DNA of 64,000 bases from Streptomyces sp. CB02056 (GTDB lineage: Bacteria; Actinomycetota; Actinomycetes; Streptomycetales; Streptomycetaceae): NCBI RefSeq assembly GCF_001905545.1, contig NZ_LIPD01000027.1, positions 1 to 64,000 of the forward strand, given 5' to 3'. Positions within the stretch are counted from its first letter, which is position 1. Each line of letters starts with the position of its first letter. The translations under genes were made by a program, and so were the position numbers. A model generated the notes under the pieces. That model had not been told where the DNA came from. It did not search any database and worked only from the letters and a program-made list of their open reading frames with translations. Positions 1-64,000 of the stretch are shown in pieces.

Positions 1-38
1 GGGGGTTCTTCGCATTTCCGGTGACGTATCGTCAGGGC

Positions 39-1025
39 ATGGACGATCAGACAGCGGTCATTGCGAACGATGTGCTCCGGCCCGCGCAGCGCGACGGCGC
101 CCTGCGTGTTCTGGCGGAGGCCCAGGCGGTGGACGGCCGGGCCGCCGTGTCCGAGCAGGGCCGGCTCCGGCTGCGGAACGCGGAGACTCCGCGCCCGGGC
201 GTCATCCATCTCGTAGAGACCGAATCCGGGGCCGGATCCGAGTCCGAAACCGGAGCCGTCCTCGGCTACGGCCAGCTGGAGGTGCCGGAGAACCCGGCCG
301 CCAACCCCGCCGCCGAGCTGGTGGTCGATCCCGCCGTCCGCGGTCGCGGCCTGGCCCGTCCGCTGGTGGACGCCGTCCTGGCACAGGCCCACCGCGCGGG
401 GCGCGAGGCGGTGGACTTCTGGGTGCACGGCGGCCACCCGGCGGCCCGGCACCTGGCCGAGGCGTACGGCGCGGAGCTGGTCCGCGAACTGCGCCAGATG
501 CGCCGGCCCGGCCCGCAGACCGAGGACGTGGTCGTCCCCGCGGGCATCGAGCTCCGGACCTTCCGCCCGGGGGAGGACGACGCCGAGTGGCTGCGGCTGA
601 ACGCCCTGGCCTTCGCCCACCACCCCGAGCAGGGCACCTGGACCGAGCAGGACCTGGCCGAGCGGATCGCCGAGCCCTGGTTCGACCCGGCCGGCTTCTT
701 CCTCGCCACCCGGGACGGCAAGGTGGTCGGCTTCCACTGGACCAAGGTGCACCCGGCCACCGCCACCGAGCCCGAGCTCGGCGAGGTGTACGTGGTCGGC
801 GTGGACCCGGCGGAGCAGGGCAGCGGCCTCGGCCGGGCACTGACCGCGGCGGGCCTTCGCCACCTGACCGGCACCGGCCCCGGCGAGCGCGGACTGGGTG
901 CCGTCCTCCTCTACGTCGACGCCGACAACCCGGTGGCCGTGCGGGTGTACGAACGCCTGGCGTTCACCGTCCACGAGGTGGACCTCATGTACCGGGCCCC
1001 GTACCGGGCGCCCCGCCCCGCCTAG
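39..1025 (+). CDS. mshD: Mycothiol synthase (acetyl-CoA:Cys-GlcN-Ins acetyltransferase)
   Basis: Catalyses the last step of mycothiol synthesis, N-acetylating the cysteine of Cys-GlcN-Ins in the cytoplasm. The 328-residue protein has two tandem GNAT domains. An acetyl-CoA loop, VRGRGLAR, lies at residues 100-107 and a second, GSGLGRAL, at 261-268; the C-terminus ([20 protein letters not shown]) is typical of MshD. An in-frame GTG lies 18 bases upstream, but the ATG at 39 gives the usual family N-terminus. It is followed by a 347-base gap before ppk and is probably its own transcription unit. The family assignment is secure; only the start is uncertain. Confidence 0.9.
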
Positions 1026-1159
1026 CCGCCGGTAGCCGCCGTCGGCCGGAACGCCCCCGGAACACCCCCGGACCGGGGCACGGACCAGGGAACGGACGGG
1101 GTACGGGACGGCTTAACCCCTTGCCCCGACCGACTCAGCTTTCCTCCCGGCCATGCGGT

Positions 1160-1181
1160 GTTTACCGTGGATTCAATTGCT
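1160..1181 (+). promoter_or_regulatory. Possible degenerate PHO box upstream of ppk
   Basis: GTTTACC at 1160-1166 and ATTCAAT at 1171-1177 are spaced exactly 11 bases apart, the pitch of Streptomyces PhoP direct-repeat units (GTTCACC type). The site lies about 190 bases before the chosen ppk start. ppk is a known PhoP target in streptomycetes. The second unit matches poorly, so this is an inference. Confidence 0.3.
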
Positions 1182-1372
1182 GCCGCGAAGATCACAGGAT
1201 GAAGTCCGTAGTGTCTCGCTCGTGCAGAGTCGACCGCCACGCACCGGCCGGTCCTGTACGGACCGCGCCCGGAGGGTGGGTGCTGTCCCCGGGTCCGGCC
1301 CGGGGCGAGGGCGACGGCCCGCAGAGCCCATCGCGTCCGGACGCCGTCCTGCTGCTGGAGGAGCTGGAGCCC

Positions 1373-3550
1373 ATGAGCATCCCCCGCCCCGTCTCTGCCC
1401 CGCTGTCGCCCCCGGCCCGGATGTCCAGCGCGCTGGGGATCCCGCCGGAGCTGCCGGCCACGGACGAAGAGGAGTTCGAAGCGCTGCCGCAGGGCCGCTT
1501 CCTGGACCGCGAGCGCAGTTGGCTCGCGTTCAACGAGCGGGTCCTGGAGCTGGCCGAGGACCCGGGCATCCCGCTGCTGGAACGGGCGAAGTTCCTGGCG
1601 ATCTTCGCGAGCAACCTGGACGAGTTCTTCATGGTCCGGGTGGCCGGCCTCAAGCGCCGGATCGCCACCGGCGTCGCCACGCGCAGTGCCTCCGGCCTCC
1701 AGCCGCGCGAGGTGCTGGACCTGATCTGGACCCGCTCGCGCGAGCTGATGGCCCGCCACGCCGCCGCCTTCCAGCAGGAGGTGCTGCCGGACCTCGCCGC
1801 CGAGGGCATCGAGCTGGTCCGCTGGTCGGAGCTGGCCGAGAAGGAGCAGGCCCGGCTGCACACGCTGTTCCGGCAGAAGATCTTCCCCGTGCTGACCCCG
1901 CTGGCCGTCGACCCGGCGCACCCCTTCCCGTACATATCGGGACTCTCGCTGAACCTGGCCGTCGTGGTGCGCAACCCGGTCTCCGGGCACAAGCACTTCG
2001 CGCGGGTCAAGGTGCCGCAGTCGCTGGCCCGCTTCCTGGAGGCCTCGCCCCAGCGGTACGTCCCGCTGGAGGACGTCATGGGCGCCCACCTGGAGGAGCT
2101 CTTCCCGGGGATGGAGGTGCTGGCCCACCACGCCTTCCGCGTCACCCGCAACGAGGACCTGGAGGTGGAGGAGGACGACACCGAGAACATCCTCAAGGCC
2201 CTGGAGAAGGAGCTGATGCGGCGGCGCTTCGGCCCGCCGGTCCGGCTGGAGGTCGAGGAGTCGATCGACCCGTACATCCTGGACCTGCTGGTGCGGGAGC
2301 TGAACATCACCGAGGCGGAGGTCTTCCCGCTGCCCGGGCCGCTGGATCTGACCGGGCTGTTCGGGATCGCCGAGCTGGACCGCCCGGAGTTGAGGTACCC
2401 GAAGTTCGTGGCCGGCACGGCCCGCGGGCTGACCGACGTCGAGTCGGCCTCCCAGCCGGACATCTTCGCCGCGATGCGCGAGCGCGACGTCCTGCTGCAC
2501 CACCCGTACGACAGCTTCTCCACCTCGGTGCAGGCCTTCCTGGAGCAGGCCGCCGCCGACCCGGACGTGCTGGCGATCAAGCAGACCCTGTACCGCACCT
2601 CCGGCGACTCGCCGATCGTCGACGCGCTGATCGACGCGGCCGAGTCCGGCAAGCAGGTGCTGGTGCTGGTCGAGATCAAGGCGCGCTTCGACGAGCAGGC
2701 CAACATCAAGTGGGCCCGCAAGCTGGAGGAGTCCGGCTGCCACGTGGTGTACGGCCTGGTCGGGCTGAAGACGCACTGCAAGCTCTCGCTGGTGGTCCGG
2801 CAGGAGGGCGACACCCTGCGCCGCTACTCGCACGTCGGCACCGGCAACTACCACCCGAAGACGGCCCGGCTGTACGAGGACCTCGGCCTGCTCACCTCCG
2901 ACCCGCAGGTCGGCGCGGACCTCTCGGACCTGTTCAACCGGCTCTCCGGCTACTCGCGCCGCGAGTCCTACCGCCGTCTGCTGACCGCCCCGCGCGGCCT
3001 GCGCGACGGGCTGGTCGCGCGGATCCACAACGAGATCGCCCACCACCGGGCGGGCCGTCCGGCCTACGTGAAGGTCAAGGTCAACTCGATCGTCGACGAG
3101 GCCGTGATCGACGCGCTGTACCGGGCCTCCCAGGCGGGGGTGCCGGTGGACGTCTGGGTGCGCGGGATCTGCGCGATCCGCCCGGGCGTGCCGGGGCTGA
3201 GCGAGAACATCCGGGTCCGCAGCGTCCTGGGCCGCTTCCTGGAGCACTCCCGGATCTTCGTGTTCGGCAACAACGGCGATCCGGAGGTCTGGATCGGCAG
3301 CGCCGACATGATGCACCGCAACCTGGACCGCCGGATCGAGGCGCTGCTGCGGATCACCGATCCGGCACACCGCGCCGAGCTGTCCGGGCTGATCGACCTC
3401 GGGGTGTCGGACGAGACCGAGTCCTGGCACCTGGGGCCGGACGGCGCCTGGACCAGGCACTCGCAGGACGCCGAGGGCCGGCCGCTGCGACACGTCCAGG
3501 ACCTGCTGATCGACTCGCGCCAGCGCCGCAGGGCCGCCACCTCGCGCTGA
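1373..3550 (+). CDS. ppk: Polyphosphate kinase 1
   Basis: Reversibly transfers the gamma-phosphate of ATP to polyphosphate, linking phosphate supply to energy storage. The 725-residue protein has the full PPK1 layout. The N-terminal part contains [19 protein letters not shown], and the catalytic part contains the autophosphorylating His468 in THCKLSL and His487 in HVGTGNYH, by analogy with E. coli His435 and His454. The ATG at 1373 is preferred because it precedes the conserved region closely; an in-frame ATG at 1199 would add 58 low-complexity residues. The CHAD and Nudix genes follow on the same strand and the pst operon lies further down, so the context is phosphate metabolism. Confidence 0.93.
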
Positions 3551-3580
3551 CGCGCCCACTGATGCGAGCCGCCGGAGCAG

Positions 3581-3599
3581 TCGGGCCCCTCGGGCCCGA
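3581..3599 (+). terminator. Short hairpin between ppk and the CHAD gene
   Basis: TCGGGCCC at 3581-3588 pairs with GGGCCCGA at 3592-3599 across a 3-base loop, giving 8 perfect GC-rich pairs with no U-tract. It lies 31 bases after the ppk stop and could be a weak terminator or processing site. Confidence 0.4.
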
Positions 3600-3670
3600 A
3601 GGGGACCTGTTCCGGCGGTCGGCCACCAGCTCCGGGGGACCGCCCCGGGGGAACGGGGATCTACCACGCC

Positions 3671-4759
3671 ATGACCGAAGCGCCGATGACGGCCCAGGCG
3701 GCCTCCACAGCGACCGCCGGGGACATCCTCTCCCGCCACCTCACCGTCCAGGCCGGCGCCTTCCTGCGCGCGCTGCCGCTGGCGGTGGGCGAGGTCGGTG
3801 CCAGACCCGGGACGGCCTCGACCGTCCCGTCGGCCGGCACCTCGGACCTGCTGCGGGCCGTCCGGCGGATCGGCGGGCTGCTGCACACCTTCGGCTCGGT
3901 CTTCGAACAGACCTGGGCGCAGGAGTCGCGCACCGAGCTGCGCTGGCTGCTCAACCTGCTGGCGCTGGAGCCCGGCTACGTCCGCCGCTCGGCCCGGCTG
4001 CTGGGCGCGCTGGACCTGCTGAGCGGCACCGACCCGGAGGGGACGGGCATGCTGGCCGGCCACGCGGGCGCCCCCAAGGCGCGCGCGCTGCTGGACCGGC
4101 AGCTGACCCTGGCCCGGACCAGGGCGCACTCCACCGTGCTCCAGGAGCTCCGCTCCGCCCGGCTGCACGCGCTGGCGGACCGGATGACCCTGCTGGTCGG
4201 CGAGGCGCCGCTGCTGGACTCGGCGGACGGCCGGGCCCCGGCCGTGCTGCTGCCGCAGGCCGCCGCCGCGTTCGCCGCGCTGTCCGCGGGCGCCCAGCAG
4301 CTGCCGCTGCAGCGGGCCGCGACGCCGTACGGCGGGGACGGGCTGCGCCGGCTGGGCGCGGTGCCGGCGTCCCGCGGGGCGACGGACGCGGACACCGCGC
4401 TGGCGGCCGACGACGCGCCCTGGGCGCGGTTGCGGATCCTGGTGAAGCGGGCCCGGTACGTGCTGGAGGTGTGCGGCCGCGCCTCCTCCGAGCTGGACGG
4501 GCTGGACGCGGTGTTGGACCGGCAGCAGGAGGCGGCGGACGCCGCCGTCACCGCCGCCACCGCGGCGCGCACCCCGCGGATCACCCCGGCGACCGCGTAC
4601 GTCCTGGGCGTGGTGCACGCCGACCAGCGGCTGGAGGTGGAGTCGGCGCGGTACGCCGTCGGCCGCCGCTGGCCGGACCTGCCGCCCGGCCCGGACGGCT
4701 GGCTGGAGCTCGTCCCGGCCGACGCCTGGGGGCACTCCGTCGCACCCCGGACGGTCTGA
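3671..4759 (+). CDS. CHAD domain-containing protein
   Basis: CHAD domains are all-alpha modules rich in conserved histidine and charged residues that bind inorganic polyphosphate. This 362-residue protein has the pattern over most of its length, for example ELRWLLNLLALEPGYVRRSARLLGAL, the RLHALADRM segment, and LRILVKRARYVLEVC near residue 260. It lies between ppk and a Nudix hydrolase, ending one base before the Nudix start. A role in binding polyphosphate made by the neighbouring kinase is likely but inferred. The second Met at codon 6 (3686) is an alternative start. The S. coelicolor ppk neighbourhood has the same gene order. Confidence 0.8.
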   Translation: MTEAPMTAQAASTATAGDILSRHLTVQAGAFLRALPLAVGEVGARPGTASTVPSAGTSDLLRAVRRIGGLLHTFGSVFEQTWAQESRTELRWLLNLLALEPGYVRRSARLLGALDLLSGTDPEGTGMLAGHAGAPKARALLDRQLTLARTRAHSTVLQELRSARLHALADRMTLLVGEAPLLDSADGRAPAVLLPQAAAAFAALSAGAQQLPLQRAATPYGGDGLRRLGAVPASRGATDADTALAADDAPWARLRILVKRARYVLEVCGRASSELDGLDAVLDRQQEAADAAVTAATAARTPRITPATAYVLGVVHADQRLEVESARYAVGRRWPDLPPGPDGWLELVPADAWGHSVAPRTV

Positions 4760-4760
4760 G

Positions 4761-5276
4761 GTGGGCGAGCGCCCCCGCACCGGCCGGGCGGCGGCCGGTG
4801 CGGGGCACGGCCCGGTGATCCTGGCGGCGGGCGCGGTGCTGTGGCTGCCGGGCCGGCCGAAGAAGAGCGGCCGGCTGGGGCGGCCGCGGATCGCGCTGGT
4901 CCACCGGCCCAAGTACGACGACTGGAGCCTGCCGAAGGGCAAGCTCGAAGCCGGTGAGGGGATGGCCGAGGCGGCGCTGCGCGAGGTCCGGGAGGAGACC
5001 GGGTTCCACTGCCTGCTGGGCCCGGAGCTGCCCACCCAGCACTACCGGGTACAGGGCCGTCCGAAGGAGGTCCGCTACTGGGCGGCGGTGCCGTCGAGCG
5101 GGTCCTTCCGGCCCAACCGGGAGGTGGACCGGCTGGACTGGCTGCCGGCCGGGAAGGCGCGCGCACGGCTCACCCACGACCAGGACCGGCTGCTGGTCGA
5201 CGCCCTGCTGGCGGTCCTGGGGGCGGAGCCGGTGCGGGCCGCGGGGGCCGGGCCGGTGAAGGAACGGTGGAAGTGA
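4761..5276 (+). CDS. Nudix hydrolase
   Basis: Hydrolyses a nucleoside diphosphate-linked (or diphosphoinositol/dinucleoside polyphosphate-like) substrate; the exact one is unknown. The 171-residue protein has a complete Nudix box from Gly60 to Phe82: GKLEAGE, seven residues, then REVREETGF with the metal-binding glutamates. LPKGKLEAGE is typical of the actinobacterial family next to ppk. The GTG start lies one base after the CHAD stop, implying translational coupling. Position in the ppk-CHAD group suggests phosphate-rich metabolite turnover, but nothing in the sequence defines the substrate. Confidence 0.85.
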   Translation: MGERPRTGRAAAGAGHGPVILAAGAVLWLPGRPKKSGRLGRPRIALVHRPKYDDWSLPKGKLEAGEGMAEAALREVREETGFHCLLGPELPTQHYRVQGRPKEVRYWAAVPSSGSFRPNREVDRLDWLPAGKARARLTHDQDRLLVDALLAVLGAEPVRAAGAGPVKERWK

Positions 5277-5342
5277 TCTCGTCGCGCCCTCCCCGTGACG
5301 CAACCGTTACTACCTGACGTAGTTTCCTGTCATCCGTTCGAG

Positions 5343-5386
5343 GTTCACTCGCCGTTCACTTGCGACCGGCTGTCGTGTCACTTACC
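5343..5386 (+). promoter_or_regulatory. PHO box (PhoP-binding direct repeats) of pstS
   Basis: Two adjacent 11-base units, GTTCACTCGCC (5343-5353) and GTTCACTTGCG (5354-5364), match the Streptomyces PHO-box pattern. A further in-phase unit, TGTCACTTACC (5376-5386), keeps the TCACT core two repeat lengths later. A -10-like TAACTT lies at 5392-5397. The arrangement predicts PhoP activation of pstS under phosphate limitation, with a leader of about 100 bases before the start at 5504. Confidence 0.85.
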
Positions 5387-5503
5387 CGGCCTAACTTCGG
5401 GACCACCGGAGGGCCGCACGGGCCCCGGACCACAGCAAAACCCGCGCTGGGCCGTACGCGTACGGCGCACGCCAAGGGCAATGCCACAGAAAGGGACACC
5501 CCT

Positions 5504-6637
5504 GTGAAGCTCCAGCGGAACGGCCGCTCCAAGGCCCTCGCGATCGGTGCCATGGCGCTCGTCAGCTCGCTGTCGCTCGCCGCCTGCGGGTCGGACAACA
5601 ACAACAACACGACCGCGTCCGGTGGCTCCAACGGCTCCGCCGCGACCAGCGCGATCAACTGTGGCAAGGCCGGTTCGCTGATCGCCGCCGGTTCGACCGC
5701 GCAGACCGCGGCGATGGACGTCTGGAAGACCAGCTTCGCCGCCGCCTGCTCCGGCAGCACGATCAACTACCAGGGTGGCGGCTCCGGTGCCGGCATCCAG
5801 CAGTTCAACCAGGGCAAGATCCAGTTCGCCGGCTCCGACTCGGCCCTCAAGCCGGCCGAGGTCGACGCCTCCAAGGCGGTCTGCACCGGCGGCCAGGGCA
5901 TCGACCTGCCGATGGTCGGCGGTCTGATCTCGCTGGTCTACAACGTCGACGGCGTCGACAACCTGGTCCTGGACGGCCCGACCTCCGCCAAGATCTTCGA
6001 CTCGCAGATCACCAAGTGGAACGACCCGGCGATCGCGGCCCTGAACCCGGGCGCCAAGCTGCCGGACGCGGAGATCCAGACCTTCCACCGCTCGGACGAC
6101 GCCGGCACCACCGAGAACCTGACCAAGTACTTCGCCGCCGCCGGCGGCGGCGCCTGGACCTACCCGGCCGGCAAGGCCTGGGCGGCCAAGGGCGGCCAGT
6201 CGGCCAACGGCAGCGCCGGCGTCTCGGCCCAGGTGAAGCAGGTCAAGAACTCGATCAGCTACGTCGAGCTGGCCTACGCCCAGACCAACAGCCTGAAGAG
6301 CGCCGACATCAACACGGGCGCCTCCAAGCCGGTCGCGGCCACCGCCGAGAACGCCGCCAGCACCATCGCCAAGGCCCAGGCCGCCGGCACCGGCAGCGAC
6401 CTCGCGCTGAAGCTCGACTACGCGACCAAGGACGAGGGCTCCTACCCGCTGGTCCTGATCACCTACGAGATCGTCTGCGACAAGGGCAACAAGGCCGAGA
6501 CCCTCGACACCCTGAAGTCCTTCCTGACCTACACGGCCAGCGACGCGGGCCAGAAGGCCGTCGGCGAGAAGGGCTACGTCCCGCTGCCGAAGGCCGTGAC
6601 CGACAAGGTCAACGGCGTCATCGCGACCCTGGCCTGA
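5504..6637 (+). CDS. pstS: Phosphate ABC transporter substrate-binding lipoprotein PstS
   Basis: High-affinity extracellular phosphate receptor of the Pst transporter. The 377-residue precursor has a signal sequence ending in the lipobox LSLAAC, with Cys28 as the lipidation site, followed by an Asn/Ser-rich linker. The mature part has PstS features such as GSTAQ, YQGGGSGAGIQQF, FAGSDSALKPAE and FHRSDDAGTTENLTKYF, which form the phosphate-binding loops. A longer open frame exists upstream, but the GTG at 5504 has an AGAAAGGGA Shine-Dalgarno sequence and gives a proper signal peptide. It precedes pstCAB and is separated from them by a strong hairpin. Confidence 0.95.
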   Translation: MKLQRNGRSKALAIGAMALVSSLSLAACGSDNNNNTTASGGSNGSAATSAINCGKAGSLIAAGSTAQTAAMDVWKTSFAAACSGSTINYQGGGSGAGIQQFNQGKIQFAGSDSALKPAEVDASKAVCTGGQGIDLPMVGGLISLVYNVDGVDNLVLDGPTSAKIFDSQITKWNDPAIAALNPGAKLPDAEIQTFHRSDDAGTTENLTKYFAAAGGGAWTYPAGKAWAAKGGQSANGSAGVSAQVKQVKNSISYVELAYAQTNSLKSADINTGASKPVAATAENAASTIAKAQAAGTGSDLALKLDYATKDEGSYPLVLITYEIVCDKGNKAETLDTLKSFLTYTASDAGQKAVGEKGYVPLPKAVTDKVNGVIATLA

Positions 6638-6650
6638 CCCGACAGGACCC

Positions 6651-6698
6651 CCGGTGGGGCGGCCCCGTGAGCGAGGGGGGCCGGGGCCGCCCCACCGG
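6651..6698 (+). terminator. Strong hairpin between pstS and pstC (probable attenuator)
   Basis: The arms 6651-6667 and 6682-6698 are perfect 17-base inverted repeats enclosing a 14-base loop. It begins 13 bases after the pstS stop and 91 bases before pstC. It probably terminates or processes most transcripts so that the receptor is made in excess over the permease. Confidence 0.75.
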
Positions 6699-6788
6699 AA
6701 CGCACCACACCCAGCACCACGTCCGGGGCACCGCCGCCATGGTGCCGTTCCCCCTTCCGGGGCGGCACCACCAGACCGGAGTAGACCA

Positions 6789-7766
6789 ATGACTTCATCC
6801 TCCCCTGCCGCCCCGCGAGGCAGGGAACGCCGGCCGCGCGACAGCCGGGTCGGCGACAAGATCTTCATGAACCTCGCCCGGGGCTCGGGCATCCTGCTGC
6901 TGGTCATCATGGCCGCCATCGCGGCGTTCCTGACCTGGCGGTCGGTCCAGGCCCTGAGCACCAACGAAGGCAACTTCCTCACCTCCTTCGAGTGGACGCC
7001 GGACGCCCCGAAGCCCGTCTTCGGCATCGCCGTCCTGGCCTTCGGCACCATCGTCAGCGCCGTCATCGCGATGGCGATCGCCGTCCCGGTGGCCATCGGG
7101 ATCGCGCTGTTCATCTCGCACTACGCGCCGCGCCGGATCGCCCAGCCGTTCGCCTACCTGGTCGACCTGCTCGCCGCCGTCCCCAGCATCGTCTACGGCC
7201 TCTGGGGCGCGCTCTTCCTCGTGCCGCACATGGACGGTCTGACCAGCTGGCTCAACGAGTACCTGGGCTGGACGTACATCTTCGACCAGACCAGGACCGG
7301 CACCCCGCGCAACCTGTTCACCGTCGGCATCCTGCTGGCGATCATGGTCCTGCCGATCATCACCGCGGTCTCCCGCGAGGTGTTCCGCCAGGTGCCGCGG
7401 ATGCACGAGGAGGCGGCGCTCGCGCTCGGCGCGACCCGCTGGGAGATGATCCGCACCGCGGTGCTGCCGTTCGGCCGCCCCGGCATCATCTCGGCCTCGA
7501 TGCTCGGCCTCGGCCGCGCGCTCGGCGAGACCATCGCGGTCGCGGTGGTGCTGTCCGCCAGCAACGTCCTGTCGCTGCACATCCTCGACGCCGGCGGCGG
7601 CACCTTCGCGCAGAACATCGCGCTGAAGTTCGCCGAGGCCGGGGACAACGGCCGCAACGCGCTGATGGCCTCCGGCCTCGTCCTGTTCGTCATCACCCTG
7701 CTGGTGAACGGTGCCGCGCGACTGATCATCGCCCGCCGCAAGGAGTACTCGGGGGCCAACGCATGA
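6789..7766 (+). CDS. pstC: Phosphate ABC transporter permease PstC
   Basis: One of two membrane subunits of the Pst transporter. The 325-residue protein has a cytoplasmic N-terminus, then a membrane segment (GILLLVIMAAIAAFLTW), and a set of further segments containing the permease signature EEAALALGATRWEMIRTAVLPFGRPGI, which contacts the ATPase. The ATG at 6789 has GGAG seven bases upstream. The stop codon overlaps the pstA start in ATGA, so the two permeases are translationally coupled. Confidence 0.94.
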   Translation: MTSSSPAAPRGRERRPRDSRVGDKIFMNLARGSGILLLVIMAAIAAFLTWRSVQALSTNEGNFLTSFEWTPDAPKPVFGIAVLAFGTIVSAVIAMAIAVPVAIGIALFISHYAPRRIAQPFAYLVDLLAAVPSIVYGLWGALFLVPHMDGLTSWLNEYLGWTYIFDQTRTGTPRNLFTVGILLAIMVLPIITAVSREVFRQVPRMHEEAALALGATRWEMIRTAVLPFGRPGIISASMLGLGRALGETIAVAVVLSASNVLSLHILDAGGGTFAQNIALKFAEAGDNGRNALMASGLVLFVITLLVNGAARLIIARRKEYSGANA

Positions 7767-8833
7767 CCGTCACCGCGCTCGTCGAGGACGCCCGGCCCGT
7801 CGGCCGTCCGCTGACCGCCAACCGCCTGCCCAAGTGGGCCCCGGCCGCCGTCGCCGCCGGCTCGATCGCCCTCGGCTGCGGGATCGGCGCGGTCGGCGGG
7901 CTGGCCAGCCACCTCCAGTGGGGCCTGATCTCGGGCCTGCTCTTCCTCCTGATCAGCTACACCCTCTCGGCCCAGGTCGAGGGCCGTCGGCAGGCCAAGG
8001 ACCGGTTCGCCACCTCGGTGGTCTGGGTCGCCTTCATCCTGGCCGTCGTCCCGCTGGTCGCCCTGACGGTCTACACCGTCCAGCAGGGCATCCACGTGGT
8101 CGACGGGAACTTCCTGGGCCACTCCATGAAGGGCGTGATCCAGTCCGGGCCCGGCGGCGGCATCTACCACGCGCTGATCGGCACCCTGGAGCAGGTCGGC
8201 CTGGCCACCGCCATCGCCGCCCCGATCGGTCTGCTGACCGCCGTCTACCTGGTCGAGTACGGCCGCGGCACGCTCGCCAAGGCGGTCACCTTCTTCGTCG
8301 ACGTCATGACGGGCATCCCGTCGATCGTCGCCGGTCTGTTCATCCTCTCGATCTGGAACCTCGCGCTGGGCTTCAGCTACTCCGGCTTCTCGGGCAGCCT
8401 CGCACTGGCGATCCTGATGATGCCGGTCGTGGTCCGGTCCACCGAGGAGATGCTCAAGCTCGTCCCGAACGAGCTGCGCGAGGCCTCGTACGCGCTCGGC
8501 GTGCCGAAGTGGAAGACCATCCTGCGGATCGTCCTCCCCACCGCGATCGGCGGCATCACCACCGGTGTGATGCTCGCGGTCGCCCGCATCACGGGCGAGA
8601 CCGCCCCGGTGATGATGCTGGTGTTCGGCGCCGACTCCATCAACAACAACCCGTTCGAAGGCCCGCAGCAGTCCCTGCCGATGTACATCTGGCAGCAGTA
8701 CTCGCAGGTCAACAACGACTTCGGCTACGCCCGTGCCTGGGGCGCGGCGCTGGTGCTGATCGCCTTCGTGATGGGGCTCAACCTCATCGCCCGGGGCATC
8801 GCGCGCTGGCGCTCGCCCAAGGGCGGGCACTGA
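7763..8833 (+). CDS. pstA: Phosphate ABC transporter permease PstA
   Basis: Second membrane subunit of the Pst transporter, 356 residues. It has an N-terminal pair of membrane segments longer than the minimal PstA core, then the core helices and the ATPase-contact loop REASYALGVPKWKTILRIVLPTAIGGI. FFVDVMTGIPSIVAGLF and RITGETAPVMMLVFGA are typical PstA segments. It starts inside the pstC stop codon (ATGA) and is followed 42 bases later by pstB. Confidence 0.94.
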   Translation: MTVTALVEDARPVGRPLTANRLPKWAPAAVAAGSIALGCGIGAVGGLASHLQWGLISGLLFLLISYTLSAQVEGRRQAKDRFATSVVWVAFILAVVPLVALTVYTVQQGIHVVDGNFLGHSMKGVIQSGPGGGIYHALIGTLEQVGLATAIAAPIGLLTAVYLVEYGRGTLAKAVTFFVDVMTGIPSIVAGLFILSIWNLALGFSYSGFSGSLALAILMMPVVVRSTEEMLKLVPNELREASYALGVPKWKTILRIVLPTAIGGITTGVMLAVARITGETAPVMMLVFGADSINNNPFEGPQQSLPMYIWQQYSQVNNDFGYARAWGAALVLIAFVMGLNLIARGIARWRSPKGGH

Positions 8834-8875
8834 GCGACCGACTGACGTACGAGACAGACGAGAGAAGCAACGATC

Positions 8876-9652
8876 ATGGCCAAGCGTATCGACGTCAGCG
8901 GACTGTCGGCCTTCTACGGCACCACCAAGGCCATCGAGGACATCTCGATGAGCATCGAGCCCCGCTCGGTGACCGCCTTCATCGGCCCCTCCGGCTGCGG
9001 CAAGTCCACCTTCCTGCGGACCCTCAACCGGATGCACGAGGTGATCCCCGGCGCCCGGGTCGAGGGCAAGGTCCTCCTGGACGACGAGAACCTGTACGCC
9101 TCCAACGTCGACCCGGTCGCCGTGCGCCGCTCGGTCGGCATGGTCTTCCAGCGCCCGAACCCGTTCCCGACCATGTCGATCTACGACAACGTGATCGCCG
9201 GTCTCCGGCTCGCCGGCGTGAAGAAGAAGGCCGTGCTGGACGAGGTGGTGGAGCGCTCGCTGAAGGGCGCCAACCTCTGGAAGGAGGTCCACAACCGGCT
9301 GAACAAGCCGGGGGCCGGCCTCTCCGGCGGTCAGCAGCAGCGCCTGTGCATCGCCCGCGCCATCGCGGTCGAGCCCCAGGTCCTGCTGATGGACGAGCCC
9401 TGCTCCGCGCTCGACCCGATCTCCACCCTCGCCATCGAGGACCTGATCGGCGAGCTGAAGGAGCAGTTCACCATCGTCATCGTGACCCACAACATGCAGC
9501 AGGCGGCCCGCGTCAGCGACCGCACCGCCTTCTTCAACCTGGCCGGCGTCGGCCAGCCGGGCAAGCTGGTCGAGCTGGACGACACCCAGCGGATCTTCTC
9601 CAACCCGCAGGTCCAGGCGACCGAGGACTACATCTCCGGCCGCTTCGGCTAG
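8876..9652 (+). CDS. pstB: Phosphate ABC transporter ATP-binding protein PstB
   Basis: Energises phosphate import through PstCA. The 258-residue protein has Walker A GPSGCGKS at 38-45, Q-loop Gln92, signature LSGGQQQR at 149-156 and Walker B VLLMDEP at 169-175. The [12 protein letters not shown] and [14 protein letters not shown] segments are specific to the PstB family. The ATG at 8876 matches the family start. It is the last gene of the pst operon and is followed by a bidirectional terminator. Confidence 0.96.
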
Positions 9653-9751
9653 ACCGGCCCCGTCACGGGCGGCGCCCCGGCGCCGAGCGGCGTGACGGAC
9701 CGCGAGCTGTCCCGTGGTGCTGCATGGCGGTGCCGCCACGGGGCATGGAAA

Positions 9752-9784
9752 AGGGCCCGCCCCCGAGATGTGGGGGCGGGCCCT
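9752..9784. terminator. Bidirectional terminator between pstB and pit
   Basis: AGGGCCCGCCCCC (9752-9764) and GGGGGCGGGCCCT (9772-9784) form a perfect 13-base-pair stem with a 7-base loop, flanked by AA on the left. It lies between convergent genes and can serve both. Confidence 0.85.
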
Positions 9785-9838
9785 GTCCGTTCGTGCGTCC
9801 TGCTCCGCGCGTCCTGCTCCGTGCGTCCCGCGGGGCCG

Positions 9839-10834
9839 TCAGCCCCAGAACAGGTGGGCGAACCAGTACACCAGCGCCGCGACGAGCGCGGCCGCCGGCA
9901 TCGTGATGAACCAGCCGAGCACGATGTTCTTCGCGACGCCCCAGCGCACCGCGCGGATCCGCTTGGTGGCCCCCGCGCCCATGATCGCCGCGGTGATCAC
10001 GTGGGTGGTGGAGATCGGCGCCTTGAAGACGAACGAGGTGACGTACATGACCGTGGCGGCGGTGGCCTCGGCGGCGAAGCCCTGCGGCGGGTCCAGCTCG
10101 ATGATCTTGCGTCCGAGCGTCCGCATGATCCGCCAGCCGCCCGCGTAGGTGCCCAGCGAGAGCATGGTCGCGCAGGAGATCTTCACCCAGACCGGGATCC
10201 CGTTGCCGGACTGGTGGCCGGAGATGGTGAGCGCCATCACCACGATGCCCATGGTCTTCTGGGCGTCCTGGAGACCGTGCGCCAGCGCCATCGCGGCGGC
10301 CGAGGCGGTCTGGGCGACCCGGAAGTTGCGCTTGGCCTTGTGCGGGTTGGCCCGGCGGAAGATCCACAGGATCGCCAGCATCACCAGGAAGCCGCCGACC
10401 AGGCCGACCACCGGCGAGACGATCATCGGGATGACGATCTTGTCGAGGACCCCGCTCCAGATCACGTCGATGCCGCCGGCCATCGCCGCGCCCACCATGC
10501 CGCCGAACAGCGCGTGCGAGGAGGAGGACGGCAGGCCGAAGTACCAGGTGACCAGGTTCCAGGCGATCGCCCCGACCAGGGCGGCGAACAGGATCACCAT
10601 GCCCTTGTCGCCGGTGGGGGTCTCGATGATCCCCTTGGAGACGGTGTGCGCCACGCCGCTGCCGAGGAACGCGCCGGCCAGGTTCATCACCGCGGCCATC
10701 GCCAGCGCCGCCCGGGGGGTGAGCGCCCGGGTGGAGACCGAGGTGGCGATCGCGTTCGCCGAGTCGTGGAAGCCGTTGGTGTACGTGAAGAAGAACGCAA
10801 CGCCGACGACGGCGATGAGTGCTGCCATGTCCAC
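9839..10834 (-). CDS. pit: Low-affinity inorganic phosphate transporter (PiT family)
   Basis: A proton- or metal-phosphate symporter of the PiT family, 331 residues, with about ten membrane segments. The duplicated PiT signatures are visible near the N-terminus (TNGFHDSANAIATSVSTRAL, WNLVTWYFGLPSSSSHAL) and in the second half (MALAHGLQDAQKTMG, FKAPISTTHVI). It lies 5 bases downstream of the DUF47 gene and is presumably cotranscribed with it, the usual PiT arrangement. It is convergent with the high-affinity pst operon. Confidence 0.93.
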   Translation of the reverse strand: MDMAALIAVVGVAFFFTYTNGFHDSANAIATSVSTRALTPRAALAMAAVMNLAGAFLGSGVAHTVSKGIIETPTGDKGMVILFAALVGAIAWNLVTWYFGLPSSSSHALFGGMVGAAMAGGIDVIWSGVLDKIVIPMIVSPVVGLVGGFLVMLAILWIFRRANPHKAKRNFRVAQTASAAAMALAHGLQDAQKTMGIVVMALTISGHQSGNGIPVWVKISCATMLSLGTYAGGWRIMRTLGRKIIELDPPQGFAAEATAATVMYVTSFVFKAPISTTHVITAAIMGAGATKRIRAVRWGVAKNIVLGWFITMPAAALVAALVYWFAHLFWG

Positions 10835-10839
10835 GAGGG

Positions 10840-11460
10840 TCAGGACTCCTTGACGGCGATGGTCTCCACCGTGTTGGCGACGTGTTCGAACGCGTCCGCC
10901 GCCTCCTCAAGGACGTCCACGACCTGCTTGAGCTTGAGGACCTCGATGGCGTCGTACTGACCGGAGAACAGGTGGGCGAGCAGCTTGCGGTGGATCTGGT
11001 CGGCCTGGTTCTCCAGCCGGTTGACCTCGATCCAGTACTCGGTGAGGTTGGACATGCTGCGCAGGTTCGGCATCGCCTCGGCGGTGAGCTCCGCGGCGCG
11101 CGCCAGCACCTCGATCTGCTGCTCGATGCCCTTCGGCAGGGTCTGGATGTCGTAGAGGACGACCAGGTCGACGGCCTCCTCCATGAAGTCCATGATGTCG
11201 TCCAGCGACGAGGCGAGGCTGTAGATGTCCTCGCGGTCGAAGGGCGTGATGAAGGACGAGTTCAGCTGGTGGAAGACGGCGTGGGTGGTGTCGTCCCCGG
11301 CGTGCTCGGCGGCGCGCATGCGCTCGACGATCTCCGCACGGGCCGACACGTCTGATCCCAGCAGCTCCAAGAGGAGCTTCGATCCGACGACGAGGTTCTC
11401 CGCCGCGGCGGCGAACATGTCGTAGAAGCTCGTCTCCTTCGGGGTCAGGCTAAAACGCAC
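10840..11460 (-). CDS. DUF47 family PhoU-like accessory protein of the Pit transporter
   Basis: All-alpha PhoU-like protein that accompanies PiT transporters and is thought to modulate them. The 206-residue protein contains MRAAEHAGDDTTHAVFHQL, FITPFDREDIYSLASSLDDI and RLENQADQIHRKLLA, whose acidic/His motifs are the metal-cluster motifs of PhoU proteins. The GTG at 11460 has GGAG eight bases upstream and gives the family start VRFSLTPKETSFYDMF; the frame stays open further upstream without support. The pit gene follows after 5 bases. Confidence 0.9.
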   Translation of the reverse strand: MRFSLTPKETSFYDMFAAAAENLVVGSKLLLELLGSDVSARAEIVERMRAAEHAGDDTTHAVFHQLNSSFITPFDREDIYSLASSLDDIMDFMEEAVDLVVLYDIQTLPKGIEQQIEVLARAAELTAEAMPNLRSMSNLTEYWIEVNRLENQADQIHRKLLAHLFSGQYDAIEVLKLKQVVDVLEEAADAFEHVANTVETIAVKES

Positions 11461-11494
11461 GGAAATCTCCGATGTGCGGGGTAGGGACTGAACG

Positions 11495-11500
11495 ATGCTA
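11495..11500 (-). promoter_or_regulatory. Possible -10 element of the DUF47-pit operon
   Basis: On the minus strand the sequence reads TAGCAT, fitting the actinobacterial TANNNT pattern, about 35 bases before the GTG start. A poor -35-like TTGCGT lies 19 bases further up (11520-11525). No clear PHO box was found here. Confidence 0.35.
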
Positions 11501-11821
11501 GGTGCAACCAAGCGCAATCACGCAAACGGGGGGCCGGGGAAGGAGCCGGAAGCTCCCCTTCCGTTCGGCTGCCGCACCGGCTGATCCGGACCGCACCGCC
11601 ACGTGCGGACTGGAGCCCTCAGTCTGACGGAACCTCGCCCGGATTGTCCCCGTCGTGCGTACGGAAGACCGGGGCGCCGCTCAGACGGGTGAACCGCCGG
11701 CCACCCCCGCTCCCGGCCCGGCGGCACGTGCCGGGTCGGCCGTCGGAACACCACGGAGGGCCCTGGTGTTGGACACTGGTGGCCGACGCAGCCACCAGGC
11801 ACTGAGACGAAGGCGGGGCCG
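11501..11821. other. Intergenic region between DUF47 and csoR
   Basis: About 320 bases separate these divergent genes. The only clear structure is an 8-base-pair hairpin, CTGGTGGC (11776-11783) with GCCACCAG (11791-11798), 24 bases before csoR. I did not find a CsoR-type GTACCC/GGGTAC pseudo-palindrome here with confidence. Confidence 0.4.
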
Positions 11822-12190
11822 ATGACCACCACGCAAGCGCGCACCGAGCCGGAGCACGCGCAGGGGACCGACCCGCACGCCGGCCACGCCCCGGCCGGGC
11901 ACCACGGCCCGCACGGCTACAGCGCGCAGAAGGACGCCCACCTCAAGCGGCTGCGCCGGATCGAGGGCCAGATCCGCGGCCTCCAGCGCATGGTGGACGA
12001 GGACGTCTACTGCATCGACGTGCTCACCCAGGTCTCGGCCGGCACCAAGGCGCTGCAGTCCTTCGCGCTCTCCCTGCTGGAGGAGCACCTGCGGCACTGC
12101 GTCGCCGCGGCCGCCGAGGAGGGCGGCGCCGAACTGGACGCCAAGGTGGCCGAGGCCACCGCCGCGATCAGCCGCCTGCTGCGCAGCTGA
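11822..12190 (+). CDS. csoR: Copper-sensing transcriptional repressor CsoR
   Basis: Cu(I)-responsive repressor of copper-efflux genes; binding of copper releases DNA. The 122-residue protein has the three-helix CsoR core (HLKRLRRIEGQIRGLQRMVDEDVYCIDVL) and the complete Cu(I) ligand set Cys64, His89 and Cys93. Its 25- and 4-residue spacing matches Cys75/His100/Cys104 of the S. lividans protein. The N-terminus (residues 19-31) is unusually rich in histidine. The gene keeps the S. coelicolor position next to the pit genes. No efflux ATPase lies beside it, so targets must be elsewhere. Confidence 0.93.
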   Translation: MTTTQARTEPEHAQGTDPHAGHAPAGHHGPHGYSAQKDAHLKRLRRIEGQIRGLQRMVDEDVYCIDVLTQVSAGTKALQSFALSLLEEHLRHCVAAAAEEGGAELDAKVAEATAAISRLLRS

Positions 12191-12211
12191 GCCGCCGGCC
12201 GTCCGCCGCTC

Positions 12212-12234
12212 CGGGGCCCGCCGCGCGGGCCCCG
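12212..12234. terminator. Bidirectional hairpin between csoR and a convergent small gene
   Basis: CGGGGCCCGC (12212-12221) and GCGGGCCCCG (12225-12234) pair perfectly across a CGC loop. It ends directly at the stop codon of the convergent gene at 12235. Confidence 0.7.
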
Positions 12235-12423
12235 CTAGCCGTCGGCCTCCCGGTCGGCCTGCCCGGGTTCGCTCCGGTCCAGCAGCACCTCGTCGATCCG
12301 CTCGGTCGGCAGCCGGTCGCCGGAGCTGGCCGTCGCGGCGATCATCAGCTCCCCGGCCAGATCGATCTCGTCGAGGGCCGCGTCGTCGTGGCCGCCGCTG
12401 CGGCCGCCCGTGGACGACACCAC
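12235..12423 (-). CDS. Small conserved protein of unknown function
   Basis: A 62-residue acidic protein whose central segment ALDEIDLAGELMIAATAS and following ERIDEVL I recall as conserved in a small streptomycete protein beside csoR. It has no signal peptide or membrane segment. The GTG at 12423 is preferred because GGGG lies at suitable spacing upstream; adjacent GTG codons would add three residues. It is convergent with csoR. Function is unknown; codon-position GC bias and family memory support it being real. Confidence 0.6.
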   Translation of the reverse strand: MVSSTGGRSGGHDDAALDEIDLAGELMIAATASSGDRLPTERIDEVLLDRSEPGQADREADG

Positions 12424-12620
12424 CTGCACCACCCCTTCAGTGCCTCGCCAGCCCGGGCGGCAGCCACCCGGAGCCCAGCCTAGGCACTCCGGGGCCCGTC
12501 CACATGGCACGGACGGGCCATCTCGGCACCGCCGAAACGGGTGGCCGTCGCTCCCCGGACGGCCACCCGCCCCGGCCGCACCCCGTCTCGCCCCGGCCGC
12601 CCGGGAGCATCGGACCCGCC

Positions 12621-13520
12621 CTACTTCGGGCTCTCCGTGGGCTTCATCTGGTAGATGTCCGAGGCCGCGGGCTCGGCCGCCTCCACCGGCTTGCCGAAGT
12701 CCGCCAACGAGGTCGTCGACGTCACCTTCACCTGGTCCTTGGGCTCCTTCGACCCGGCCACCCCGGCGAAGGTGAACACCTCGACCACCTTGCGCAGCCG
12801 GCCCTGGTCGTCCAGCCAGGCGTCGTACGGGACCTCCTTGACGGTGAAGGTCTGCGCGCCCGTCCGCAGGCCGTCCCCGCCCCGCCCGCCGGTCGCGTCG
12901 GCGGCCTTCGCCAGGTCCAGGGTGCCCCGGTAGTGGTGCAGCGCGACGCCGTCGACGGTCTCGGTGCCCACCGCCTCCGCCTTCTGCGCCCCGCGCAGCG
13001 CCCCCGCCGCCGAGGCCGGGTCGGTGGCGCCGCTGCTGACCAGGTTGCCGTCCGGCAGCTGACGCACGTCCAGCTTGACCCACTTGCCCTCGGGGACCTT
13101 GGCGCCGCTGTTCTGGAGGTAGACGGTGCCCGGCAGGACCACCTCGACGATCTTCCCGGTGGTCGCCGCGCCCGGCGGCACCTGGACCTCCAGCCGGCCG
13201 ATCCGCTTGACGTAGTCGTAGCCGCCCGTGCCGCTGAACGAGGCCTTCTTCTCGGCGGACTCGGTGACCAGCTCCGTCGCGGTGTGCGCGGAGCCGGTGC
13301 GGCCGGTGATGTCGGCGGCGTTGCGCACCGCCGTCAGCGGGTCCGCGGCGAGCTGGTCGGGCGCGGCCGACTGCTGGTCGGAGGAGCCGTCGGCGGATCC
13401 TCCGGAGCAGCCGGCGGCCCCCGCGGCCAGGGCGGCGGCGAGCAGGGCGGCCCCGGCCGCCGAGCGCAGGTGCGGACCCGGCCGGCGTGCCGGCCGTCCG
13501 GTGCGCTGCTGGTCGGTCAT
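12621..13520 (-). CDS. Secreted lipoprotein, LppX/LprG-like
   Basis: A 299-residue exported lipoprotein. The N-terminus has Arg residues, a hydrophobic stretch (GAALLAAALAAGAAGC) and a lipobox Cys, followed by a Ser/Gly/Asp linker. The mature domain has beta-rich segments typical of actinobacterial LppX/LprG-like lipoproteins, with VKRIGRLEVQVP, TVYLQNSG and DAWLDDQGRLRKVV. I chose the second ATG (13520): GAGG lies six bases before it, whereas it abuts the first ATG at 13526. A lipid- or glycolipid-binding role is inferred from the family only. Confidence 0.75.
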   Translation of the reverse strand: MTDQQRTGRPARRPGPHLRSAAGAALLAAALAAGAAGCSGGSADGSSDQQSAAPDQLAADPLTAVRNAADITGRTGSAHTATELVTESAEKKASFSGTGGYDYVKRIGRLEVQVPPGAATTGKIVEVVLPGTVYLQNSGAKVPEGKWVKLDVRQLPDGNLVSSGATDPASAAGALRGAQKAEAVGTETVDGVALHHYRGTLDLAKAADATGGRGGDGLRTGAQTFTVKEVPYDAWLDDQGRLRKVVEVFTFAGVAGSKEPKDQVKVTSTTSLADFGKPVEAAEPAASDIYQMKPTESPK

Positions 13521-13679
13521 CTTCATCCTCGCGACAACCCCCTCGGGCCCGACTGCCCCGCCGGACACCACCGGTGGGCAGAGCTCTTTCCGGGCAAACG
13601 AGTTGGGGCGCGAAGGGTTACGGGGCCGGTACCGCCGGAGCGTCGCGCGGGGGGCGTCCGGCGCGTTACGGTGAACCAC

Positions 13680-13871
13680 GTGCACAGTGAGCTGCCGGTC
13701 GCACCCGGCACCACCAGGATGCCCGAACACCGCCTCGTGATCAGCGAGCGCGGCTCCTTCGCCTTCGCGACCTGCAGCTGCGGCTGGTACTCCCCGGCCC
13801 GCCGCTCGCGCGACCTGGCCCGCCGTGAGGGGGCCGACCACCTCGCCGGGAACGGCGCCGAGCCGGACTGA
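13680..13871 (+). CDS. Small CxC-containing protein of unknown function
   Basis: A 63-residue basic protein with MPEHRLVISERGSFAFATCSCGW in two parts: a beta-like segment followed by a CSCGW motif that may bind metal, then an Arg-rich helix (ARRSRDLARREGADHLAG). The start is uncertain: GTG at 13671 or 13680, with no clear Shine-Dalgarno. A TACGGT -10-like hexamer at 13666-13671 would allow leaderless initiation at 13680. It is divergent from the lipoprotein gene. No function can be assigned. Confidence 0.6.
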   Translation: MHSELPVAPGTTRMPEHRLVISERGSFAFATCSCGWYSPARRSRDLARREGADHLAGNGAEPD

Positions 13872-13906
13872 CCGCCTGGACCGCCTGGCCGCGTCCGCCC
13901 GCGGGC

Positions 13907-14629
13907 TCAGGCCGCGAGGTCGGACTCCGGCGGCTGCTCCCCGGCCCGCACCGCCCCGCGCCCGCGCCGACGGCCGCGCGGACCGGCCCCGCCGCGGGCC
14001 GCGCCGCCGCGCTCGGGCGCCCGGATCAGCGGGGCGACCGCCGTCCGGCTCAGCGCGTGGCAGAACGGCACCAGCACCGCCATCGCGATCGGCGCCAGCA
14101 GCAGCACCACGGCGACGGCCAGCGCGAAGCCGCCGATCACGTCGGTCGGGTAGTGGACGCCCATGAACATCCGGCAGAAGCCCTGGAGCAGCGCCAGCCC
14201 GCCGGCGATCCAGCCCAGCCTGCGGTTCACCAGGAACAGCGCCACCGCGACGCCCATCGTCATGGTCGAGTGGTCGCTGACGAAGGAGTGGGTGCCGGCC
14301 TTGCCGTCCACCAGCACCAGCAGCCCCGGATGGTCGACGAAGGGGCGTGGGCGGTTCACGATCGCGGCGATCGGCAGGTTCGCCAGCTCGGCGACCGCCA
14401 CCGAGAGCGGCACCCAGAGCAGCCCGGCCATCGCCACCGGCGCGTCCGGACGGCGCCTGGCCTGGAGCCAGGCCACCAGGCCCAGCATCGCCAGGCCGAT
14501 CAGGATGCCGTACTCGCCGATCCACGAGACCAGGTGGTCAAGCCACTGCGGGGAGCGCTTGGCCAGGCCGTTGACGGCGTAGAGCAGGTCGAGGTCGGGG
14601 TTGGTCGTGTCGGCAAGCGGCGTCGACAC
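13907..14629 (-). CDS. PAP2 superfamily membrane phosphatase
   Basis: Integral-membrane phosphatase acting on a lipid phosphate or diphosphate; the substrate is unknown. The 240-residue protein has about six membrane segments. The second acid-phosphatase motif is SFVSDHS with His120, and the third is CRMFMGVHYPTD with Arg153, His159 and Asp163. The first motif is reduced to NRPRP without an obvious upstream lysine. A charged, Arg/Gly-rich tail follows the last segment. The GTG at 14629 has an AAGGAGG Shine-Dalgarno six bases upstream; an upstream in-frame start adds nine residues without support. Confidence 0.82.
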   Translation of the reverse strand: MSTPLADTTNPDLDLLYAVNGLAKRSPQWLDHLVSWIGEYGILIGLAMLGLVAWLQARRRPDAPVAMAGLLWVPLSVAVAELANLPIAAIVNRPRPFVDHPGLLVLVDGKAGTHSFVSDHSTMTMGVAVALFLVNRRLGWIAGGLALLQGFCRMFMGVHYPTDVIGGFALAVAVVLLLAPIAMAVLVPFCHALSRTAVAPLIRAPERGGAARGGAGPRGRRRGRGAVRAGEQPPESDLAA

Positions 14630-14822
14630 GCCGCACCTCCTTCTGGTCCACTGCACCTGTACGTTCCCGCCGGGGCTGGCCCGGCGCCGAAAGCTGACGG
14701 GGGGCCACCGGACCCAACGTCATCGCCGGGACACAGCGTTCCATGGAAACACGCGGTTATGTAAACGTGACTCAGCGTCCACGGCGCGCACACAGGTCCC
14801 GGCCGTCCCGGCCTCCTCGGGC

Positions 14823-16022
14823 CTACCCTCCCGTCCCGGTGGGACTCGGCCCGGCCTGCGCGGGCGGGGCGGCGGCCGCGGGCCGGCCGGAGGCTGCCGG
14901 AGCACCGCTCGGAGCACTGCCCGGCGCGCTGCCCTGGGTGCCGCCCTGGCCTCCCGCCGGGGCGGTGGGCTCCGTCCCGCCCGGCCGGCTCGGGGCGTTC
15001 ACCACGCCGTCGTTGTTGCGGGTCGGCAGCGCCTGGGCGCCGTCCGAGGTGACCCGGGTCGCGCCGATGTACTCCCGGGTGTCGATCTTGTCGTAGCGGA
15101 TCACCGCGCCGGTGTGCGGCGCGTTGATCATGTACCCGCCGCCGACGTAGATCCCGACGTGGTGGATGCTCCGCGGATCGCTCAGGTCCGTCGCCCAGAA
15201 CACCAGGTCGCCCGGCCGCAGCTGGTCCCGCGACGGGTGCGGCCCGGCGTACCACTGGTCGTTGGCCACCCGGGGCAGGGTGATGCCCACACTGGCGAAC
15301 GCGGCCTGGGTCAGGCCCGAGCAGTCGAACCGCCCGTTCTGCGAGGGCAGGCCCTCGCCACCCCACAGGTACGGGGTGCCGAGCTTGGTCTGCGCGAAGT
15401 AGATCGCGGCCGACGACTGCGCGGACACCTCCAGCGGCGCGGTCGGCGAGACCGGCGCGGTGAAGCTGCGGGCCATCGCCTGGATGTTCCGCACGTAGCC
15501 CTGGGTCTCCCGGTACGGCGGGATCCCGTTGTACTTGAGCACCGCGCCCTCGCCGGCGTTGTAGGCGGCCAGCAGGTTGGCCTGCGGGTCGCCCGGGACC
15601 TTCGCGACCTGCTTGGCGATCGCGCAGTCGTAGGTCGCGGCCGAGGCGATCGCGTCCAGCGGGTCCCAGACGTCCGCCCTGCCGTCCCCGTTGCCGTCGG
15701 TGGCGTACGAGCTCCAGGTGCCCGGCATGAACTGCGCCATGCCCTGCGCCCCGACCCCGGAGCGCGCCTTGGGGTCGAAACCGCTCTCCTGGTACAGCTG
15801 CGCCGCGAGCATCGGCGGGGAGATCTCCGCGCAGAGCGCACCCCACCGCTGGATCGGTTCCTGGTAGGCCGCGGGGACCGTTCCGGGGGACAGGGCGGAA
15901 CGATTCGCCGCCTGCTGCGGCGTCCCACTCGCCGCATAAGTCCCTATCGTCACCAGCCCGATGAACCCGAAACCAACAACTCCCGCAGCGACGGCGGCCG
16001 TACCGGCCTTCCGGAGTACCAT
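14823..16022 (-). CDS. Lytic transglycosylase with NlpC/P60 endopeptidase domain
   Basis: A 399-residue bifunctional cell-wall hydrolase. A membrane/signal segment at about residues 11-30 is followed by a soluble lytic transglycosylase domain with catalytic Glu79 (YQESGFDP, GMAQFMPGTW, NLLAAYNAGEGAV). An NlpC/P60 domain follows, with Cys234 in RFDCSGL and His288 in HHVGIYVG. The C-terminus is a Pro/Ala/Gly-rich tail. The ATG at 16022 is chosen since GGGA lies eight bases upstream; an ATG nine bases earlier lacks spacing. It is divergent from a type IV secretion-like operon. Such double hydrolases (VirB1/TcpG-like) open peptidoglycan for conjugation channels, so a functional link is plausible. 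Confidence 0.88.
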   Translation of the reverse strand: MVLRKAGTAAVAAGVVGFGFIGLVTIGTYAASGTPQQAANRSALSPGTVPAAYQEPIQRWGALCAEISPPMLAAQLYQESGFDPKARSGVGAQGMAQFMPGTWSSYATDGNGDGRADVWDPLDAIASAATYDCAIAKQVAKVPGDPQANLLAAYNAGEGAVLKYNGIPPYRETQGYVRNIQAMARSFTAPVSPTAPLEVSAQSSAAIYFAQTKLGTPYLWGGEGLPSQNGRFDCSGLTQAAFASVGITLPRVANDQWYAGPHPSRDQLRPGDLVFWATDLSDPRSIHHVGIYVGGGYMINAPHTGAVIRYDKIDTREYIGATRVTSDGAQALPTRNNDGVVNAPSRPGGTEPTAPAGGQGGTQGSAPGSAPSGAPAASGRPAAAAPPAQAGPSPTGTGG

Positions 16023-16270
16023 CAGCACCATCCCGACGAGTCGTCAGTCGAAGTGTCCCGGAAGGCGTTGCTCACCGCAATCATCAGAGATACGAACAGT
16101 GAGCGCTATCCTTCGTACGGTGTACATCCTCGCGTACGTGTCCGATGCCTCACGACCAATCCGCGAGAAGTAGCCAAGTCGACATCAGATCTGGCCAAGA
16201 ATAGGTACCGACCCTTCGCGCGGGCCGGGTCCGGGCCCTTGAATTTGCCTGATCGGGCGGTGAGATGGAA

Positions 16271-16621
16271 ATGAACCTGAGCAGCGTGCACACCAATGCG
16301 GTCAGCCACCTGGCCGAGGACCCCCCCAAGAAGCCGAACATCGACACCATCATCGGCGGAATCGCCCCGGACTGGGGGCCGTTCGCGACCCTCGGGTCGG
16401 AGGCGCGGGTGATGGTCGAGGTCATCATGGCCGTCGCCATCCTCCTCTGCCTCGGCATCGCGGTCTGGGGCGCGGCCAAGCAGCGGATCGGGGCGACCGC
16501 GATGCGCGACAGCTTCGGCGCCGAACAGGGCAAGGGGCTGATCGTCGCCGGACTGACCGGCGTGTTCATCATCGGATCACTCGGCACTCTGTTCACCATT
16601 GTCTACGGCATGGCGATCTGA
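16271..16621 (+). CDS. Small two-helix membrane protein of a T4SS-like operon
   Basis: A 116-residue protein with two predicted membrane helices, about residues 47-68 and 89-113, joined by a short basic loop. This is the shape of VirB2/TrbC-type pilins or small channel subunits, but no sequence signature confirms it. The ATG at 16271 is chosen because GGTGAG lies six bases upstream; an ATG six bases earlier sits on the Shine-Dalgarno. It is the first gene of the operon corresponding, as I recall, to cmd (SCO4126-4131) of S. coelicolor, linked there to differentiation and antibiotic production. Confidence 0.75.
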   Translation: MNLSSVHTNAVSHLAEDPPKKPNIDTIIGGIAPDWGPFATLGSEARVMVEVIMAVAILLCLGIAVWGAAKQRIGATAMRDSFGAEQGKGLIVAGLTGVFIIGSLGTLFTIVYGMAI

Positions 16622-16788
16622 CGATCGGACAGCAGTAGTCCGACCTGCCTGAGACCGGGTCCCCGTCCGGACCCCCTCCGACGGCCGGCCCGCCAGGACC
16701 CCACCCCCGTTCCCACCCTCCGCTCGCGCCCGCCCCCGGGCGGAGGGCCCCCGGAGCCGCCCCGGCTCCCCGCACCAGGAGGGCCGCC

Positions 16789-17604
16789 GTGCCGTTGTCC
16801 GACGACCAGCCGCGCACCCGTACGCGCCTGCCGGTCGGCGAACAGTCCTCCCCCCAGCAGAACCACCGTCAGTCCCGCCCGCTGCGCGCTCTGCTGGCCG
16901 TCCTCGTGGTCGTCACCCTGCTCGTCGTGGCCATCGCCATCGCCAACCGGGTCACACCCGGCAGCGGAAGCGGCACCGGAGGCGGCGGCGCCTCCGCCGA
17001 CCGCGCCGGCTCCGGCGCCGGCCCCGCCCCCAGCGGCGACCAGCCCGTCGGCACCACCGTCAACGGCATCCCCACCGGCTACCCGCACACCGAACCCGGT
17101 GCCCAGTCGGCCGCCACCAACTACGCGGTGGCGATCGGCTCCGCGGACATGTTCCGCACCGACAGCCGGCACGGCATCATCACCACCATCGCCGACCCGG
17201 ACGCCCTGGCAGGGCTCCAGGGCCGGCTGGACCAGGGCTTCGGCGGCGACACCGCCACCCGCTACGGCCTCGACGCCCAGGGCCACGCGCCCAAGGGCCT
17301 CACCTTCGTCAGCCGCACGGTACCGGTCGGCACCAAGTCGACGGGCTACAGCGACGGCGACGCCAAGGTCGAGGTGTGGTGCACCGGCCTCACCGGCCTC
17401 GCCGGCGAGCACTCCGTCCAGCCGGTGACCACCAACTGGTTCACCCTCACGCTCTCGCTGCACTGGACGGGCAGCGACTGGAAGCTCACCGACTACACCA
17501 GCAGGCAGGGCCCCGCGCCGCTGCCCGCAGACCAGCAGGCCGCCACCGCCGATGAGATCACCGGCGCCGTCCAGCAGTTCGGGGGGTTCCGCTTTGCGCG
17601 TTGA
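16789..17604 (+). CDS. Single-pass membrane protein, VirB8/TcpC-like
   Basis: A 271-residue protein with a basic cytoplasmic N-terminus, one membrane helix (about 33-53, LLAVLVVVTLLVVAIAI), a Gly/Ser-rich linker and an extracellular domain of about 180 residues with NYAVAIGSADMFR and a WFTLTLSLHWTGSDWKLTDY segment. The topology and NTF2-like end resemble VirB8/TcpC scaffold proteins of conjugation channels. The GTG start has AGGAGGG upstream. The next gene overlaps its end. Assignment to VirB8 is by topology and context. Confidence 0.7.
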   Translation: MPLSDDQPRTRTRLPVGEQSSPQQNHRQSRPLRALLAVLVVVTLLVVAIAIANRVTPGSGSGTGGGGASADRAGSGAGPAPSGDQPVGTTVNGIPTGYPHTEPGAQSAATNYAVAIGSADMFRTDSRHGIITTIADPDALAGLQGRLDQGFGGDTATRYGLDAQGHAPKGLTFVSRTVPVGTKSTGYSDGDAKVEVWCTGLTGLAGEHSVQPVTTNWFTLTLSLHWTGSDWKLTDYTSRQGPAPLPADQQAATADEITGAVQQFGGFRFAR

Positions 17605-18889
17605 CCAGACCTCACGCCGTTCCGGCGCACGGCGCCGCGTGGGCACCCTCGCCGGTGTGCTGGCCACCTTGCAGGTGGCGGCGCTGGCGGCCGCCCAGCG
17701 GGTGCTCGCGGAGCCGTCGCCGACGCCGAATCCGAGCGGCACCGCCAAATCCAACTGCCCTGACCTGCCGATCTCGGGCAGCGACATTCTCTGCGCCGAC
17801 AAGCCCGGCGGGGGCTCCCTCCCCGGTGGCGGCGCCGTCGGGGCCGTGACCGATCCGCTCGGGTCGTTGGCCAAGAGCTGTGCGCAGGCCGCGGCGTGGG
17901 TGGTGCGGAAGCTGTCGGGGGCGATCGACGGGACGACGCAGGTGGACTTCACCAACGCGTCGTTCCTGCAGCAGTACGCCGTGGTGTTCGCCGTGTCGAC
18001 GGTGATCACGCTGGTGCTGTGGCTGCTGGCGGTGGCGAAGCGGGCGGTGCGGGGGGCGCCGTTGGCGACGGCGTTCTCGGAGGCGATCGGCTTCCTGTGG
18101 CTGACGGTGGTGGCGTCCGCTTTCACGCCGTTGATCCTGTACACCGTGGTGAGCGTGACGGACGGGCTGACCAAGGCGATCGCGGTCGGGACGAAGACGG
18201 ACACCGGGTCGTACCTGGGGGGCTTCGCGGACACGCTGGAGAAGGGCGACGTGGGCGGCGGCCCGCTGATACTCGTGATCGTGTCGCTGGTCGCGGTGCT
18301 GGCGGCGGCGGTGCTCTGGGTGGAGCTGCTGATCCGGGCGGCGATGCTGTACGTCGGCGCGCTGCTGGGTACGGCGGTGTACGCGGGGCTGGTGGACCGG
18401 CAGCTGTGGAAGCACGTGCGGCGCTGGGCGGGGGTGATGCTGGCGGTGGACCTGGCGAAGCCGATCATCGTGGTCATCCTGGGCCTGGCGGGCGCGGTGG
18501 CGACCGGCTCCGGGGCGGACGACGACTTCGCCCGGGTGCTGTCCGGGCTGGCGATCCTGTTCCTGTCGATCTTCGCGAGCGCCTCGGTCTACCGCTTCGT
18601 GCCGGGCTTCGGCGACGAGATGCTGAACATGCGCGGGGCCCGGGCCAATGCCGTGCAGGCCGGTTCGGCGATGATCAACGGCACCGCGAACCTGATGAAG
18701 CAGGGCATCAGCACCCACGGCGACCGCGGCCAGGCGGCCGGTACGGGTGGCGGCGGGGGTGCCGGCGGCGGTTCGGTCGCGCCGGGCATCGCCGCGCACG
18801 CCGGGCGGACGCCGTCCCCGCCGCCGCAGGGCGGGCCGAAGCAGGGCCCGGTTCCGATCCGCGACAGCAATCCAGCGAAGGGAGGGTGA
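17594..18889 (+). CDS. Polytopic membrane protein, VirB6/TrbL-like
   Basis: A 431-residue protein with a signal-like N-terminus, then five or more membrane segments (for example YAVVFAVSTVITLVLWLLAV, GPLILVIVSLVAVLAAAVLW and ILFLSIFASASVYRFVPGF) and a hydrophilic Gly/Pro-rich tail, the organisation of VirB6/TrbL channel proteins. The TTG at 17594 is proposed as the start: GGGGGG lies about six bases upstream and it overlaps the preceding gene by 11 bases, suggesting coupling. A GTG at 17639 lacks a ribosome site. The next gene starts 8 bases after the stop. Confidence 0.72.
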   Translation: MRVDQTSRRSGARRRVGTLAGVLATLQVAALAAAQRVLAEPSPTPNPSGTAKSNCPDLPISGSDILCADKPGGGSLPGGGAVGAVTDPLGSLAKSCAQAAAWVVRKLSGAIDGTTQVDFTNASFLQQYAVVFAVSTVITLVLWLLAVAKRAVRGAPLATAFSEAIGFLWLTVVASAFTPLILYTVVSVTDGLTKAIAVGTKTDTGSYLGGFADTLEKGDVGGGPLILVIVSLVAVLAAAVLWVELLIRAAMLYVGALLGTAVYAGLVDRQLWKHVRRWAGVMLAVDLAKPIIVVILGLAGAVATGSGADDDFARVLSGLAILFLSIFASASVYRFVPGFGDEMLNMRGARANAVQAGSAMINGTANLMKQGISTHGDRGQAAGTGGGGGAGGGSVAPGIAAHAGRTPSPPPQGGPKQGPVPIRDSNPAKGG

Positions 18890-18896
18890 CGGGTAA

Positions 18897-20471
18897 GTGA
18901 GCAGTGAACCGCTCGGCCAGTACGGTGCCCAGTACGCCCAGCCGTACGTCCACCAGCGCCGCACCTACCTGATCGGCAAGGCCCGCCCGAACGCGCCGAT
19001 CGGCCGGAACCGGGAGTCCGGCGAGATCGTGCTGATCATCTTCGGGGCCTTCCTCGGCATGCTCTGGGGCCTGCTGATGCCGGTCCTGCCGCTGCGGATC
19101 GGCGGTCTGGTCGGTCTGCCGGCGCTCGCCATCGCGGCGGTGTACGTGCCGTACCGCAGGCGGACGTTCTACAAGTGGGTGGAGATCAACCGCACCTACC
19201 GCCGGACGGTCCGCAGCGGGCGGGCGGTGTGGCGTTCGGACGTGATGGACGCGGGCACCCGGCTGGACGGCCGGGAGGTGGAGGTCGGCCCGCCGCCGGG
19301 GGTGGGGCGGCTGCGCTGGCTGACGGCGCCGTTCGGGCCGGACGAGGTCGGGGTGCTGATGCACCTGGAGCGGCGCACGGTGACGGCCGCGATCGAGATC
19401 GAGGGCCCGGGCGTGGGCCTGCGGGACTCGGAGGACCAGGAGGCCCTGGTCGACCGCTTCGGGACGCTGCTGAAGCACGTCGCCAACGGGGACGGTTTCG
19501 TGACCCGGCTGCAGATCCTGGCCCGGACCCTGCCGGCCGACCCGGACGCGCACGCCAAGGACGTCGAGCGGCGCGGGGACCCGTCCTCGCCGCGCTGGCT
19601 GCAGGACTCGTACGACCAGCTCCAGTCGATGGTGTCGACCTCCTCGGAGCAGCACCGGGCGTACCTGGTGGCCTGCATGCACTACACCCGTGACCTGGCC
19701 GCCGAGGCGCACGCGATGGGCCGGACGGCCACCGGGCGGCGGGCGCGGGACGACGAGGGGCTGGCGGCCGTGATGGCGCGCGAGCTGACCGACATCTGCG
19801 CCCGGCTGGCCGAGGCGGACATCCGGGTGCGCCAGCCGCTGGGCCAGGCCCGGCTCTCCTCGCTGCTGCACTCGATGTACGACCCGGACCACCCGATCGA
19901 CCACATCCAGGCGATGTCCCGGCGCAACGCCTGGCCGGCCGAGCTGGACGCGACCGACCCGCAGTACCTGCAGGCGAAGACCCGGGAGTCGGCGACCCGG
20001 GAGCCGTGGTGCCACGCGACCGCGTGGATCAAGGAGTGGCCGCTCACCCCGGTGGGCGTCAACTTCCTGGCGCCGCTGCTGGTGCACACCCCGGACGTGA
20101 TCCGGACGGTCGCGGTGACGATGGACCTGGAGCCCACCGACGTCGCGATCGAGCGGATGCTGACCGAGAAGACCAACGACGAGGCCGAGGCGAGCCGCGC
20201 GGCCAAGATGAACCGCACGGTCGACCCGCGCGACCTGGCCCACACCGGCCGGGTGGACCAGCGCGGCGACGACCTGGCCTCCGGCGCGGCCGGGGTGAAC
20301 CTGGTCGGCTACATCACGGTCTCCTCGCGCAACCCCGACGCGCTGGCCCGCGACAAGCGGACCATCCGGGCCTCGGCCGGCAAGAGCTACCTCAAGCTGG
20401 AGTGGTGCGACCGCGAGCACCACCGGGCCTTCGTCAACACCCTCCCGTTCGCCACCGGCATCCGCCGCTGA
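18897..20471 (+). CDS. SCO6880-family conjugation-like protein (VirB3/PrgI-VirB4 N-domain type)
   Basis: A 524-residue protein with two membrane helices near residues 43-82 (PrgI/VirB3-like) and a large cytoplasmic region with IEIEGPGVGLRDSEDQEALVDRFGTLL and AEADIRVRQPLGQARLSSLLHSMYDP. This matches the streptomycete SCO6880 family and the N-terminal half of VirB4 ATPases. It lacks a Walker A motif; the ATPase half is encoded by the next gene. In effect the VirB3-VirB4 function is split between two proteins. The GTG at 18897 follows a GGGAGGG ribosome site. Confidence 0.78.
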   Translation: MSSEPLGQYGAQYAQPYVHQRRTYLIGKARPNAPIGRNRESGEIVLIIFGAFLGMLWGLLMPVLPLRIGGLVGLPALAIAAVYVPYRRRTFYKWVEINRTYRRTVRSGRAVWRSDVMDAGTRLDGREVEVGPPPGVGRLRWLTAPFGPDEVGVLMHLERRTVTAAIEIEGPGVGLRDSEDQEALVDRFGTLLKHVANGDGFVTRLQILARTLPADPDAHAKDVERRGDPSSPRWLQDSYDQLQSMVSTSSEQHRAYLVACMHYTRDLAAEAHAMGRTATGRRARDDEGLAAVMARELTDICARLAEADIRVRQPLGQARLSSLLHSMYDPDHPIDHIQAMSRRNAWPAELDATDPQYLQAKTRESATREPWCHATAWIKEWPLTPVGVNFLAPLLVHTPDVIRTVAVTMDLEPTDVAIERMLTEKTNDEAEASRAAKMNRTVDPRDLAHTGRVDQRGDDLASGAAGVNLVGYITVSSRNPDALARDKRTIRASAGKSYLKLEWCDREHHRAFVNTLPFATGIRR

Positions 20472-20478
20472 GCGGACG

Positions 20479-20510
20479 CACCCGCACACCCGTGCACCCG
20501 CACACCCGTA
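20479..20510 (+). repeat. Two-copy 16-base tandem repeat
   Basis: CACCCGCACACCCGTG (20479-20494) is repeated with a single change at its last base at 20495-20510, in the short gap before the VirB4-like ATPase gene. The significance is unknown. Confidence 0.7.
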
Positions 20511-20545
20511 CGTCCGTCCACCGCTGACCCGTCAGGAGTCCGCCC

Positions 20546-21895
20546 ATGGCGCTCGGCAACCTCTCCGAGGCGTTCACCAGCCTGATGTTCGGCAAGGTGG
20601 AGACCACCCGTCTGCCGGTGCGCACCTCCACCGGCCAGGCGCAGGCCGTCTACCTGCCGACCGCCGCGCCGGGGCTGGGCGACTCCGGGGTGATCATCGG
20701 GCGTGAGGTGTACAGCGGCAAGGGGTACGTCTACGACCCGTTCCAGCTGTACGGGCAGCAGCTGCCCGCGCCGCACTGGCTGGTGCTCGGCGAGTCCGGC
20801 AACGGCAAGTCGGCGCTGGAGAAGACGTACGTGCTGCGGCAGCTGAGGTTCCGCGACCGCCAGGTCGTGGTGCTGGACGCGCAGGGTGAGGACGGCGTGG
20901 GCGAGTGGAACCTGATCGCCAACGCGCTGGGCATAAAGCCGGTCCGGCTGGACCCGATGGCGGCCCGGGACGGCGGGGTGAAGCTCAACCCGCTGGACCC
21001 GGCGATCACCCAGAACGGCCAGCTGTCGCTGCTGCGCACGATCGTCGAGGTGGCGATGGGGCGCGGGCTGGAGGAGCGGGCCGGCTTCGCGCTGAAGGCC
21101 GCGCACGCCCACGTGGTGGCCTCGGTGAAGGACCGCCAGCCGGTGCTGGACGACATCATCGACACCCTGCGCAACCCCGAGCTGTCCTCGGTGGAGTCAC
21201 TCGGTGTGGCGGTGGGCGAGGTGCAGTCCTGGGGCCTGGACGTGGCGCTGGTGCTGGACCGGCTGGTCGACGGCGACCTGCGGGGCATGTTCGACGGGTC
21301 GACGACCGACGGCATCGACCTGGACGCGCCGCTGATCGTCTTCGACCTCTCGCACATCGACCGCAACTCGATCGCGATGCCGATCCTGATGGCGATCGTC
21401 GGGGTGTGGCTGGAGCACACCTGGATCCGGCCGGACCGGAAGAAGCGCATCTTCCTGGTCGAGGAGGCCTGGCACATCATCAACAGCCCCTTCGTGGCCC
21501 AGCTGTTCCAGCGGCTGCTGAAGTTCGGCCGCCGGCTCGGCCTGTCCTTCGTCGCGGTGGTCCACCACCTGTCCGACGTGGTGGACGGCGCGGCGGCCAA
21601 GGAGGCCTCGGCGATCCTGAAGATGGCCTCGACCCGGACGATCTACATGCAGAAGGCCGAGGAGGCGCGGGCCACCGGCCGGGTGCTGGGCCTGCCGCGC
21701 TGGGCGGTGGAGATCATCCCGACCCTGTCGCCGGGCATCGCGGTCTGGGACGTCAACAGCAACGTCCAGGTGGTCAAACACATCATCACGGAGGCGGAGC
21801 GCCCGCTGGTCTACACCGACCGTGCGATGACCGAGGACGCGGTGGCCGAACGGGTGCGCGCGGACCAGAAGTTGGCGGCCGAGCCGGGGGTCTGA
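20546..21895 (+). CDS. VirB4/TraC-like conjugation ATPase
   Basis: A 449-residue cytoplasmic ATPase with Walker A GESGNGKS at 82-89 and Walker B RIFLVEEAWH at 301-310. The C-terminal LKFGRRLGLSFVAVVHHLSDV and STRTIYMQKAEEARATG segments are typical of the VirB4/TraC/HerA-FtsK group. It probably powers assembly of, or transport through, the channel encoded upstream. The ATG has AGGAG at suitable spacing. No relaxase or TraD-type coupling protein follows; the next gene is an unrelated nucleotidase. Confidence 0.83.
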   Translation: MALGNLSEAFTSLMFGKVETTRLPVRTSTGQAQAVYLPTAAPGLGDSGVIIGREVYSGKGYVYDPFQLYGQQLPAPHWLVLGESGNGKSALEKTYVLRQLRFRDRQVVVLDAQGEDGVGEWNLIANALGIKPVRLDPMAARDGGVKLNPLDPAITQNGQLSLLRTIVEVAMGRGLEERAGFALKAAHAHVVASVKDRQPVLDDIIDTLRNPELSSVESLGVAVGEVQSWGLDVALVLDRLVDGDLRGMFDGSTTDGIDLDAPLIVFDLSHIDRNSIAMPILMAIVGVWLEHTWIRPDRKKRIFLVEEAWHIINSPFVAQLFQRLLKFGRRLGLSFVAVVHHLSDVVDGAAAKEASAILKMASTRTIYMQKAEEARATGRVLGLPRWAVEIIPTLSPGIAVWDVNSNVQVVKHIITEAERPLVYTDRAMTEDAVAERVRADQKLAAEPGV

Positions 21896-22086
21896 GGGGC
21901 CTTCTCCGCAGGCTCCGCACCCGGCGGACGGTGACGGTTCGTCCGTAGGTAATCCTCTCGTTACGTTCCACGTCCTGACAGCTACGCGCGTTGACCCTAG
22001 GCTTCGCAGTCGCAACACATGTCACACGCCCGAACGCCGCCGCTGTCCGCAGCCGGTGCTCCCTCCAAGGTGCAGGGGAATCCTTC

Positions 22087-23880
22087 ATGCTCACCGTCAG
22101 ATCCCGACGGACGGCGCTCGCCGTCGTCGCCGCCGCTGGTCTGCTCGGCACGGTCGTCGTGCCGACGGCCGCCCAGGCCGCCGACGCCAAGCGCCACAAG
22201 ACCGTCAACCTCCAGCTGCTGGCGATCAACGACTTCCACGGCAACCTGGAGCCTCCGGCCGGTTCGTCCGGCACGATCAAGGAGATCGACCCGGCCACCG
22301 GCAAGGAGGTCGCCACCCCGGCCGGCGGCATCGAGTACCTGGCCACCGAGCTGCGCAAGGCGCGCATCCCGGCCGACGACTCGATCACCGTCGCGGCCGG
22401 CGACATCATCGGCGCCAGCCCGCTGACCTCGGCGCTCTTCCACGACGAGCCGACCATCGAGGCGATGGACAAGCTCGGCCTGGACGTCACCTCCGTGGGC
22501 AACCACGAGTTCGACGAGGGCGCGCAGGAGCTGCGTCGCATGCAGGACGGCGGCTGCCACCCGACCGACGGCTGCTACGAGCCCGGCCGCACCTTCAAGG
22601 GCGCCAACTTCAACTACCTGTCGGCCAACGTCACCGACGAGAAGACCGGCAAGCCGCTGCTGGCGCCCTACTGGGTGACCAAGTCCCAGGGCGTGAAGGT
22701 CGGCTTCATCGGCGTCACCCTGGAGGGCACGCCGAACATCGTGACCGCCGAGGGCGTCAAGGGCCTGAAGTTCGCCAACGAGGTCACCACGATCAACAAG
22801 TACGCCGCCGAGCTCAAGGCCAAGGGCGTCAACTCGATCGTCGCGCTGATCCACGAGGGCGGCTACCCGGCCAGCAGCGTCTACAACTACGACTGCGGCG
22901 CGGCCGGTCAGGGCATCTCCGGCCCGATCGTCGACATCGCCAAGAAGATCGACCCGGCGGTCGGCGCCATCGTCACCGGCCACACCCACAACGCGTACGC
23001 CTGCAGCATCCCCGACCCCAATGGCGTCCCGCGCTCGGTGACCAGTGCCGCCTCCTTCGGCCGGCTCTTCACCGAGATCGACATGAAGCTGGACAAGACC
23101 ACCGGCGAGATCGTGCGCCCCTCGGTCAAGGCCGAGAACCACGTGGTGCGCCGCACGGTCGAGAAGGCGTCCGACATGACGGCGCTGGTCGACCACTACT
23201 CCAAGCTGGCCGCCCCGATCGCCAACCGTCCGGTCGGCTACGTCGCCTCGGACATCAACGGCCGCGGCAGCAGCGACCTGGAGAAGCCGCTCGGTGACGT
23301 GATCGCCGACTCGCAGCTCGCCGGGCTGGCCCCGGCCGACAAGGGCGGCGCCCAGGTCGCCTTCATGAACCCCGGCGGCATCCGCTCCGACCTGGTCTAC
23401 AAGGCCTCCGGCGGCGAGGGCGACGGCGTGGTGACCTACGGCGAGGCGTTCACCGTCCAGCCGTTCACCAACATGATGCAGGTCAAGACGCTGACCGGGG
23501 CCCAGCTGATCCAGCTGCTCCAGCAGCAGGTGAGCGGTTCCAACGCGGCCGCGCCGAAGGTCCTCCAGGTGTCCTCGAACCTGCACTACACCCTGGACAT
23601 GCGCAAGACCGGTGCGGACCGGGTGGTCGTGGACTCGGTGCGGCTGAACGGCGCGCCGGTCGACCCGGCGGCCACTTACCGGGTCGCGGCCAACGAGTTC
23701 CTGGCCGGCGGCGGCGACGGCTTCCCGGCCTTCGCGGCCGGCACCGACAAGCTGGTCGGCGCCTCGGACCTGGACGTCTTCGTGGCCTACCTGAGCGCCC
23801 ACAGCACGGCGGCCTCGCCGCTCCAGGCCCCGGCGCGGGACCGGATCAAGATCATCGGCCCGGGCAGCGACATCGACTGA
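22087..23880 (+). CDS. ushA: Secreted 5'-nucleotidase / UshA-type metallophosphatase
   Basis: Releases phosphate from extracellular nucleotides. The 597-residue precursor has a signal peptide ending at AQA (residues 29-31). The metallophosphatase domain has INDFHGNLEP (Asp49, His51), GNHEFDEG and TGHTHNAY; the C-terminal 5'-nucleotidase domain has MNPGGIRSDL, GEAFTVQPFTN and NEFLAGGGDGF. No sortase motif is present, so it should be free in the medium. The ATG has AGGGGA upstream; the longer frame lacks a signal peptide. Streptomycete orthologues are phosphate-regulated, but the 190-base upstream gap has only a very weak PHO-like pattern. Confidence 0.9.
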   Translation: MLTVRSRRTALAVVAAAGLLGTVVVPTAAQAADAKRHKTVNLQLLAINDFHGNLEPPAGSSGTIKEIDPATGKEVATPAGGIEYLATELRKARIPADDSITVAAGDIIGASPLTSALFHDEPTIEAMDKLGLDVTSVGNHEFDEGAQELRRMQDGGCHPTDGCYEPGRTFKGANFNYLSANVTDEKTGKPLLAPYWVTKSQGVKVGFIGVTLEGTPNIVTAEGVKGLKFANEVTTINKYAAELKAKGVNSIVALIHEGGYPASSVYNYDCGAAGQGISGPIVDIAKKIDPAVGAIVTGHTHNAYACSIPDPNGVPRSVTSAASFGRLFTEIDMKLDKTTGEIVRPSVKAENHVVRRTVEKASDMTALVDHYSKLAAPIANRPVGYVASDINGRGSSDLEKPLGDVIADSQLAGLAPADKGGAQVAFMNPGGIRSDLVYKASGGEGDGVVTYGEAFTVQPFTNMMQVKTLTGAQLIQLLQQQVSGSNAAAPKVLQVSSNLHYTLDMRKTGADRVVVDSVRLNGAPVDPAATYRVAANEFLAGGGDGFPAFAAGTDKLVGASDLDVFVAYLSAHSTAASPLQAPARDRIKIIGPGSDID

Positions 23881-23915
23881 CCGTGAGCCGGCTCCGGGGC
23901 GTGAGCCCTGGGACG

Positions 23916-23957
23916 GGGGCGGGTGGGGCGCTGTCGGGGCGCCCCACCCGCCCCTTT
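23916..23957 (+). terminator. Intrinsic terminator of ushA
   Basis: The arms 23916-23930 and 23940-23954 form a perfect 15-base-pair GC-rich stem with a 9-base loop, followed by TTT at 23955-23957. It lies 35 bases after the ushA stop and faces the convergent histidine kinase gene. Confidence 0.88.
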
Positions 23958-23981
23958 CGTCATTCCGTCATTCCGTCATTC
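23958..23981. repeat. Three perfect copies of an 8-base unit at the end of the kinase gene
   Basis: CGTCATTC occurs three times in tandem. The last copy contains the stop codon of the minus-strand histidine kinase gene, so changes in copy number would mostly alter the 3' untranslated region. Confidence 0.85.
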
Positions 23982-25481
23982 CGGGGCGGGGCCGCCGGGC
24001 AGGCGGACGGTGGCCAGCGCGCCCGGACCGCCGTCCGCGGCCGGGCCGAGGGTGACCTCGCCACCCGCTTCCCGGACGCTCTGCGCGACGATCGACAGCC
24101 CGAGGCCGGAGCCGGGCAGCTGGCGCGAGGAGGGCGAGCGCCAGAACCGGTCGAAGACGTACTGGAGCTCGTCCGGCGGGATGCCGGGGCCGTGGTCGCG
24201 GACGGTCAGCACGCCCCGGTGCAGCCGGACGTCGATGGTGCCGCCGGGCGGGCTGTACTTGACCGCGTTGTCCAGCAGGTTGATCACCGCCCGTTCCAGC
24301 CCGGCCGCGTCGCCGTGCACGTACCAGGGCTCGGTGTCGGTCTCGAAGACCAGCCCCGGGCCGCGCAGCTTGGCCCGTTCGACGGCCCGTCCGGCGAGCT
24401 CGTGCAGGGCGACCACGGTGGGGGCCGGGCCGCTCTTCGGGGTGTCCGGGCGGGAGAGCTGGAGCAGGTCGCCGATCAGCACGGTGAGTTCCTGCATCTG
24501 CGCCTTCATGTTGCCGAGCAGCTTGGTCTTGGTGGCGGCGGGCAGCGGGCGGCCGGTGTCGTTGCTGCGGATCAGCAGGTCGACGTTGGTGCGCAGGGAG
24601 GTCAGCGGGGTGCGGAGCTCGTGCCCGGCGTCGGCTATCAGCCGGGTCTGCCGCTCGCGGGAGTTGGCGAGGGCGGTGCTCATCGAGTTGAAGGACGTGG
24701 AGAGGCGGGCGATCTCGTCGTGTCCGTTGACCGGGATGGTGGTGCCCACCTCCTCGGTCCGGGCGATGTGCTCGACGGCGTCGGTGAGCTGGTCGACGGG
24801 CTTGAGGGAGGAACGGGCGACCAGCCGGCCGGCGATGGCGGCGAGCAGGATGCCGCCGGCGGAGACGGAGCCGAGGAGGATGGCGAGGCCCTGGAGGGAG
24901 TCCTCGACGGGCTGGGTGGAGGTGGCCACCATCAGCAGGGCCGGGCGCGCTGGGAAATGGGTCAGTGAGATCCGGACGACCGCAGGCGTGCCATCGGTGA
25001 ACCGGCCGTCGCGGATGATCGATTGGCCGTTCTTGAGGCTGAACCCTGCCGAGTCACTGGGCTTGAGCTCGATCGCCTTGGTCGCGTACGGGGGCAGGCA
25101 GACGCCCGTCGGGTTGGCCACGACGTACTGGGTGTCCCGGACGACCGCTGCGCTGTTCTCCGCAGCCGTGCCGCTCGGTTGGTTCTGCAGGGCCTGGTCC
25201 GGCGTCGCGTAGCACGGGAGGCCGAGTACCCCGCGAGGCGGCGGCGGCAGCGTCGCGTTGGCCAGGTCGGTCCGCACCTGGTCGTAGAGCTGCTTCTCCA
25301 CGATGAACCAGCACGCCAGCGCCGACAGCGCGATCGCCACCGCCACCGCCGCCGCGCTCAGGAAGGTGAGGCGGCTGCGCAGCGAGCGGGAGCGGAACCA
25401 GTGGAGGAGGCGCTGTCGGCGGCGGGGTGTGCGGGGCGGTGCCAGCGGGGGTGCCAGCGGTGGGGGCGGGACGTGGTTCAC
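23976..25481 (-). CDS. Two-component sensor histidine kinase, MprB-like
   Basis: Membrane sensor kinase of 501 residues. Order of parts: cytoplasmic Pro/Arg-rich tail, TM1 (about 37-60), extracellular sensor domain of about 135 residues, TM2 (about 196-218), HAMP linker, dimerisation domain with phospho-accepting His287 in [12 protein letters not shown], then an ATPase domain with [15 protein letters not shown] and GSGLGLSIV. The GTG start overlaps the response-regulator stop (GTGA). The regulator is encoded immediately upstream and a trypsin-like protease beyond it, an arrangement like mycobacterial MprAB-PepD, which senses envelope stress; the signal here is not known. Confidence 0.92.
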
Positions 25482-26248
25482 GCGCTCGTGCCGGCGGCCG
25501 GGCGCAGGGCGTAGCCGACGCCGCGTACGGTCTGGATCAGGCGGGGCATGCCGCCCTGCTCGGTCTTGCGGCGCAGGTACATCACGTACACGTCGAGGGA
25601 GTTGGAGGAGGGCTCGAAGTCGAAGCCCCAGACCGCCTTGAGGATCTGTTCGCGGGTGAGGACCTGGCGGGGGTGGGCGAGGAACATCTCCAGCAGCATG
25701 AACTCGGTGCGGGTGAGCTCGATCGGCTTGCCGGCCCGGGTGACCTCGCGGGTGGCGGTGTTCATCCGCAGGTCGGCGAAGGCGAGCACCTCGCTCTCGT
25801 CCTCGACGGCGGCGCGGGCGGCGGCCTCGGCGGCGAGGGCGTTGCGGCGCAGCAGGGCGCGGACGCGGGCGAGCAGTTCGTCGAGCTCGAAGGGCTTGGC
25901 GAGGTAGTCGTCGGCGCCGACGTCGAGACCGGTGACGCGGTCGCCGACGGCGTCGCGGGCGGTCAGCATCAGCACCGGGACGGTGTCGCCGCGCGAGCGC
26001 ATCCGGCGGACGGCGGTGAGGCCGTCCATCCGGGGCATCATGATGTCCAGCAGGACGAGGTCGGGCCGGTCGCGTTCGACGGATTCCAGGGCTTCGTAGC
26101 CGTCGGTGGCGGTGGCGACCTCGTACCCCTCGAAGGCGAGGCTGCTCTCCAGGGCGTCCCGGAGGGCGGGTTCGTCGTCGACCACGAGGAGCCGGGCGAA
26201 GGGGTGGCCGGCCTCGGCGGTGGTGCGGTCGTCGGCGGACGGGGTCAT
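25478..26248 (-). CDS. OmpR-family response regulator, MprA-like
   Basis: Partner of the downstream kinase, 256 residues. The receiver domain has the acidic pair in VVDDEP, phospho-accepting Asp68 in [13 protein letters not shown], and a conserved Lys in [16 protein letters not shown] winged-helix DNA-binding domain follows ([35 protein letters not shown], split by a turn, then [11 protein letters not shown]-like and [10 protein letters not shown]). The ATG at 26248 gives a normal N-terminus; an upstream frame adds 15 residues. Eleven-base phased repeats in the protease promoter upstream are a candidate target. Confidence 0.92.
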
Positions 26249-26316
26249 GGGCGGGTGCCCTTTCTCGTCGGGTGGAGGGCCTGCTGGGAGCAATTGTCCG
26301 TCTCAGGGAGCGGTGC

Positions 26317-27573
26317 TCACAGGTTCTGGCCGGCTTCGAGCTTCGGCAGGACCTGCTTGATGTCGTTGATCGGGATGGCGAAGCCGAGGCCGACGCTGCC
26401 GGCCGAGCCGCCGGAGGAGCCGGATCCGCCGGGCGCGTACATCGCCGAGTTGATGGCGATGACCTGGCCGTTGGCGTTGATGAGCGGGCCGCCGGAGTTG
26501 CCGGGGTTGAGCGCGGCGTCGGTCTGGAAGGCCTTGTAGGTGGTGGTGCTGCCGCTGTCGGACTGCGGGGCGGTGCCGCGCAGGCCGGGCACGCCGGGCA
26601 GGTAGGGGAGGCCGAAGCCGCCGTTGTTGCTGGTGCTGCCCTCGTCGAGCTGGACGGTGACGTCGCGGTTCTCGGCGCTGATGATGCCGGAGGTGACGGT
26701 GCCGGTGAGGCCGTCGGGGTTGCCGATGGCGACGACCGGGTCGCCGATGGCCACGGTGGAGGAGTCGCCGAGGACGGCGGGGGTGAGGTTCTTCGCGCCG
26801 GTGGCGGTGATCACGGCGACGTCGAGGGCCTTGTCGGTGCCGGTGACGGTGGCCTGGGCGGTGGAGCCGTCCTTGAAGGTGACGGTGATCCGGCCGCCGG
26901 CGGACGCGGTGTCGATCACGTGGTAGTTGGTGAGGATCTGTCCGTCGGTGTTCAGGACGACGCCGGTGCCGGTGGCGGTGCCGTTGCCGGTCTTGACGGT
27001 GATCTCGACGGTGCTGGGCGAGACGGCGGCGGCGACGGCGGCCACGTCGGCGGTGCCGTCGGAGCGGGCGGAGACCGGGCTGGCGATGGTGCCGACGCGG
27101 TTCTCGGAGCCCTGGTGGTCGGCGGCGACCAGGCCGCCGGTGACCCCGCCGAGGACGGCCGCGACCGCGGCGACGGCGGTGACCAGGGCGAGCCGGCCGC
27201 GCAGCAGTCCGCGCCGGGCCCGGCCGCCGTGGTGGCCGGGGCCCTCGGGGGAGCCCGGCCCGAGGATCGTGGGCGGCTCGGGCGGGATCGGCGGGGGCGG
27301 CGGCGGGGCGTCGAAGCCGCCGTCGGAGTGGTCCTCGCGGTAGCTGTACCCGGGCCCGTACCCGTCCGCGCCGGTGGTGCCGGAGCCGCCGGCGGCCGGG
27401 CCGCTGCCGAGCACGGTGCCCTCGATCACCCGGGGCTCCTGGGCCTCGTACTGCCCGGGGGCCTGGTACTGGCCGTGCTGCCCGTACCGGCCGTGGGCCT
27501 GGTAGGGGTCGTACTGCTCGTGGGGCTCGTACGGGCCGTACTGCTCGCTGGGGTGCTGCTGCTTCTCGCTCAT
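26317..27573 (-). CDS. Membrane-anchored trypsin-like serine protease (HtrA/S1C type, no PDZ)
   Basis: A 418-residue protease anchored by one helix. The cytoplasmic N-terminus (about 120 residues) is rich in Tyr, Gln, Gly and Pro; the helix is at about 128-150; the extracellular S1C domain has catalytic His218 (NYHVID), Asp251 (ALDVAVI) and Ser360 (NPGNSGGPLI). It ends shortly after GLGFAIPINDI, so the PDZ domain of classical HtrA/PepD is absent. The ATG at 27573 is used rather than a TTG nine bases upstream. The response regulator follows 68 bases downstream, suggesting an operon or joint regulation. Confidence 0.9.
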   Translation of the reverse strand: MSEKQQHPSEQYGPYEPHEQYDPYQAHGRYGQHGQYQAPGQYEAQEPRVIEGTVLGSGPAAGGSGTTGADGYGPGYSYREDHSDGGFDAPPPPPPIPPEPPTILGPGSPEGPGHHGGRARRGLLRGRLALVTAVAAVAAVLGGVTGGLVAADHQGSENRVGTIASPVSARSDGTADVAAVAAAVSPSTVEITVKTGNGTATGTGVVLNTDGQILTNYHVIDTASAGGRITVTFKDGSTAQATVTGTDKALDVAVITATGAKNLTPAVLGDSSTVAIGDPVVAIGNPDGLTGTVTSGIISAENRDVTVQLDEGSTSNNGGFGLPYLPGVPGLRGTAPQSDSGSTTTYKAFQTDAALNPGNSGGPLINANGQVIAINSAMYAPGGSGSSGGSAGSVGLGFAIPINDIKQVLPKLEAGQNL

Positions 27574-27607
27574 GTCGACCAAGCTCGGCCCGGTGCATGA
27601 GGAGTGG

Positions 27608-27653
27608 ATGAGAACCGGCTCAGAACGGGGAGAGAAGCCCGTTGGGTTCTCAT
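27608..27653 (-). promoter_or_regulatory. Candidate response-regulator operator: 11-base phased repeats
   Basis: GAGAACCGGCT (27610-27620), CAGAACGGGGA (27621-27631) and GAGAAGCCCGT (27632-27642) follow one another with an exact 11-base pitch. ATGAGAACC (27608-27616) and GGTTCTCAT (27645-27653) are also perfect inverted repeats bounding the block. It lies 35-80 bases before the protease start. OmpR-family regulators bind such phased repeats; regulation by the adjacent MprA-like protein is inferred. Confidence 0.55.
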
Positions 27654-27726
27654 AAAGCCTGGTCAGCCCGCCTGCCGAGCGGAACCGGCCGCTCCGGTAC
27701 GGGCCCGCCGCTCCGGTCCGGGCCGG

Positions 27727-28785
27727 CTACTCCGCTACGGACCGGCCGGGGGCGTCGCCGCCGCAGCCGCAGGAACGGCGGATGACCAGCCGGGACGGGA
27801 AGGTGCGGACCCGCTCGGTGTCCGAGCCGGGCACCATCAGCGAGTCGTCCAGCACTAGGTCCACGGCGGCCCGGGCCATCGCGTCGCGGTCGGAGGCGAC
27901 GGTGGTCAGCGGCGGGTCGGCGAGCGCGGCCTCCGGCACGTCGTCGAAGCCGGCCACCGCGAGGTCCTCCGGGACCCGCAGGCCGACCTCGCGGGCGGCC
28001 CGCAGCACGCCGATCGCCTGGTCGTCGGTGGAGCAGAAGATCGCCCGCGGCCGGTCCGGCGAGCGGAGCACGCCGAGCGCGACGTCGTAGGCGCCGTAGC
28101 GGTGGAAGGGCGCGTCGATCAGGTGCGGCTCGGTGGGGACGCCGTGCGCGTCCATGGCGCGCTGCCAGCCCTCGACGTGGTCGATGACCGGGTCGCCGGG
28201 GGCGGGGGACTCGACCGGGCCGCCGAAGCAGGCCACGTACGGGTGCCCGTGCACCTCCAGCAGGTGGCGCACGATCGCCTCGGCGCCCGCCACGTCGTCG
28301 GTGACCACCGCGACGTCGTCGATGGCCTCGGGCCGGCGGTGCAGCAGCACGACCTTGGCGCCCTCCATCGCGGCGAACTCCTCGGCGGCGCGCTGCGAGG
28401 GGCCCTGGCTGACCAGGATCAGGCCGGAGACGCGCATCCCGAGGAAGGCGCGGACGTAGTGCACCTCGCGGTCGTCCACGTAGTCGGAGTTGCCGATCAG
28501 CACGAGCTTGCCGCGCTCGGAGGCGGCCCGTTCCACGGCGTGCGCCATCTCGGCGAAGAAGGGCTGGCGGGCGTCCGGGACGACCATGCCGATCAGGTTG
28601 GTGCGCCGGGAGGCCATCGCCTGGGCGACGCTGTTCGGCCGGTAGCCGAGCTGGTCGATCGCCGCGAGGACCTTCTCCCGGGTCGCGGGTGCGACCGGGC
28701 GCGGACCGTTGTTGATGACGTAGCTGACGACCGCGGTCGAGGTACCAGCCAGCCGGGCTACATCGTCGCGCGTCACTTTGGCCAC
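27727..28785 (-). CDS. LacI-family transcriptional regulator
   Basis: A 352-residue repressor-type protein. The N-terminal helix-turn-helix is [23 protein letters not shown] followed by the hinge [16 protein letters not shown]; a periplasmic-binding-protein-like sensor domain follows ([54 protein letters not shown]). The C-terminus carries an unusual RRSCGCGGD Cys cluster. The GTG start is the family start. Its ligand and targets are unknown; no sugar transporter or glycosidase lies nearby. The same gene sits beside glnR in S. coelicolor. Confidence 0.9.
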
Positions 28786-28879
28786 GGGGGGAGTCTACGC
28801 GTGTGGCCTCCGGGGCGGCAGGGGGAGCTGGGGCCTTGTTCGGCAGGCCGGCGGGCGGCTCCGGGAGGAACCGGACAAG

Positions 28880-28903
28880 CCGGGCGGGGGACGGCCCGCC
28901 CGG
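28880..28903 (-). terminator. Hairpin downstream of glnR
   Basis: CCGGGCGGG (28880-28888) and CCCGCCCGG (28895-28903) pair perfectly with a 6-base loop, 7 bases after the glnR stop on the minus strand. It is a probable glnR terminator. Confidence 0.7.
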
Positions 28904-28910
28904 CCGGTCC

Positions 28911-29642
28911 TCAGGCGTCCAGGGGGGTGGCGGGGCGCTGGGCGAGCTCCGGCCGCTCGCCCTTCTCGGGCTTCTCCGGGACGACGAAGCGGTAGCCGAC
29001 GTTGCGCACCGTGCCGATCAGCTGCTCGTGCTCCACGCCGAGCTTGGCGCGCAGCCGCCGGACGTGCACGTCCACCGTCCGGGTGCCGCCGAAGTAGTCG
29101 TAGCCCCAGACCTCCTGCAGCAGCTGCGCCCGGGTGAAGACCCGGCCGGGGTGCTGCGCGAGGTACTTGATCAGCTCGAACTCCTTGAAGGTGAGGTCGA
29201 GCGCCCGGCCCTTGAGCTTGGCGGAGTAGGTCGCCTCGTCGACCGAGAGGTCGCCGTTGCGGATCTCCATCGGGCTGTCGTCGGTGACGACCTGGAGGCG
29301 GCCGAGCGCGAGCCGCAGCCGGGCCTCGACCTCGGCCGGGCCCGCGGTGTCCAGCAGGACGTCGTCGATGCCCCACTCGGCGGTGACGGCGGCCAGGCCG
29401 CCCTCGGTGACCACCAGGATCAGCGGGCAGCCGATGCCGGTGGACCGCAGCAGCTGGCAGAGGCTGCGGATCTGCGGCAGGTCACGCCGGCCGTCGACCA
29501 GGATGACGTCCGCGCTGGGCGTGTCCACCAGGGCCGAGCCCTCGGCGGGGGCCACCCGGACGTTGTGCAGCAGCAGTCCGAGGGCGGGCAGCACTTCGGC
29601 GGACGGTTGCAGCGCATTGGTGAGGAGGAGGAGAGAACTCAT
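28911..29642 (-). CDS. glnR: Global nitrogen regulator GlnR
   Basis: Orphan OmpR-family regulator that activates nitrogen-assimilation genes in actinomycetes. The 243-residue protein has an atypical receiver domain with Asp50 ([12 protein letters not shown]) but without the full acidic pocket. Its winged-helix domain ([54 protein letters not shown], with the turn between) is nearly invariant in GlnR. There is no partner kinase beside it, as expected. The ATG is well placed after AGGGGA. Its order beside the LacI gene agrees with S. coelicolor. Targets are not in this window as far as I can see. Confidence 0.93.
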
Positions 29643-30383
29643 ACCCGGTGGTCCCCTTTCCGGGTCGTCGCGGTCGCGTGACGGCTGCCGCCACAGCCGG
29701 ATGGCGCACGTGCTGAGGGGGAGGGGAGGACGACGGCCGGTCGCGGCGGACCGGGGGAGCGGACGGCGTGCGGGGCGCGACGGCGGGTCCGCCGGGGGTC
29801 CCGCAACCCCGGGCGCATCGTTTCTGCCCTGTTCCTCACCGCGAACCCTCCGGTCTGGTCCGGCGCCGGGTGGCGGCCCGGTGCCGGGTGGCGATGCCCC
29901 GGCCGGCCGGGGCACGTCGTTGTGCCGCGCCGGCCGGGAGGTCCCTGCTGCGCGCCGGGGGTGGGCCGACGAATCGCAAGAACGTCCGTACCGGCGTCCT
30001 GGAAGCACAAAAGGACCCGGGGGCGACTCTGCCCGGATCCCTCTTGGTGGTCGAGGATAGCCGACCGCCCCCTCCGCCGGGAGTGCCGGAATCCGGCGGT
30101 TCGCCCAATTCGGGCGTGCGCCGGGTGAGGCTGGACACAGCTTCGAGCGCCGGTCCGGCGCTGGTCCGGCGCCTCCGGGTGGCGGTCCGGTGCGAGGCCG
30201 GTGCGTACTCCGTGCCGGTCCGGCCAGGGCGATTGCCGCTCGTGGTGGCCGACACGCCATCATGGGGGGCGCACATCGGAGGCGCTGTTCGGGTCCATCG
30301 TTCGGGTGGTCGGGCGGCCGTCGCGGTGGCGAGCCGGACCGGGGTACCGGAGCCGGGCGAGGACGACGAGAAGGGGTGGCCCG
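29643..30383. other. 741-base intergenic region upstream of glnR
   Basis: Long open frames cross this stretch but none has family resemblance or a convincing start, and I treat it as non-coding. It contains a perfect 20-base palindrome, TGCCCCGGCCGGCCGGGGCA, at 29895-29914, about 255 bases before glnR, and several imperfect hairpins. It should hold the promoters of glnR and of the MoaD-like gene. Confidence 0.5.
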
Positions 30384-30677
30384 ATGGGCGCGACCACCGA
30401 GCCCGCGAGCGGCGCCCGGGTGCGCGGGACGATCCGCTACTGGGCGGCGGCGAAGTCCGAGGCCGGGCTGGCCGAGGAGCCGTACGAGGCGGCGACCCTG
30501 GCGGAGGCGCTGGCGGCGGCCAGGGCGCGGCACGCCGACCGGCCGAAGCTCGTCCAGCTGCTCGGGCACTGCTCGTACCTGGTCGACGGGGCCCAGGTGG
30601 GCGGCCGCGACCACGCGACCGTCGCCCTGACCGAGGGCGGGACGGTCGAGGTCCTCCCGCCGTTCGCGGGAGGCTGA
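30384..30677 (+). CDS. MoaD/ThiS family sulfur-carrier-like protein
   Basis: A 97-residue beta-grasp protein ending in the diglycine FAGG needed for C-terminal thiocarboxylation. [15 protein letters not shown] at the N-terminus and [12 protein letters not shown] at the end match the MoaD/ThiS family. MoaD donates sulfur to molybdopterin precursor; no other molybdopterin or thiamine genes are adjacent, so which pathway it serves is open. A sulfur-transfer context is possible as a rhodanese lies 3 kb downstream. The ATG has GAAGGGG upstream. Another gene starts 5 bases after the stop. Confidence 0.85.
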
Positions 30678-30682
30678 GCGGC

Positions 30683-32140
30683 GTGACGGACATGAACAAC
30701 CCGAACCACCCGAACCACGGCGGCCACGGCGAGTGGCCGCAGCAGCCCCACCAGCCGTACCCGCCGCAGGCCCACCAGCCGCAGCAGCCGTACCCGCAGC
30801 AGCAACAGCAGCCGTACGTCCCGCCGCAGCAGCCCGGCCACCAGTCGCCGTACGGCTACCCGGTGGACGACGCGGCGGCGACCGCGGTGCTGCCGGCGGT
30901 GCCCGCGTTCGACGACGCGGCCGCGACCACCCTGCTGCCGCCGGTGCCGGCGGTGAGCGACGCCGAGGCGACGGCGCTGCTGCCGCCGGTGGTGGTGTCC
31001 GGTCCGCTGTCGGGCGCGCCCCGGCCGCAGGGTCACCAGCCGCATCAGCCGCAGGGTCACCAGCCGCAGCAGGCCCACCAGCCGTACCAGCCGCCCCAGG
31101 CCCAGCAGGCCCAGCAGGTCCCGCAGGCCCAGCAGGTCCCGCAGCCGCAGCAGGCTCCGCAGCCGCGGCAGCGGCGGCGGCCGCCGGAGCAGCCGGTGCA
31201 GCCCCAGCCGGATCCGACGATCCAGCTGCAGCTCCCCCGGCCGCCGGGGCCGCGGGCCCGGCACGCGGCCCCGGCGCCGCAGCAGGCCCCCGCGCAGCAG
31301 GCGGCGGAGGCCTTCGACCCGCCGACCATGACGCTCAAGCGCCCGGTGGCCCCCGGCCCGCTGGGCGCCCCCGCCGCGCCGCCGTACGGGGCCGTCCCGC
31401 CGCAGGCGGTGCCGCCCGCCGGTCCGCGCGGCCGGACCGGTTCGCCGATCATCGACCCGGGCCTGCAGCCGGCCCTGATCACCGCCGCCGTGGCCGTGCT
31501 GCTGGCCGGCGGTGCCGCGCTCGGGCAGGTCGCGCTGGCCCTGGTGGTCGCGCCGCTCCAGCTGCTGACGGCGGCCGGCTGGTTCCGGCTGAACGGCATG
31601 TGGCCGGCCCGGCAGGGCATCCTGCTCGCCGCGCTGGCGGGCCTGACGGCGGACGTGGCGGTGCTGCTGGCGGACTCCGACGGCGGCGTGGCGGCCGTGG
31701 TGGGCACCCTGGGCGGGTTCTTCCTGCTCGTCCTGGTGTTGCAGACGTTCCGCCCGTCGGACCCGAAGGAGCGGTTCTACGCGCTGACCGTGCTCGGCTC
31801 GGCCACCGTGGTGACGGTGCTGTGCACCGCGCTGCTGCTGGCCGACTGGGTGCCGGCCGCGGTGGGCGCGGTGGCGCTGGCCACCCTGCTGGCCGCGGCG
31901 CCGCTGCCCGGGCCGAAGCAGCTGGGCCCGGTGCTGGGCCTGGCCGCGGCGGTGCTGCTGGGCCTGCTGGTCGGGGCCCCGTTGGCGCTCGGTGCGCTGG
32001 CCGGGCTGGGTGCGCTGGTCGGCCGTCGGGTCGCGGCGTACGACTTCCCGTCCCGCTTCGTGCACATGACGGCGGGCGTGGCGCTGCCGCTGGCGGTGGC
32101 CGCGCCGCTGGCCTGGATCGCCACGGAGCTGCTGGCCTGA
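30683..32140 (+). CDS. Pro/Gln/His-rich integral membrane protein of unknown function
   Basis: A 485-residue protein with two unlike halves. Residues 1 to about 250 are a low-complexity cytoplasmic region rich in Pro, Gln and His, with three related repeats of the form [30 protein letters not shown] and [12 protein letters not shown]. The second half has about seven membrane helices. The GTG at 30683 has GGGAGG nine bases upstream; an ATG nine bases later is possible. It follows the MoaD-like gene by 5 bases. Function is unknown; the repeats may be interaction motifs. Confidence 0.75.
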
Positions 32141-32180
32141 GCCACCCGTACCCACCCGTCCAGGCCTGTTCAGGTCGAAT

Positions 32181-32211
32181 TCCCGCCCCGGAACCATGTT
32201 CCGGGGCGGGA
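32181..32211 (+). terminator. Hairpin after the Pro/Gln-rich membrane protein gene
   Basis: The arms 32181-32194 and 32198-32211 form a perfect 14-base-pair stem (outermost T-A pair included) with a CAT loop, 40 bases after the stop codon. Very stable, probable terminator. Confidence 0.82.
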
Positions 32212-32277
32212 CGTCGTACGGTCGTGCGAGGGCGGACGTGTCCTGCGTCCGCCACGGAACGGTGAACGACCCACTGC

Positions 32278-32309
32278 GAACGACCACAGCGACGAACGAC
32301 CACAGCGAC
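32278..32309 (+). repeat. Two perfect copies of a 16-base unit before the DUF2993 gene
   Basis: GAACGACCACAGCGAC occurs at 32278-32293 and 32294-32309, with a related, imperfect copy beginning at 32264. It lies 20 bases before the start codon, where it could form part of a promoter or operator. Confidence 0.8.
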
Positions 32310-32329
32310 CGGCGACGACGGGGGACACG

Positions 32330-33064
32330 ATGCGCGGATGGCTGAAGGCCACGATCGGCCTGGCGGTGCTCTCCGGCCTGCTGCTGGGTGCGGACCGGAT
32401 CGCGGTGGGCGTGGCCGAGGACGAGGCCGCCGACCGGATCGTGAAGAGCGGCCGGATGAGCCAGCGCCCGGACGTCTCGATCGAGGGCTTCCCGTTCCTC
32501 ACCCAGGTGCTGTCGATGAAGCTGGACGACGTCCGGATCTCCTCCGACGGCCTGGCCGTCGGCGACGGCAGCCACCAGGTGGCGCTGCACTCGTTCAAGG
32601 CGCGGCTCGCCGGGGTCAAGGTCAGCGACAGCATGAGCAGTGCCACGGTGGACAGCGGCACCGGCAGCGGGGTGATCTCCTACCCGGACCTCGCGCAGCT
32701 GCTGCCGCCCGCCTCCCAGCTGCTGCACGGCGCCAAGCTGCCGGTGGGCGGCAACTCCCGGCTGAGCCTGGCCTACGCCGGTCCGGGCAAGGTCAAGGCC
32801 TCGCTGGGTCCGATCGAGATCGGCGAGGGCAGCGTGCGCAACAAGGGGAACACCGTCACGGTGGACGGCTTCCGGCTGAGCTCGCTGGCGGGGCTGGTGG
32901 CCGGTGCCACCAACCAGCAGCTGGAGCCGATGAGCTTCACCCTGGACTCGCTGCCGGCCGGGCTGAAGCTGGCCGACAAGGAGGGCGGGGGCGGCGGTGT
33001 GACGCCGCTGCCGGAGGGCCTCCAGCTGACCTTCGACGGCAAGGACGTCAAGCTCCTGGGCTGA
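32330..33064 (+). CDS. DUF2993 (LmeA-like) exported protein
   Basis: A 244-residue protein with an N-terminal hydrophobic segment (about residues 4-24) that serves as signal or anchor, followed by a beta-rich domain with ISIEGFPFLTQVLSMKLDDVRIS-like sequence (VSIEGFPFLTQVL, KLDDVRI). This is the DUF2993 family, which includes mycobacterial LmeA, a phosphoinositide-binding protein needed for mannosylated glycolipid maturation. A lipid-binding envelope role is inferred. It has its own upstream gap with tandem repeats and is followed by the Cys-leader/rhodanese unit. Confidence 0.82.
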   Translation: MRGWLKATIGLAVLSGLLLGADRIAVGVAEDEAADRIVKSGRMSQRPDVSIEGFPFLTQVLSMKLDDVRISSDGLAVGDGSHQVALHSFKARLAGVKVSDSMSSATVDSGTGSGVISYPDLAQLLPPASQLLHGAKLPVGGNSRLSLAYAGPGKVKASLGPIEIGEGSVRNKGNTVTVDGFRLSSLAGLVAGATNQQLEPMSFTLDSLPAGLKLADKEGGGGGVTPLPEGLQLTFDGKDVKLLG

Positions 33065-33070
33065 TCCAGG

Positions 33071-33103
33071 CCCGTCCCCGGCCCGTCCCCGGCCCGTCCC
33101 CGG
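33071..33103 (+). repeat. Three perfect tandem copies of an 11-base unit
   Basis: CCCGTCCCCGG occurs at 33071-33081, 33082-33092 and 33093-33103, with a partial fourth copy, starting 7 bases after the DUF2993 stop. The role is unknown. Confidence 0.88.
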
Positions 33104-33297
33104 CCCGGTCCCAAGGCCCGCCCACGGCTGTGCCGAATCGTTCCGCTCCGCGAGACGCGCTGTCCAGCGTGGGCCGTGGAGCGGTGTCGTTCGCGCCCCG
33201 CGCACGCCCTCCGGGGGCCGCCGGCCGGGCCCGGACAGGCCGGACCGGGGGTAAATCCCATCATCCGGTCGTTCTGATCCCACTATTCGATACGCTG

Positions 33298-33327
33298 ATG
33301 ACAGCGGGCCTCCGGTGTCCCTAGCAT
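33298..33327 (+). promoter_or_regulatory. Promoter of the Cys-rich leader and rhodanese
   Basis: ATGACA at 33298-33303 resembles the -35 consensus and TAGCAT at 33322-33327 the -10, with an 18-base spacer. The -10 ends 7 bases before the leader ATG at 33335, so the transcript should start at or next to the ATG (leaderless). Confidence 0.7.
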
Positions 33328-33334
33328 CGTCGGC

Positions 33335-33415
33335 ATGAAGCGACAGACGGACCTCACGAAGCGGCGGGCGGTAGACCTGTGCCGCGTGGCCGCCTGTCTG
33401 TGTCGAATGCGCTGA
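33335..33415 (+). CDS. Cys-rich leader peptide upstream of a thiosulfate sulfurtransferase
   Basis: A 26-codon ORF, MKRQTDLTKRRAVDL then CRVAACLCRMR, with Cys at positions 16, 21 and 23. It matches the actinobacterial leader-peptide type (basic start, VDLCRVAACLC ending) found before sulfur-assimilation genes. Translation through clustered Cys codons is thought to sense cysteinyl-tRNA supply and control the downstream gene. It appears leaderless (TAGCAT 7 bases upstream). A stable hairpin lies 46 bases after its stop, before the rhodanese at 33649, as an attenuation mechanism would need. Confidence 0.8.
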   Translation: MKRQTDLTKRRAVDLCRVAACLCRMR

Positions 33416-33460
33416 TTCGGCGCCCCCGGCAGGGCAGTTGACGCCCGCCGCCGATCTTTC

Positions 33461-33498
33461 CGGCGACCGCGCCCGGCCCCCCGGGCCGGCGGTCGCCG
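33461..33498 (+). terminator. Attenuator-like hairpin between leader peptide and rhodanese
   Basis: CGGCGACCG (33461-33469) pairs with CGGTCGCCG (33490-33498). Inside, GCCCGG (33471-33476) pairs with CCGGGC (33481-33486), with small bulges between the two helices. There is no U-tract, as is common in these genomes. The position suggests transcription or translation attenuation. Confidence 0.6.
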
Positions 33499-33648
33499 AG
33501 GTACTCCGCAGTCTCCTGCCCGGCCGCACCGGCCCACCCCCTCGTCCCGCTATTCGGACAGGGTTTCGGACCGCACCCTCCCGGGCACCCTGCAGCACCC
33601 TCCTGAGCAGCACCTTCCGCACAACCGCCCTCGGATGGAGAACCCACC

Positions 33649-34485
33649 ATGAGCCGCAGCGACGTCCTGGTCGACGCCGACTGGGTCCAGGCCCACCTGG
33701 ACGACCCGAAGGTCGTCATCGTCGAGGTCGACGAGGACACCTCCGCGTACGAGAAGAACCACATCCGCAACGCCGTCCGGATCGACTGGAAGCAGGACCT
33801 CCAGGACCCGGTCCGCCGCGACTTCATCGACCAGGCCGGCTTCGAGGCCCTGCTGAGCGCCAAGGGCATCGCCAACGACCAGACCGTCGTGCTGTACGGC
33901 GGCAACAACAACTGGTTCGCCTCGTACGCCTACTGGTACTTCAAGCTGTACGGCCACGGCGACGTCCGCCTGCTGGACGGCGGCCGCAAGAAGTGGGAGC
34001 TGGACTCCCGCGACCTGGTCGCCGAGGTGCCGGCCCGCCCGGCCACCGAGTACACGGCGCAGGCAGCCGACGCCTCGATCCGCGCCTTCCGCGACGACGT
34101 GATCGCCGCCATCGGCACCCTGAACCTGGTCGACGTCCGCTCGCCCGACGAGTTCTCCGGCAAGCTGCTCGCCCCGGCGCACCTCCCGCAGGAGCAGTCG
34201 CAGCGCCCCGGCCACGTGCCGAGCGCCCGCAACATCCCGTGGGCCAAGAACGCCAACGACGACGGCACCTTCAAGAGCGACGACGAGCTCAAGGCGCTGT
34301 ACGAGGCCGAGGGCATCGACCTGGCGAAGGACACCATCGCCTACTGCCGCATCGGCGAGCGCTCCGCGCTCACCTGGTTCGTGCTGCACGAGCTGCTCGG
34401 CCAGGAGAACGTCAAGAACTACGACGGCTCGTGGACCGAGTACGGCAGCCTGGTCGGCGTGCCGATCGAGCTCGGCAGCAACTGA
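33649..34485 (+). CDS. sseA: Thiosulfate/3-mercaptopyruvate sulfurtransferase (rhodanese)
   Basis: Transfers sulfane sulfur to an acceptor through a Cys persulfide. The 278-residue protein has two rhodanese domains. The N-terminal one is catalytically inactive (HIRNAVRIDW region), and the C-terminal one has active-site Cys233 in the loop YCRIGERSALTW. In S. coelicolor and mycobacteria the orthologue is also called cysA. It starts with ATG 233 bases after the Cys-rich leader ORF, which probably controls it, and is followed 37 bases later by the DUF1416 gene, a constant partner. Confidence 0.92.
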   Translation: MSRSDVLVDADWVQAHLDDPKVVIVEVDEDTSAYEKNHIRNAVRIDWKQDLQDPVRRDFIDQAGFEALLSAKGIANDQTVVLYGGNNNWFASYAYWYFKLYGHGDVRLLDGGRKKWELDSRDLVAEVPARPATEYTAQAADASIRAFRDDVIAAIGTLNLVDVRSPDEFSGKLLAPAHLPQEQSQRPGHVPSARNIPWAKNANDDGTFKSDDELKALYEAEGIDLAKDTIAYCRIGERSALTWFVLHELLGQENVKNYDGSWTEYGSLVGVPIELGSN

Positions 34486-34522
34486 GCCCCCGGCTCGACC
34501 CGTAAGTCAGAAGGAGACAGAC

Positions 34523-34813
34523 ATGTGCGGTGCGAAGGCCGGCGGCCCGGACCTGGCAGGAGTTGACGTGGCGAACGAGACGATCATCCAGGGTTCGGTG
34601 ACCCGCGACGGAGAGCCGGTCAACGGCTACGTGCGGCTGCTGGACGAGGGCGGCGAGTTCACGGCCGAGGTGCCCACCTCGGCGACCGGCCAGTTCCGGT
34701 TCTTCGCCCGCCCGGGCAAGTGGACCCTGCGCGCGCTGGTGCCGGGCCAGACCGTGGACCGTCAGGTGGTGGCCTCCCAGGGCACCGCCGTCGAGGTCGC
34801 GATCGCGGTCTGA
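34523..34813 (+). CDS. DUF1416 family protein, partner of the rhodanese
   Basis: A 96-residue soluble protein that begins MCGAKAGGP, with a conserved Cys directly after the initiator Met. The rest is a beta-sandwich-like domain (GSVTRDGEPVNGYVRLLDEGGEFTAEVPTSATGQFRFFARPGKWTLRAL, in parts). The gene almost always follows the sseA/cysA-type rhodanese in actinobacteria, so a role as sulfur acceptor or stabiliser is plausible but unproven. AAGGAG lies at good spacing before the ATG. A strong terminator follows. Confidence 0.85.
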   Translation: MCGAKAGGPDLAGVDVANETIIQGSVTRDGEPVNGYVRLLDEGGEFTAEVPTSATGQFRFFARPGKWTLRALVPGQTVDRQVVASQGTAVEVAIAV

Positions 34814-34842
34814 CCGGAGCCGGGACGATCCCGGACCAGACT

Positions 34843-34873
34843 CCGAGGGCCCCTGCCGAGCAGGGGCCCTCGG
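34843..34873 (+). terminator. Terminator after the rhodanese-DUF1416 operon
   Basis: The arms 34843-34856 and 34860-34873 give a perfect 14-base-pair stem closing a 3-base CGA loop. A -10-like TACCGT for the next gene follows at 34877-34882. Confidence 0.85.
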
Positions 34874-34888
34874 TCGTACCGTGGAGGG

Positions 34889-35161
34889 GTGCAGGCAAGG
34901 CGGCGGCGTCGCTACTACTTCGCCATGATGGGCGTGTGCCTGGGCCTGTTCGTCATGGCCTGGGGCGTGGTGCGGTTCTTCTCGGTCGGCGCGGCGATCG
35001 GCATGTGCGTGGTCGCGATGGTCATCCCGCCGGCCGCCGCGGTGTTCGCCAACAAGCGCGACCCGGACGACGACTGGTGGAACGACCCGCGCTGGGACGA
35101 CCCGAAGTGGGACGAGCCCGGCCACGACCGGGACCGCCCCGACCACGAGGAGCACCCGTAG
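34889..35161 (+). CDS. DUF3099 family small membrane protein
   Basis: A 90-residue protein: Arg-rich start, two membrane helices (about 10-28 and 30-50), then an acidic, Trp-rich tail of repeating DDPKWD/DDWWNDPRWD type. This is the DUF3099 family of actinobacteria; function is unknown. The GTG at 34889 has GGAGGG directly adjacent, too close for normal use. TACCGT at 34877-34882 ends six bases upstream, so a leaderless transcript is possible. It is convergent with the DsrE-like gene. Confidence 0.75.
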   Translation: MQARRRRRYYFAMMGVCLGLFVMAWGVVRFFSVGAAIGMCVVAMVIPPAAAVFANKRDPDDDWWNDPRWDDPKWDEPGHDRDRPDHEEHP

Positions 35162-35181
35162 GCGTCGACGCGCGAGGCGCC

Positions 35182-35544
35182 TCAGTACACGAGCGCCTGG
35201 ACGTTGTCCGACATGATCTCGCTGACGAAGACCTGGGCGCCCGCGATGCGGACACCCTCGACGGTGTCCTGCTGCGTGATCCCGCGCCGGGCCGCGCACT
35301 GGGTGCACAGCGTCACCGAGCCGGCCGCCAGGATCGACTCCAGCAGGTCCGGCAGCGGCGCCGCGTGCGGCAGTTCGAACTCCGCGGCCCGGCCCGGCAG
35401 CGCGAACCAGGAGGACTCCCCGGTCAGCCAGAGCGAGACCTCGATCCCGCTGGCGACGGCCACCGCCGCCACCGTGAACGCCTGCGAGCACCGCTCCGGC
35501 GCGTCCGCCCCTGCGGTGACCTTGATGACCAGTTTCTTCGCCAT
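35182..35544 (-). CDS. DsrE-family protein
   Basis: A 120-residue DsrE/F-like protein, a family that carries sulfur on conserved Cys residues or acts as a small scaffold. MAKKLVIKVTAGADAPERCSQAF at the start (in parts) and VTLCTQCAARRGI with Cys80 and Cys83 are seen. Nearby rhodanese and DUF1416 genes support a sulfur-transfer context, though the strand is opposite. It is convergent with DUF3099 after 20 bases and divergent from the next small membrane protein gene. Substrate unknown. Confidence 0.82.
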   Translation of the reverse strand: MAKKLVIKVTAGADAPERCSQAFTVAAVAVASGIEVSLWLTGESSWFALPGRAAEFELPHAAPLPDLLESILAAGSVTLCTQCAARRGITQQDTVEGVRIAGAQVFVSEIMSDNVQALVY

Positions 35545-35731
35545 GGCGCCACCTTAGAGGTGCCGGCGCCCCCGCCGTCCGGCATCCCCGGAAGCCTTGG
35601 GCAAAGCTTGAGCAGCCGCGGGAGGACGGCGCGAACGGCGACGTGGTGGGGCTCACCGCGACCCTCCGGAACCCGGCGGATAGAGTGAGCCGAGCACAAT
35701 CCACCACACTGTCGCCGCCTGGGAGCCACCC

Positions 35732-35839
35732 GTGTCCGGTCTGGAAATCTTCTTCGACGGTCTGCTGGCCCTCATGGCCGTGCTGATCACCTGGTTCGCC
35801 ATCTTCTCGGTGATGAAGCTGTACCAGGGCCAGCGCTGA
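35732..35839 (+). CDS. 35-residue single-pass membrane protein
   Basis: A very short ORF, MSGLEIFFDGLLALMAV then LITWFAIFSVMKLYQGQR. It starts at GTG 35732 with GGGAG seven bases upstream and stops at 35839. One membrane helix fills most of it, ending in a basic tail. A -10-like TAGAGT lies at 35681-35686. I recall a similar small protein next to the nitrobindin-like gene in other streptomycetes. Function unknown; the good ribosome site and clean helix support it. Confidence 0.65.
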   Translation: MSGLEIFFDGLLALMAVLITWFAIFSVMKLYQGQR

Positions 35840-35892
35840 GACTGCCGTACGGTTGAGGCAGTCCCACACCGACGAGAACAGCGACCAGGAAC

Positions 35893-36477
35893 ATGATCGA
35901 GATCCCTTCTGACCTCCACAGGGACGTCGTCCCGCTCGCCTTCCTCCTCGGCACCTGGGAGGGCGCGGGCGTCTACGACTTCCCGGGCGCGGAGAAGTGC
36001 AACTTCGGCCAGGAGATCGTGATCCGCCACGACGGCCGCCCCTTCCTGGAGTTCCGCTCCCGGACCTGGGTGCTGGACAGCGAGGGCGAGAAGGTCCGTC
36101 CGCTGGAGAACGAGCACGCGTTCTGGCGCATCACCAGCAACCACGACGGCACCAGCGGTGTCCGGGGGATCGAGATCTCCTCCGTCCGCGACGACGGCAC
36201 GGTCGAGATCTGGTACGGCGAGCTGGCCGACGGCAAGCCCCAGGTCGACGTCTCCACCGACGCGGTCGCCCGGATCGAGGGCTCCCCGGAGTACTCGGGC
36301 GGCAAGCGGCTGTACGGCTTCGTCAACGGCGAGCTGCTCTGGGTCGGCGAGAAGGCCGCCCCGAGCGTGCCGCTGCGCCCGTACATGTCCGCCCAGCTGA
36401 AGAAGGTGCTCAGCCCGGCCCAGCTGATCAAGGACATCAACGACCTGCCGGACGACGGCATCGCCTTCTTCAAGTAG
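35893..36477 (+). CDS. Ferric nitrobindin-like FABP-family protein (DUF1794)
   Basis: A 194-residue ten-stranded beta-barrel protein of the nitrobindin/FABP-like family. LAFLLGTWEGAGVYDFPG near the N-terminus is the GxWxGxG family motif, and the middle has FLEFRSRTWVLDSEGEKVRPLENEHAFWR in parts. True nitrobindins hold haem through a C-terminal His; here no His occurs after about residue 90 (the region reads RPYMSAQLKKVL), so haem binding in the usual way is unlikely. It lies upstream of nur, separated by a terminator. The ligand is unknown. Confidence 0.85.
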   Translation: MIEIPSDLHRDVVPLAFLLGTWEGAGVYDFPGAEKCNFGQEIVIRHDGRPFLEFRSRTWVLDSEGEKVRPLENEHAFWRITSNHDGTSGVRGIEISSVRDDGTVEIWYGELADGKPQVDVSTDAVARIEGSPEYSGGKRLYGFVNGELLWVGEKAAPSVPLRPYMSAQLKKVLSPAQLIKDINDLPDDGIAFFK

Positions 36478-36510
36478 GCCGATCGCGCGACCGGCACTTC
36501 CGTGCACGAG

Positions 36511-36539
36511 GTAGGGACCGGCCCCCGGCCGGTCCCTAC
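36511..36539 (+). terminator. Terminator between the nitrobindin-like gene and nur
   Basis: GTAGGGACCGGCC (36511-36523) and GGCCGGTCCCTAC (36527-36539) form a perfect 13-base-pair stem with a CCC loop. A -10-like TACACT (36537-36542) for nur overlaps the end of the right arm. Confidence 0.8.
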
Positions 36540-36580
36540 ACTTGCTCCAGGACCCCCGACCATTGGCAGGGACGAGTACC

Positions 36581-37045
36581 GTGGCGGACACCGGCACCAC
36601 CGACTGGCAGCTCTCCGGCGACTGGAAGGCCGACCTGCGCGAACGCGGGTACCGGCTCACCCCGCAGCGGCAGCTCGTGCTGGAGGCCGTCGACGAGCTC
36701 GACCACGCCACCCCCGACGACATCCTCTGCCACGTCCGCCGGACCGCCAGCGGTGTCAACATCTCCACCGTCTACCGGACCCTGGAGCTGCTGGAGGAGC
36801 TGGGCCTGGTCTCGCACGCCCACCTCGGCCACGGCGCCCCGACCTACCACCTGGCCGGCCGCCACCACCACCTGCACCTGGTCTGCCGGGACTGCGACAA
36901 GGTCACCGAGACCGGCACCGAGATCGCCCAGCCGCTGATCGACAGCCTGCGCGAGCGGCACGGCTTCGACACCGACCTCAAGCACTTCGCCATCTTCGGC
37001 CGCTGCGCCGACTGCACCGCCAAGCTCGTCGGGGACCAGCCGTAA
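36581..37045 (+). CDS. nur: Nickel-responsive Fur-family regulator Nur
   Basis: Represses iron superoxide dismutase and nickel-uptake genes when nickel is plentiful. The 154-residue protein has a winged-helix domain (GYRLTPQRQLVLEAVDEL, NISTVYRTLELLEELGLV) and a dimerisation domain (RHHHLHLVCRDC, HFAIFGRCADC). His42, His79, His81 and His135 align, all with the same 9-residue offset, to His33, His70, His72 and His126 of S. coelicolor Nur. These include its nickel-site ligands, which separates it from Fur and Zur. The GTG at 36581 has AGGGA upstream. The ygfZ gene follows after 10 bases. Confidence 0.85.
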   Translation: MADTGTTDWQLSGDWKADLRERGYRLTPQRQLVLEAVDELDHATPDDILCHVRRTASGVNISTVYRTLELLEELGLVSHAHLGHGAPTYHLAGRHHHLHLVCRDCDKVTETGTEIAQPLIDSLRERHGFDTDLKHFAIFGRCADCTAKLVGDQP

Positions 37046-37055
37046 GCTGGCCGGT

Positions 37056-38027
37056 ATGACCGGTGTGAAGAGCCCGCTGCTTTCCCTGCCCGGAGCCGTC
37101 CCCGCCGAGGGGGCCGACGAGGGCGTCGCCGCCCACTACGGCGACATCTTCCGCGAGCAACGCAGGCTGTCGCAGGGCGTCGGCTTCGTCGACCTCTCGC
37201 ACCGCGGCGTGGTCACCGTGACCGGCGCGGACCGGCTCTCCTGGCTGCACCTGCTGCTCACCCAGCACGTCAGCGAGCTGCCGCCGCAGCAGGCCGCCGA
37301 GGCGCTGGTGCTCTCCCCGAACGGGCACGTCGAGCACGCGCTCTACCTGGTGGACGACGGCACCACCACCTGGGCGCACGTCGAGCCGGGCACCCAGGAG
37401 GCGCTGGTCGCCTACCTGGAGGGCATGAAGTTCTTCTACCGGGTGGAGGTCGCCGACGCGACCGCCGAGTACGCCGTGGTGCACCTGCCGGCCGGCTCCA
37501 CCGCCGCCGTCGAGGGCGCCGCCGCCGTCCGCGAACTCCCGTACGGGCGCGACCTGTTCGTGCCGCGCGCCGAGCTGGAGCGGCTCACCGCCGGGTACGG
37601 TCCGGCGGCCGGGGTCTGGGCGTACGAGGCGCTGCGGATCGAGGGCCACCGGCCCCGGCTGGGCTTCGAGACCGACCACCGGACCATCCCGCACGAGGTG
37701 GACTGGCTGCGCACCGCCGTCCACCTGCAGAAGGGCTGCTACCGCGGCCAGGAGACCGTCGCCCGGGTGCACAACCTGGGCCGCCCGCCGCGCCGGCTGG
37801 TCTTCCTGCACCTGGACGGCACCGAGGAGACGCTGCCCCCGCACGGCACCGAGGTGCGGCTGGCCACCGACCCGGACGGGCGGGCGCTGGGCTTCGTGAC
37901 CTCCTCGGCCCGGCACCACGAGCTGGGGCCGATCGCGCTGGCGATCGTCAAGCGGAACGTCCCGGTGGACGCCGTGCTGCTGGCCGGCACGGTGCCGGGC
38001 ACCCAGGACGTGATCGTCCCGCAGTAG
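37056..38027 (+). CDS. ygfZ: Folate-binding YgfZ/GcvT-like protein
   Basis: A 323-residue member of the YgfZ family, folate-binding proteins that help maintain iron-sulfur enzymes. The family signature KGCYRGQE is present as LQKGCYRGQETVARVHNLG at about residue 230. The N-terminal part has LSHRGVVTVTGADRLSWLHLLLTQHV, split around the barrel typical of GcvT-like proteins. It follows nur by 10 bases and is probably cotranscribed. The ATG is at the family position. Confidence 0.92.
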   Translation: MTGVKSPLLSLPGAVPAEGADEGVAAHYGDIFREQRRLSQGVGFVDLSHRGVVTVTGADRLSWLHLLLTQHVSELPPQQAAEALVLSPNGHVEHALYLVDDGTTTWAHVEPGTQEALVAYLEGMKFFYRVEVADATAEYAVVHLPAGSTAAVEGAAAVRELPYGRDLFVPRAELERLTAGYGPAAGVWAYEALRIEGHRPRLGFETDHRTIPHEVDWLRTAVHLQKGCYRGQETVARVHNLGRPPRRLVFLHLDGTEETLPPHGTEVRLATDPDGRALGFVTSSARHHELGPIALAIVKRNVPVDAVLLAGTVPGTQDVIVPQ

Positions 38028-38043
38028 GGCCGTCCAGGGCCGC

Positions 38044-38067
38044 GCCGGGGCCGCTCGGCGCCCCGGC
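38044..38067. terminator. Hairpin between convergent ygfZ and dtd
   Basis: GCCGGGGC (38044-38051) and GCCCCGGC (38060-38067) form a perfect 8-base-pair stem with an 8-base loop between convergent genes. Confidence 0.6.
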
Positions 38068-38093
38068 CGGGCCCGGTGGGGCCCCCGGCGGGG

Positions 38094-38534
38094 TCAGACC
38101 TCGACGAGGACGGTGAACGGGCCGTCGTTCACCAGCGCCACCCGCATGTCGGCGCCGAACCGGCCCGTCTCCACCTTGGCGCCCAGCGCGCGCAGCTGCG
38201 CCACCACCTCGTCCACCAGCGGCTCGGCGACCGGGCCGGGGGCGGCGGCGTTCCAGGTGGGGCGGCGGCCCTTGCGGGCATCGCCGTAGAGCGTGAACTG
38301 GCTGATCACCAGCAGCGGGGCGCCGAGGTCCGAGCAGCTCTGCTCGACGCCCTCGTCGTTCGCGGGCAGCAGCCGCAGCGTCCAGAGCTTGCGGGCCAGT
38401 TGGGCGGCCTTGGCGGGGGTGTCGTCGTGGGTGGCGCCGACCAGGACGCAGAGCCCGGGCCCCTCGATCGCGCCGACGGTCTCACCGGCCACGGTCACCC
38501 GGGCCTCGGTCACTCGCTGCACCACTGCTCGCAT
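38094..38534 (-). CDS. dtd: D-aminoacyl-tRNA deacylase
   Basis: Removes D-amino acids from mischarged tRNAs. The 146-residue protein is of normal family length. It begins [15 protein letters not shown] and has the conserved [19 protein letters not shown] active-site motif (SQFTL) and a C-terminal [11 protein letters not shown] motif that corresponds to the GP-containing loop. The ATG at 38534 gives the exact family start. It is a single gene, convergent with ygfZ. Confidence 0.95.
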
Positions 38535-39160
38535 GCCGCCATTGTGCCGGAGCGCCGTACGGCCCCCGGAGGAGCCCCGGGTGCTTTCCGCGCGGCCCGC
38601 GCCCGGCGCGTCCGCCGCCGCTCCGCGCCCGCGCATCCGCCGTGCCCCCGGCTCAGCGCCGCACCCTTCCCGGCCGTTCCGCCCGGCCGCCCCTCCGGTC
38701 GGCCCCGTCCCTCCGCCCCGGCGGCCTCCCCAGGGCGCACACCAGGGGCGCGCGCGAAGGCCGTGCACGCCCTGGGGTGCGCGCCTGCGCGGAATCGGGC
38801 GCCACTCTTCCTGGGGAAAGGGCTGGTCATATCAGCCACCCCCGTTCGCCAGGGGGCCGTTCGGGTGCACGGGCGGTGCGCGTGCGCCGGGTGGGGTGGC
38901 ACGCTGGTGGACCGTACGAGGGGTCCGGGGCGCCAGGAGGTCCGCCGCGCCGGACCCGGGTTCGGCCGGGCGGTCGAGCCGGTAGGTCAGGCGTCTGGCG
39001 GTGCCGCCCCGGTGGGCGTCACGGCCGGGGACCGGAGCCTCCGGGGGTTCCCGGCGGGCCGGTGGACGGGACGCGCGGCCCGTCGGGGGACGGGTCGGAC
39101 CGGCGGCAGCGACGGGGTGCCGCGAGCGGGCGGGATCGGACGACGTCAGGTGGTTGGGTG
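38535..39160. other. 626-base intergenic region between dtd and rsiG
   Basis: Open frames cross this divergent region but lack any family similarity or start, and it is treated as non-coding. An operator-like near-palindrome, GGCTG then GTCATAT then CAGCC, lies at 38821-38837 in a rare AT-containing patch. GC-rich imperfect inverted repeats lie at about 38730-38790. It should contain the promoters of both genes. Confidence 0.45.
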
Positions 39161-39781
39161 ATGGACGCGAGCAGCGTGGCGCGGGACCGGTCCGGGTCGG
39201 TGGTGCGGGCCCCCGGGGGCCCGGACGGTCCGGCGGCGGGCGCGGAGGACGAGCCCGACCTGGAGGGGCTGGGCCTGGAGCAGCTGCGGGTGCTGCGCCG
39301 GGAGACCCTGGAGCAGGAGGCCGACCTGTCCTACCTGCGGCGGCTGCTGCACGGGCGGATGGACATCCTGCGCGCCGAACTCGACCGGCGGCCCGGCACG
39401 GGCCCGGTCCGTACGGCCGACCCGTCCGGCCCCGACCCGGCCCCCGGCGACCTGCTGGACCGGCTGCCGGCCATCCTGACCGACGCGCCCTCCACCGTGC
39501 GGCGCTCGGCCCGGCACGTCACCCTCGGGCCGCCGCGCACCCGGGAGTCCCGGCTGGAGGCGGACGCGCTGATGGGCGACGTCCAGCTCGCCGACCTGGC
39601 GGCGCACCCGGCCGAGGAGCTGCTGGCCGCCCTGGAGCGGCTGCGGGCGTACGAGCGGGAGGTGTCCGGACGGCGCCAGCGGCTGCTGCGCACGGCCGAC
39701 GGTTGCAACGCCGAGATCACCCGCAGGTACCGTGATGGGGAAGCACGGGTCGACGACCTGCTCGCACGGGGGCCGCTCTGA
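39161..39781 (+). CDS. rsiG: Anti-sigma factor RsiG (c-di-GMP-responsive, WhiG antagonist)
   Basis: Sequesters the sporulation sigma factor WhiG when bound to cyclic di-GMP. The 206-residue protein has a disordered acidic start and two coiled-coil helices. Each bears the family signature E(x3)S(x2)R(x3)Q(x3)D, here as Glu53-Ser57-Arg60-His64-Asp68 and Glu165-Ser169-Arg172-Leu176-Asp180. Both Gln positions are therefore replaced. The C-terminal ADGCNAEITRRYRDGEARVDDLL is strongly conserved in streptomycete RsiG. The ATG at 39161 has CAGG upstream. The whiG gene is not in the window. Confidence 0.82.
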   Translation: MDASSVARDRSGSVVRAPGGPDGPAAGAEDEPDLEGLGLEQLRVLRRETLEQEADLSYLRRLLHGRMDILRAELDRRPGTGPVRTADPSGPDPAPGDLLDRLPAILTDAPSTVRRSARHVTLGPPRTRESRLEADALMGDVQLADLAAHPAEELLAALERLRAYEREVSGRRQRLLRTADGCNAEITRRYRDGEARVDDLLARGPL

Positions 39782-39856
39782 CCGGGTGGGTCGCCGTGGG
39801 CGGGTGAGGCCCGGCTCGCTCCCGGCCCACCCTCGCCCCGGAAGGCTCACACCGCC

Positions 39857-40816
39857 ATGTCCCTGCCCGCCCCCGCGCCCGTTCTCGCCGAGGTCATACG
39901 CTCCGGCTTCGTCGAGGGCCGCCACCGCGGCTCCCTGGTGCTGCTCGCGGCCGACGGCTCGGTCGAGTTCGCGCTCGGCGACCCGGACGCCCCGGTCTTC
40001 CCGCGGTCGACCGCCAAGCCGTTCCAGGCGGTGGCCACGCTGCGGGCCGGGCTGGCGATCGAGGGCGAGCTGCTGGCGCTGGCGGCCTCCAGCCACTCCG
40101 CGGAATCGTTTCACCTCGATGGCGTGCGGAGCATCCTCGGCTCCGCCGGGCTCGACGAGTCGGCCCTGCGCACCCCGGCCGACCTGCCGCTGGACGAGAC
40201 CGAGGCGGAGCTGCTGCTCGCCGCCGGCGGCGGGCGCGCCCCGATCCTGATGGACTGCTCCGGCAAGCACGCCGGCTGGCTGGCCGCCTGCACGGCCAAC
40301 GGCTGGGACACCGAGAGCTACCTCGACCCGGCCCACCCGATCCAGCGGCTGGCCCGCGAGGCCCTGGAGGAGGCCACCGGCGAGACCGCCGCCCACGCCG
40401 GGGTGGACGGCTGCGGCGCGCCGCTGCTGGCCGTGTCGCTGACCGGCCTGGCCCGCGGCTACCGCGGCCTGCTGCTGGCCGCCGAGGGCAGCGGGCCGCG
40501 CCGCGTCGCCGACGCGATGCGCGCCCACCCCGAGTACGTGGCCGGCACCCGCCGGGCCGACACCTGGCTGATGCGGGCGGTGCCGGGCGCGCTGTCCAAG
40601 ATGGGCGCCGAGGCCGTCCAGGTGGTCGCGCTGCCGGACGGCCGGGCGCTGGCCTTCAAGATCGAGGACGGCGCCGAGCGGGCCCGCGGCCCGGTGCTGG
40701 CGGCCGCGCTGCGCCGGCTCGGGGTGACCGGGGCGGACGGGACCGTCGAGCGGATCGGCGCGGCCCCGCTGCTCGGCGGCGGCGTGCCGGTCGGCGAGGT
40801 GCGGGCGGCGTTCTAG
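39857..40816 (+). CDS. Asparaginase, Rhizobium ReAV-like class
   Basis: A 319-residue asparaginase of the zinc-containing class typified by Rhizobium etli ReAV, which deamidates L-asparagine. The Ser/Lys pair is at Ser51 and Lys54 in PRSTAKPF, a second Ser lies in ASSHSAE (residues 78-83), and the metal-site residues are Cys134 and Lys137 in DCSGKHAG, with Cys186 in VDGCGAP. Spacing agrees with the ReAV active site. It has no signal peptide and so acts in the cytoplasm. It follows rsiG by 75 bases on the same strand; a functional link is not evident. Confidence 0.87.
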   Translation: MSLPAPAPVLAEVIRSGFVEGRHRGSLVLLAADGSVEFALGDPDAPVFPRSTAKPFQAVATLRAGLAIEGELLALAASSHSAESFHLDGVRSILGSAGLDESALRTPADLPLDETEAELLLAAGGGRAPILMDCSGKHAGWLAACTANGWDTESYLDPAHPIQRLAREALEEATGETAAHAGVDGCGAPLLAVSLTGLARGYRGLLLAAEGSGPRRVADAMRAHPEYVAGTRRADTWLMRAVPGALSKMGAEAVQVVALPDGRALAFKIEDGAERARGPVLAAALRRLGVTGADGTVERIGAAPLLGGGVPVGEVRAAF

Positions 40817-40917
40817 GCGGCCTCTCCGGAGGCGGGAGGCCGCCCGTCGGGGTGCGGGCGGACCCGGGTCGGTGCACGGTGGACCGGGGGCCGTCCGTAC
40901 AGCTGAGGGAGTCCGCC

Positions 40918-41127
40918 ATGACCGACCATGTGTACCGGGTGACCGAGATCGTCGGGTCCTCGGCCGAGAGCGTCGACGCCGCGATCCGCAACGGGGTGGA
41001 GCGGGCCTCCCGGACGCTGCGCAACCTCGACTGGTTCGAGGTCTCGCAGGTCCGGGGCCACCTGGAGGACGGCCGGATCAAGCACTACCAGGTGTGCATC
41101 AAGGTCGGCTTCCGGCTGGAGGACTGA
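40918..41127 (+). CDS. Dodecin
   Basis: A 69-residue protein that forms dodecamers storing flavins (or CoA). MTDHVYRVTEIVGSSAESVDAAIRNGVERASRTLRNLDWFEV (in parts) with the aromatic LDWFEV and the GxIKHYQVCIKVGFRLED ending are diagnostic. The ATG at 40918 has GAGGGA upstream; a longer frame upstream is not needed. It converges on hmuV with only 15 bases between stops. Confidence 0.93.
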   Translation: MTDHVYRVTEIVGSSAESVDAAIRNGVERASRTLRNLDWFEVSQVRGHLEDGRIKHYQVCIKVGFRLED

Positions 41128-41146
41128 GCGCCGGCGAAGCGCTCAG
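41124..41146. terminator. Hairpin containing both stop codons of dodecin and hmuV
   Basis: CTGAGCGC (41124-41131) and GCGCTCAG (41139-41146) pair perfectly across a 7-base loop. The left arm includes the dodecin TGA and the right arm the hmuV stop. It may end transcription in both directions. Confidence 0.55.
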
Positions 41147-41958
41147 CGCTCCGGCAGCACCAGCGGCACCCCGGTGCGCGGGTGCGCCAGCACCTCGACG
41201 GGATGCCCGTACACCTCGCTGAGCATCGGCGCCCGCAGCACCTCGGCGACCGGCCCGTCCGCGACCGTCGCCCCGCCCGTCAGCAGGACCACCCGGTCCG
41301 CGTAGGCCGCCGCCAGGGACAGGTCGTGCAGCACCACGACCACCCCGTCCCCGGCCGCGGCCCGGGCCCGGGCGACCCGCAGCACCAGCTCCTGGTGGCG
41401 CAGGTCGAGGGCGGCGGTCGGCTCGTCCAGCAGGAGCAGCGGGGTGCGCTGGGCCAGCACCCGGGCCAGCGCCACCCGGGCCCGCTCGCCGCCGGACAGG
41501 GCGGTGAACGGGCGCCCGGCGAAGGCGGTGGACTCGGTGGCCGCCATCGCCTCGGCCACGGCCGCCGCGTCCTCGGCGGCCGCCGCGGTGCCCGCCCACG
41601 GCGCGCGGCCCATCCGGACCACCTCGTCGGCCGGGAACGGGAAGGACAGTGCGGCGGACTGCGGCAACAGGGCGCGGTGCAGGGCGAGTTCGGCGGCGCC
41701 GTAGTCGGCCGGCGGGCGGCCGCGCAGGGTGACCGACCCGCCGTCCGGCCGGACGTCGCCGGCCAGTACGGACAGCAGGGTGGACTTGCCGGCGCCGTTC
41801 GGCCCGAGCAGCGCGACCAGTTCGCCGGCCGCGACCCGGACGGCGGCGCCGTCCAGCAGCGGGCGCCCGCCGAGGCTCAGTCGGACGCCCTCGGCGGCGA
41901 GCAACTCGCTTCCGGGCTCCGGTCGTTCGGGGATCTCCCGGTGGCGTCGCAGTCTCAC
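41143..41958 (-). CDS. hmuV: Haem ABC transporter ATP-binding protein HmuV
   Basis: Powers import of haem through HmuU. The 271-residue protein has Walker A GPNGAGKS at 52-59, Q-loop Gln100 (ALLPQSAALSFPF), signature LSGGERAR from 154 and Walker B LLLLDEP at 174-180. The QSAALSFPFPADEVVRMGR region is typical of haem/siderophore ATPases. The GTG start overlaps the hmuU stop codon and has GGGAGG upstream, so the two are coupled. The stop lies in a hairpin shared with dodecin. Confidence 0.9.
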   Translation of the reverse strand: MRLRRHREIPERPEPGSELLAAEGVRLSLGGRPLLDGAAVRVAAGELVALLGPNGAGKSTLLSVLAGDVRPDGGSVTLRGRPPADYGAAELALHRALLPQSAALSFPFPADEVVRMGRAPWAGTAAAAEDAAAVAEAMAATESTAFAGRPFTALSGGERARVALARVLAQRTPLLLLDEPTAALDLRHQELVLRVARARAAAGDGVVVVLHDLSLAAAYADRVVLLTGGATVADGPVAEVLRAPMLSEVYGHPVEVLAHPRTGVPLVLPER

Positions 41959-43043
41959 GCCCAGCCTCCCTGCCTGGTCCTGGTCCGGCGCAGCAGCCAG
42001 AAGAAGAACGGGCTGCCGATCAGTGCGGTGACCACCCCGAGCGGGATCTCGGCGGGCTCGGCGACGGTGCGGGAGGCGAGGTCGGCGGCCACCAGCACCA
42101 GCGCGCCGCCGAGTGCCGAGGCGGGCAGCAGGAAGCGGTGGCCGGGCCCGGCGAGCATCCGCAGCAGGTGCGGGACGACTAGGCCGACGAAGCCGACGAT
42201 GCCGCTGACCGCCACGGCCGCCGCGGTGAGCAGGGCGACGACGGTGATCAGCGCCAGCCGCATCCGCTCGACGTCCACTCCGAGGTGGCGGGCCGGGCGC
42301 TCGCCGAGCGCCAGCAGGTCCAGCCTGCGGGCGTACAGCGGGGCGACGGCCAGGCCGGCCAGCGCGAACGGCAGGACGGCGAGCACCTTGCCCCAGGTGG
42401 CCTGGGAGAGCGAGCCGAGCTGCCAGAAGGTGACCTGGCTGATCGCGGCGGGGTCGGCGATGAACAGCAGGATGCCGATCAGCGCGCCGCAGAAGGCGTT
42501 CACGGCGACGCCGGTGAGGATCAGCGTGACCACCTCGGTGCGCCCGCCGGAGCGGGACATCGCGTACACCGCGACGACCGTCAGCAGGCCGCCGGCGAAG
42601 GCGAAGACGGGGGCCGTCCAACCGCCCAGGGTGTTCAGGCCGAGCACGATGCAGGCCACCGTGCCGACCGCGCTGCCGGAGGAGACCCCGATCACGGCGG
42701 GCTCGGCGAGCGGGTTGCCGAACACGCCCTGCATCAGTGCCCCGGCGCAGCCGAGCGAGCCGCCGACCAGCAGGGCGAGCACCACCCGGGGCAGCCGGAC
42801 GTTCCACAGCACGGACTCGGGCACCCGGTCCAGGGCGTGGCCGCCGAGGCCGAGGCGGTGGGCGGTGGAGGCGAGGATGTCGCCGAGCGGGATGCGGTAG
42901 GCGCCGACGCCGGCCGCGAGGAGGGCGCAGAGGAGCAGGGTGGCGGCGAGTCCGGCGGTGAGCAGGGCGGTCCGGCCGGCGGTCGGTGCGGCGCTCTCCC
43001 CGGGGGCCTCGCGGGAGGTCTCCTCCCGTACGGCGGTGGTCAC
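41955..43043 (-). CDS. hmuU: Haem ABC transporter permease HmuU (FecCD family)
   Basis: Membrane channel of the haem importer. The 362-residue protein has about ten helices of the FecCD/BtuC type, with LPRVVLALLVGGSLGCAGALMQGVFGNPLAEPAVIGVSSGSAVG (in parts), a GFVGLVVPHLLRML ATPase-contact loop, and an RTVAEPAEIPLGVVTALIGSPFFFWLL ending, all classical for this family. It is coupled by overlap to hmuT upstream (GTG start within the TGA stop) and to hmuV downstream. Confidence 0.93.
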   Translation of the reverse strand: MTTAVREETSREAPGESAAPTAGRTALLTAGLAATLLLCALLAAGVGAYRIPLGDILASTAHRLGLGGHALDRVPESVLWNVRLPRVVLALLVGGSLGCAGALMQGVFGNPLAEPAVIGVSSGSAVGTVACIVLGLNTLGGWTAPVFAFAGGLLTVVAVYAMSRSGGRTEVVTLILTGVAVNAFCGALIGILLFIADPAAISQVTFWQLGSLSQATWGKVLAVLPFALAGLAVAPLYARRLDLLALGERPARHLGVDVERMRLALITVVALLTAAAVAVSGIVGFVGLVVPHLLRMLAGPGHRFLLPASALGGALVLVAADLASRTVAEPAEIPLGVVTALIGSPFFFWLLRRTRTRQGGWA

Positions 43044-44065
43044 TTGGCGTCCGCCGGGTAGAGCTGGGCGGTGATCCCGCGCAGGACCTGCGGGGTGCGC
43101 GGGCCGTAGCTGAGCAGCTGGCCGTCCTCGATCGAGACGATCCGGCGGTCGAGCCCGGCCGGGGTCTGGGCGACGCCGGGCAGCTTGAGCAGGCCGTCCG
43201 TTCCGCCGACCGAGTCGAGCCCCTTGCTCATCACCAGGATCGCGTCGGGCGCGGCCTTGACCAGGGCCTCGCTGGTGAGCGGGACGAAGTCGTTGGTGAG
43301 GCCGGCCGCGGTGCCGGCGTCCTCGCCGCCGACCGCCTCGATCAGCGAGCCGGCGCCGGAGCCGGGGCCGCCGAGCAGGTAGACGGAGGCGCTGCCGCGC
43401 AGGTAGAGGAAGGCGACCCGGGGGTGCCGGCCGTCGGCCGGGACGGCGGCCATGGCCTGGTCGATCCGCTGCTCGGTGCGCTCCTTGAGCTGCCGTCCGG
43501 CGTCCGGGACGCCGAGTGCGGCGGCGACGGTGTCGATGCGCGGTCCGACGTCGGCCAGCCGCTTGGCGTCGTCCAGGACGATCAGCGGGACGCCGGCCGC
43601 CCGGATCTGCGCGATCGCCTCGGCCGGGCCGGTGGAGCGGTCGGCGAGGACGACGGTGGGGTGCAGTGAGAGCACGCCCTCGGCGGAGACGTCGTGGGCC
43701 TGGGTGATCACCGGCAGGGCGGCGGCCTGTTCGAAGGTGGTGGAGACGTCCCGGGCGACCACCTTGGGGCCGAGGCCGAGGCTGAACACCAGCTCGGCGA
43801 GGCTGCCGTTGAGCGGGATGACCCGTTCGGCGCTGGTGACGGTGACCTGGCGGCCGTCGGCGGAGGCGGTGGTGGCCGGGAGCCGGGGGACGGGCTCGCC
43901 GGGCAGCGGTTCGACGGCGTCGGGGGTGCGGGAGACGGCCGCCCCCGCTGCCCCGGCCGTTCCGCTCGCGGCGCCGCAGGCGGTGAGGGCGAGCAGCAGG
44001 CCGAGGGCGAGCAGCAGGAGGACGGGCCCGCGGGCCGCCCCGGATCGGATCGTAACGCTGCTCAA
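43040..44065 (-). CDS. hmuT: Haem-binding lipoprotein HmuT
   Basis: Cell-surface haem receptor that delivers haem to HmuUV. The 341-residue precursor has a signal sequence with the lipobox ALTAC, Cys30 being lipidated, and a class III binding-protein fold with RVIPLNGSLAELVFSLGLGPKVVARD, LSLHPTVVLAD and a DRRIVSIEDGQLLSYGPRT ending. The TTG at 44065 is proposed because AAGGGA lies six bases upstream and the signal peptide then begins normally; a GTG 15 bases further up is the alternative. It heads hmuTUV and faces the HtaA genes across an iron-box region. Confidence 0.88.
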   Translation of the reverse strand: MSSVTIRSGAARGPVLLLLALGLLLALTACGAASGTAGAAGAAVSRTPDAVEPLPGEPVPRLPATTASADGRQVTVTSAERVIPLNGSLAELVFSLGLGPKVVARDVSTTFEQAAALPVITQAHDVSAEGVLSLHPTVVLADRSTGPAEAIAQIRAAGVPLIVLDDAKRLADVGPRIDTVAAALGVPDAGRQLKERTEQRIDQAMAAVPADGRHPRVAFLYLRGSASVYLLGGPGSGAGSLIEAVGGEDAGTAAGLTNDFVPLTSEALVKAAPDAILVMSKGLDSVGGTDGLLKLPGVAQTPAGLDRRIVSIEDGQLLSYGPRTPQVLRGITAQLYPADAK

Positions 44066-44100
44066 CCTGGTTCCCTTCACCGGGAGTTGGTGCCTGTGGC

Positions 44101-44131
44101 GCCCCGCCGCCTGGGGAGGGGGCGGCGGGGC
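44101..44131 (-). other. Hairpin in the hmuT leader region
   Basis: GCCCCGCCGCC (44101-44111) and GGCGGCGGGGC (44121-44131) pair perfectly across a 9-base loop. It lies between the divergent promoters and hmuT and would form in the hmuT leader RNA. A role in translation control is possible. Confidence 0.45.
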
Positions 44132-44133
44132 TC

Positions 44134-44164
44134 TTGACTCATATATTAGGTTAGCCTTACCTGG
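44134..44164. promoter_or_regulatory. Iron box and divergent promoters between hmuT and htaA
   Basis: TTAGGTTAGCCTTACCTGG (44146-44164) matches 15 of 19 positions of the IdeR/DmdR iron-box consensus TTAGGTTAGGCTAACCTAA. For the plus strand a -35-like TTGACT lies at 44134-44139; for the minus strand TAATAT (44143-44148) is a good -10. The box overlaps both promoters, so the iron repressor should shut off hmuTUV and the HtaA genes together when iron is sufficient. Confidence 0.8.
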
Positions 44165-44237
44165 GTTCCGCAAGGGGGTGGTGCCCACCGGGCCCCCTTT
44201 GCGGCATCCCCCCATGCCTCCTGAGGAGTGATTCGCC

Positions 44238-45791
44238 GTGCCCCTGTCCAGCCGGCTCCGCCGTCTGGCCGCCGCCCTGGTGGCCTCCCTCGCCGCCCTG
44301 CTGGCCGTGGGCCTGTCGCCGGGGCCGGCGGCCGCCGCCGAGGGCAGGGTCTCCGGCGGACGGCTGGACTGGGGCATCAAGCAGTCCTTCCTGACCTACG
44401 TCACCGGGCCCATCGCCAAGGGGAGTTGGGGGCTGACCGGCGGCGCGGCCACGGTCGGCGGCAGCACCTTCCGGTTCCACTCGGCGAACGGCACGTACGA
44501 TCCGGCGGCCGGCGCGCTGACCGCCGCCTTCTCCGGCGGCGTGCGGTTCACCGGGCACCAGGAGGGCGGCTCCGACGCGCTCGACCTGAGCATCGGCCGG
44601 CTCACCTTCAAGGCCGTCCAGGGCGGCGCGGCCGGGCTGTACGCCGACGTCAGCAGCAAGTCCAAGGAGACCGGGCAGGTCAGCAGCGCGAGCCAGGCCA
44701 AGCTGGCCGACCTCTCGCTGGCCGGCGTCGACCTGCGCGGCGCGGCCGGCACCCTGACGCTGAGCGGTGTCCCGGCGACCCTCACCGACGCCGGGGCGAA
44801 GGCCTTCGGCGGCTTCTACCAGGCCGGCACGGCCCTTGACCCGCTCAGCCTCTCGGTCAACCTGCCCGCCGCGCAGCCGACGCCGGCGGCCCCCGCCCCG
44901 ACGTCCGGCGCGGCCGCCACGGCCGCGCCCGCGACCATACCGCCGGCGACCGCCCCGTCGCCGACCGAGCCGGCCGCCCCGCTGGCCACCGAGCCGGCCG
45001 CCCAGGCCCCGGCCCGTACCGGGTTCGCCAACGGCGCCCTCGACTGGGGCGTGCGCCGCACCTTCCGCGACTACGTCACCGGCGCGATCGCCCAAGGCCG
45101 TTGGGAGCTCGGCGGCGGCGCGGCCGACGGCGGCGCGTTCTTCCGCTGGACCCCGGCCAAGGGCGCGTACGACCCGGCGACCGGCGAGCTGACCGCCGCC
45201 TTCACCGGCACCGTCCGCTTCACCGGCATGCGCGCCGGCGACGGCTACGGCCTGGACCTCACCCTCGCCAACCCGGGCGTCAGCGTCTCCGGCGGCCAGG
45301 GCCGACTGCTCGCCGATGTCTCCGGCCGGACCCCGGACGGCGGCACCCGGCAGCTCCCCGGCGTCGAGCTGGCGACCTTCGACCCGGCCGGCCTCAAGGC
45401 CGAGGGCGGCCTGCTGACGGCCGTCGAACTGCCGCTCACGCTCGCCGAGGGCGGCGCCGAGGCCTTCGGCGGCCTGTACCCGGCGGGCACCGCGATGGAC
45501 CCGCTGAGCTTCGCCGTCGCCCTCGACCCGGCCGCCGCGCTGCCCCCGCTGCCCGACCTCGGCAGCGCCCCGGCCACCCCGCCGGGCGCCGTCGCGAGCC
45601 CGCCCGCCTCCCCGGCCGCCGCGCCCGTCGCCGCGTCCTCCCCGGACGGCGTCCCGGTGCCGGCCGTGGTCGGCGGCGCGGTGCTGGTGGCGGCCCTCGC
45701 CACCACCGGCGGCCTGCTCGTCCGCCGCCGCCGGGCGGCCGCCGCGGCCGGGGCCCCCGCCACCGGGCCCGACGCCGACGACGCGGCCTGA
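44238..45791 (+). CDS. HtaA-domain haem-binding surface protein with two domains
   Basis: A 517-residue exported protein with a signal peptide ending at about Ala34, two HtaA haem-binding domains (about 38-210 and 262-435) separated by a Pro/Ala/Thr linker, and a C-terminal membrane helix (about 475-497) with an Arg-rich tail. Domain one has Tyr54 (SFLTYVTG) and His107 (RFTGH), matching known haem-contact positions. Domain two keeps Tyr279 but has Met331 where the His should be. No LPXTG or LAXTG motif precedes the helix. The GTG start has GAGGAG upstream. It probably hands haem to HmuT. Confidence 0.87.
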   Translation: MPLSSRLRRLAAALVASLAALLAVGLSPGPAAAAEGRVSGGRLDWGIKQSFLTYVTGPIAKGSWGLTGGAATVGGSTFRFHSANGTYDPAAGALTAAFSGGVRFTGHQEGGSDALDLSIGRLTFKAVQGGAAGLYADVSSKSKETGQVSSASQAKLADLSLAGVDLRGAAGTLTLSGVPATLTDAGAKAFGGFYQAGTALDPLSLSVNLPAAQPTPAAPAPTSGAAATAAPATIPPATAPSPTEPAAPLATEPAAQAPARTGFANGALDWGVRRTFRDYVTGAIAQGRWELGGGAADGGAFFRWTPAKGAYDPATGELTAAFTGTVRFTGMRAGDGYGLDLTLANPGVSVSGGQGRLLADVSGRTPDGGTRQLPGVELATFDPAGLKAEGGLLTAVELPLTLAEGGAEAFGGLYPAGTAMDPLSFAVALDPAAALPPLPDLGSAPATPPGAVASPPASPAAAPVAASSPDGVPVPAVVGGAVLVAALATTGGLLVRRRRAAAAAGAPATGPDADDAA

Positions 45792-45845
45792 CCCCTCCGG
45801 GAGCGTCCCCCCGCTCCCTCCCCCCATCCGAACGGAGTACCCAGC

Positions 45846-47492
45846 ATGTCCCGCAACCGCACCCGGCTGGCCGCCCTCGCGGCCGCCACCGCCGGCCTCG
45901 GCCTGACCGCCCTCGGCGCCCCCGCACTGGCCTTCGGCGCGGGCGGCCCGAGCAGCGTCACGTACGACACCGGAGCGCTGGACTGGGGCGTGAAGGCCAG
46001 CTTCCGCAGCTACATCGAGGGCCCGGCCTCCCAGGGCGGCGCGATCGAGCTGACCGGCGGCGCGACCCGCAACGCCGACGGCACCTTCCACTTCGGCCTG
46101 GCGAACGCGGCGTACGACCTCACCACGCACGCGCTCAGCTCCTCCTTCACCGGCGGCGTGCACTTCACCGCCCACCACGGCGCGCTGGACGTCGCGCTCA
46201 GCGACCTGCGGATCACCACCTCCGGCACCACCGGCACGCTGACCGCCGACACCGCCTCCAAGGAGTCGGTGGGCGCCGCCGACGTCACCCGCCGGGACGA
46301 CGTGCCGCTGGTGACGTTCACCGTCGCACGGGACACCACCAACGGGACGCCCGCCGCGGCCAAGCTGACCGAGCAGGGCGCCCGGGCCTTCGCCGGCTTC
46401 TACCCGGCGGGGGCGGACATGGACCCGCTGTCGCTGCTGCTGAAGCAGAGCCCGGCCACGACCCCGCCGACCGTGCCGCCGACCGCGACGGCCACCGCCA
46501 CGCCGTCCGCCACCTCCTCGCCGAGCACGGGCCCGACCGGCAGCCCCACCGGCAGCCCGAGCGCGAGCCCCACCGCCACGGCCACCGGCACGCCGACCGC
46601 AGCCCCGTCGTCCGGCACCCCCTCGGCCGGCTCCTCGCCGTCGGCCACCCAGGCGCCCGGCGCCACCGCCTCCCCGTCCGCGAGCGGGGGCCCCGGCACG
46701 GCCCCGGCCACCCTGCCGGTGGTGAACGGGACGCTGGACTGGAAGGTCAAGGAGAGCTTCCGCACGTACCTGGAGTCCCCGATGGCCGCCGGGAAGGTCG
46801 AGTTCGGCGGCGGCGCGGCCGACTACCGCTTCGGCGGCGCCACCGGCGCCTACAACACCACCGACCACTCCCTGAGCGCCGCCTTCAACGGCTCGGTCCG
46901 CTTCCTCGGCCACCCCGGCAAGGACGGCTGGGCGCTGGACACCACGCTCTCCAAGCTGGGCCTGACCATCGACCGGGACGGCGCCTTCCTGACCGCCGAC
47001 GTCAACGGCAAGTCCCAGGACGGCGGTTCGACCTCGCTGAGCGGTGTCAGGATCGCCCGGCTGGACGTCCCGGCCGCCGCCCTGAAGCCGGTCGGCGGCG
47101 TGGTGACGCTCTCCGGCGTGCCGGCCACGCTCACCGCCGAGGGGGTGCCGGCCTTCTCCAACTACCCGGCCGGTACGGCCCTGGACCCGGTCAGCGCCAC
47201 CCTCGCCTTCGACAAGGACGCCAAGCTGCCGCCGGCCGGCTCCTCCGGCAACGGCAACGGCAGTGCCGGCGGCGGTTCCGCGGCCGGCGGCGGCCAGGGC
47301 ACCGGCAGCGGTACCTCCGGCGGGGCCTCGCTGACCACCGGCGGCCTGAGCGGTACGGGCGGCGGCTCGCTGGCCGCCACCGGCGCGGACACCCCGGTGG
47401 TCCCGCTGCTGGCCACCGCGGCCGGTCTGCTGCTGGTCGGCGGCAGCGCCACCGTCCTGGTGCGCAACCGCCGTGGCGCGGTCCAGGCCTGA
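45846..47492 (+). CDS. HtaA-domain haem-binding protein with LAATG sortase signal
   Basis: A 548-residue exported protein. A signal peptide is followed by HtaA domain one (about 37-206; Tyr56 and His110), a long Thr/Ser/Pro-rich linker that may span the wall, domain two (about 290-455; Tyr308 and His356) and a Gly/Ser-rich stalk. The C-terminus has LAATG at 509-513, a hydrophobic helix and a basic tail. LAXTG is the motif used by streptomycete class E sortases, so it should be covalently fixed to peptidoglycan. It follows the first HtaA gene by 54 bases. Confidence 0.88.
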   Translation: MSRNRTRLAALAAATAGLGLTALGAPALAFGAGGPSSVTYDTGALDWGVKASFRSYIEGPASQGGAIELTGGATRNADGTFHFGLANAAYDLTTHALSSSFTGGVHFTAHHGALDVALSDLRITTSGTTGTLTADTASKESVGAADVTRRDDVPLVTFTVARDTTNGTPAAAKLTEQGARAFAGFYPAGADMDPLSLLLKQSPATTPPTVPPTATATATPSATSSPSTGPTGSPTGSPSASPTATATGTPTAAPSSGTPSAGSSPSATQAPGATASPSASGGPGTAPATLPVVNGTLDWKVKESFRTYLESPMAAGKVEFGGGAADYRFGGATGAYNTTDHSLSAAFNGSVRFLGHPGKDGWALDTTLSKLGLTIDRDGAFLTADVNGKSQDGGSTSLSGVRIARLDVPAAALKPVGGVVTLSGVPATLTAEGVPAFSNYPAGTALDPVSATLAFDKDAKLPPAGSSGNGNGSAGGGSAAGGGQGTGSGTSGGASLTTGGLSGTGGGSLAATGADTPVVPLLATAAGLLLVGGSATVLVRNRRGAVQA

Positions 47493-47510
47493 CGCCCGGA
47501 CGGAGTGCCG

Positions 47511-47548
47511 AAACGGCCCCGGCGAGCAAGCGCTCGCCGGGGCCGTTT
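47511..47548. terminator. Bidirectional terminator between htaA and haem oxygenase genes
   Basis: The arms 47511-47527 and 47532-47548 are perfect 17-base inverted repeats with a 4-base loop AAGC. They start with AAA and end with TTT, so each strand has a short T run. It lies between convergent genes. Confidence 0.92.
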
Positions 47549-47574
47549 CCCGTGACCGGGGTAAGGAGGAACGT

Positions 47575-48243
47575 TTACGCACTCAGCGGGTAGCGCGTGT
47601 CCAGGTCGCGGAAGACCGCCCCGTTGAGCACGAAGGCCCGCTTGCACTCCTCGACCACCCGGCGCCGCTCGACCTCGTCCATCGCCTCCCCGGCCGCGTC
47701 CAGCTTCGCCCGGTACCCGCGCTTGAAGGCGGCCGGGTTGTCGACCTCCTCGAAGACGTAGAACCGCACGCCGTCGCCCTTGCGCTCGAAGCCCCAGGTC
47801 TTCTCCGCTATGCCCCGGATGATCTGACCGCCCGACAGGTCGCCCAGGTAGCGGGTGTAGTGGTGCGCGAGGTACCCGGCCGGCCACTCGGCGGCCAGCT
47901 CCTCCAGCCGGGCGACGTACGCGGCGGTGGCCGGCAGCGGGGCCAGGCCGTCCCGCCAGTCGGGCCCGCGCAGGTGCGCCAGGTCGCGCTCGATGGCGGC
48001 GGTGCGCAGCAGCGACCGGTCGATGAAGGGGCCCGCCAGCGGGTGCTCCGCGAGCTGCTCGGCCCGGTCCTCCAGGGCCCGGTAGACGTACCAGAGCTGG
48101 CCGGTGAGGTCGGCGTACGCCTCGATCCCGAGACCGCCGCCCAGCAGCCGGCTCATGAACGAGGACTGTTCGGCGGCCTCGTGCTCCTCGCTGCTGGCGG
48201 TGCGGAGCACGGTGGAGAACGGGGCGGGCGCGGGCGTGGGCAT
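47575..48243 (-). CDS. hmuO: Haem oxygenase (biliverdin-producing)
   Basis: Opens haem in the cytoplasm to biliverdin, CO and Fe2+. The 222-residue protein is of normal length for the HmuO family. The proximal haem ligand is His21 in TASSEEHEAAEQSSFM, and the distal helix with its Gly kink is HHYTRYLGDLSGGQIIRGIA. It is convergent with the HtaA genes and completes the import module by releasing the iron. An iron box lies 46-64 bases upstream of the start. An ATG start with GGAGG is visible. Confidence 0.94.
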   Translation of the reverse strand: MPTPAPAPFSTVLRTASSEEHEAAEQSSFMSRLLGGGLGIEAYADLTGQLWYVYRALEDRAEQLAEHPLAGPFIDRSLLRTAAIERDLAHLRGPDWRDGLAPLPATAAYVARLEELAAEWPAGYLAHHYTRYLGDLSGGQIIRGIAEKTWGFERKGDGVRFYVFEEVDNPAAFKRGYRAKLDAAGEAMDEVERRRVVEECKRAFVLNGAVFRDLDTRYPLSA

Positions 48244-48288
48244 GCGGCCTCCAGGGTCCGGGATCGGCCGGTGGGAATCGGCTGAATA

Positions 48289-48307
48289 TGTGGTTAGCCT
48301 AACCTAA
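48289..48307 (-). promoter_or_regulatory. Iron box upstream of haem oxygenase
   Basis: Read on the minus strand, TTAGGTTAGGCTAACCACA matches the IdeR/DmdR consensus at its first 16 positions. A -10-like CATATT follows on the same strand. It predicts iron-repressed expression of the haem oxygenase. Confidence 0.88.
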
Positions 48308-48311
48308 CTTC

Positions 48312-48342
48312 ACGTCTTGCCGACAGGCTGTCGGCAAGACGT
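48312..48342. other. 31-base perfect palindrome upstream of haem oxygenase
   Basis: ACGTCTTGCCGACAG (48312-48326) and CTGTCGGCAAGACGT (48328-48342) are perfect inverted repeats around a single G. It lies 5 bases beyond the iron box. It could be an operator for a second dimeric regulator or part of a terminator. Confidence 0.6.
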
Positions 48343-48363
48343 CCCGTCCCCGGACACGACAGA

Positions 48364-48399
48364 GGCCGGGGTCCGCGGACGAATCCGCGAACCCCGGCC
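48364..48399 (-). terminator. Terminator downstream of ppa
   Basis: The arms 48364-48379 and 48384-48399 pair over 16 positions with one mismatch (C73/A90 in the last two digits) and a CGAA loop. It lies 59 bases after the ppa stop on the minus strand. Confidence 0.8.
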
Positions 48400-48457
48400 C
48401 CGGGCTGTCCCGACCTGCCTCCGACCGTCCCCGGCCGAGTGGGATCGGAACGACGGC

Positions 48458-48949
48458 TCAGTGGCCGCCCTGCTCCGCCAGACGCTTGATCGAAGCGGTG
48501 ACCTCGGCCTCGGCCTCGGCGCGGCCGACCCAGTTGGCGCCCTCGACGGACTTGCCCGGCTCCAGGTCCTTGTAGACCTCGAAGAAGTGCTGGATCTCCA
48601 GGCGGTCGAACTCCGACACGTGGTGGATGTCGCGCAGGTGCTCCCAGCGCGGGTCCGTCGCCGGGACGCAGAGCAGCTTGTCGTCGCCGCCGGCCTCGTC
48701 GGTCATCTGGAACATGCCGATGGCGCGGCACTTGATGAGGCAACCCGGGAAGGTCGGCTCGTCCAGGATGACCAGGGCGTCCAGCGGGTCGCCGTCCTCG
48801 CCGAGCGTGCCCTCGACGTAGCCGTAGTCGGCCGGGTAGCGGGTCGAGGTGAAGAGCATCCGGTCGAGCCGCAGACGGCCGGTCTCGTGGTCGACCTCGT
48901 ACTTGTTACGAGAGCCCTTCGGGATTTCGATAAGGACGTCGAACTCCAA
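48458..48949 (-). CDS. ppa: Inorganic pyrophosphatase
   Basis: Hydrolyses pyrophosphate from biosynthetic reactions. The 163-residue protein is full-length for family [20 protein letters not shown], the [19 protein letters not shown] signature with its three metal-binding Asp residues, and [26 protein letters not shown] (in parts) are present. The TTG at 48949 is the start: GGAGG lies five bases upstream and this gives the exact family N-terminus. It is divergent from dacB. The gene order from here to the end of the window agrees with the S. coelicolor ppa-ftsH-fol region. Confidence 0.95.
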
Positions 48950-49025
48950 CGGTTCCTCCAAGGTAGGGACTGACAGAATCCAAGTGTCTCCTACGGGAGC
49001 GGGTGCTCGGGAAAGGGGCCGGTCG

Positions 49026-50681
49026 GTGGGCACAGGGGGAGGGGCGGCGGGCCGCCGCGGGGGGACGGCCGCGGGGCTGTTCGGAGCGGCGCTCCTGGTC
49101 GTCGGTACGGTCCTGACCTCGGGTGGTGCGGTCGCGCAGCCGGCCCCGCCGCCGGGCGGGCACAGCGCCGGGCCGGGCGAGGGTGAGGACCACGACGGAC
49201 CGAACGGCCACGGCGGGAGGAAGGGCGAGCACGGGAAGGGCGGCGCCGGTCCCCGGTCGAACGACGACCCGGGCGCCGCGCCCGCCCGTCGGGCCGCGCC
49301 GCCCGCCGCGCCCACGCCCGCGGCCTCCGTGCCCGGCGCCTCCGTGCCCGCCACCGGGGGTGGCGACGCGTCCGCTGCGCGCCCGGCCCCCGCGCCGGGC
49401 GCCGTCCTGGCCGCCGTCGAGGGCGGCCCGGGCGCCGCCGTCCCCACCGCGCAGGGCCTCCGGCAGGCGCTCGCCGCCGCGCTCGCCGACAAGAACCTCG
49501 GCGAGGTCACCTTCGCCGTCGCGGACGCCGGCACCGGCCAACTCCTGTACGGCTCCGGGGAGAACACCCCCGCCACCCCCGCCTCCACCACCAAGCTGGC
49601 CACCGCGGTCGCGGCCCTGTCCCTCATCCCGGGCGACACCCGGCTGCACACCCGGGTGGTCCAGGGCGCGGCCCCGGGCACCATCACCCTGGTCGGCGGC
49701 GGCGACCCGACGCTCACCGCGCTGCCCGCCGACCAGGTGCAGATCGGCGGTCAGCCGGCCGACGCCGACACCGCCCCCGCCTCACTGGACTCCCTCGCCC
49801 AGCAGACCGCCGACAGCCTCAAGAGCCTCGGCACCACGACGGTCCAGCTGGACTACGACCTGTCGATGTACGCGGGCGGCCCGCAGCACAGGAACCACGA
49901 CGCCCAGAACATCGCCCTGGTGGTCCCGCTGATGGTGGACGAGGCCAAGGTGGACCCGAAGAGCCGGGAGGACGCGCCGGACCGGGTCGCCGACCCGGCG
50001 GCCGCGGCCGCCGAGGCCTTCGCCGCGCTGCTCCGGGCCCGCGGCATCACCGTGACGGGCAAGGCCGGCCCCGCCGCCGCGCCCGCGCCCGCCCCGACCG
50101 CCACCGGCACGGCGCCCCTCGGCGACGTCTTCTCGCCGACCGTCGCCCGGCTGGTCGAACGCCTGCTGACCACCTCCGACAACCAGCTCGCCGAGGCGAT
50201 CGCCCGTCAGGTCGCCATCGCCGCCCACCAGCCCGCGAGCTTCGAGGGCGCCGCGGCCGCCGTCACCCAGGAGCTCACCCGGCTCGGCGTGCCGATGGGC
50301 ACCGTGGTCCTCAACGACGGCAGCGGCCTGCACCCGGGCAACGCGATACCGCCCGCCGTCCTGGTCCGACTCCTCGCGCTGGCCGCCTCCGAGCAGCACC
50401 CCGCCCTGCGCCCGGTGCTCACCGGCCTCCCGGTCGCCGGCTTCACCGGCACCCTCAACAAGCGGTACGGCTCCGGGTCCGGCGCCGCCGACGCGGCCGG
50501 GCTGATCCGCGCCAAGACCGGCACCCTCAGCGGCGTCAACACCCTCGCGGGCACCGTCGTCGACGCCGACGGCCGCCTGCTCGCCTTCGCCGTCATGACC
50601 CGTACCGCCGCCCCCGCCGACACCGCTCGCGCCGCCATGGACCGCGTCGCCGCCCGCCTCACCACCTGCGGCTGCCACTGA
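49026..50681 (+). CDS. dacB: D-alanyl-D-alanine carboxypeptidase/endopeptidase (PBP4/DacB type)
   Basis: Trims peptidoglycan cross-links outside the cell. The 551-residue precursor has a signal/membrane segment at about 15-37 and a Pro/Ala/Gly/His-rich linker to about 135. The penicillin-binding domain follows: SxxK at Ser187-Lys190 (PASTTKLAT), SxN at Ser384-Asn386 (TTSDNQLAE) and KTG at 497-499 ([10 protein letters not shown]). The GTG at 49026 has GAAAGGGG seven bases upstream. It is divergent from ppa and upstream of the Zn-protease gene. Confidence 0.93.
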
Positions 50682-50721
50682 CCCGGCGCTGCCCTTCAAC
50701 AACCACGCCGCCGCGAGGCGC

Positions 50722-50897
50722 GCACCGCTCCGCCGCCCACCGTCGGGCACGCCCCGGGACCCCGTCGGCTCCCGGTCGCGGCCGGGAGGTGCCCTCCCAC
50801 CCCCGCCGCGAGGCGCGCGCACCCCGCCGCCGCGCACCGGTCCGCCGCCCACCGCCGGGCACGCCCCGGGGCCCGGCCGGCTCCCGGTCGCGGCCGG
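50722..50897 (+). repeat. Two-copy 64-base direct repeat after dacB
   Basis: 50722-50785 and 50834-50897 are direct repeats of 64 bases differing at about five positions, 112 bases apart. Each is preceded by a CCGCGAGGCGCGC element. They contain GC-rich inverted repeats such as CCCGG/CCGGG. They fill most of the 300-base gap between dacB and the Zn-protease gene; no coding gene is seen there. Confidence 0.8.
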
Positions 50898-50982
50898 AGA
50901 CCGGTGGGGCCGGGGCCCGTTGGGGAGAGGTGTTCGCGGCGGGTGGCTGCCGTTGGTGGTGGGGAGCACGTACGGTGAGGGC

Positions 50983-52155
50983 ATGACGAGCGCGAGTGGC
51001 GGTGCTGACATGGTCGACTGGAACCTCGCGGTCGCAACCGCGACCAGGTTGGTGCGGCCGGGTCCGGAAGTGAGCCGGGAGGAAGCGGCGGCGGTGGTCG
51101 CCGAGCTGCGCCGGCACGCCCTGGAGGCGGAGGAGCACGTGCGGGCGTTCACCGGCATGCGTTCGTCCAGCCTGTCCCAGGCCGCGGCGACGCCGGTGCT
51201 GGTGGTGGACCGTCCGGGGTGGATCCGGGCCAACGTGGCGGGCTTCCGCACGGTCGTCCAGCCGCTGGTGGAGAAGCTCCAGGCGCGTCGGGCGAACAGC
51301 ACGGCGGCCGGGGTGTTCGGCGCGGTGGGCGAGAAGGCGACCGGGATCGAGGTCGGGGCGCTGCTGGCGTTCCTGTCCACCAAGGTGCTGGGCCAGTACG
51401 AGACCTTCGCCCCGGCCGAGCCCCCGCTGGAGGCGCCGGACAGCCCGGCGGCGCTGTTCGACAAGCCGCGGCTGGGGCCGGAGGGCCCCGGGCCGGGCCG
51501 GCTGCTGCTGGTGGCGCCGAACATCGTGCACGTCGAGCGGGAGCTGGACGTCGACCCGTCCGACTTCCGGCTCTGGGTCTGCCTGCACGAGGAGACGCAC
51601 CGGACGCAGTTCACCGCGGTGCCGTGGCTGCGCGACCACATCCAGTCCGAGGTGCAGTCCTTCCTCGCCGAGACGGACGTCGACCCGGGCGCCCTGCTGG
51701 AGCGGCTGCGGGACGCGGCGGGTTCGCTCGGCGGCCTGCCGGGTGGCGGCAGCCGGGAGGGCGCCTCCTCCGGGAACCTGCTGGAGATCGTCCAGTCGCC
51801 CGCGCAGCGCGAGATCCTCGGCCGGCTGACGGCCGTGATGTCGCTGCTGGAGGGCCACGCGGACGTGGTGATGGACGGCGTCGGGCCGGCCGTGGTGCCG
51901 ACGGTCGCCGAGATCCGGGAGAAGTTCCAGCAGCGCCGGGACCGCGGCGCCAACCGGCTCGACCTGCTGCTGCGCCGGCTGCTCGGCATGGACGCGAAGC
52001 TGCGCCAGTACCAGGACGGCGCGGTGTTCGTGCGCGGGGTGGTGGAGCAGGTCGGCATGGAGGGGTTCAACCGGGTGTGGACCTCCCCGAACACCCTGCC
52101 CACCAAGGACGAGATCCACGACCCGGCCGCCTGGGTGGCCCGGGTGGCGCGCTGA
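50983..52155 (+). CDS. Zinc-dependent metalloprotease-like protein (DUF2342)
   Basis: A 390-residue actinobacterial protein of the DUF2342 family, sometimes labelled as F420-biosynthesis-associated. It has a zincin motif HEETH at residues 202-206 (WVCLHEETHRTQF) and a downstream EGHADVVMDGVG segment whose Glu or His may complete the metal site. No signal peptide is seen, so it is likely cytoplasmic. The ATG at 50983 has GTGAGGG upstream. It always lies between dacB and tilS in streptomycetes; its substrate is unknown. Confidence 0.85.
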   Translation: MTSASGGADMVDWNLAVATATRLVRPGPEVSREEAAAVVAELRRHALEAEEHVRAFTGMRSSSLSQAAATPVLVVDRPGWIRANVAGFRTVVQPLVEKLQARRANSTAAGVFGAVGEKATGIEVGALLAFLSTKVLGQYETFAPAEPPLEAPDSPAALFDKPRLGPEGPGPGRLLLVAPNIVHVERELDVDPSDFRLWVCLHEETHRTQFTAVPWLRDHIQSEVQSFLAETDVDPGALLERLRDAAGSLGGLPGGGSREGASSGNLLEIVQSPAQREILGRLTAVMSLLEGHADVVMDGVGPAVVPTVAEIREKFQQRRDRGANRLDLLLRRLLGMDAKLRQYQDGAVFVRGVVEQVGMEGFNRVWTSPNTLPTKDEIHDPAAWVARVAR

Positions 52156-52252
52156 GCGCGGTCGTGACGCGGGCGCGCCGTACGCCGGACGGCAAGCGGC
52201 GCGCGCCGGTCAAACCCGCTCGTACGAGTGGTCCAATCAGGCCGACGACGAG

Positions 52253-52270
52253 TGAAGAAGCGTTTCTTCA
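52253..52270. other. AT-rich inverted repeat between Zn-protease and tilS
   Basis: TGAAGAA (52253-52259) and TTCTTCA (52264-52270) are perfect inverted repeats around GCGT, in a region otherwise above 70% GC. It may be an operator or protein-binding site upstream of tilS. Confidence 0.4.
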
Positions 52271-52440
52271 TTCACCCGAACGTGGGACGGTCGACCTGCC
52301 GGGGGCGCGGGTGGCGTAGTGGGTGGCCACTATCTGCCACCATCTGTGAGCGCCCGGTAACCGGGTGCTCATGCGGGTGCGCGGTCCCCGCCGCGTCCGC
52401 CGCACGTCCTGTCCCCCCCTCCGTCGAGGAGTCGTCCGCC

Positions 52441-53568
52441 GTGGGTCCTCACCCCGCCGTCGCCGCGATACGCCTGGCCGTTCGCCGTACGCTCACCGAC
52501 CTCGCCGCCGAGGCCGGTTCCACCTTCACCGCGCCCGTGCGCCGGCCCCGGGAGCGCCCGGCCGGGGCGCCGCTGGTGGGTGCCGCGGTCGGCACCACCC
52601 TGATCGGCAACGCCGCGCGCCACCCCTCCGGGCTGCCCCGGACCCCGGCCGCGCCCGGCTCGCCGCTGGTCCTGGTCGCGGTCAGCGGCGGCGCCGACTC
52701 GATGGCGCTGGCCATCGCCGCCGCCTTCGAAGCCCCCAAGATCGGCCTGCGGGTCGGCGCCGTCACCGTCGACCACGGCCTCCAGGCGGGATCCGCCGAG
52801 CGTGCCGCCCAGGTGGCCGACCGGCTGCGCAGCCTCGGCCTCGACCCGGTGGAGGCGGTCCCGGTCCGGGTCGGCCGCGCCGGGGGCCCGGAGGCCGCCG
52901 CCCGGGACGCCCGCTACGCCGCCCTGGACGCGGCCGCCGACCGCCACGGCGCGATCGCGGTGCTGCTCGGCCACACCCGGGACGACCAGGCCGAGACCGT
53001 GCTGCTGGGCCTGGCCCGCGGCTCCGGCTCCCGCTCGCTGGCCGGGATGCCCGCCCAGAAGGGCCGCTACCGCCGCCCGCTGCTGGAGCTGGACCGGGCG
53101 GCCACCCGGCAGGCCTGCGCCGCCCAGTCGATCCCGGTCTGGGACGACCCGCACAACTGTGATCCCGCCTACACCCGCTCCCGGGTCCGCCACGAGGTGC
53201 TGCCGGTCCTGGAGAAGCACCTGGGCGGCGGGGTGGTCGAGGCGCTGGCCCGCACCGCCCGGCTGTTCCGCGACGACGCCGACGCCCTCGACCAGTGGGC
53301 CGCACTGGCCGAACGCGACCTCCGTACGGGCGACGGCGCCCTGGACGCCGTGAAGCTGGCCGAACTGCCGCCCGCGGTGCGCCGCCGGGTGCTGCGCCGG
53401 GCCGCGCTGCGGGCGGGCTGTCCGGCCGGGGACCTGTTCGCCCGGCACCTGGAGACGATCGACCTGCTGGTCACCGGATGGCGCGGACAGGGCCCGCTGC
53501 ACCTACCCGGGGGCGTCGAGGCCACCCGCAGGTGTGGCACGCTGGTCTTTCGGCGGCAGGGCGACTGA
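52441..53568 (+). CDS. tilS: tRNA(Ile)-lysidine synthase
   Basis: Modifies the wobble cytidine of tRNA-Ile(CAU) to lysidine, an essential step for AUA decoding. The 375-residue protein has the PP-loop SGGADS at 82-87 ([12 protein letters not shown]), [13 protein letters not shown], and [22 protein letters not shown]-terminal domain of about 100 residues follows. The GTG at 52441 has GAGGAG upstream; a longer frame starts at 52228 without a ribosome site. The hpt gene follows 71 bases later, as in most bacteria. Confidence 0.93.
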
Positions 53569-53639
53569 CGGGCGAGGCATGCCCAGGGGGAGCCGACCGC
53601 CGGCCACACAGACCCCGAACGTTTGAGGACGTATCCCCG

Positions 53640-54194
53640 GTGGACCAGAACGACATGGGCGCTGACCTCGCGAAGGTGCTCATCAGCAAGGACGAGATCG
53701 ACGCCAAGCTCCTGGAGCTGGCCGAGCGAATCGACCGGGACTACGCAGGCAAGGACCTGCTGATCGTCGGCGTCCTCAAGGGGGCTGTGATGGTCATGGC
53801 CGACCTGGCCCGGACCCTGCACTCGCAGGTCACCATGGACTGGATGGCCGTCTCCTCTTACGGGATGGGCACCAAGTCCTCCGGTGTGGTGCGGATCCTG
53901 AAGGACCTGGACACCGACATCGCCGGCCGTGACGTCCTGATCGTCGAGGACATCATCGACTCCGGTCTGACGCTGTCCTGGCTGCTCGGCAACCTGGGCT
54001 CGCGCGGTCCGGCCTCGCTGGAGGTCTGCGCGCTGCTCCGCAAGCCGGACGCCGCCAAGGTCGAGATCGACGTCAAGTACGTCGGCTTCGACATCCCCAA
54101 CGAGTTCGTGGTCGGCTACGGCCTGGACTACGCGGAGAAGCTGCGCAACCTCCCCTTCATCGGGACCCTCGCCCCGCACGTCTACGGCGGCTGA
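53640..54194 (+). CDS. hpt: Hypoxanthine phosphoribosyltransferase
   Basis: Purine salvage: converts hypoxanthine or guanine and PRPP to the nucleotide. The 184-residue protein has LLIVGVLKGAVMVMADLAR, the SSYGMGTKSSG loop, the PRPP-binding motif VLIVEDIIDSGLTLSWLL, and the C-terminal VGFDIPNEFVVGYGLDYAEKLRNLPFIG. The GTG at 53640 has GAGGA about ten bases upstream; ATG at 53655 is an alternative. It sits between tilS and ftsH, the standard arrangement. Confidence 0.95.
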   Translation: MDQNDMGADLAKVLISKDEIDAKLLELAERIDRDYAGKDLLIVGVLKGAVMVMADLARTLHSQVTMDWMAVSSYGMGTKSSGVVRILKDLDTDIAGRDVLIVEDIIDSGLTLSWLLGNLGSRGPASLEVCALLRKPDAAKVEIDVKYVGFDIPNEFVVGYGLDYAEKLRNLPFIGTLAPHVYGG

Positions 54195-54210
54195 CGGCCC
54201 CGTTCGGGTT

Positions 54211-54242
54211 ACGGGCGGGAACAGTAGGCCGTTCCCGCCCGT
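54211..54242 (+). terminator. Terminator after hpt
   Basis: ACGGGCGGGAAC (54211-54222) and GTTCCCGCCCGT (54231-54242) form a perfect 12-base-pair stem with an 8-base loop, 17 bases after the hpt stop. Confidence 0.82.
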
Positions 54243-54423
54243 TGGACCCCCGGGGACAAAGAACCACAGCCGTCTCGCCGTGCTCCCGCCATGGGTGGGT
54301 CCGACTGCGGTACGGTCCAATAAACCGCTCTTCACATGAGCACCAATCGGATTGCGCCGCGGCCCAACAGCCCCCCGGCGCCGTTGAGTGGCAGGAGGGA
54401 CGGGGCGGCAACGCCCCGCATGG

Positions 54424-56478
54424 ATGGACGTCAAGCGATACTTCCGTGCGCCGATCATGTGGATCGTGCTGGCCGTCCTCGCCGTCATCGTGCTGATGCA
54501 GGTCGTTTCGGACTCCAACGGCTACAAGACGGTGGACACCGGTCAGGTCGTCGCGGCGATCGACGCGCACAACGTCAAGTCGGCGCAGATCACCACCGGT
54601 GACTCGAACACGATCAAGATCCAGCTCAAGGACGGCGCCACGCTGCCCAGTGCCGGAACGGGCAAGACCCCGTCCGGTACCAAGTTCCAGGCCTCTTACA
54701 TCGGCGACCAGGGTGTCGCCATCGCCGACAAGCTCCAGGCCCAGGTCAACGACAAGGACGCGAGCACGCTCGCCGAGGGCTACACGATCAGCCCGGAGAA
54801 GCAGAGCACCTTCGTCAGCCTGCTGCTGTCGATGCTCCCGATCGTGATCATCGTCCTGGTCTTCCTGTTCCTGATGAACCAGATGCAGGGCGGCGGCTCC
54901 AGGGTCATGCAGTTCGGCAAGTCCAAGGCCAAGCTGCTCACCAAGGACACCCCGAAGACCACCTTCGCCGACGTCGCCGGCGCGGACGAGGCGGTCGAGG
55001 AGCTCCACGAGATCAAGGAGTTCCTCCAGGAGCCGGCCAAGTTCCAGGCCGTCGGCGCCAAGATCCCCAAGGGCGTGCTGCTCTACGGCCCGCCCGGCAC
55101 CGGCAAGACCCTGCTGGCCCGCGCCGTCGCGGGCGAGGCCGGGGTGCCCTTCTACTCCATCTCCGGCTCGGACTTCGTCGAGATGTTCGTCGGTGTCGGC
55201 GCCAGCCGCGTCCGCGACCTCTTCGAGCAGGCCAAGGCGAACGCCCCGGCGATCGTCTTCGTCGACGAGATCGACGCCGTCGGCCGGCACCGCGGCGCGG
55301 GCCTCGGCGGCGGCCACGACGAGCGCGAGCAGACCCTCAACCAGCTGCTGGTCGAGATGGACGGCTTCGACGTCAAGGGCGGCGTGATCCTGATCGCCGC
55401 GACCAACCGCCCCGACATCCTGGACCCGGCGCTGCTGCGCCCAGGCCGCTTCGACCGCCAGATCGCGGTCGAGCGCCCCGACCTCCAGGGCCGGCTGGAC
55501 ATCCTCAAGGTGCACCAGAAGGGCAAGCCGATCGCGCCCGACGTCGACCTGTCGGCCGTCGCCAAGCGCACCCCCGGCTTCACCGGTGCCGACCTGTCGA
55601 ACGTCCTCAACGAGGCGGCGCTGCTGACCGCCCGCTCGGACAAGAAGCTGATCGACAACGGCATCCTGGACGAGGCGATCGACCGCGTCGTGGCCGGTCC
55701 GCAGAAGCGCACGCGGATCATGTCCGACCGGGAGAAGAAGATCACCGCGTACCACGAGGGCGGCCACGCCCTGGTCGCGGCGGCCTGCCAGTACAGCGAC
55801 CCGGTGCACAAGATCACCATCCTGTCCCGCGGCCGGGCCCTCGGCTACACCATGGTGCTGCCGGACGAGGACAAGTACTCCACCACCCGCAACGAGATGC
55901 TCGACCAGCTCGCCTACATGATGGGCGGGCGCGCGGCGGAGGAGCTGGTCTTCCACGACCCGACCACCGGTGCCTCGAACGACATCGAGAAGGCCACCGC
56001 GACGGCCCGGGCCATGGTCACCCAGTACGGCATGACCGAGCGCCTCGGCGCGATCAAGTTCGGCTCGGACAACTCGGAGCCGTTCCTCGGCCGCGAGATG
56101 GGCCACCAGCGCGACTACTCGGAAGAGGTCGCCGGGCTGGTCGACGAAGAGGTCAAGAAGCTCATCGACACGGCGCACAACGAGGCCTGGGAGATCCTGG
56201 TCGAGAACCGCGACGTGCTCGACAACCTGGTCCTGGAGCTCCTGGAGAAGGAGACCCTGAACAAGGAGCAGATCGCCGAGGTCTTCGCCCCGATCGTCAA
56301 GCGCCCGACCCGGCCGGCCTGGACGGGCTCCGCCCGCCGCACGCCGTCCACCCGGCCTCCGGTGCAGTCCCCGAAGGAGCTGGCGCTCACCAACGGCGCC
56401 GCCTCCGGCGAGGCCGCTCCGGTGGACGTCGTGAAGCTCCCGCCGCTGCCGGCCACCGAGCCGCCGACCGAGGGCTGA
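54424..56478 (+). CDS. ftsH: ATP-dependent zinc metalloprotease FtsH
   Basis: Membrane-bound AAA+ protease that degrades misfolded membrane and some regulatory proteins. The 684-residue protein has two membrane helices (about 11-27 and 131-151) around an extracellular domain. The AAA domain has Walker A GPPGTGKT at 222-229, Walker [12 protein letters not shown] at about 277-287 and an SRH region ([20 protein letters not shown], in parts). The protease site HEGGH is at 444-448. The ATG at 54424 matches the usual start ([10 protein letters not shown]), but no Shine-Dalgarno is nearby; a GTG at 54388 would add 12 residues. Stems terminate both sides. Confidence 0.93.
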
Positions 56479-56497
56479 CCCCCGCTCCGTAGGGAAT

Positions 56498-56541
56498 GGA
56501 TGCCGCGTCACCAGGGTTTGTACCCTGGAGGCGCGGCATCC
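56498..56541 (+). terminator. Compound hairpin between ftsH and folE
   Basis: GGATGCCGCG (56498-56507) pairs with CGCGGCATCC (56532-56541). Inside, CCAGGGT (56511-56517) pairs with ACCCTGG (56522-56528), with a symmetric 3x3 internal loop. It lies 20 bases after ftsH and is a probable terminator; a TACCCT -10-like hexamer (56521-56526) lies in its apex and could also serve folE. Confidence 0.75.
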
Positions 56542-56584
56542 GTGCTGTTCAGCCAGAGTCTTCCGATACATAAGCGAGGCCCGC

Positions 56585-57190
56585 ATGATCGACCCGGTGA
56601 CCTTCGACGGTCCGCCCGCCGTCGGTACCTTCGACCAGAAGCGGGCCGAGAACGCCATCCGCGAGCTGCTCCTCGCCGTCGGGGAGGACCCGGACCGCGA
56701 GGGCCTGCTGGAGACCCCGGCCCGGGTGGCGCGCGCCTACAAGGAGATATTCGCGGGCCTGTGGCAGGAGCCCGAGGACGTCCTCACCACCACCTTCGAC
56801 CTCGGCCACGACGAGATGGTGCTGGTCAAGGACATCGAGCTGACCTCGGTCTGCGAGCACCACCTGGTGCCGTTCCGCGGCGTGGCCCACGTCGGGTACA
56901 TCCCGTCCACCAGCGGCAAGATCACCGGGCTGTCCAAGCTCGCCCGGCTGGTCGACGTCTACGCCCGCCGGCCGCAGGTGCAGGAGCGGCTGACCAGCCA
57001 GGTCGCCGACGCGCTGATGCGGATCCTGGAGCCGCGCGGGGCGATCGTCGTGGTCGAGTGCGAGCACATGTGCATGTCGATGCGCGGCATCCGCAAGCCC
57101 GGCGCCAAGACCATCACCTCCTGCGTGCGCGGCCAGCTGCGCGACCCGGCCACCCGGGCCGAGGCGATGAGCCTCATCATCGGCCGGTAG
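56585..57190 (+). CDS. folE: GTP cyclohydrolase I
   Basis: First step of folate synthesis: GTP to dihydroneopterin triphosphate. The 201-residue protein has the zinc ligands Cys90 and His93 ([12 protein letters not shown]) and Cys163 ([11 protein letters not shown]), plus the [21 protein letters not shown] substrate region. The length is typical. The ATG at 56585 gives the family N-terminus. The later folate genes folP, folB and folK follow within 7 kb, after three unrelated genes. Confidence 0.95.
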
Positions 57191-57211
57191 GGCGCCGGCC
57201 GGGCCGACGGT

Positions 57212-58006
57212 TCAGGAACCGGGCACCTCGTGCTCCGCGTGCGGCGGAGCCGGGGTGCCCAGCGCGTTGCGGTGCTCGGGCATCCGCAGCGTGACCATCC
57301 GGCGCCAGCCGTAGGCGCGGTCGTACAGGTGGAGCGCGCGCACCCCGAGGGTGATCAGGGCGAGCTGCCAGCGCGGCCAGCGCAGGATCCGGGCCATCCG
57401 GGCGGTGACGGCGAGGCCGACGTCCCGGTAGGTGCGGACCTCGCCCCGGGCGCTGGTCTCCAGGGCGTGCCGGACGTACGGGCCGTGGCCCTCGGAGATC
57501 AGCCGCAGCAGCTCCTCGTGGCAGTAGGCGAGGTGGTCGTCCTCGTCGGCGGAGATCACCCGCATCGCCCGGCCGAGGGCCGGGTTGTCCGCGTACGCCC
57601 TGACCAGCTGCCGCATCTGCTCGGCGGCGCGCTGCTCGGTGACCCGGCTGTGCGCGAGGTAGGTGATGAGCTCGCGGTCGGTCAGCGGGACGTCGCTGTT
57701 CAGCCGTTCGTGCGAGAGGCCGATGCCCTGGCGCTCCAGCAGCATGCAGTAGTCGGTCTCGTCGGGCACGGGCACCTTGGGCAGGCCGCGCCGGTTCAGC
57801 AGCTGGGCGAAGATCCGGCCGTGCTTGCGCTCGTCGGCACCGTGCCGGGCGACCTTCGGGGCGAGGACCGGGTCCCGGGTGAGGGCGGCGATCCGCTCGT
57901 TCTCCCAGCCGCCCTGGTCCTCGCCGCCGGCCGCGATGCTGCAGAACAGCTGGTACGCCTGGTCGTTGCGGTAGATCTCGTCGAAGAGCGAGCGGGTGCT
58001 CAGCAC
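57212..58006 (-). CDS. Ferritin-like domain protein
   Basis: A 264-residue helical protein with a candidate di-iron centre. Motifs ADERKHGRIF and DEDDHLAYCHEEL are ExxH-type iron-binding pairs, with further Glu in GGWENERIA and SRVTEQRAAEQM. The C-terminal part (residues 190-240) is hydrophobic and basic. This type is found between folE and folP in streptomycetes. The GTG at 58006 has AGGAGG upstream. It is convergent with folE, separated by 21 bases. The enzyme activity, if any, is unknown. Confidence 0.78.
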   Translation of the reverse strand: MLSTRSLFDEIYRNDQAYQLFCSIAAGGEDQGGWENERIAALTRDPVLAPKVARHGADERKHGRIFAQLLNRRGLPKVPVPDETDYCMLLERQGIGLSHERLNSDVPLTDRELITYLAHSRVTEQRAAEQMRQLVRAYADNPALGRAMRVISADEDDHLAYCHEELLRLISEGHGPYVRHALETSARGEVRTYRDVGLAVTARMARILRWPRWQLALITLGVRALHLYDRAYGWRRMVTLRMPEHRNALGTPAPPHAEHEVPGS

Positions 58007-58119
58007 AGTGCCTCCTGCGCGGGTCCGGGGGCGCCCGGCGGGGGCCGACGGGCGGTCGCGATACGTTCCCCCGGGCCGCCGGCCGGGCGGGCCGACCGGC
58101 GGGTAGTCACCCACGTGCG

Positions 58120-59274
58120 CTAGCCGAGGTGCGAGCCCAGCCATTCGAGGGTGGCCGGCAGCTCCCTGGTCCAGCTGTCGAAGTTGTGCCCGCCGTCGTC
58201 CAGGTAGAGCGAGTCGATCTTGAACTGGGGGTTGGCCGCCGCGGTCCTGGTGGCGAGGTCGACGAACTGGACGGTCTGCGGGTAGTCCCCCTCCGCGCGG
58301 GTGGAGACCGCCAGCACGTTGAGCGCCGGGACCGGCAGGTTCTGCAGCCGCCAGCCGAGGTCGTGCTGCTGGGCCAGCGCCTTGTCGCCGTTGAAGAGGT
58401 CGCCGCCGGTGTAGTTGTCCTGGCGCACGGTGAAGTCGCCGTGCAGGCTCGCCGCGCTGCCGTAGACGTTCGGGAAGCGCATCGCCAGGCGCAGCGCGCA
58501 GCTGCCGCCGGTGGAGTAGCCGAGGGTGCCCCAGGAGCCGGCCGTGCGGCCGACCCGGTAGGCGCTGAGGATGGCCTCGGGGACGTCCTTGACGAACCAG
58601 GTCTCGGTGCGCGGCCCGCCGGGGACGTCCACGCACTCGGTGTCCCGGGACGGGACGACCGCCGGGCGGGCCATCACCAGGACGGTCGGCGGCATCTTGC
58701 CGGAGCGCTGCAGCTCGATCGCGGTCTGGGCGAGGGGCAGCTCGTGCAGCAGGTTCAGGGTGGTGCCCGGGTAGCCGGCGATGGCCAGCAGGACGGGGAA
58801 GCGGACCAGGGTGAGCTTCGGGTCGAAGTACGCGGGCGGCAGGTAGACGAACATCTGGTCGGAGAAGCCCGTCTCCTTGCCGCTCACCCGGACCGACTCG
58901 ATCCTGCCGACCTCCTCGGGCGGGCCCTTCGGCAGGTTGGTGATGGTCTCCAGGCCGCCCTCGGTGGTGGGCTGGACCAGCGCGTCGGGGACCGGGGTGC
59001 CGCCCCTGTGGTTCTCGTTGCCGGCCAGCGCGAGCTTGGCGCCGCCGGGGCTGAGCAGGTCGTCCCAGGAGGTGTAGAACCCGAAGGAGTTGTTCACCGA
59101 CAGCGCGAGCACGGCCAGGACCGAGGCTTGAACGACCGTCAGTAACCCGATCCGGCCGAGCACCGGCAGCGGACGTTGCGGCGCCAGCCGCGGCCAGAGC
59201 CACAGGGTCGTGACGACCGCCGCGGCGCCGAGTGCGAGAAGCGAGTTCACCAGCGCGTCGCTGGTCAGTTCCAT
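58120..59274 (-). CDS. Membrane-anchored esterase (alpha/beta hydrolase, antigen 85/esterase D-like)
   Basis: A 384-residue protein with two N-terminal membrane helices (about 7-25 and 40-60) and an extracellular hydrolase domain. The nucleophile elbow is GYSTGGSCAL, and the terminal His is in DGGHNFDSW. The FDPKLTLVRFPVLLAIAGYPG and KDVPEAILSAYRV segments are typical of the esterase family that includes mycolyltransferase-like proteins. The ATG at 59274 has GGAAGG upstream; a longer frame at 59316 lacks support. Its substrate is unknown. Ferritin-like gene follows downstream. Confidence 0.8.
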   Translation of the reverse strand: MELTSDALVNSLLALGAAAVVTTLWLWPRLAPQRPLPVLGRIGLLTVVQASVLAVLALSVNNSFGFYTSWDDLLSPGGAKLALAGNENHRGGTPVPDALVQPTTEGGLETITNLPKGPPEEVGRIESVRVSGKETGFSDQMFVYLPPAYFDPKLTLVRFPVLLAIAGYPGTTLNLLHELPLAQTAIELQRSGKMPPTVLVMARPAVVPSRDTECVDVPGGPRTETWFVKDVPEAILSAYRVGRTAGSWGTLGYSTGGSCALRLAMRFPNVYGSAASLHGDFTVRQDNYTGGDLFNGDKALAQQHDLGWRLQNLPVPALNVLAVSTRAEGDYPQTVQFVDLATRTAAANPQFKIDSLYLDDGGHNFDSWTRELPATLEWLGSHLG

Positions 59275-59651
59275 GCCGTCGGCCTTCCGGTGGGACACTG
59301 TCGGTGCAGGCTTCATCGTCTGGCGGTCCGTCAGGCCGGGCCACCGTGGCTAGGCTGTCCGGATGCCCGGGCGGGCTGGTAGGGCGGGGAGAGCCGGAGG
59401 CAACCGGCGCCCTAGAATGCGGCGTCCACCGTACGTAACGCGTCCCGGAGGGTCCCGTCGCGCCACGCTGCGGCGGGCCCCCGGCTCCCACCGCCGGCTC
59501 AACCCGCAGCGCGACCACGGCCCCGGTTTACCGACCGTTTCCGGGTCCTTGGTATGCGCATTGCCTGATGAAGGAATAGGCATGAAGGTCCATCACGCGT
59601 CCTCCCCCGGAGTGACCGGACACCGCACCGCAGCCTCTACGCTGAGCTTCC

Positions 59652-61493
59652 ATGAGCGTTCCCGTGTCCGTTGAGCCGAGCCCCGAGCAGCCGCCGCGCC
59701 GTCGCCGCGGCCTGCAGACGCTGCGCAACCAGGCGTCCGCCGTCCCGAGGGCCTGGCTCCCCGGAGCGGTCGGCTACGCCTGTCTGCTGATCGGGCTCGT
59801 GGACATCGCCAGCGCGGTGTTCCCCAGGCTCCGGCACACGAAGGTGCACACCTTCGCGGGGCAGCTGCCGGGCGGCACCACCAGCCTGGCGGCGGTCGGC
59901 GCGCTGATGGTCGGCATCCTGCTGGTGCCGCTGGCGCACGCGCTGCGCCGGCGCAAGCGGCGGGCCTGGCGGGCGGTCTGCGTGCTGTTGCCGGTCAGCG
60001 CCGGGCTGCACATCGTGCGCTGGCACCAGATCGGCCCGGCGGTCGTCTCGCTGGTGGTCCTCGCCGTGATGCTGGTCCACCAGCGCGAGTTCTACGCCAA
60101 GGCCGACCCGCGCACCCGCTGGCGGGCGGTGGTCAACCTGGTCGTCATGGGCGTCCTCAGCGTGCTGCTCGGCCTGCTGATCGTGAGCACCCGGACCAAG
60201 TACGAGATCGGCCACCCGGGCCTGACCGAGCGCCTGCAGCACGTCGGGTACGGACTGTTCGGCTTCGAGGGCCCGATCCGGTACAACAACGTCCGGATGT
60301 CCGACCTGGTCGCCTACCTGCTCGGCGGGCTCGGCCTGCTGACCGCCTTCACCACCGCGTACCTGGCGCTGCGCCCGGGCAAGCCGAAGCCCGAGCTGAC
60401 GGCGGAGGACGAGGAGAAGGTCCGCGAGCTGCTCAAGCGGCACGGCGAGCGCGACTCGCTCGGCTACTTCGCGCTGCGCCGCGACAAGAGCGTGCTGTTC
60501 TCGCCCACCGGCAAGGCCGCGATCTCCTACCGGGTGGTCTCCGGCGTGATGCTGGCCTCCGGCGACCCGGTCGGCGACGTCGAGGCCTGGCCGGGCGCGA
60601 TCAAGGTGTTCATGGCCGAGGCCCGCGAGCACGCCTGGGTGCCGGCCGTGATGGGGTGCAGTGAGGTCGGCGGCGAGGTCTGGACCCGTGAGGCGGGCCT
60701 GGACGCGCTGGAGCTGGGCGACGAGGCGATCGTGGACACCGCGTCCTTCTCGCTCTCCGGCCGGGCCATGCGCAACGTGCGCCAGATGGTCAAGCGGATC
60801 GAGCGCAACGGCTACTCCTGCCAGGTGCGCCGGGTCTCCGAGCTCACCGTGGAGGAGAAGTACCGGATCGCCGACGCCGCCGCCCGCTGGCGCGGCACCG
60901 ACACCGAGCGCGGCTTCTCGATGGCCCTCGGCCGCTTCGGCGACCCGCTGGACGACGACTGCGTGGTGGTCACCGCCCACAAGGCCCCAGAGGAGGGCGA
61001 GGAGGGCGACGACCTGAAGGCCGTGCTGCACTTCGTGCCCTGGGGGCCGGACGGCATCTCGCTGGAGCTGATGCGCCGCGACCGCGCCGCCGACCCGGGC
61101 CTGAACGAGCTGCTGATCGTCGCCGCGCTGCAGGCGGTGCCCGCGATGGGCGTGCGCCGGGTGTCGCTCAACTTCGCGATGTTCCGCTCGGCGCTGGCCC
61201 GCGGGGAGCGGATCGGCGCCGGCCCGGTGCTGCGCGCCTGGCGGGGGCTGCTGGTGTTCCTGTCGCGCTGGTTCCAGATCGAGTCGCTGTACAAGTTCAA
61301 CGCCAAGTTCCAGCCCGAGTGGGAGCCGCGCTTCCTGGTCTTCCCGAGCACCCGGGACCTGCCCCGGATCGGCTTCGCCGCGATGCAGGCGGAGGCCTTC
61401 ATCACGCTCGGGATGCCGCGTCTCGGCCGTCGGCGCCAGCGCGAGGGGCTGATGCCGGTCCCGTCGACCCGTGAGGTCACCGAGGCCGCCTGA
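59652..61493 (+). CDS. MprF-like phosphatidylglycerol lysyltransferase domain protein (DUF2156)
   Basis: A 613-residue membrane protein. Six or so N-terminal helices (to about residue 235) precede a cytoplasmic DUF2156 domain, which in MprF and LysX transfers an aminoacyl group from tRNA to phosphatidylglycerol. The domain has VLFSPTGKAAISYRVVSGVMLASGDPVGD, IVDTASFSLSGRAMRNVRQMVKRI and VSLNFAMFRSALARGERIG, in parts. No lysyl-tRNA synthetase domain is attached, unlike mycobacterial LysX. A TACGCT -10-like hexamer ends 8 bases before the ATG, so it may be leaderless. A strong terminator follows. Confidence 0.85.
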   Translation: MSVPVSVEPSPEQPPRRRRGLQTLRNQASAVPRAWLPGAVGYACLLIGLVDIASAVFPRLRHTKVHTFAGQLPGGTTSLAAVGALMVGILLVPLAHALRRRKRRAWRAVCVLLPVSAGLHIVRWHQIGPAVVSLVVLAVMLVHQREFYAKADPRTRWRAVVNLVVMGVLSVLLGLLIVSTRTKYEIGHPGLTERLQHVGYGLFGFEGPIRYNNVRMSDLVAYLLGGLGLLTAFTTAYLALRPGKPKPELTAEDEEKVRELLKRHGERDSLGYFALRRDKSVLFSPTGKAAISYRVVSGVMLASGDPVGDVEAWPGAIKVFMAEAREHAWVPAVMGCSEVGGEVWTREAGLDALELGDEAIVDTASFSLSGRAMRNVRQMVKRIERNGYSCQVRRVSELTVEEKYRIADAAARWRGTDTERGFSMALGRFGDPLDDDCVVVTAHKAPEEGEEGDDLKAVLHFVPWGPDGISLELMRRDRAADPGLNELLIVAALQAVPAMGVRRVSLNFAMFRSALARGERIGAGPVLRAWRGLLVFLSRWFQIESLYKFNAKFQPEWEPRFLVFPSTRDLPRIGFAAMQAEAFITLGMPRLGRRRQREGLMPVPSTREVTEAA

Positions 61494-61528
61494 GGCCCGT
61501 CGCGGGCCTTCGGGGCCGCGACGGCACG

Positions 61529-61570
61529 GAACGGGGCCCCCGCCGAGAATCCTCGGCGGGGGCCCCGTTC
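61529..61570 (+). terminator. 19-base-pair terminator after the MprF-like gene
   Basis: The arms 61529-61547 and 61552-61570 are perfect inverted repeats with a 4-base AATC loop. It lies 35 bases after the stop. Confidence 0.92.
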
Positions 61571-61576
61571 GATAAT
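61571..61576 (+). promoter_or_regulatory. -10 element of folP
   Basis: GATAAT matches the -10 consensus at five of six positions. It begins at the base after the terminator and ends 7 bases before the ATG at 61584, predicting a leaderless folP transcript. No convincing -35 is seen, as its place is taken by the hairpin. Confidence 0.55.
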
Positions 61577-61583
61577 GGGAAGC

Positions 61584-62456
61584 ATGAACGATTCGCCCTC
61601 CTTCTCCCTGCCGGCCGGTCTGCCGCGACTGGAGCGCTGCGCCGTGATGGGCGTGGTCAACGTCACGCCCGACTCCTTCTCGGACGGCGGGATGTGGCAC
61701 GACCCCGCCAAGGCGATCGCGCACGGCCTCGCGCTGCGGGCCCGCGGCGCCGACCTGGTGGACGTCGGCGGCGAGTCCACCCGGCCGGGCTCGCAGCGGG
61801 TCCCCGAGGAGGAGGAGCTGCGCCGGGTGATCCCGGTGGTGCGCGAGCTCGCCGACGCCGGGGTGGTGGTCTCGGTGGACACCATGCGCGCCTCGGTCGC
61901 CGAGCGGGCCGTCGAGGCCGGCGCCGCGATCGTCAACGACGTCTCCGGGGGGCTCGCCGACCCGGCGATGGCCCGGGTGGTCGCCGAGACCGGCGCGCCC
62001 TTCGTGGTGATGCACTGGCGCGGGCAGTCCGCCGACATGGACCGGATGGCCGTCTACGACGACGTCGTGCGGGACGTGGTCGCCGAGCTGACCGACCGGG
62101 TGGACGCGCTGCTGGCGGCCGGGGTCAAGGAGGACCAGCTGATCCTCGACCCGGGGCTCGGCTTCGCCAAGACCTCCGAGCACAACTGGGCGCTGCTCGG
62201 CCGGCTGGACGCGCTCACCGCGCTCGGCCGTCCCGTGCTCGTGGCGGCTTCGCGCAAGCGGTTCCTGGGTACGCTGCTCGCCGACCCGGCAACCGGGGAA
62301 CTGCGCCCGGCCCGGGAGCGCGACGACGCGACGGCCGCGGTGTCGGTGCTGTCCGCACGGGCGGGAGCCTGGGCGGTGCGGGTGCACGACGTGTCCGGCA
62401 CGGCGGATGCCGTCCGGGTGGTCGCGGCCTGGCAGCACGCGGCGCGGTTGGGGTGA
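61584..62456 (+). CDS. folP: Dihydropteroate synthase
   Basis: Condenses p-aminobenzoate with dihydropterin pyrophosphate; the sulfonamide target. The 290-residue protein has VMGVVNVTPDSFSDGG near the N-terminus, DVGGESTRPGS (p-aminobenzoate loop), VNDVSGG, LDPGLGFAKT and SRKRFLG. Start ATG 61584 is favoured by the -10 at 61571-61576; ATG at 61575 would overlap it and add three residues. The NTF2-like gene follows after 10 bases, and folB and folK lie further down. Confidence 0.95.
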   Translation: MNDSPSFSLPAGLPRLERCAVMGVVNVTPDSFSDGGMWHDPAKAIAHGLALRARGADLVDVGGESTRPGSQRVPEEEELRRVIPVVRELADAGVVVSVDTMRASVAERAVEAGAAIVNDVSGGLADPAMARVVAETGAPFVVMHWRGQSADMDRMAVYDDVVRDVVAELTDRVDALLAAGVKEDQLILDPGLGFAKTSEHNWALLGRLDALTALGRPVLVAASRKRFLGTLLADPATGELRPARERDDATAAVSVLSARAGAWAVRVHDVSGTADAVRVVAAWQHAARLG

Positions 62457-62466
62457 GGGAGGGTCT

Positions 62467-62964
62467 GTGACAGGTGACGGCAGGTTGAGCGGCGGTACGG
62501 CCGGGCGGGCCCGCGAGGCGGACCTGGAGGCCGTTCTGGCGGCGAACCAGGGGCTCTACGAGGCGCTGGAACGGGGGGACCTGGAAGCGGTCGAGGACGC
62601 CTGGCTGGGCGCCGCGGACGCCGACGACAAGGGTGGCGTGGTGTGCGTGCACCCGGGCTGGCCGGTGCTCCGCGGCCGGGCCCAGGTGACCCGTTCGTAC
62701 ATGCTGATCATGATGAACACGGAGTACATCCAGTTCTTCCTGACCGATGTCGAGGCCGAGGTGCACGGTGATGTGGCCCTTGTCACGTGCACCGAGAACA
62801 TCCTGTCCGGCGGAGAGTCGGAGGAGGAGGGGGAACTCGGGCCGCTGGTCGGCGGAAAGGTCGTGTCGACGAATCTGTTCCGTCGTACCCCGGCCGGGTG
62901 GAAGCTCTGGTCGCATCACGGTTCACCCGTTCTGACCAGCGGGGACGACGACGAGGAGAGCTGA
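62467..62964 (+). CDS. NTF2-like (SnoaL-type) protein of unknown function
   Basis: A 165-residue protein of the nuclear-transport-factor-2-like fold. It has LEAVLAANQGLYEALERGDLEAVEDAWLG, VVCVHPGWPVLRGRAQVTRSY, LVTCTENIL and a C-terminal TNLFRRTPAGWKLWSHHGSPV (all in parts), the standard helix, cone and sheet of this fold. The GTG at 62467 has GGGAGGG upstream. It lies between folP and folB in an otherwise folate-dedicated unit, as it does in other streptomycetes. Whether it acts in folate synthesis is not known. Confidence 0.82.
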   Translation: MTGDGRLSGGTAGRAREADLEAVLAANQGLYEALERGDLEAVEDAWLGAADADDKGGVVCVHPGWPVLRGRAQVTRSYMLIMMNTEYIQFFLTDVEAEVHGDVALVTCTENILSGGESEEEGELGPLVGGKVVSTNLFRRTPAGWKLWSHHGSPVLTSGDDDEES

Positions 62965-63207
62965 TTCCGGCACTTGCGGAAATGCGGTGCCGGGAAGTCG
63001 CCGGGAATTTCCGAGTGGTCACCGAACGTTCACGTCAATCGCCATATCGGTGCGCGTGGCGTCGGTTCGTGCCGGGTAGGACGGTCAGGCGTTGTCCGTG
63101 CTCGCGGGTAGATTCGAAACGGAGTGGCGGGCGTGCCGCCCGCCTTCGCCCTGCCCGTCCATGCCTTTCTCCGGGCGGGGCCCGTCCGACTGGGAGCAGT
63201 GATTCGT

Positions 63208-63570
63208 TTGCTGGACCGCGTCACCCTGCGGGGGCTGCGAGCCCGGGGCCACCACGGCGTCTTCGAGCGCGAGCGCGTCGAGGGGCAGACCTTCGTGGTC
63301 GACCTCGTGCTCCACCTGGACACCCGCCCCGCCGCGGCCGGAGACGACCTCACCCGCACCGCGCACTACGGGCTGGTGGCGGAGGAGGTCACCGCGATCA
63401 TCGCCGGGGAGCCGGTCGACCTGATCGAGACGCTGGCCCAGCGGATCGCCGACCAGTGCCTCAAGCACGAAGCGGTCGAGGAGGTCGAGGTCACCGTGCA
63501 CAAGCCGGACGCCCCGATCACCGTGCCGTTCGACGACGTGACCGTGACCATCCACCGGGGCCGCGCATGA
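63208..63570 (+). CDS. folB: Dihydroneopterin aldolase
   Basis: Converts dihydroneopterin to hydroxymethyl-dihydropterin. The 120-residue protein has LDRVTLRGLRARGHHGVFERERVEGQTFVVDL (in parts) with the active-site Glu/Lys framework, VDLIETLAQRIADQCL and VTVHKPDAPI with the catalytic Lys. The start is uncertain. The TTG at 63208 fits the family N-terminus; GTG at 63199 is possible but GGGAG lies too close. The gap of 243 bases upstream holds a possible TAGATT -10 at about 63101. Confidence 0.9.
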   Translation: MLDRVTLRGLRARGHHGVFERERVEGQTFVVDLVLHLDTRPAAAGDDLTRTAHYGLVAEEVTAIIAGEPVDLIETLAQRIADQCLKHEAVEEVEVTVHKPDAPITVPFDDVTVTIHRGRA

Positions 63571-63614
63571 CCCCCACCGCGCGCCCCGGTATCCGATGTA
63601 GAGGACGTTTTCCG

Positions 63615-63695
63615 ATGAGCGAGCGAAGCGAGCGGATGATCAAGAGGTGCGCATGGGTGAGTGCCCCTGCTGAGCGAAGCGAGGCGGGCGCATGA
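63615..63695 (+). CDS. Possible 26-codon ORF coupled to folK
   Basis: The ORF reads MSERSERMIKRCAWV then SAPAERSEAGA. It is built around two copies of GAGCGAAGCGAG (63621-63632 and 63672-63683), spaced 51 bases (17 codons) apart and thus in frame, giving two ERSE motifs. GAGGA lies about ten bases before the ATG. The stop overlaps the folK start in ATGA. It could be a translated coupling leader or merely a repeat element with an accidental frame. Confidence 0.35.
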   Translation: MSERSERMIKRCAWVSAPAERSEAGA

Positions 63696-64000
63696 GCACC
63701 AGTGACCCGACCGCCACGCCGAACGCGTTCGACCTGGAGAGCCGGGTGGACTCCGCCGACACCACGCTGCACAGCCAGCGCTGCGCGGTGATCGCGCTCG
63801 GCAGCAACCTGGGCAACCGGCTGGACACCCTCCAGGGGGCCGTCGACGCGCTCGCCGACACCCCGGGGCTGAAGATCAAGGCCGTCTCCGCGGTGTACGA
63901 GACCGAGGCCGTCGGCGGGCCCGAGGAGCAGCCGAACTACTACAACGCGGTCGTGGTGCTGCGCACCTCGCTGCCCCCGCGGGACCTGCTGGAGCGCGGC
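63692..64000 (+). CDS. folK: Hydroxymethyldihydropteridine pyrophosphokinase, cut by window end
   Basis: Transfers pyrophosphate from ATP to hydroxymethyl-dihydropterin, providing the folP substrate. Only 103 codons are in the window. After an N-terminal extension of about 30 residues it has VIALGSNLGNRLDTLQ (the family start), VSAVYETEAVGGPEEQPNYYNAVVVLRT (in parts) with the pterin-binding aromatic pair, and LPPRDLLERG. The ATG lies in the ATGA overlap with the small ORF. The 3' end is missing owing to the window boundary, not a truncation. Confidence 0.93.
   Translation, partial: MSTSDPTATPNAFDLESRVDSADTTLHSQRCAVIALGSNLGNRLDTLQGAVDALADTPGLKIKAVSAVYETEAVGGPEEQPNYYNAVVVLRTSLPPRDLLERG

Follow-up and report, generated by a model that had tools for sequence, protein, structure and literature searches.

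Short leaderless ORFs with clustered Cys codons are a kind of regulatory leader already known from mycobacteria and named in public databases. The available text of PMC4633059 places a small, ribosome-occupied ORF of this type before the mycobacterial cysA2. In the parts available of PMC9031893 and PMC13236596, both of which cite Canestrari et al. 2020, such leaders are credited with Cys-dependent translational attenuation in M. smegmatis. NCBIfam holds two models that apply here, NF042933 (“Ms5788A family Cys-rich leader peptide”) and the broader NF042934 (“putative leader peptide”, cis_reg_atten). From streptomycetes, eight leader peptides are given in the accessible portion of PMC8079986, none of them ahead of sseA. 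Our literature searches found no report of a streptomycete sseA leader, and no paper under the name “Ms5788A”.

A leader of this kind was found ahead of a rhodanese gene, sseA, in the stretch of Streptomyces DNA analysed here (64,000 nt, “the window”). The promoter position, the conserved leader and sseA downstream of it are plain to see. We read the locus, with a probability of about 0.6, as an attenuator of the Ms5788A family that is leaderless, responds to cysteine, stands before sseA-DUF1416 and acts mainly on translation initiation; the predicted Cys attenuation of sseA is likely. The features of the locus are:

33298–33303, + strand: −35 box ATGACA (sequence and promoter scan)
33322–33327, + strand: −10 box TAGCAT, 7 nt ahead of the leader ATG
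33335–33415, + strand: leader ORF of 26 codons, MKRQTDLTKRRAVDLCRVAACLCRMR (NF042933 and NF042934 scores)
33366–33372, + strand: leader segment GGGCGGT in codons 11–13, complement of the pre-SD box
33395–33403, + strand: C-terminal Cys codons 21 and 23, separated by a Leu codon (mask folding)
33461–33498, + strand: strong hairpin, candidate role only (window z −3.16 against a genus mean of −1.30; T-run absent)
33624–33630, + strand: pre-SD box ACCGCCC (ACCGCCC in 70/70 genus loci)
33633–33640, + strand: Shine-Dalgarno (SD) region of sseA, GGATGGAG (sequence)
33649–34485, + strand: sseA/cysA2-type sulfurtransferase with two rhodanese stretches (PF00581, 1e-32)
34523–34813, + strand: DUF1416 protein (SseC-like), next gene after sseA (PF07210, 5.3e-38)

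The DUF1416 gene behind sseA is the one that we take to be SseC by name.

Promoter, leader and family membership

The leader starts with the ATG at 33335 and stops with the TGA at 33413–33415, 233 nt ahead of the sseA start. An 18-nt spacer separates ATGACA from TAGCAT, and this pair was the sole sigma-70-like site returned by a promoter scan of 33240–33700 (mean 0.0 in 50 shuffles). TAGCAT with a 7-nt gap to the ATG recurred in 70/70 genus loci, and an RTGACA −35 box lay 18 nt from the −10 box in 69/70 and 17 nt from it in 1/70. An earlier, sequence-only reading had proposed the promoter at exactly this spacing, as well as the order promoter, leader, hairpin, sseA. The promoter was confirmed by the sequence, the scan and the genus spacing, and all elements of the proposed order were found in place. 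The position of the promoter fits a transcript that starts on the leader ATG or directly beside it, which would make it putatively leaderless. The same reading had described a 26-codon ORF with three Cys codons near its end. The length and the number of Cys codons stand (codon 16, TGC, 33380–33382; codon 21, TGT, 33395–33397; codon 23, TGT, 33401–33403), but only two of the three are near the end, and none are adjacent.

Against NF042933 the leader scored 48.5 bits (4.9e-13; curated cut-off 45), and against NF042934 it scored 35.9 bits (cut-off 27). A comparison of the leader across relatives, to which the sequence-only reading had pointed, came out in its favour. At E ≤ 0.001 and with the own genome included, NF042933 matches were present in 70/70 genus genomes (37 above the cut-off), 297/297 sampled family genomes (63 above) and 267/394 sampled class genomes (49 above). 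The control genomes gave 0/14 matches in each ring (genus, family and class). Because the curated NF042933 cut-off is passed and the promoter spacing recurs in the genus, the ORF is, judged by sequence comparison, above chance and a real, conserved member of a known family. An Rfam riboswitch or leader family was rejected as its identity, with 0 matches to cis-regulatory RNA families at gathering score in the window.

Among the 210 leader loci picked by the NF042933 model, sseA was downstream in 209, comprising all 179 that passed a strict leader pattern and 30 of the 31 that failed it. The failing loci were inspected separately: 28 read KRRAVD(L/F)CR, L245 and L251 were variants, and in L253 sseA was present with no leader recovered by the pattern. 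In some loci, mycobacterial by look, sseA was ~600 nt off with an intervening gene. Searching from the sseA side, we found the leader within 600 nt in 78 of the best 80 named sseA loci. The untranslated stretch between leader and sseA measured 114 to 403 nt in these 78 loci (median 165), in many of them less than the 233 nt seen here. The best named sseA matches were Streptomyces sp. NRRL F-6131 and Kitasatospora sp. MAA19, both at 96%, a ranking from which very near records may be excluded; going by these matches, the DNA probably belongs to a Kitasatospora. By its gene content, the leader is placed at the cysA2/sseA operon type, where the mycobacterial leaders were described. The likeness to mycobacterial Cys-rich leaders that had been noticed from the letters is thus borne out by the NF042933 score and by the matching operon with a rhodanese gene. 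A locus of streptomycete type is thereby added to a family that has been functionally tested in mycobacteria.

With the M. smegmatis cysA2 operon, the locus shares the peptide core, a promoter positioned for a leaderless start and the cysA2/sseA-type gene downstream. It differs from the Ms5788A-type mycobacterial loci in its three separate Cys codons: of the 21 loci L138–L158, which we take as mostly mycobacterial, 18 have between three and seven Cys in a row (e.g., L138 and L142), and several of these 21 had another gene between leader and sseA. Mycobacterial polycysteine leaderless short ORFs have contiguous Cys codons. Since Cys16, Cys21 and Cys23 are separate, the window leader is not classed as one of them, although by analogy it would work like them.

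Masked folding and the sseA ribosome-binding site

According to the attenuator reading, a shortage of Cys-tRNA would make the leading ribosome wait at Cys codons 21 and 23, where it would mask the 3′-terminal third of the leader RNA. Masking would disfavour a fold that hides the SD region of sseA, and sseA translation would rise. With Cys plentiful, the ribosome would finish and leave, and the hiding fold would come back. Control would be exerted mainly at translation initiation, as reported for M. smegmatis, where Canestrari and colleagues are said to have found Cys-responsive translational attenuation in 2020, rather than at transcription termination.

We folded the leader, the untranslated stretch and 33 nt of sseA under a 30-nt ribosome mask, with SD accessibility as the readout. 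Fixed masks were scored in 140 of 141 family loci and a sliding mask in 59 of 60 drawn loci. With the mask at the last Cys, mean SD accessibility changed by +0.049 in the 70 genus loci (by more than 0.05 up in 28 and down in 3) and by +0.133 in the 70 family loci outside the genus (41 up and 5 down). A mask at the stop codon gave +0.027 (genus) and +0.042 (other family loci), and one at the first Cys or over the leader start lowered accessibility by 0.02 to 0.03 in both groups. The sliding mask peaked at A-site codons 19–21 in the genus (+0.084, +0.088) and 21–23 in other Streptomycetaceae (+0.156, +0.174), approximately the position of the C-terminal Cys codons; near the first Cys the change was close to zero or below it. 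In the genus it stayed between −0.012 and +0.007 upstream of the peak and between +0.018 and +0.054 after it. For the window itself, SD accessibility was 0.34 free, 0.27 with the mask at Cys16 and 0.44 at both Cys21 and Cys23; it was 0.44 at the stop codon too, and therefore a ribosome pausing there would act alike.

When foreign ribosome-binding sites (17, taken automatically from window ORFs) stood in for the sseA site, roughly one third of the effect was left in the genus and one quarter in the other family loci. Under the C-terminal Cys mask, own versus foreign sites gave +0.088 (se 0.012, n = 70) versus +0.031 (se 0.011, n = 140) in the genus, and +0.132 (se 0.022, n = 71) versus +0.034 (se 0.013, n = 142) in the other family loci, with standard errors that are too small because the loci share ancestry. 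A rise above 0.05 was seen in 37/70 genus and 42/71 other loci, and in 27/140 and 43/142 of the respective foreign combinations. From outside the family, 67 class-level loci were entered (29 of the 31 pattern-failing loci among them), and the 15 with sseA within 350 nt were scored; they showed no peak, with +0.027 at the C-terminal positions and +0.058 before the motif. The predicted SD-unmasking peak, seen in Streptomycetaceae only, is a further difference from the Ms5788A-type loci. In these models the unmasking effect is modest, exceeds that with foreign ribosome-binding sites, and was not seen in the loci scored outside Streptomycetaceae. Translational control, in which the fold of the leader RNA would govern the ribosome-binding site of sseA, appears better supported by these computations than a role for the hairpin downstream of the leader. 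What is new are the predictions that Cys21 and Cys23 act and that Cys16 does not. The level at which they are predicted to act is translation.

In 70/70 genus loci, ACCGCCC, the pre-SD box of sseA, is fully complementary to the leader stretch in codons 11–13. In the rest of the family, the Ala codon of this stretch is mostly GCA. Over the 141 family loci, GCA in the leader went with ACTGCCC in 53, GCG with a box containing T, which gives a G.U pair, in 8, and GCA with CCTGCCC or TCTGCCC in 5, two of which also had CGT before GCA. Five loci had no recognisable pre-SD box, and GCA with ACCGCCC occurred in 0 of the 136 boxed loci. GCA with ACTGCCC looks like a compensatory-type change. On a quick sseA tree, each side of the pairing changes only twice and an independent-pairs test has one or two pairs, and therefore the covariation is not proof. 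Complements of 7 nt also occur between non-partner leaders and sites, and GCA was paired with CCCGCCC in one named locus. The masked fold of the window contains this pairing of leader segment and pre-SD box, and yet its SD is slightly less closed, so that the pairing could act in either direction. The long-range GGGCGGT/ACCGCCC pairing is thus suggestive, and we treat it as a lead only.

Direct leader/RBS duplexes were no better matched than swapped ones in the genus (a share of 0.996 of the permutations at or below the observed value); a better match was seen only in the rest of the family, where this share was 0.012. Swapping leaders and ribosome-binding sites among six pairs of the own genome gave 3/720 permutations (0.004). 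In four other genomes, with automatic gene starts of which several look wrong, the values were 0.22, 0.80, 0.03 and 0.83 (30 of 34 matches entered; two lacked the motif and one a usable site). A general rule that would tie each leader of this kind by pairing to the site downstream of it was rejected, since the own-genome result was not replicated in three of the four other genomes.

The conserved peptide core

Codon-counting attenuators require the regulatory codons only. Across the class, the amino-acid conservation of KRRAVD(L/F)CR is, by our alignments, in excess of that need. Its amino acids are kept while synonymous sites vary, with pS 0.56 and pN 0.017 over 12 codons (LTKRRAVDLCRV), the pN being lowered because the loci were picked by a model of the motif and filtered by the pattern. 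These values come from 800 sampled pairs involving class-level loci, drawn from the 179 pattern-passing loci (141 family and 38 class). At positions that the pattern leaves free, K was kept in 177/179, A in 179/179 and C in 179/179 loci. Within the genus, the leader (pS 0.094, pN 0.018) and sseA (pS 0.129, pN 0.033) appear similarly constrained, the leader not much more.

Six other leaders of the same genome (L003, L005, L006, L007, L008 and L010) share the motif R..(V/I/L)DL.R and have between one and three Cys. The genes behind them are, by eye, a sulfite reductase, cysO-cysM, an acyl-CoA dehydrogenase-like gene, a cysteine dioxygenase, a 2OG oxygenase-like gene and an SsuE-like gene. L008 and L010 fall below the NF042934 cut-off, which five places in the genome pass, the window leader included. 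From motif and gene neighbours, these six leaders likely form a genome-wide sulfur set.

KRRAVD(L/F)CR, once in the exit tunnel, may predispose the ribosome to stop at the C-terminal Cys codons, in which case the peptide, beyond the Cys codons alone, would do the sensing. This is compatible with the attenuator reading, and we consider it rather unlikely, though worth keeping in view. The exchange of synonymous sites under constant amino acids, the nearly fixed K, A and C, the core kept in 28 of the 31 pattern-failing loci and the motif common to the six other leaders all speak for it. The choice of loci by motif model and pattern lowers pN, however, the leader is barely more constrained than sseA within the genus, and common descent of the paralogues partly explains the shared motif. 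In its full form, with a conserved core in the upper exit tunnel setting the pause at the C-terminal Cys codons and the paralogues forming a genome-wide sulfur regulon, the proposal is tentative. If it were true, the paralogues, which combine R..VDL.R with only one to three Cys, would be read by peptide plus codon, and a widespread actinobacterial leader set would act by nascent-chain pausing. New, too, is the case for putting this core itself to the test.

Hairpin, transcription termination and neighbouring elements

The sequence-only reading had put a stable hairpin after the leader stop and made it a control element. The hairpin at 33461–33498 has 16 pairs, a 2-nt bulge and a 4-nt loop, and its 65-nt segment folds at −35.4 kcal/mol (z −3.16 versus shuffles). 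Its stability holds in the window and fades in the genus, where the same segment had a mean z of −1.30 over 70 loci (z < −1 in 35, z < −2 in 21). The entire stretch 33335–33670 was no more stable than shuffles (z −0.45; 27/100 shuffles fold equally well or better). RNAalifold on the 70 genus loci gave a leader-internal fold, an SD hairpin and a few pairs to the sseA start, the middle being without a conserved fold. A T-run (6 T in 8 nt) at the hairpin was found in 0/70 genus loci, 33240–33700 contained 0 terminator-like sites, and no stem-loop with a U-tract was detected between leader and gene. With no T-run, no terminator-like site, 150 nt between it and the sseA start, and weak conservation, the hairpin was rejected as the main terminator or switch, and the control function ascribed to it is not supported; it is probably not the key element.

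The same results bear on attenuation of transcription, which we regard as doubtful. Here, leader GCGGCGGGCG (codons 9–12) would base-pair with CGCCCGCCGC, which lies directly behind the stop codon. With a ribosome held at Cys16 this duplex could not form, and the post-stop segment would be free to pair with the 5′ arm of the 33461–33498 hairpin and so prevent termination there. In its favour, leader and post-stop segment are perfectly complementary over 10 nt in the window, the predicted fold makes use of this match, and the hairpin is strong; the available text of PMC8079986 also interprets further streptomycete leaders as attenuators, of which several lack a U-rich stretch. Across the genus, however, the longest such complement varies between 4 and 11 nt (70 loci, mean duplex z −0.74), and the missing T-run and terminator-like site, the weak conservation of the hairpin and its distance from sseA all count against termination. 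Rho-dependent control, in which the position of the leader ribosome would set Rho loading on the untranslated 233 nt before sseA, is very unlikely: this stretch is C-rich by eye and slightly more structured than shuffles (mean z −0.73; 70 loci, 15 shuffles each), but it is shorter in many relatives, and a part for Rho is something we only infer.

The translational attenuator that we prefer resembles the trp/his-type attenuators and the streptomycete leaders in the accessible part of PMC8079986 in its putatively leaderless start and in codons that match the pathway product. It differs from them in that no U-tract terminator was found and in its peptide, which is conserved well beyond the regulatory codons.

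Two similar, conserved elements flank the leader, ATCCCACTATTCGATAC at 33277–33293, just upstream of the −35 box, and GTCCCGCTATTCGGAC at 33544–33559, in the untranslated stretch, the latter with inverted ends (GTCC/GGAC). Their patterns occurred in 67/70 and 62/70 genus loci, and in 24/70 and 11/70 other family loci, respectively. They are a possible operator pair for some regulator. At one mismatch, the promoter-side motif had one single further place in the genome, and therefore no regulon was found. Short tandem copies of GGCCCGTCCCC were seen by eye at 33069–33112, between an LmeA-like gene (32330–33064) and the leader promoter. A DsrE-family protein (35182–35544, minus strand; PF02635, 2e-10) faces the sseA genes, placing a sulfur-relay-like gene nearby. 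In Table 4 of PMC8079986, within the text available, the S. lividans “metL” leader before metNIQ is read as methionine-dependent; it ends in CMCRRMCAF, with three Cys, and a cysteine reading of it deserves a test.
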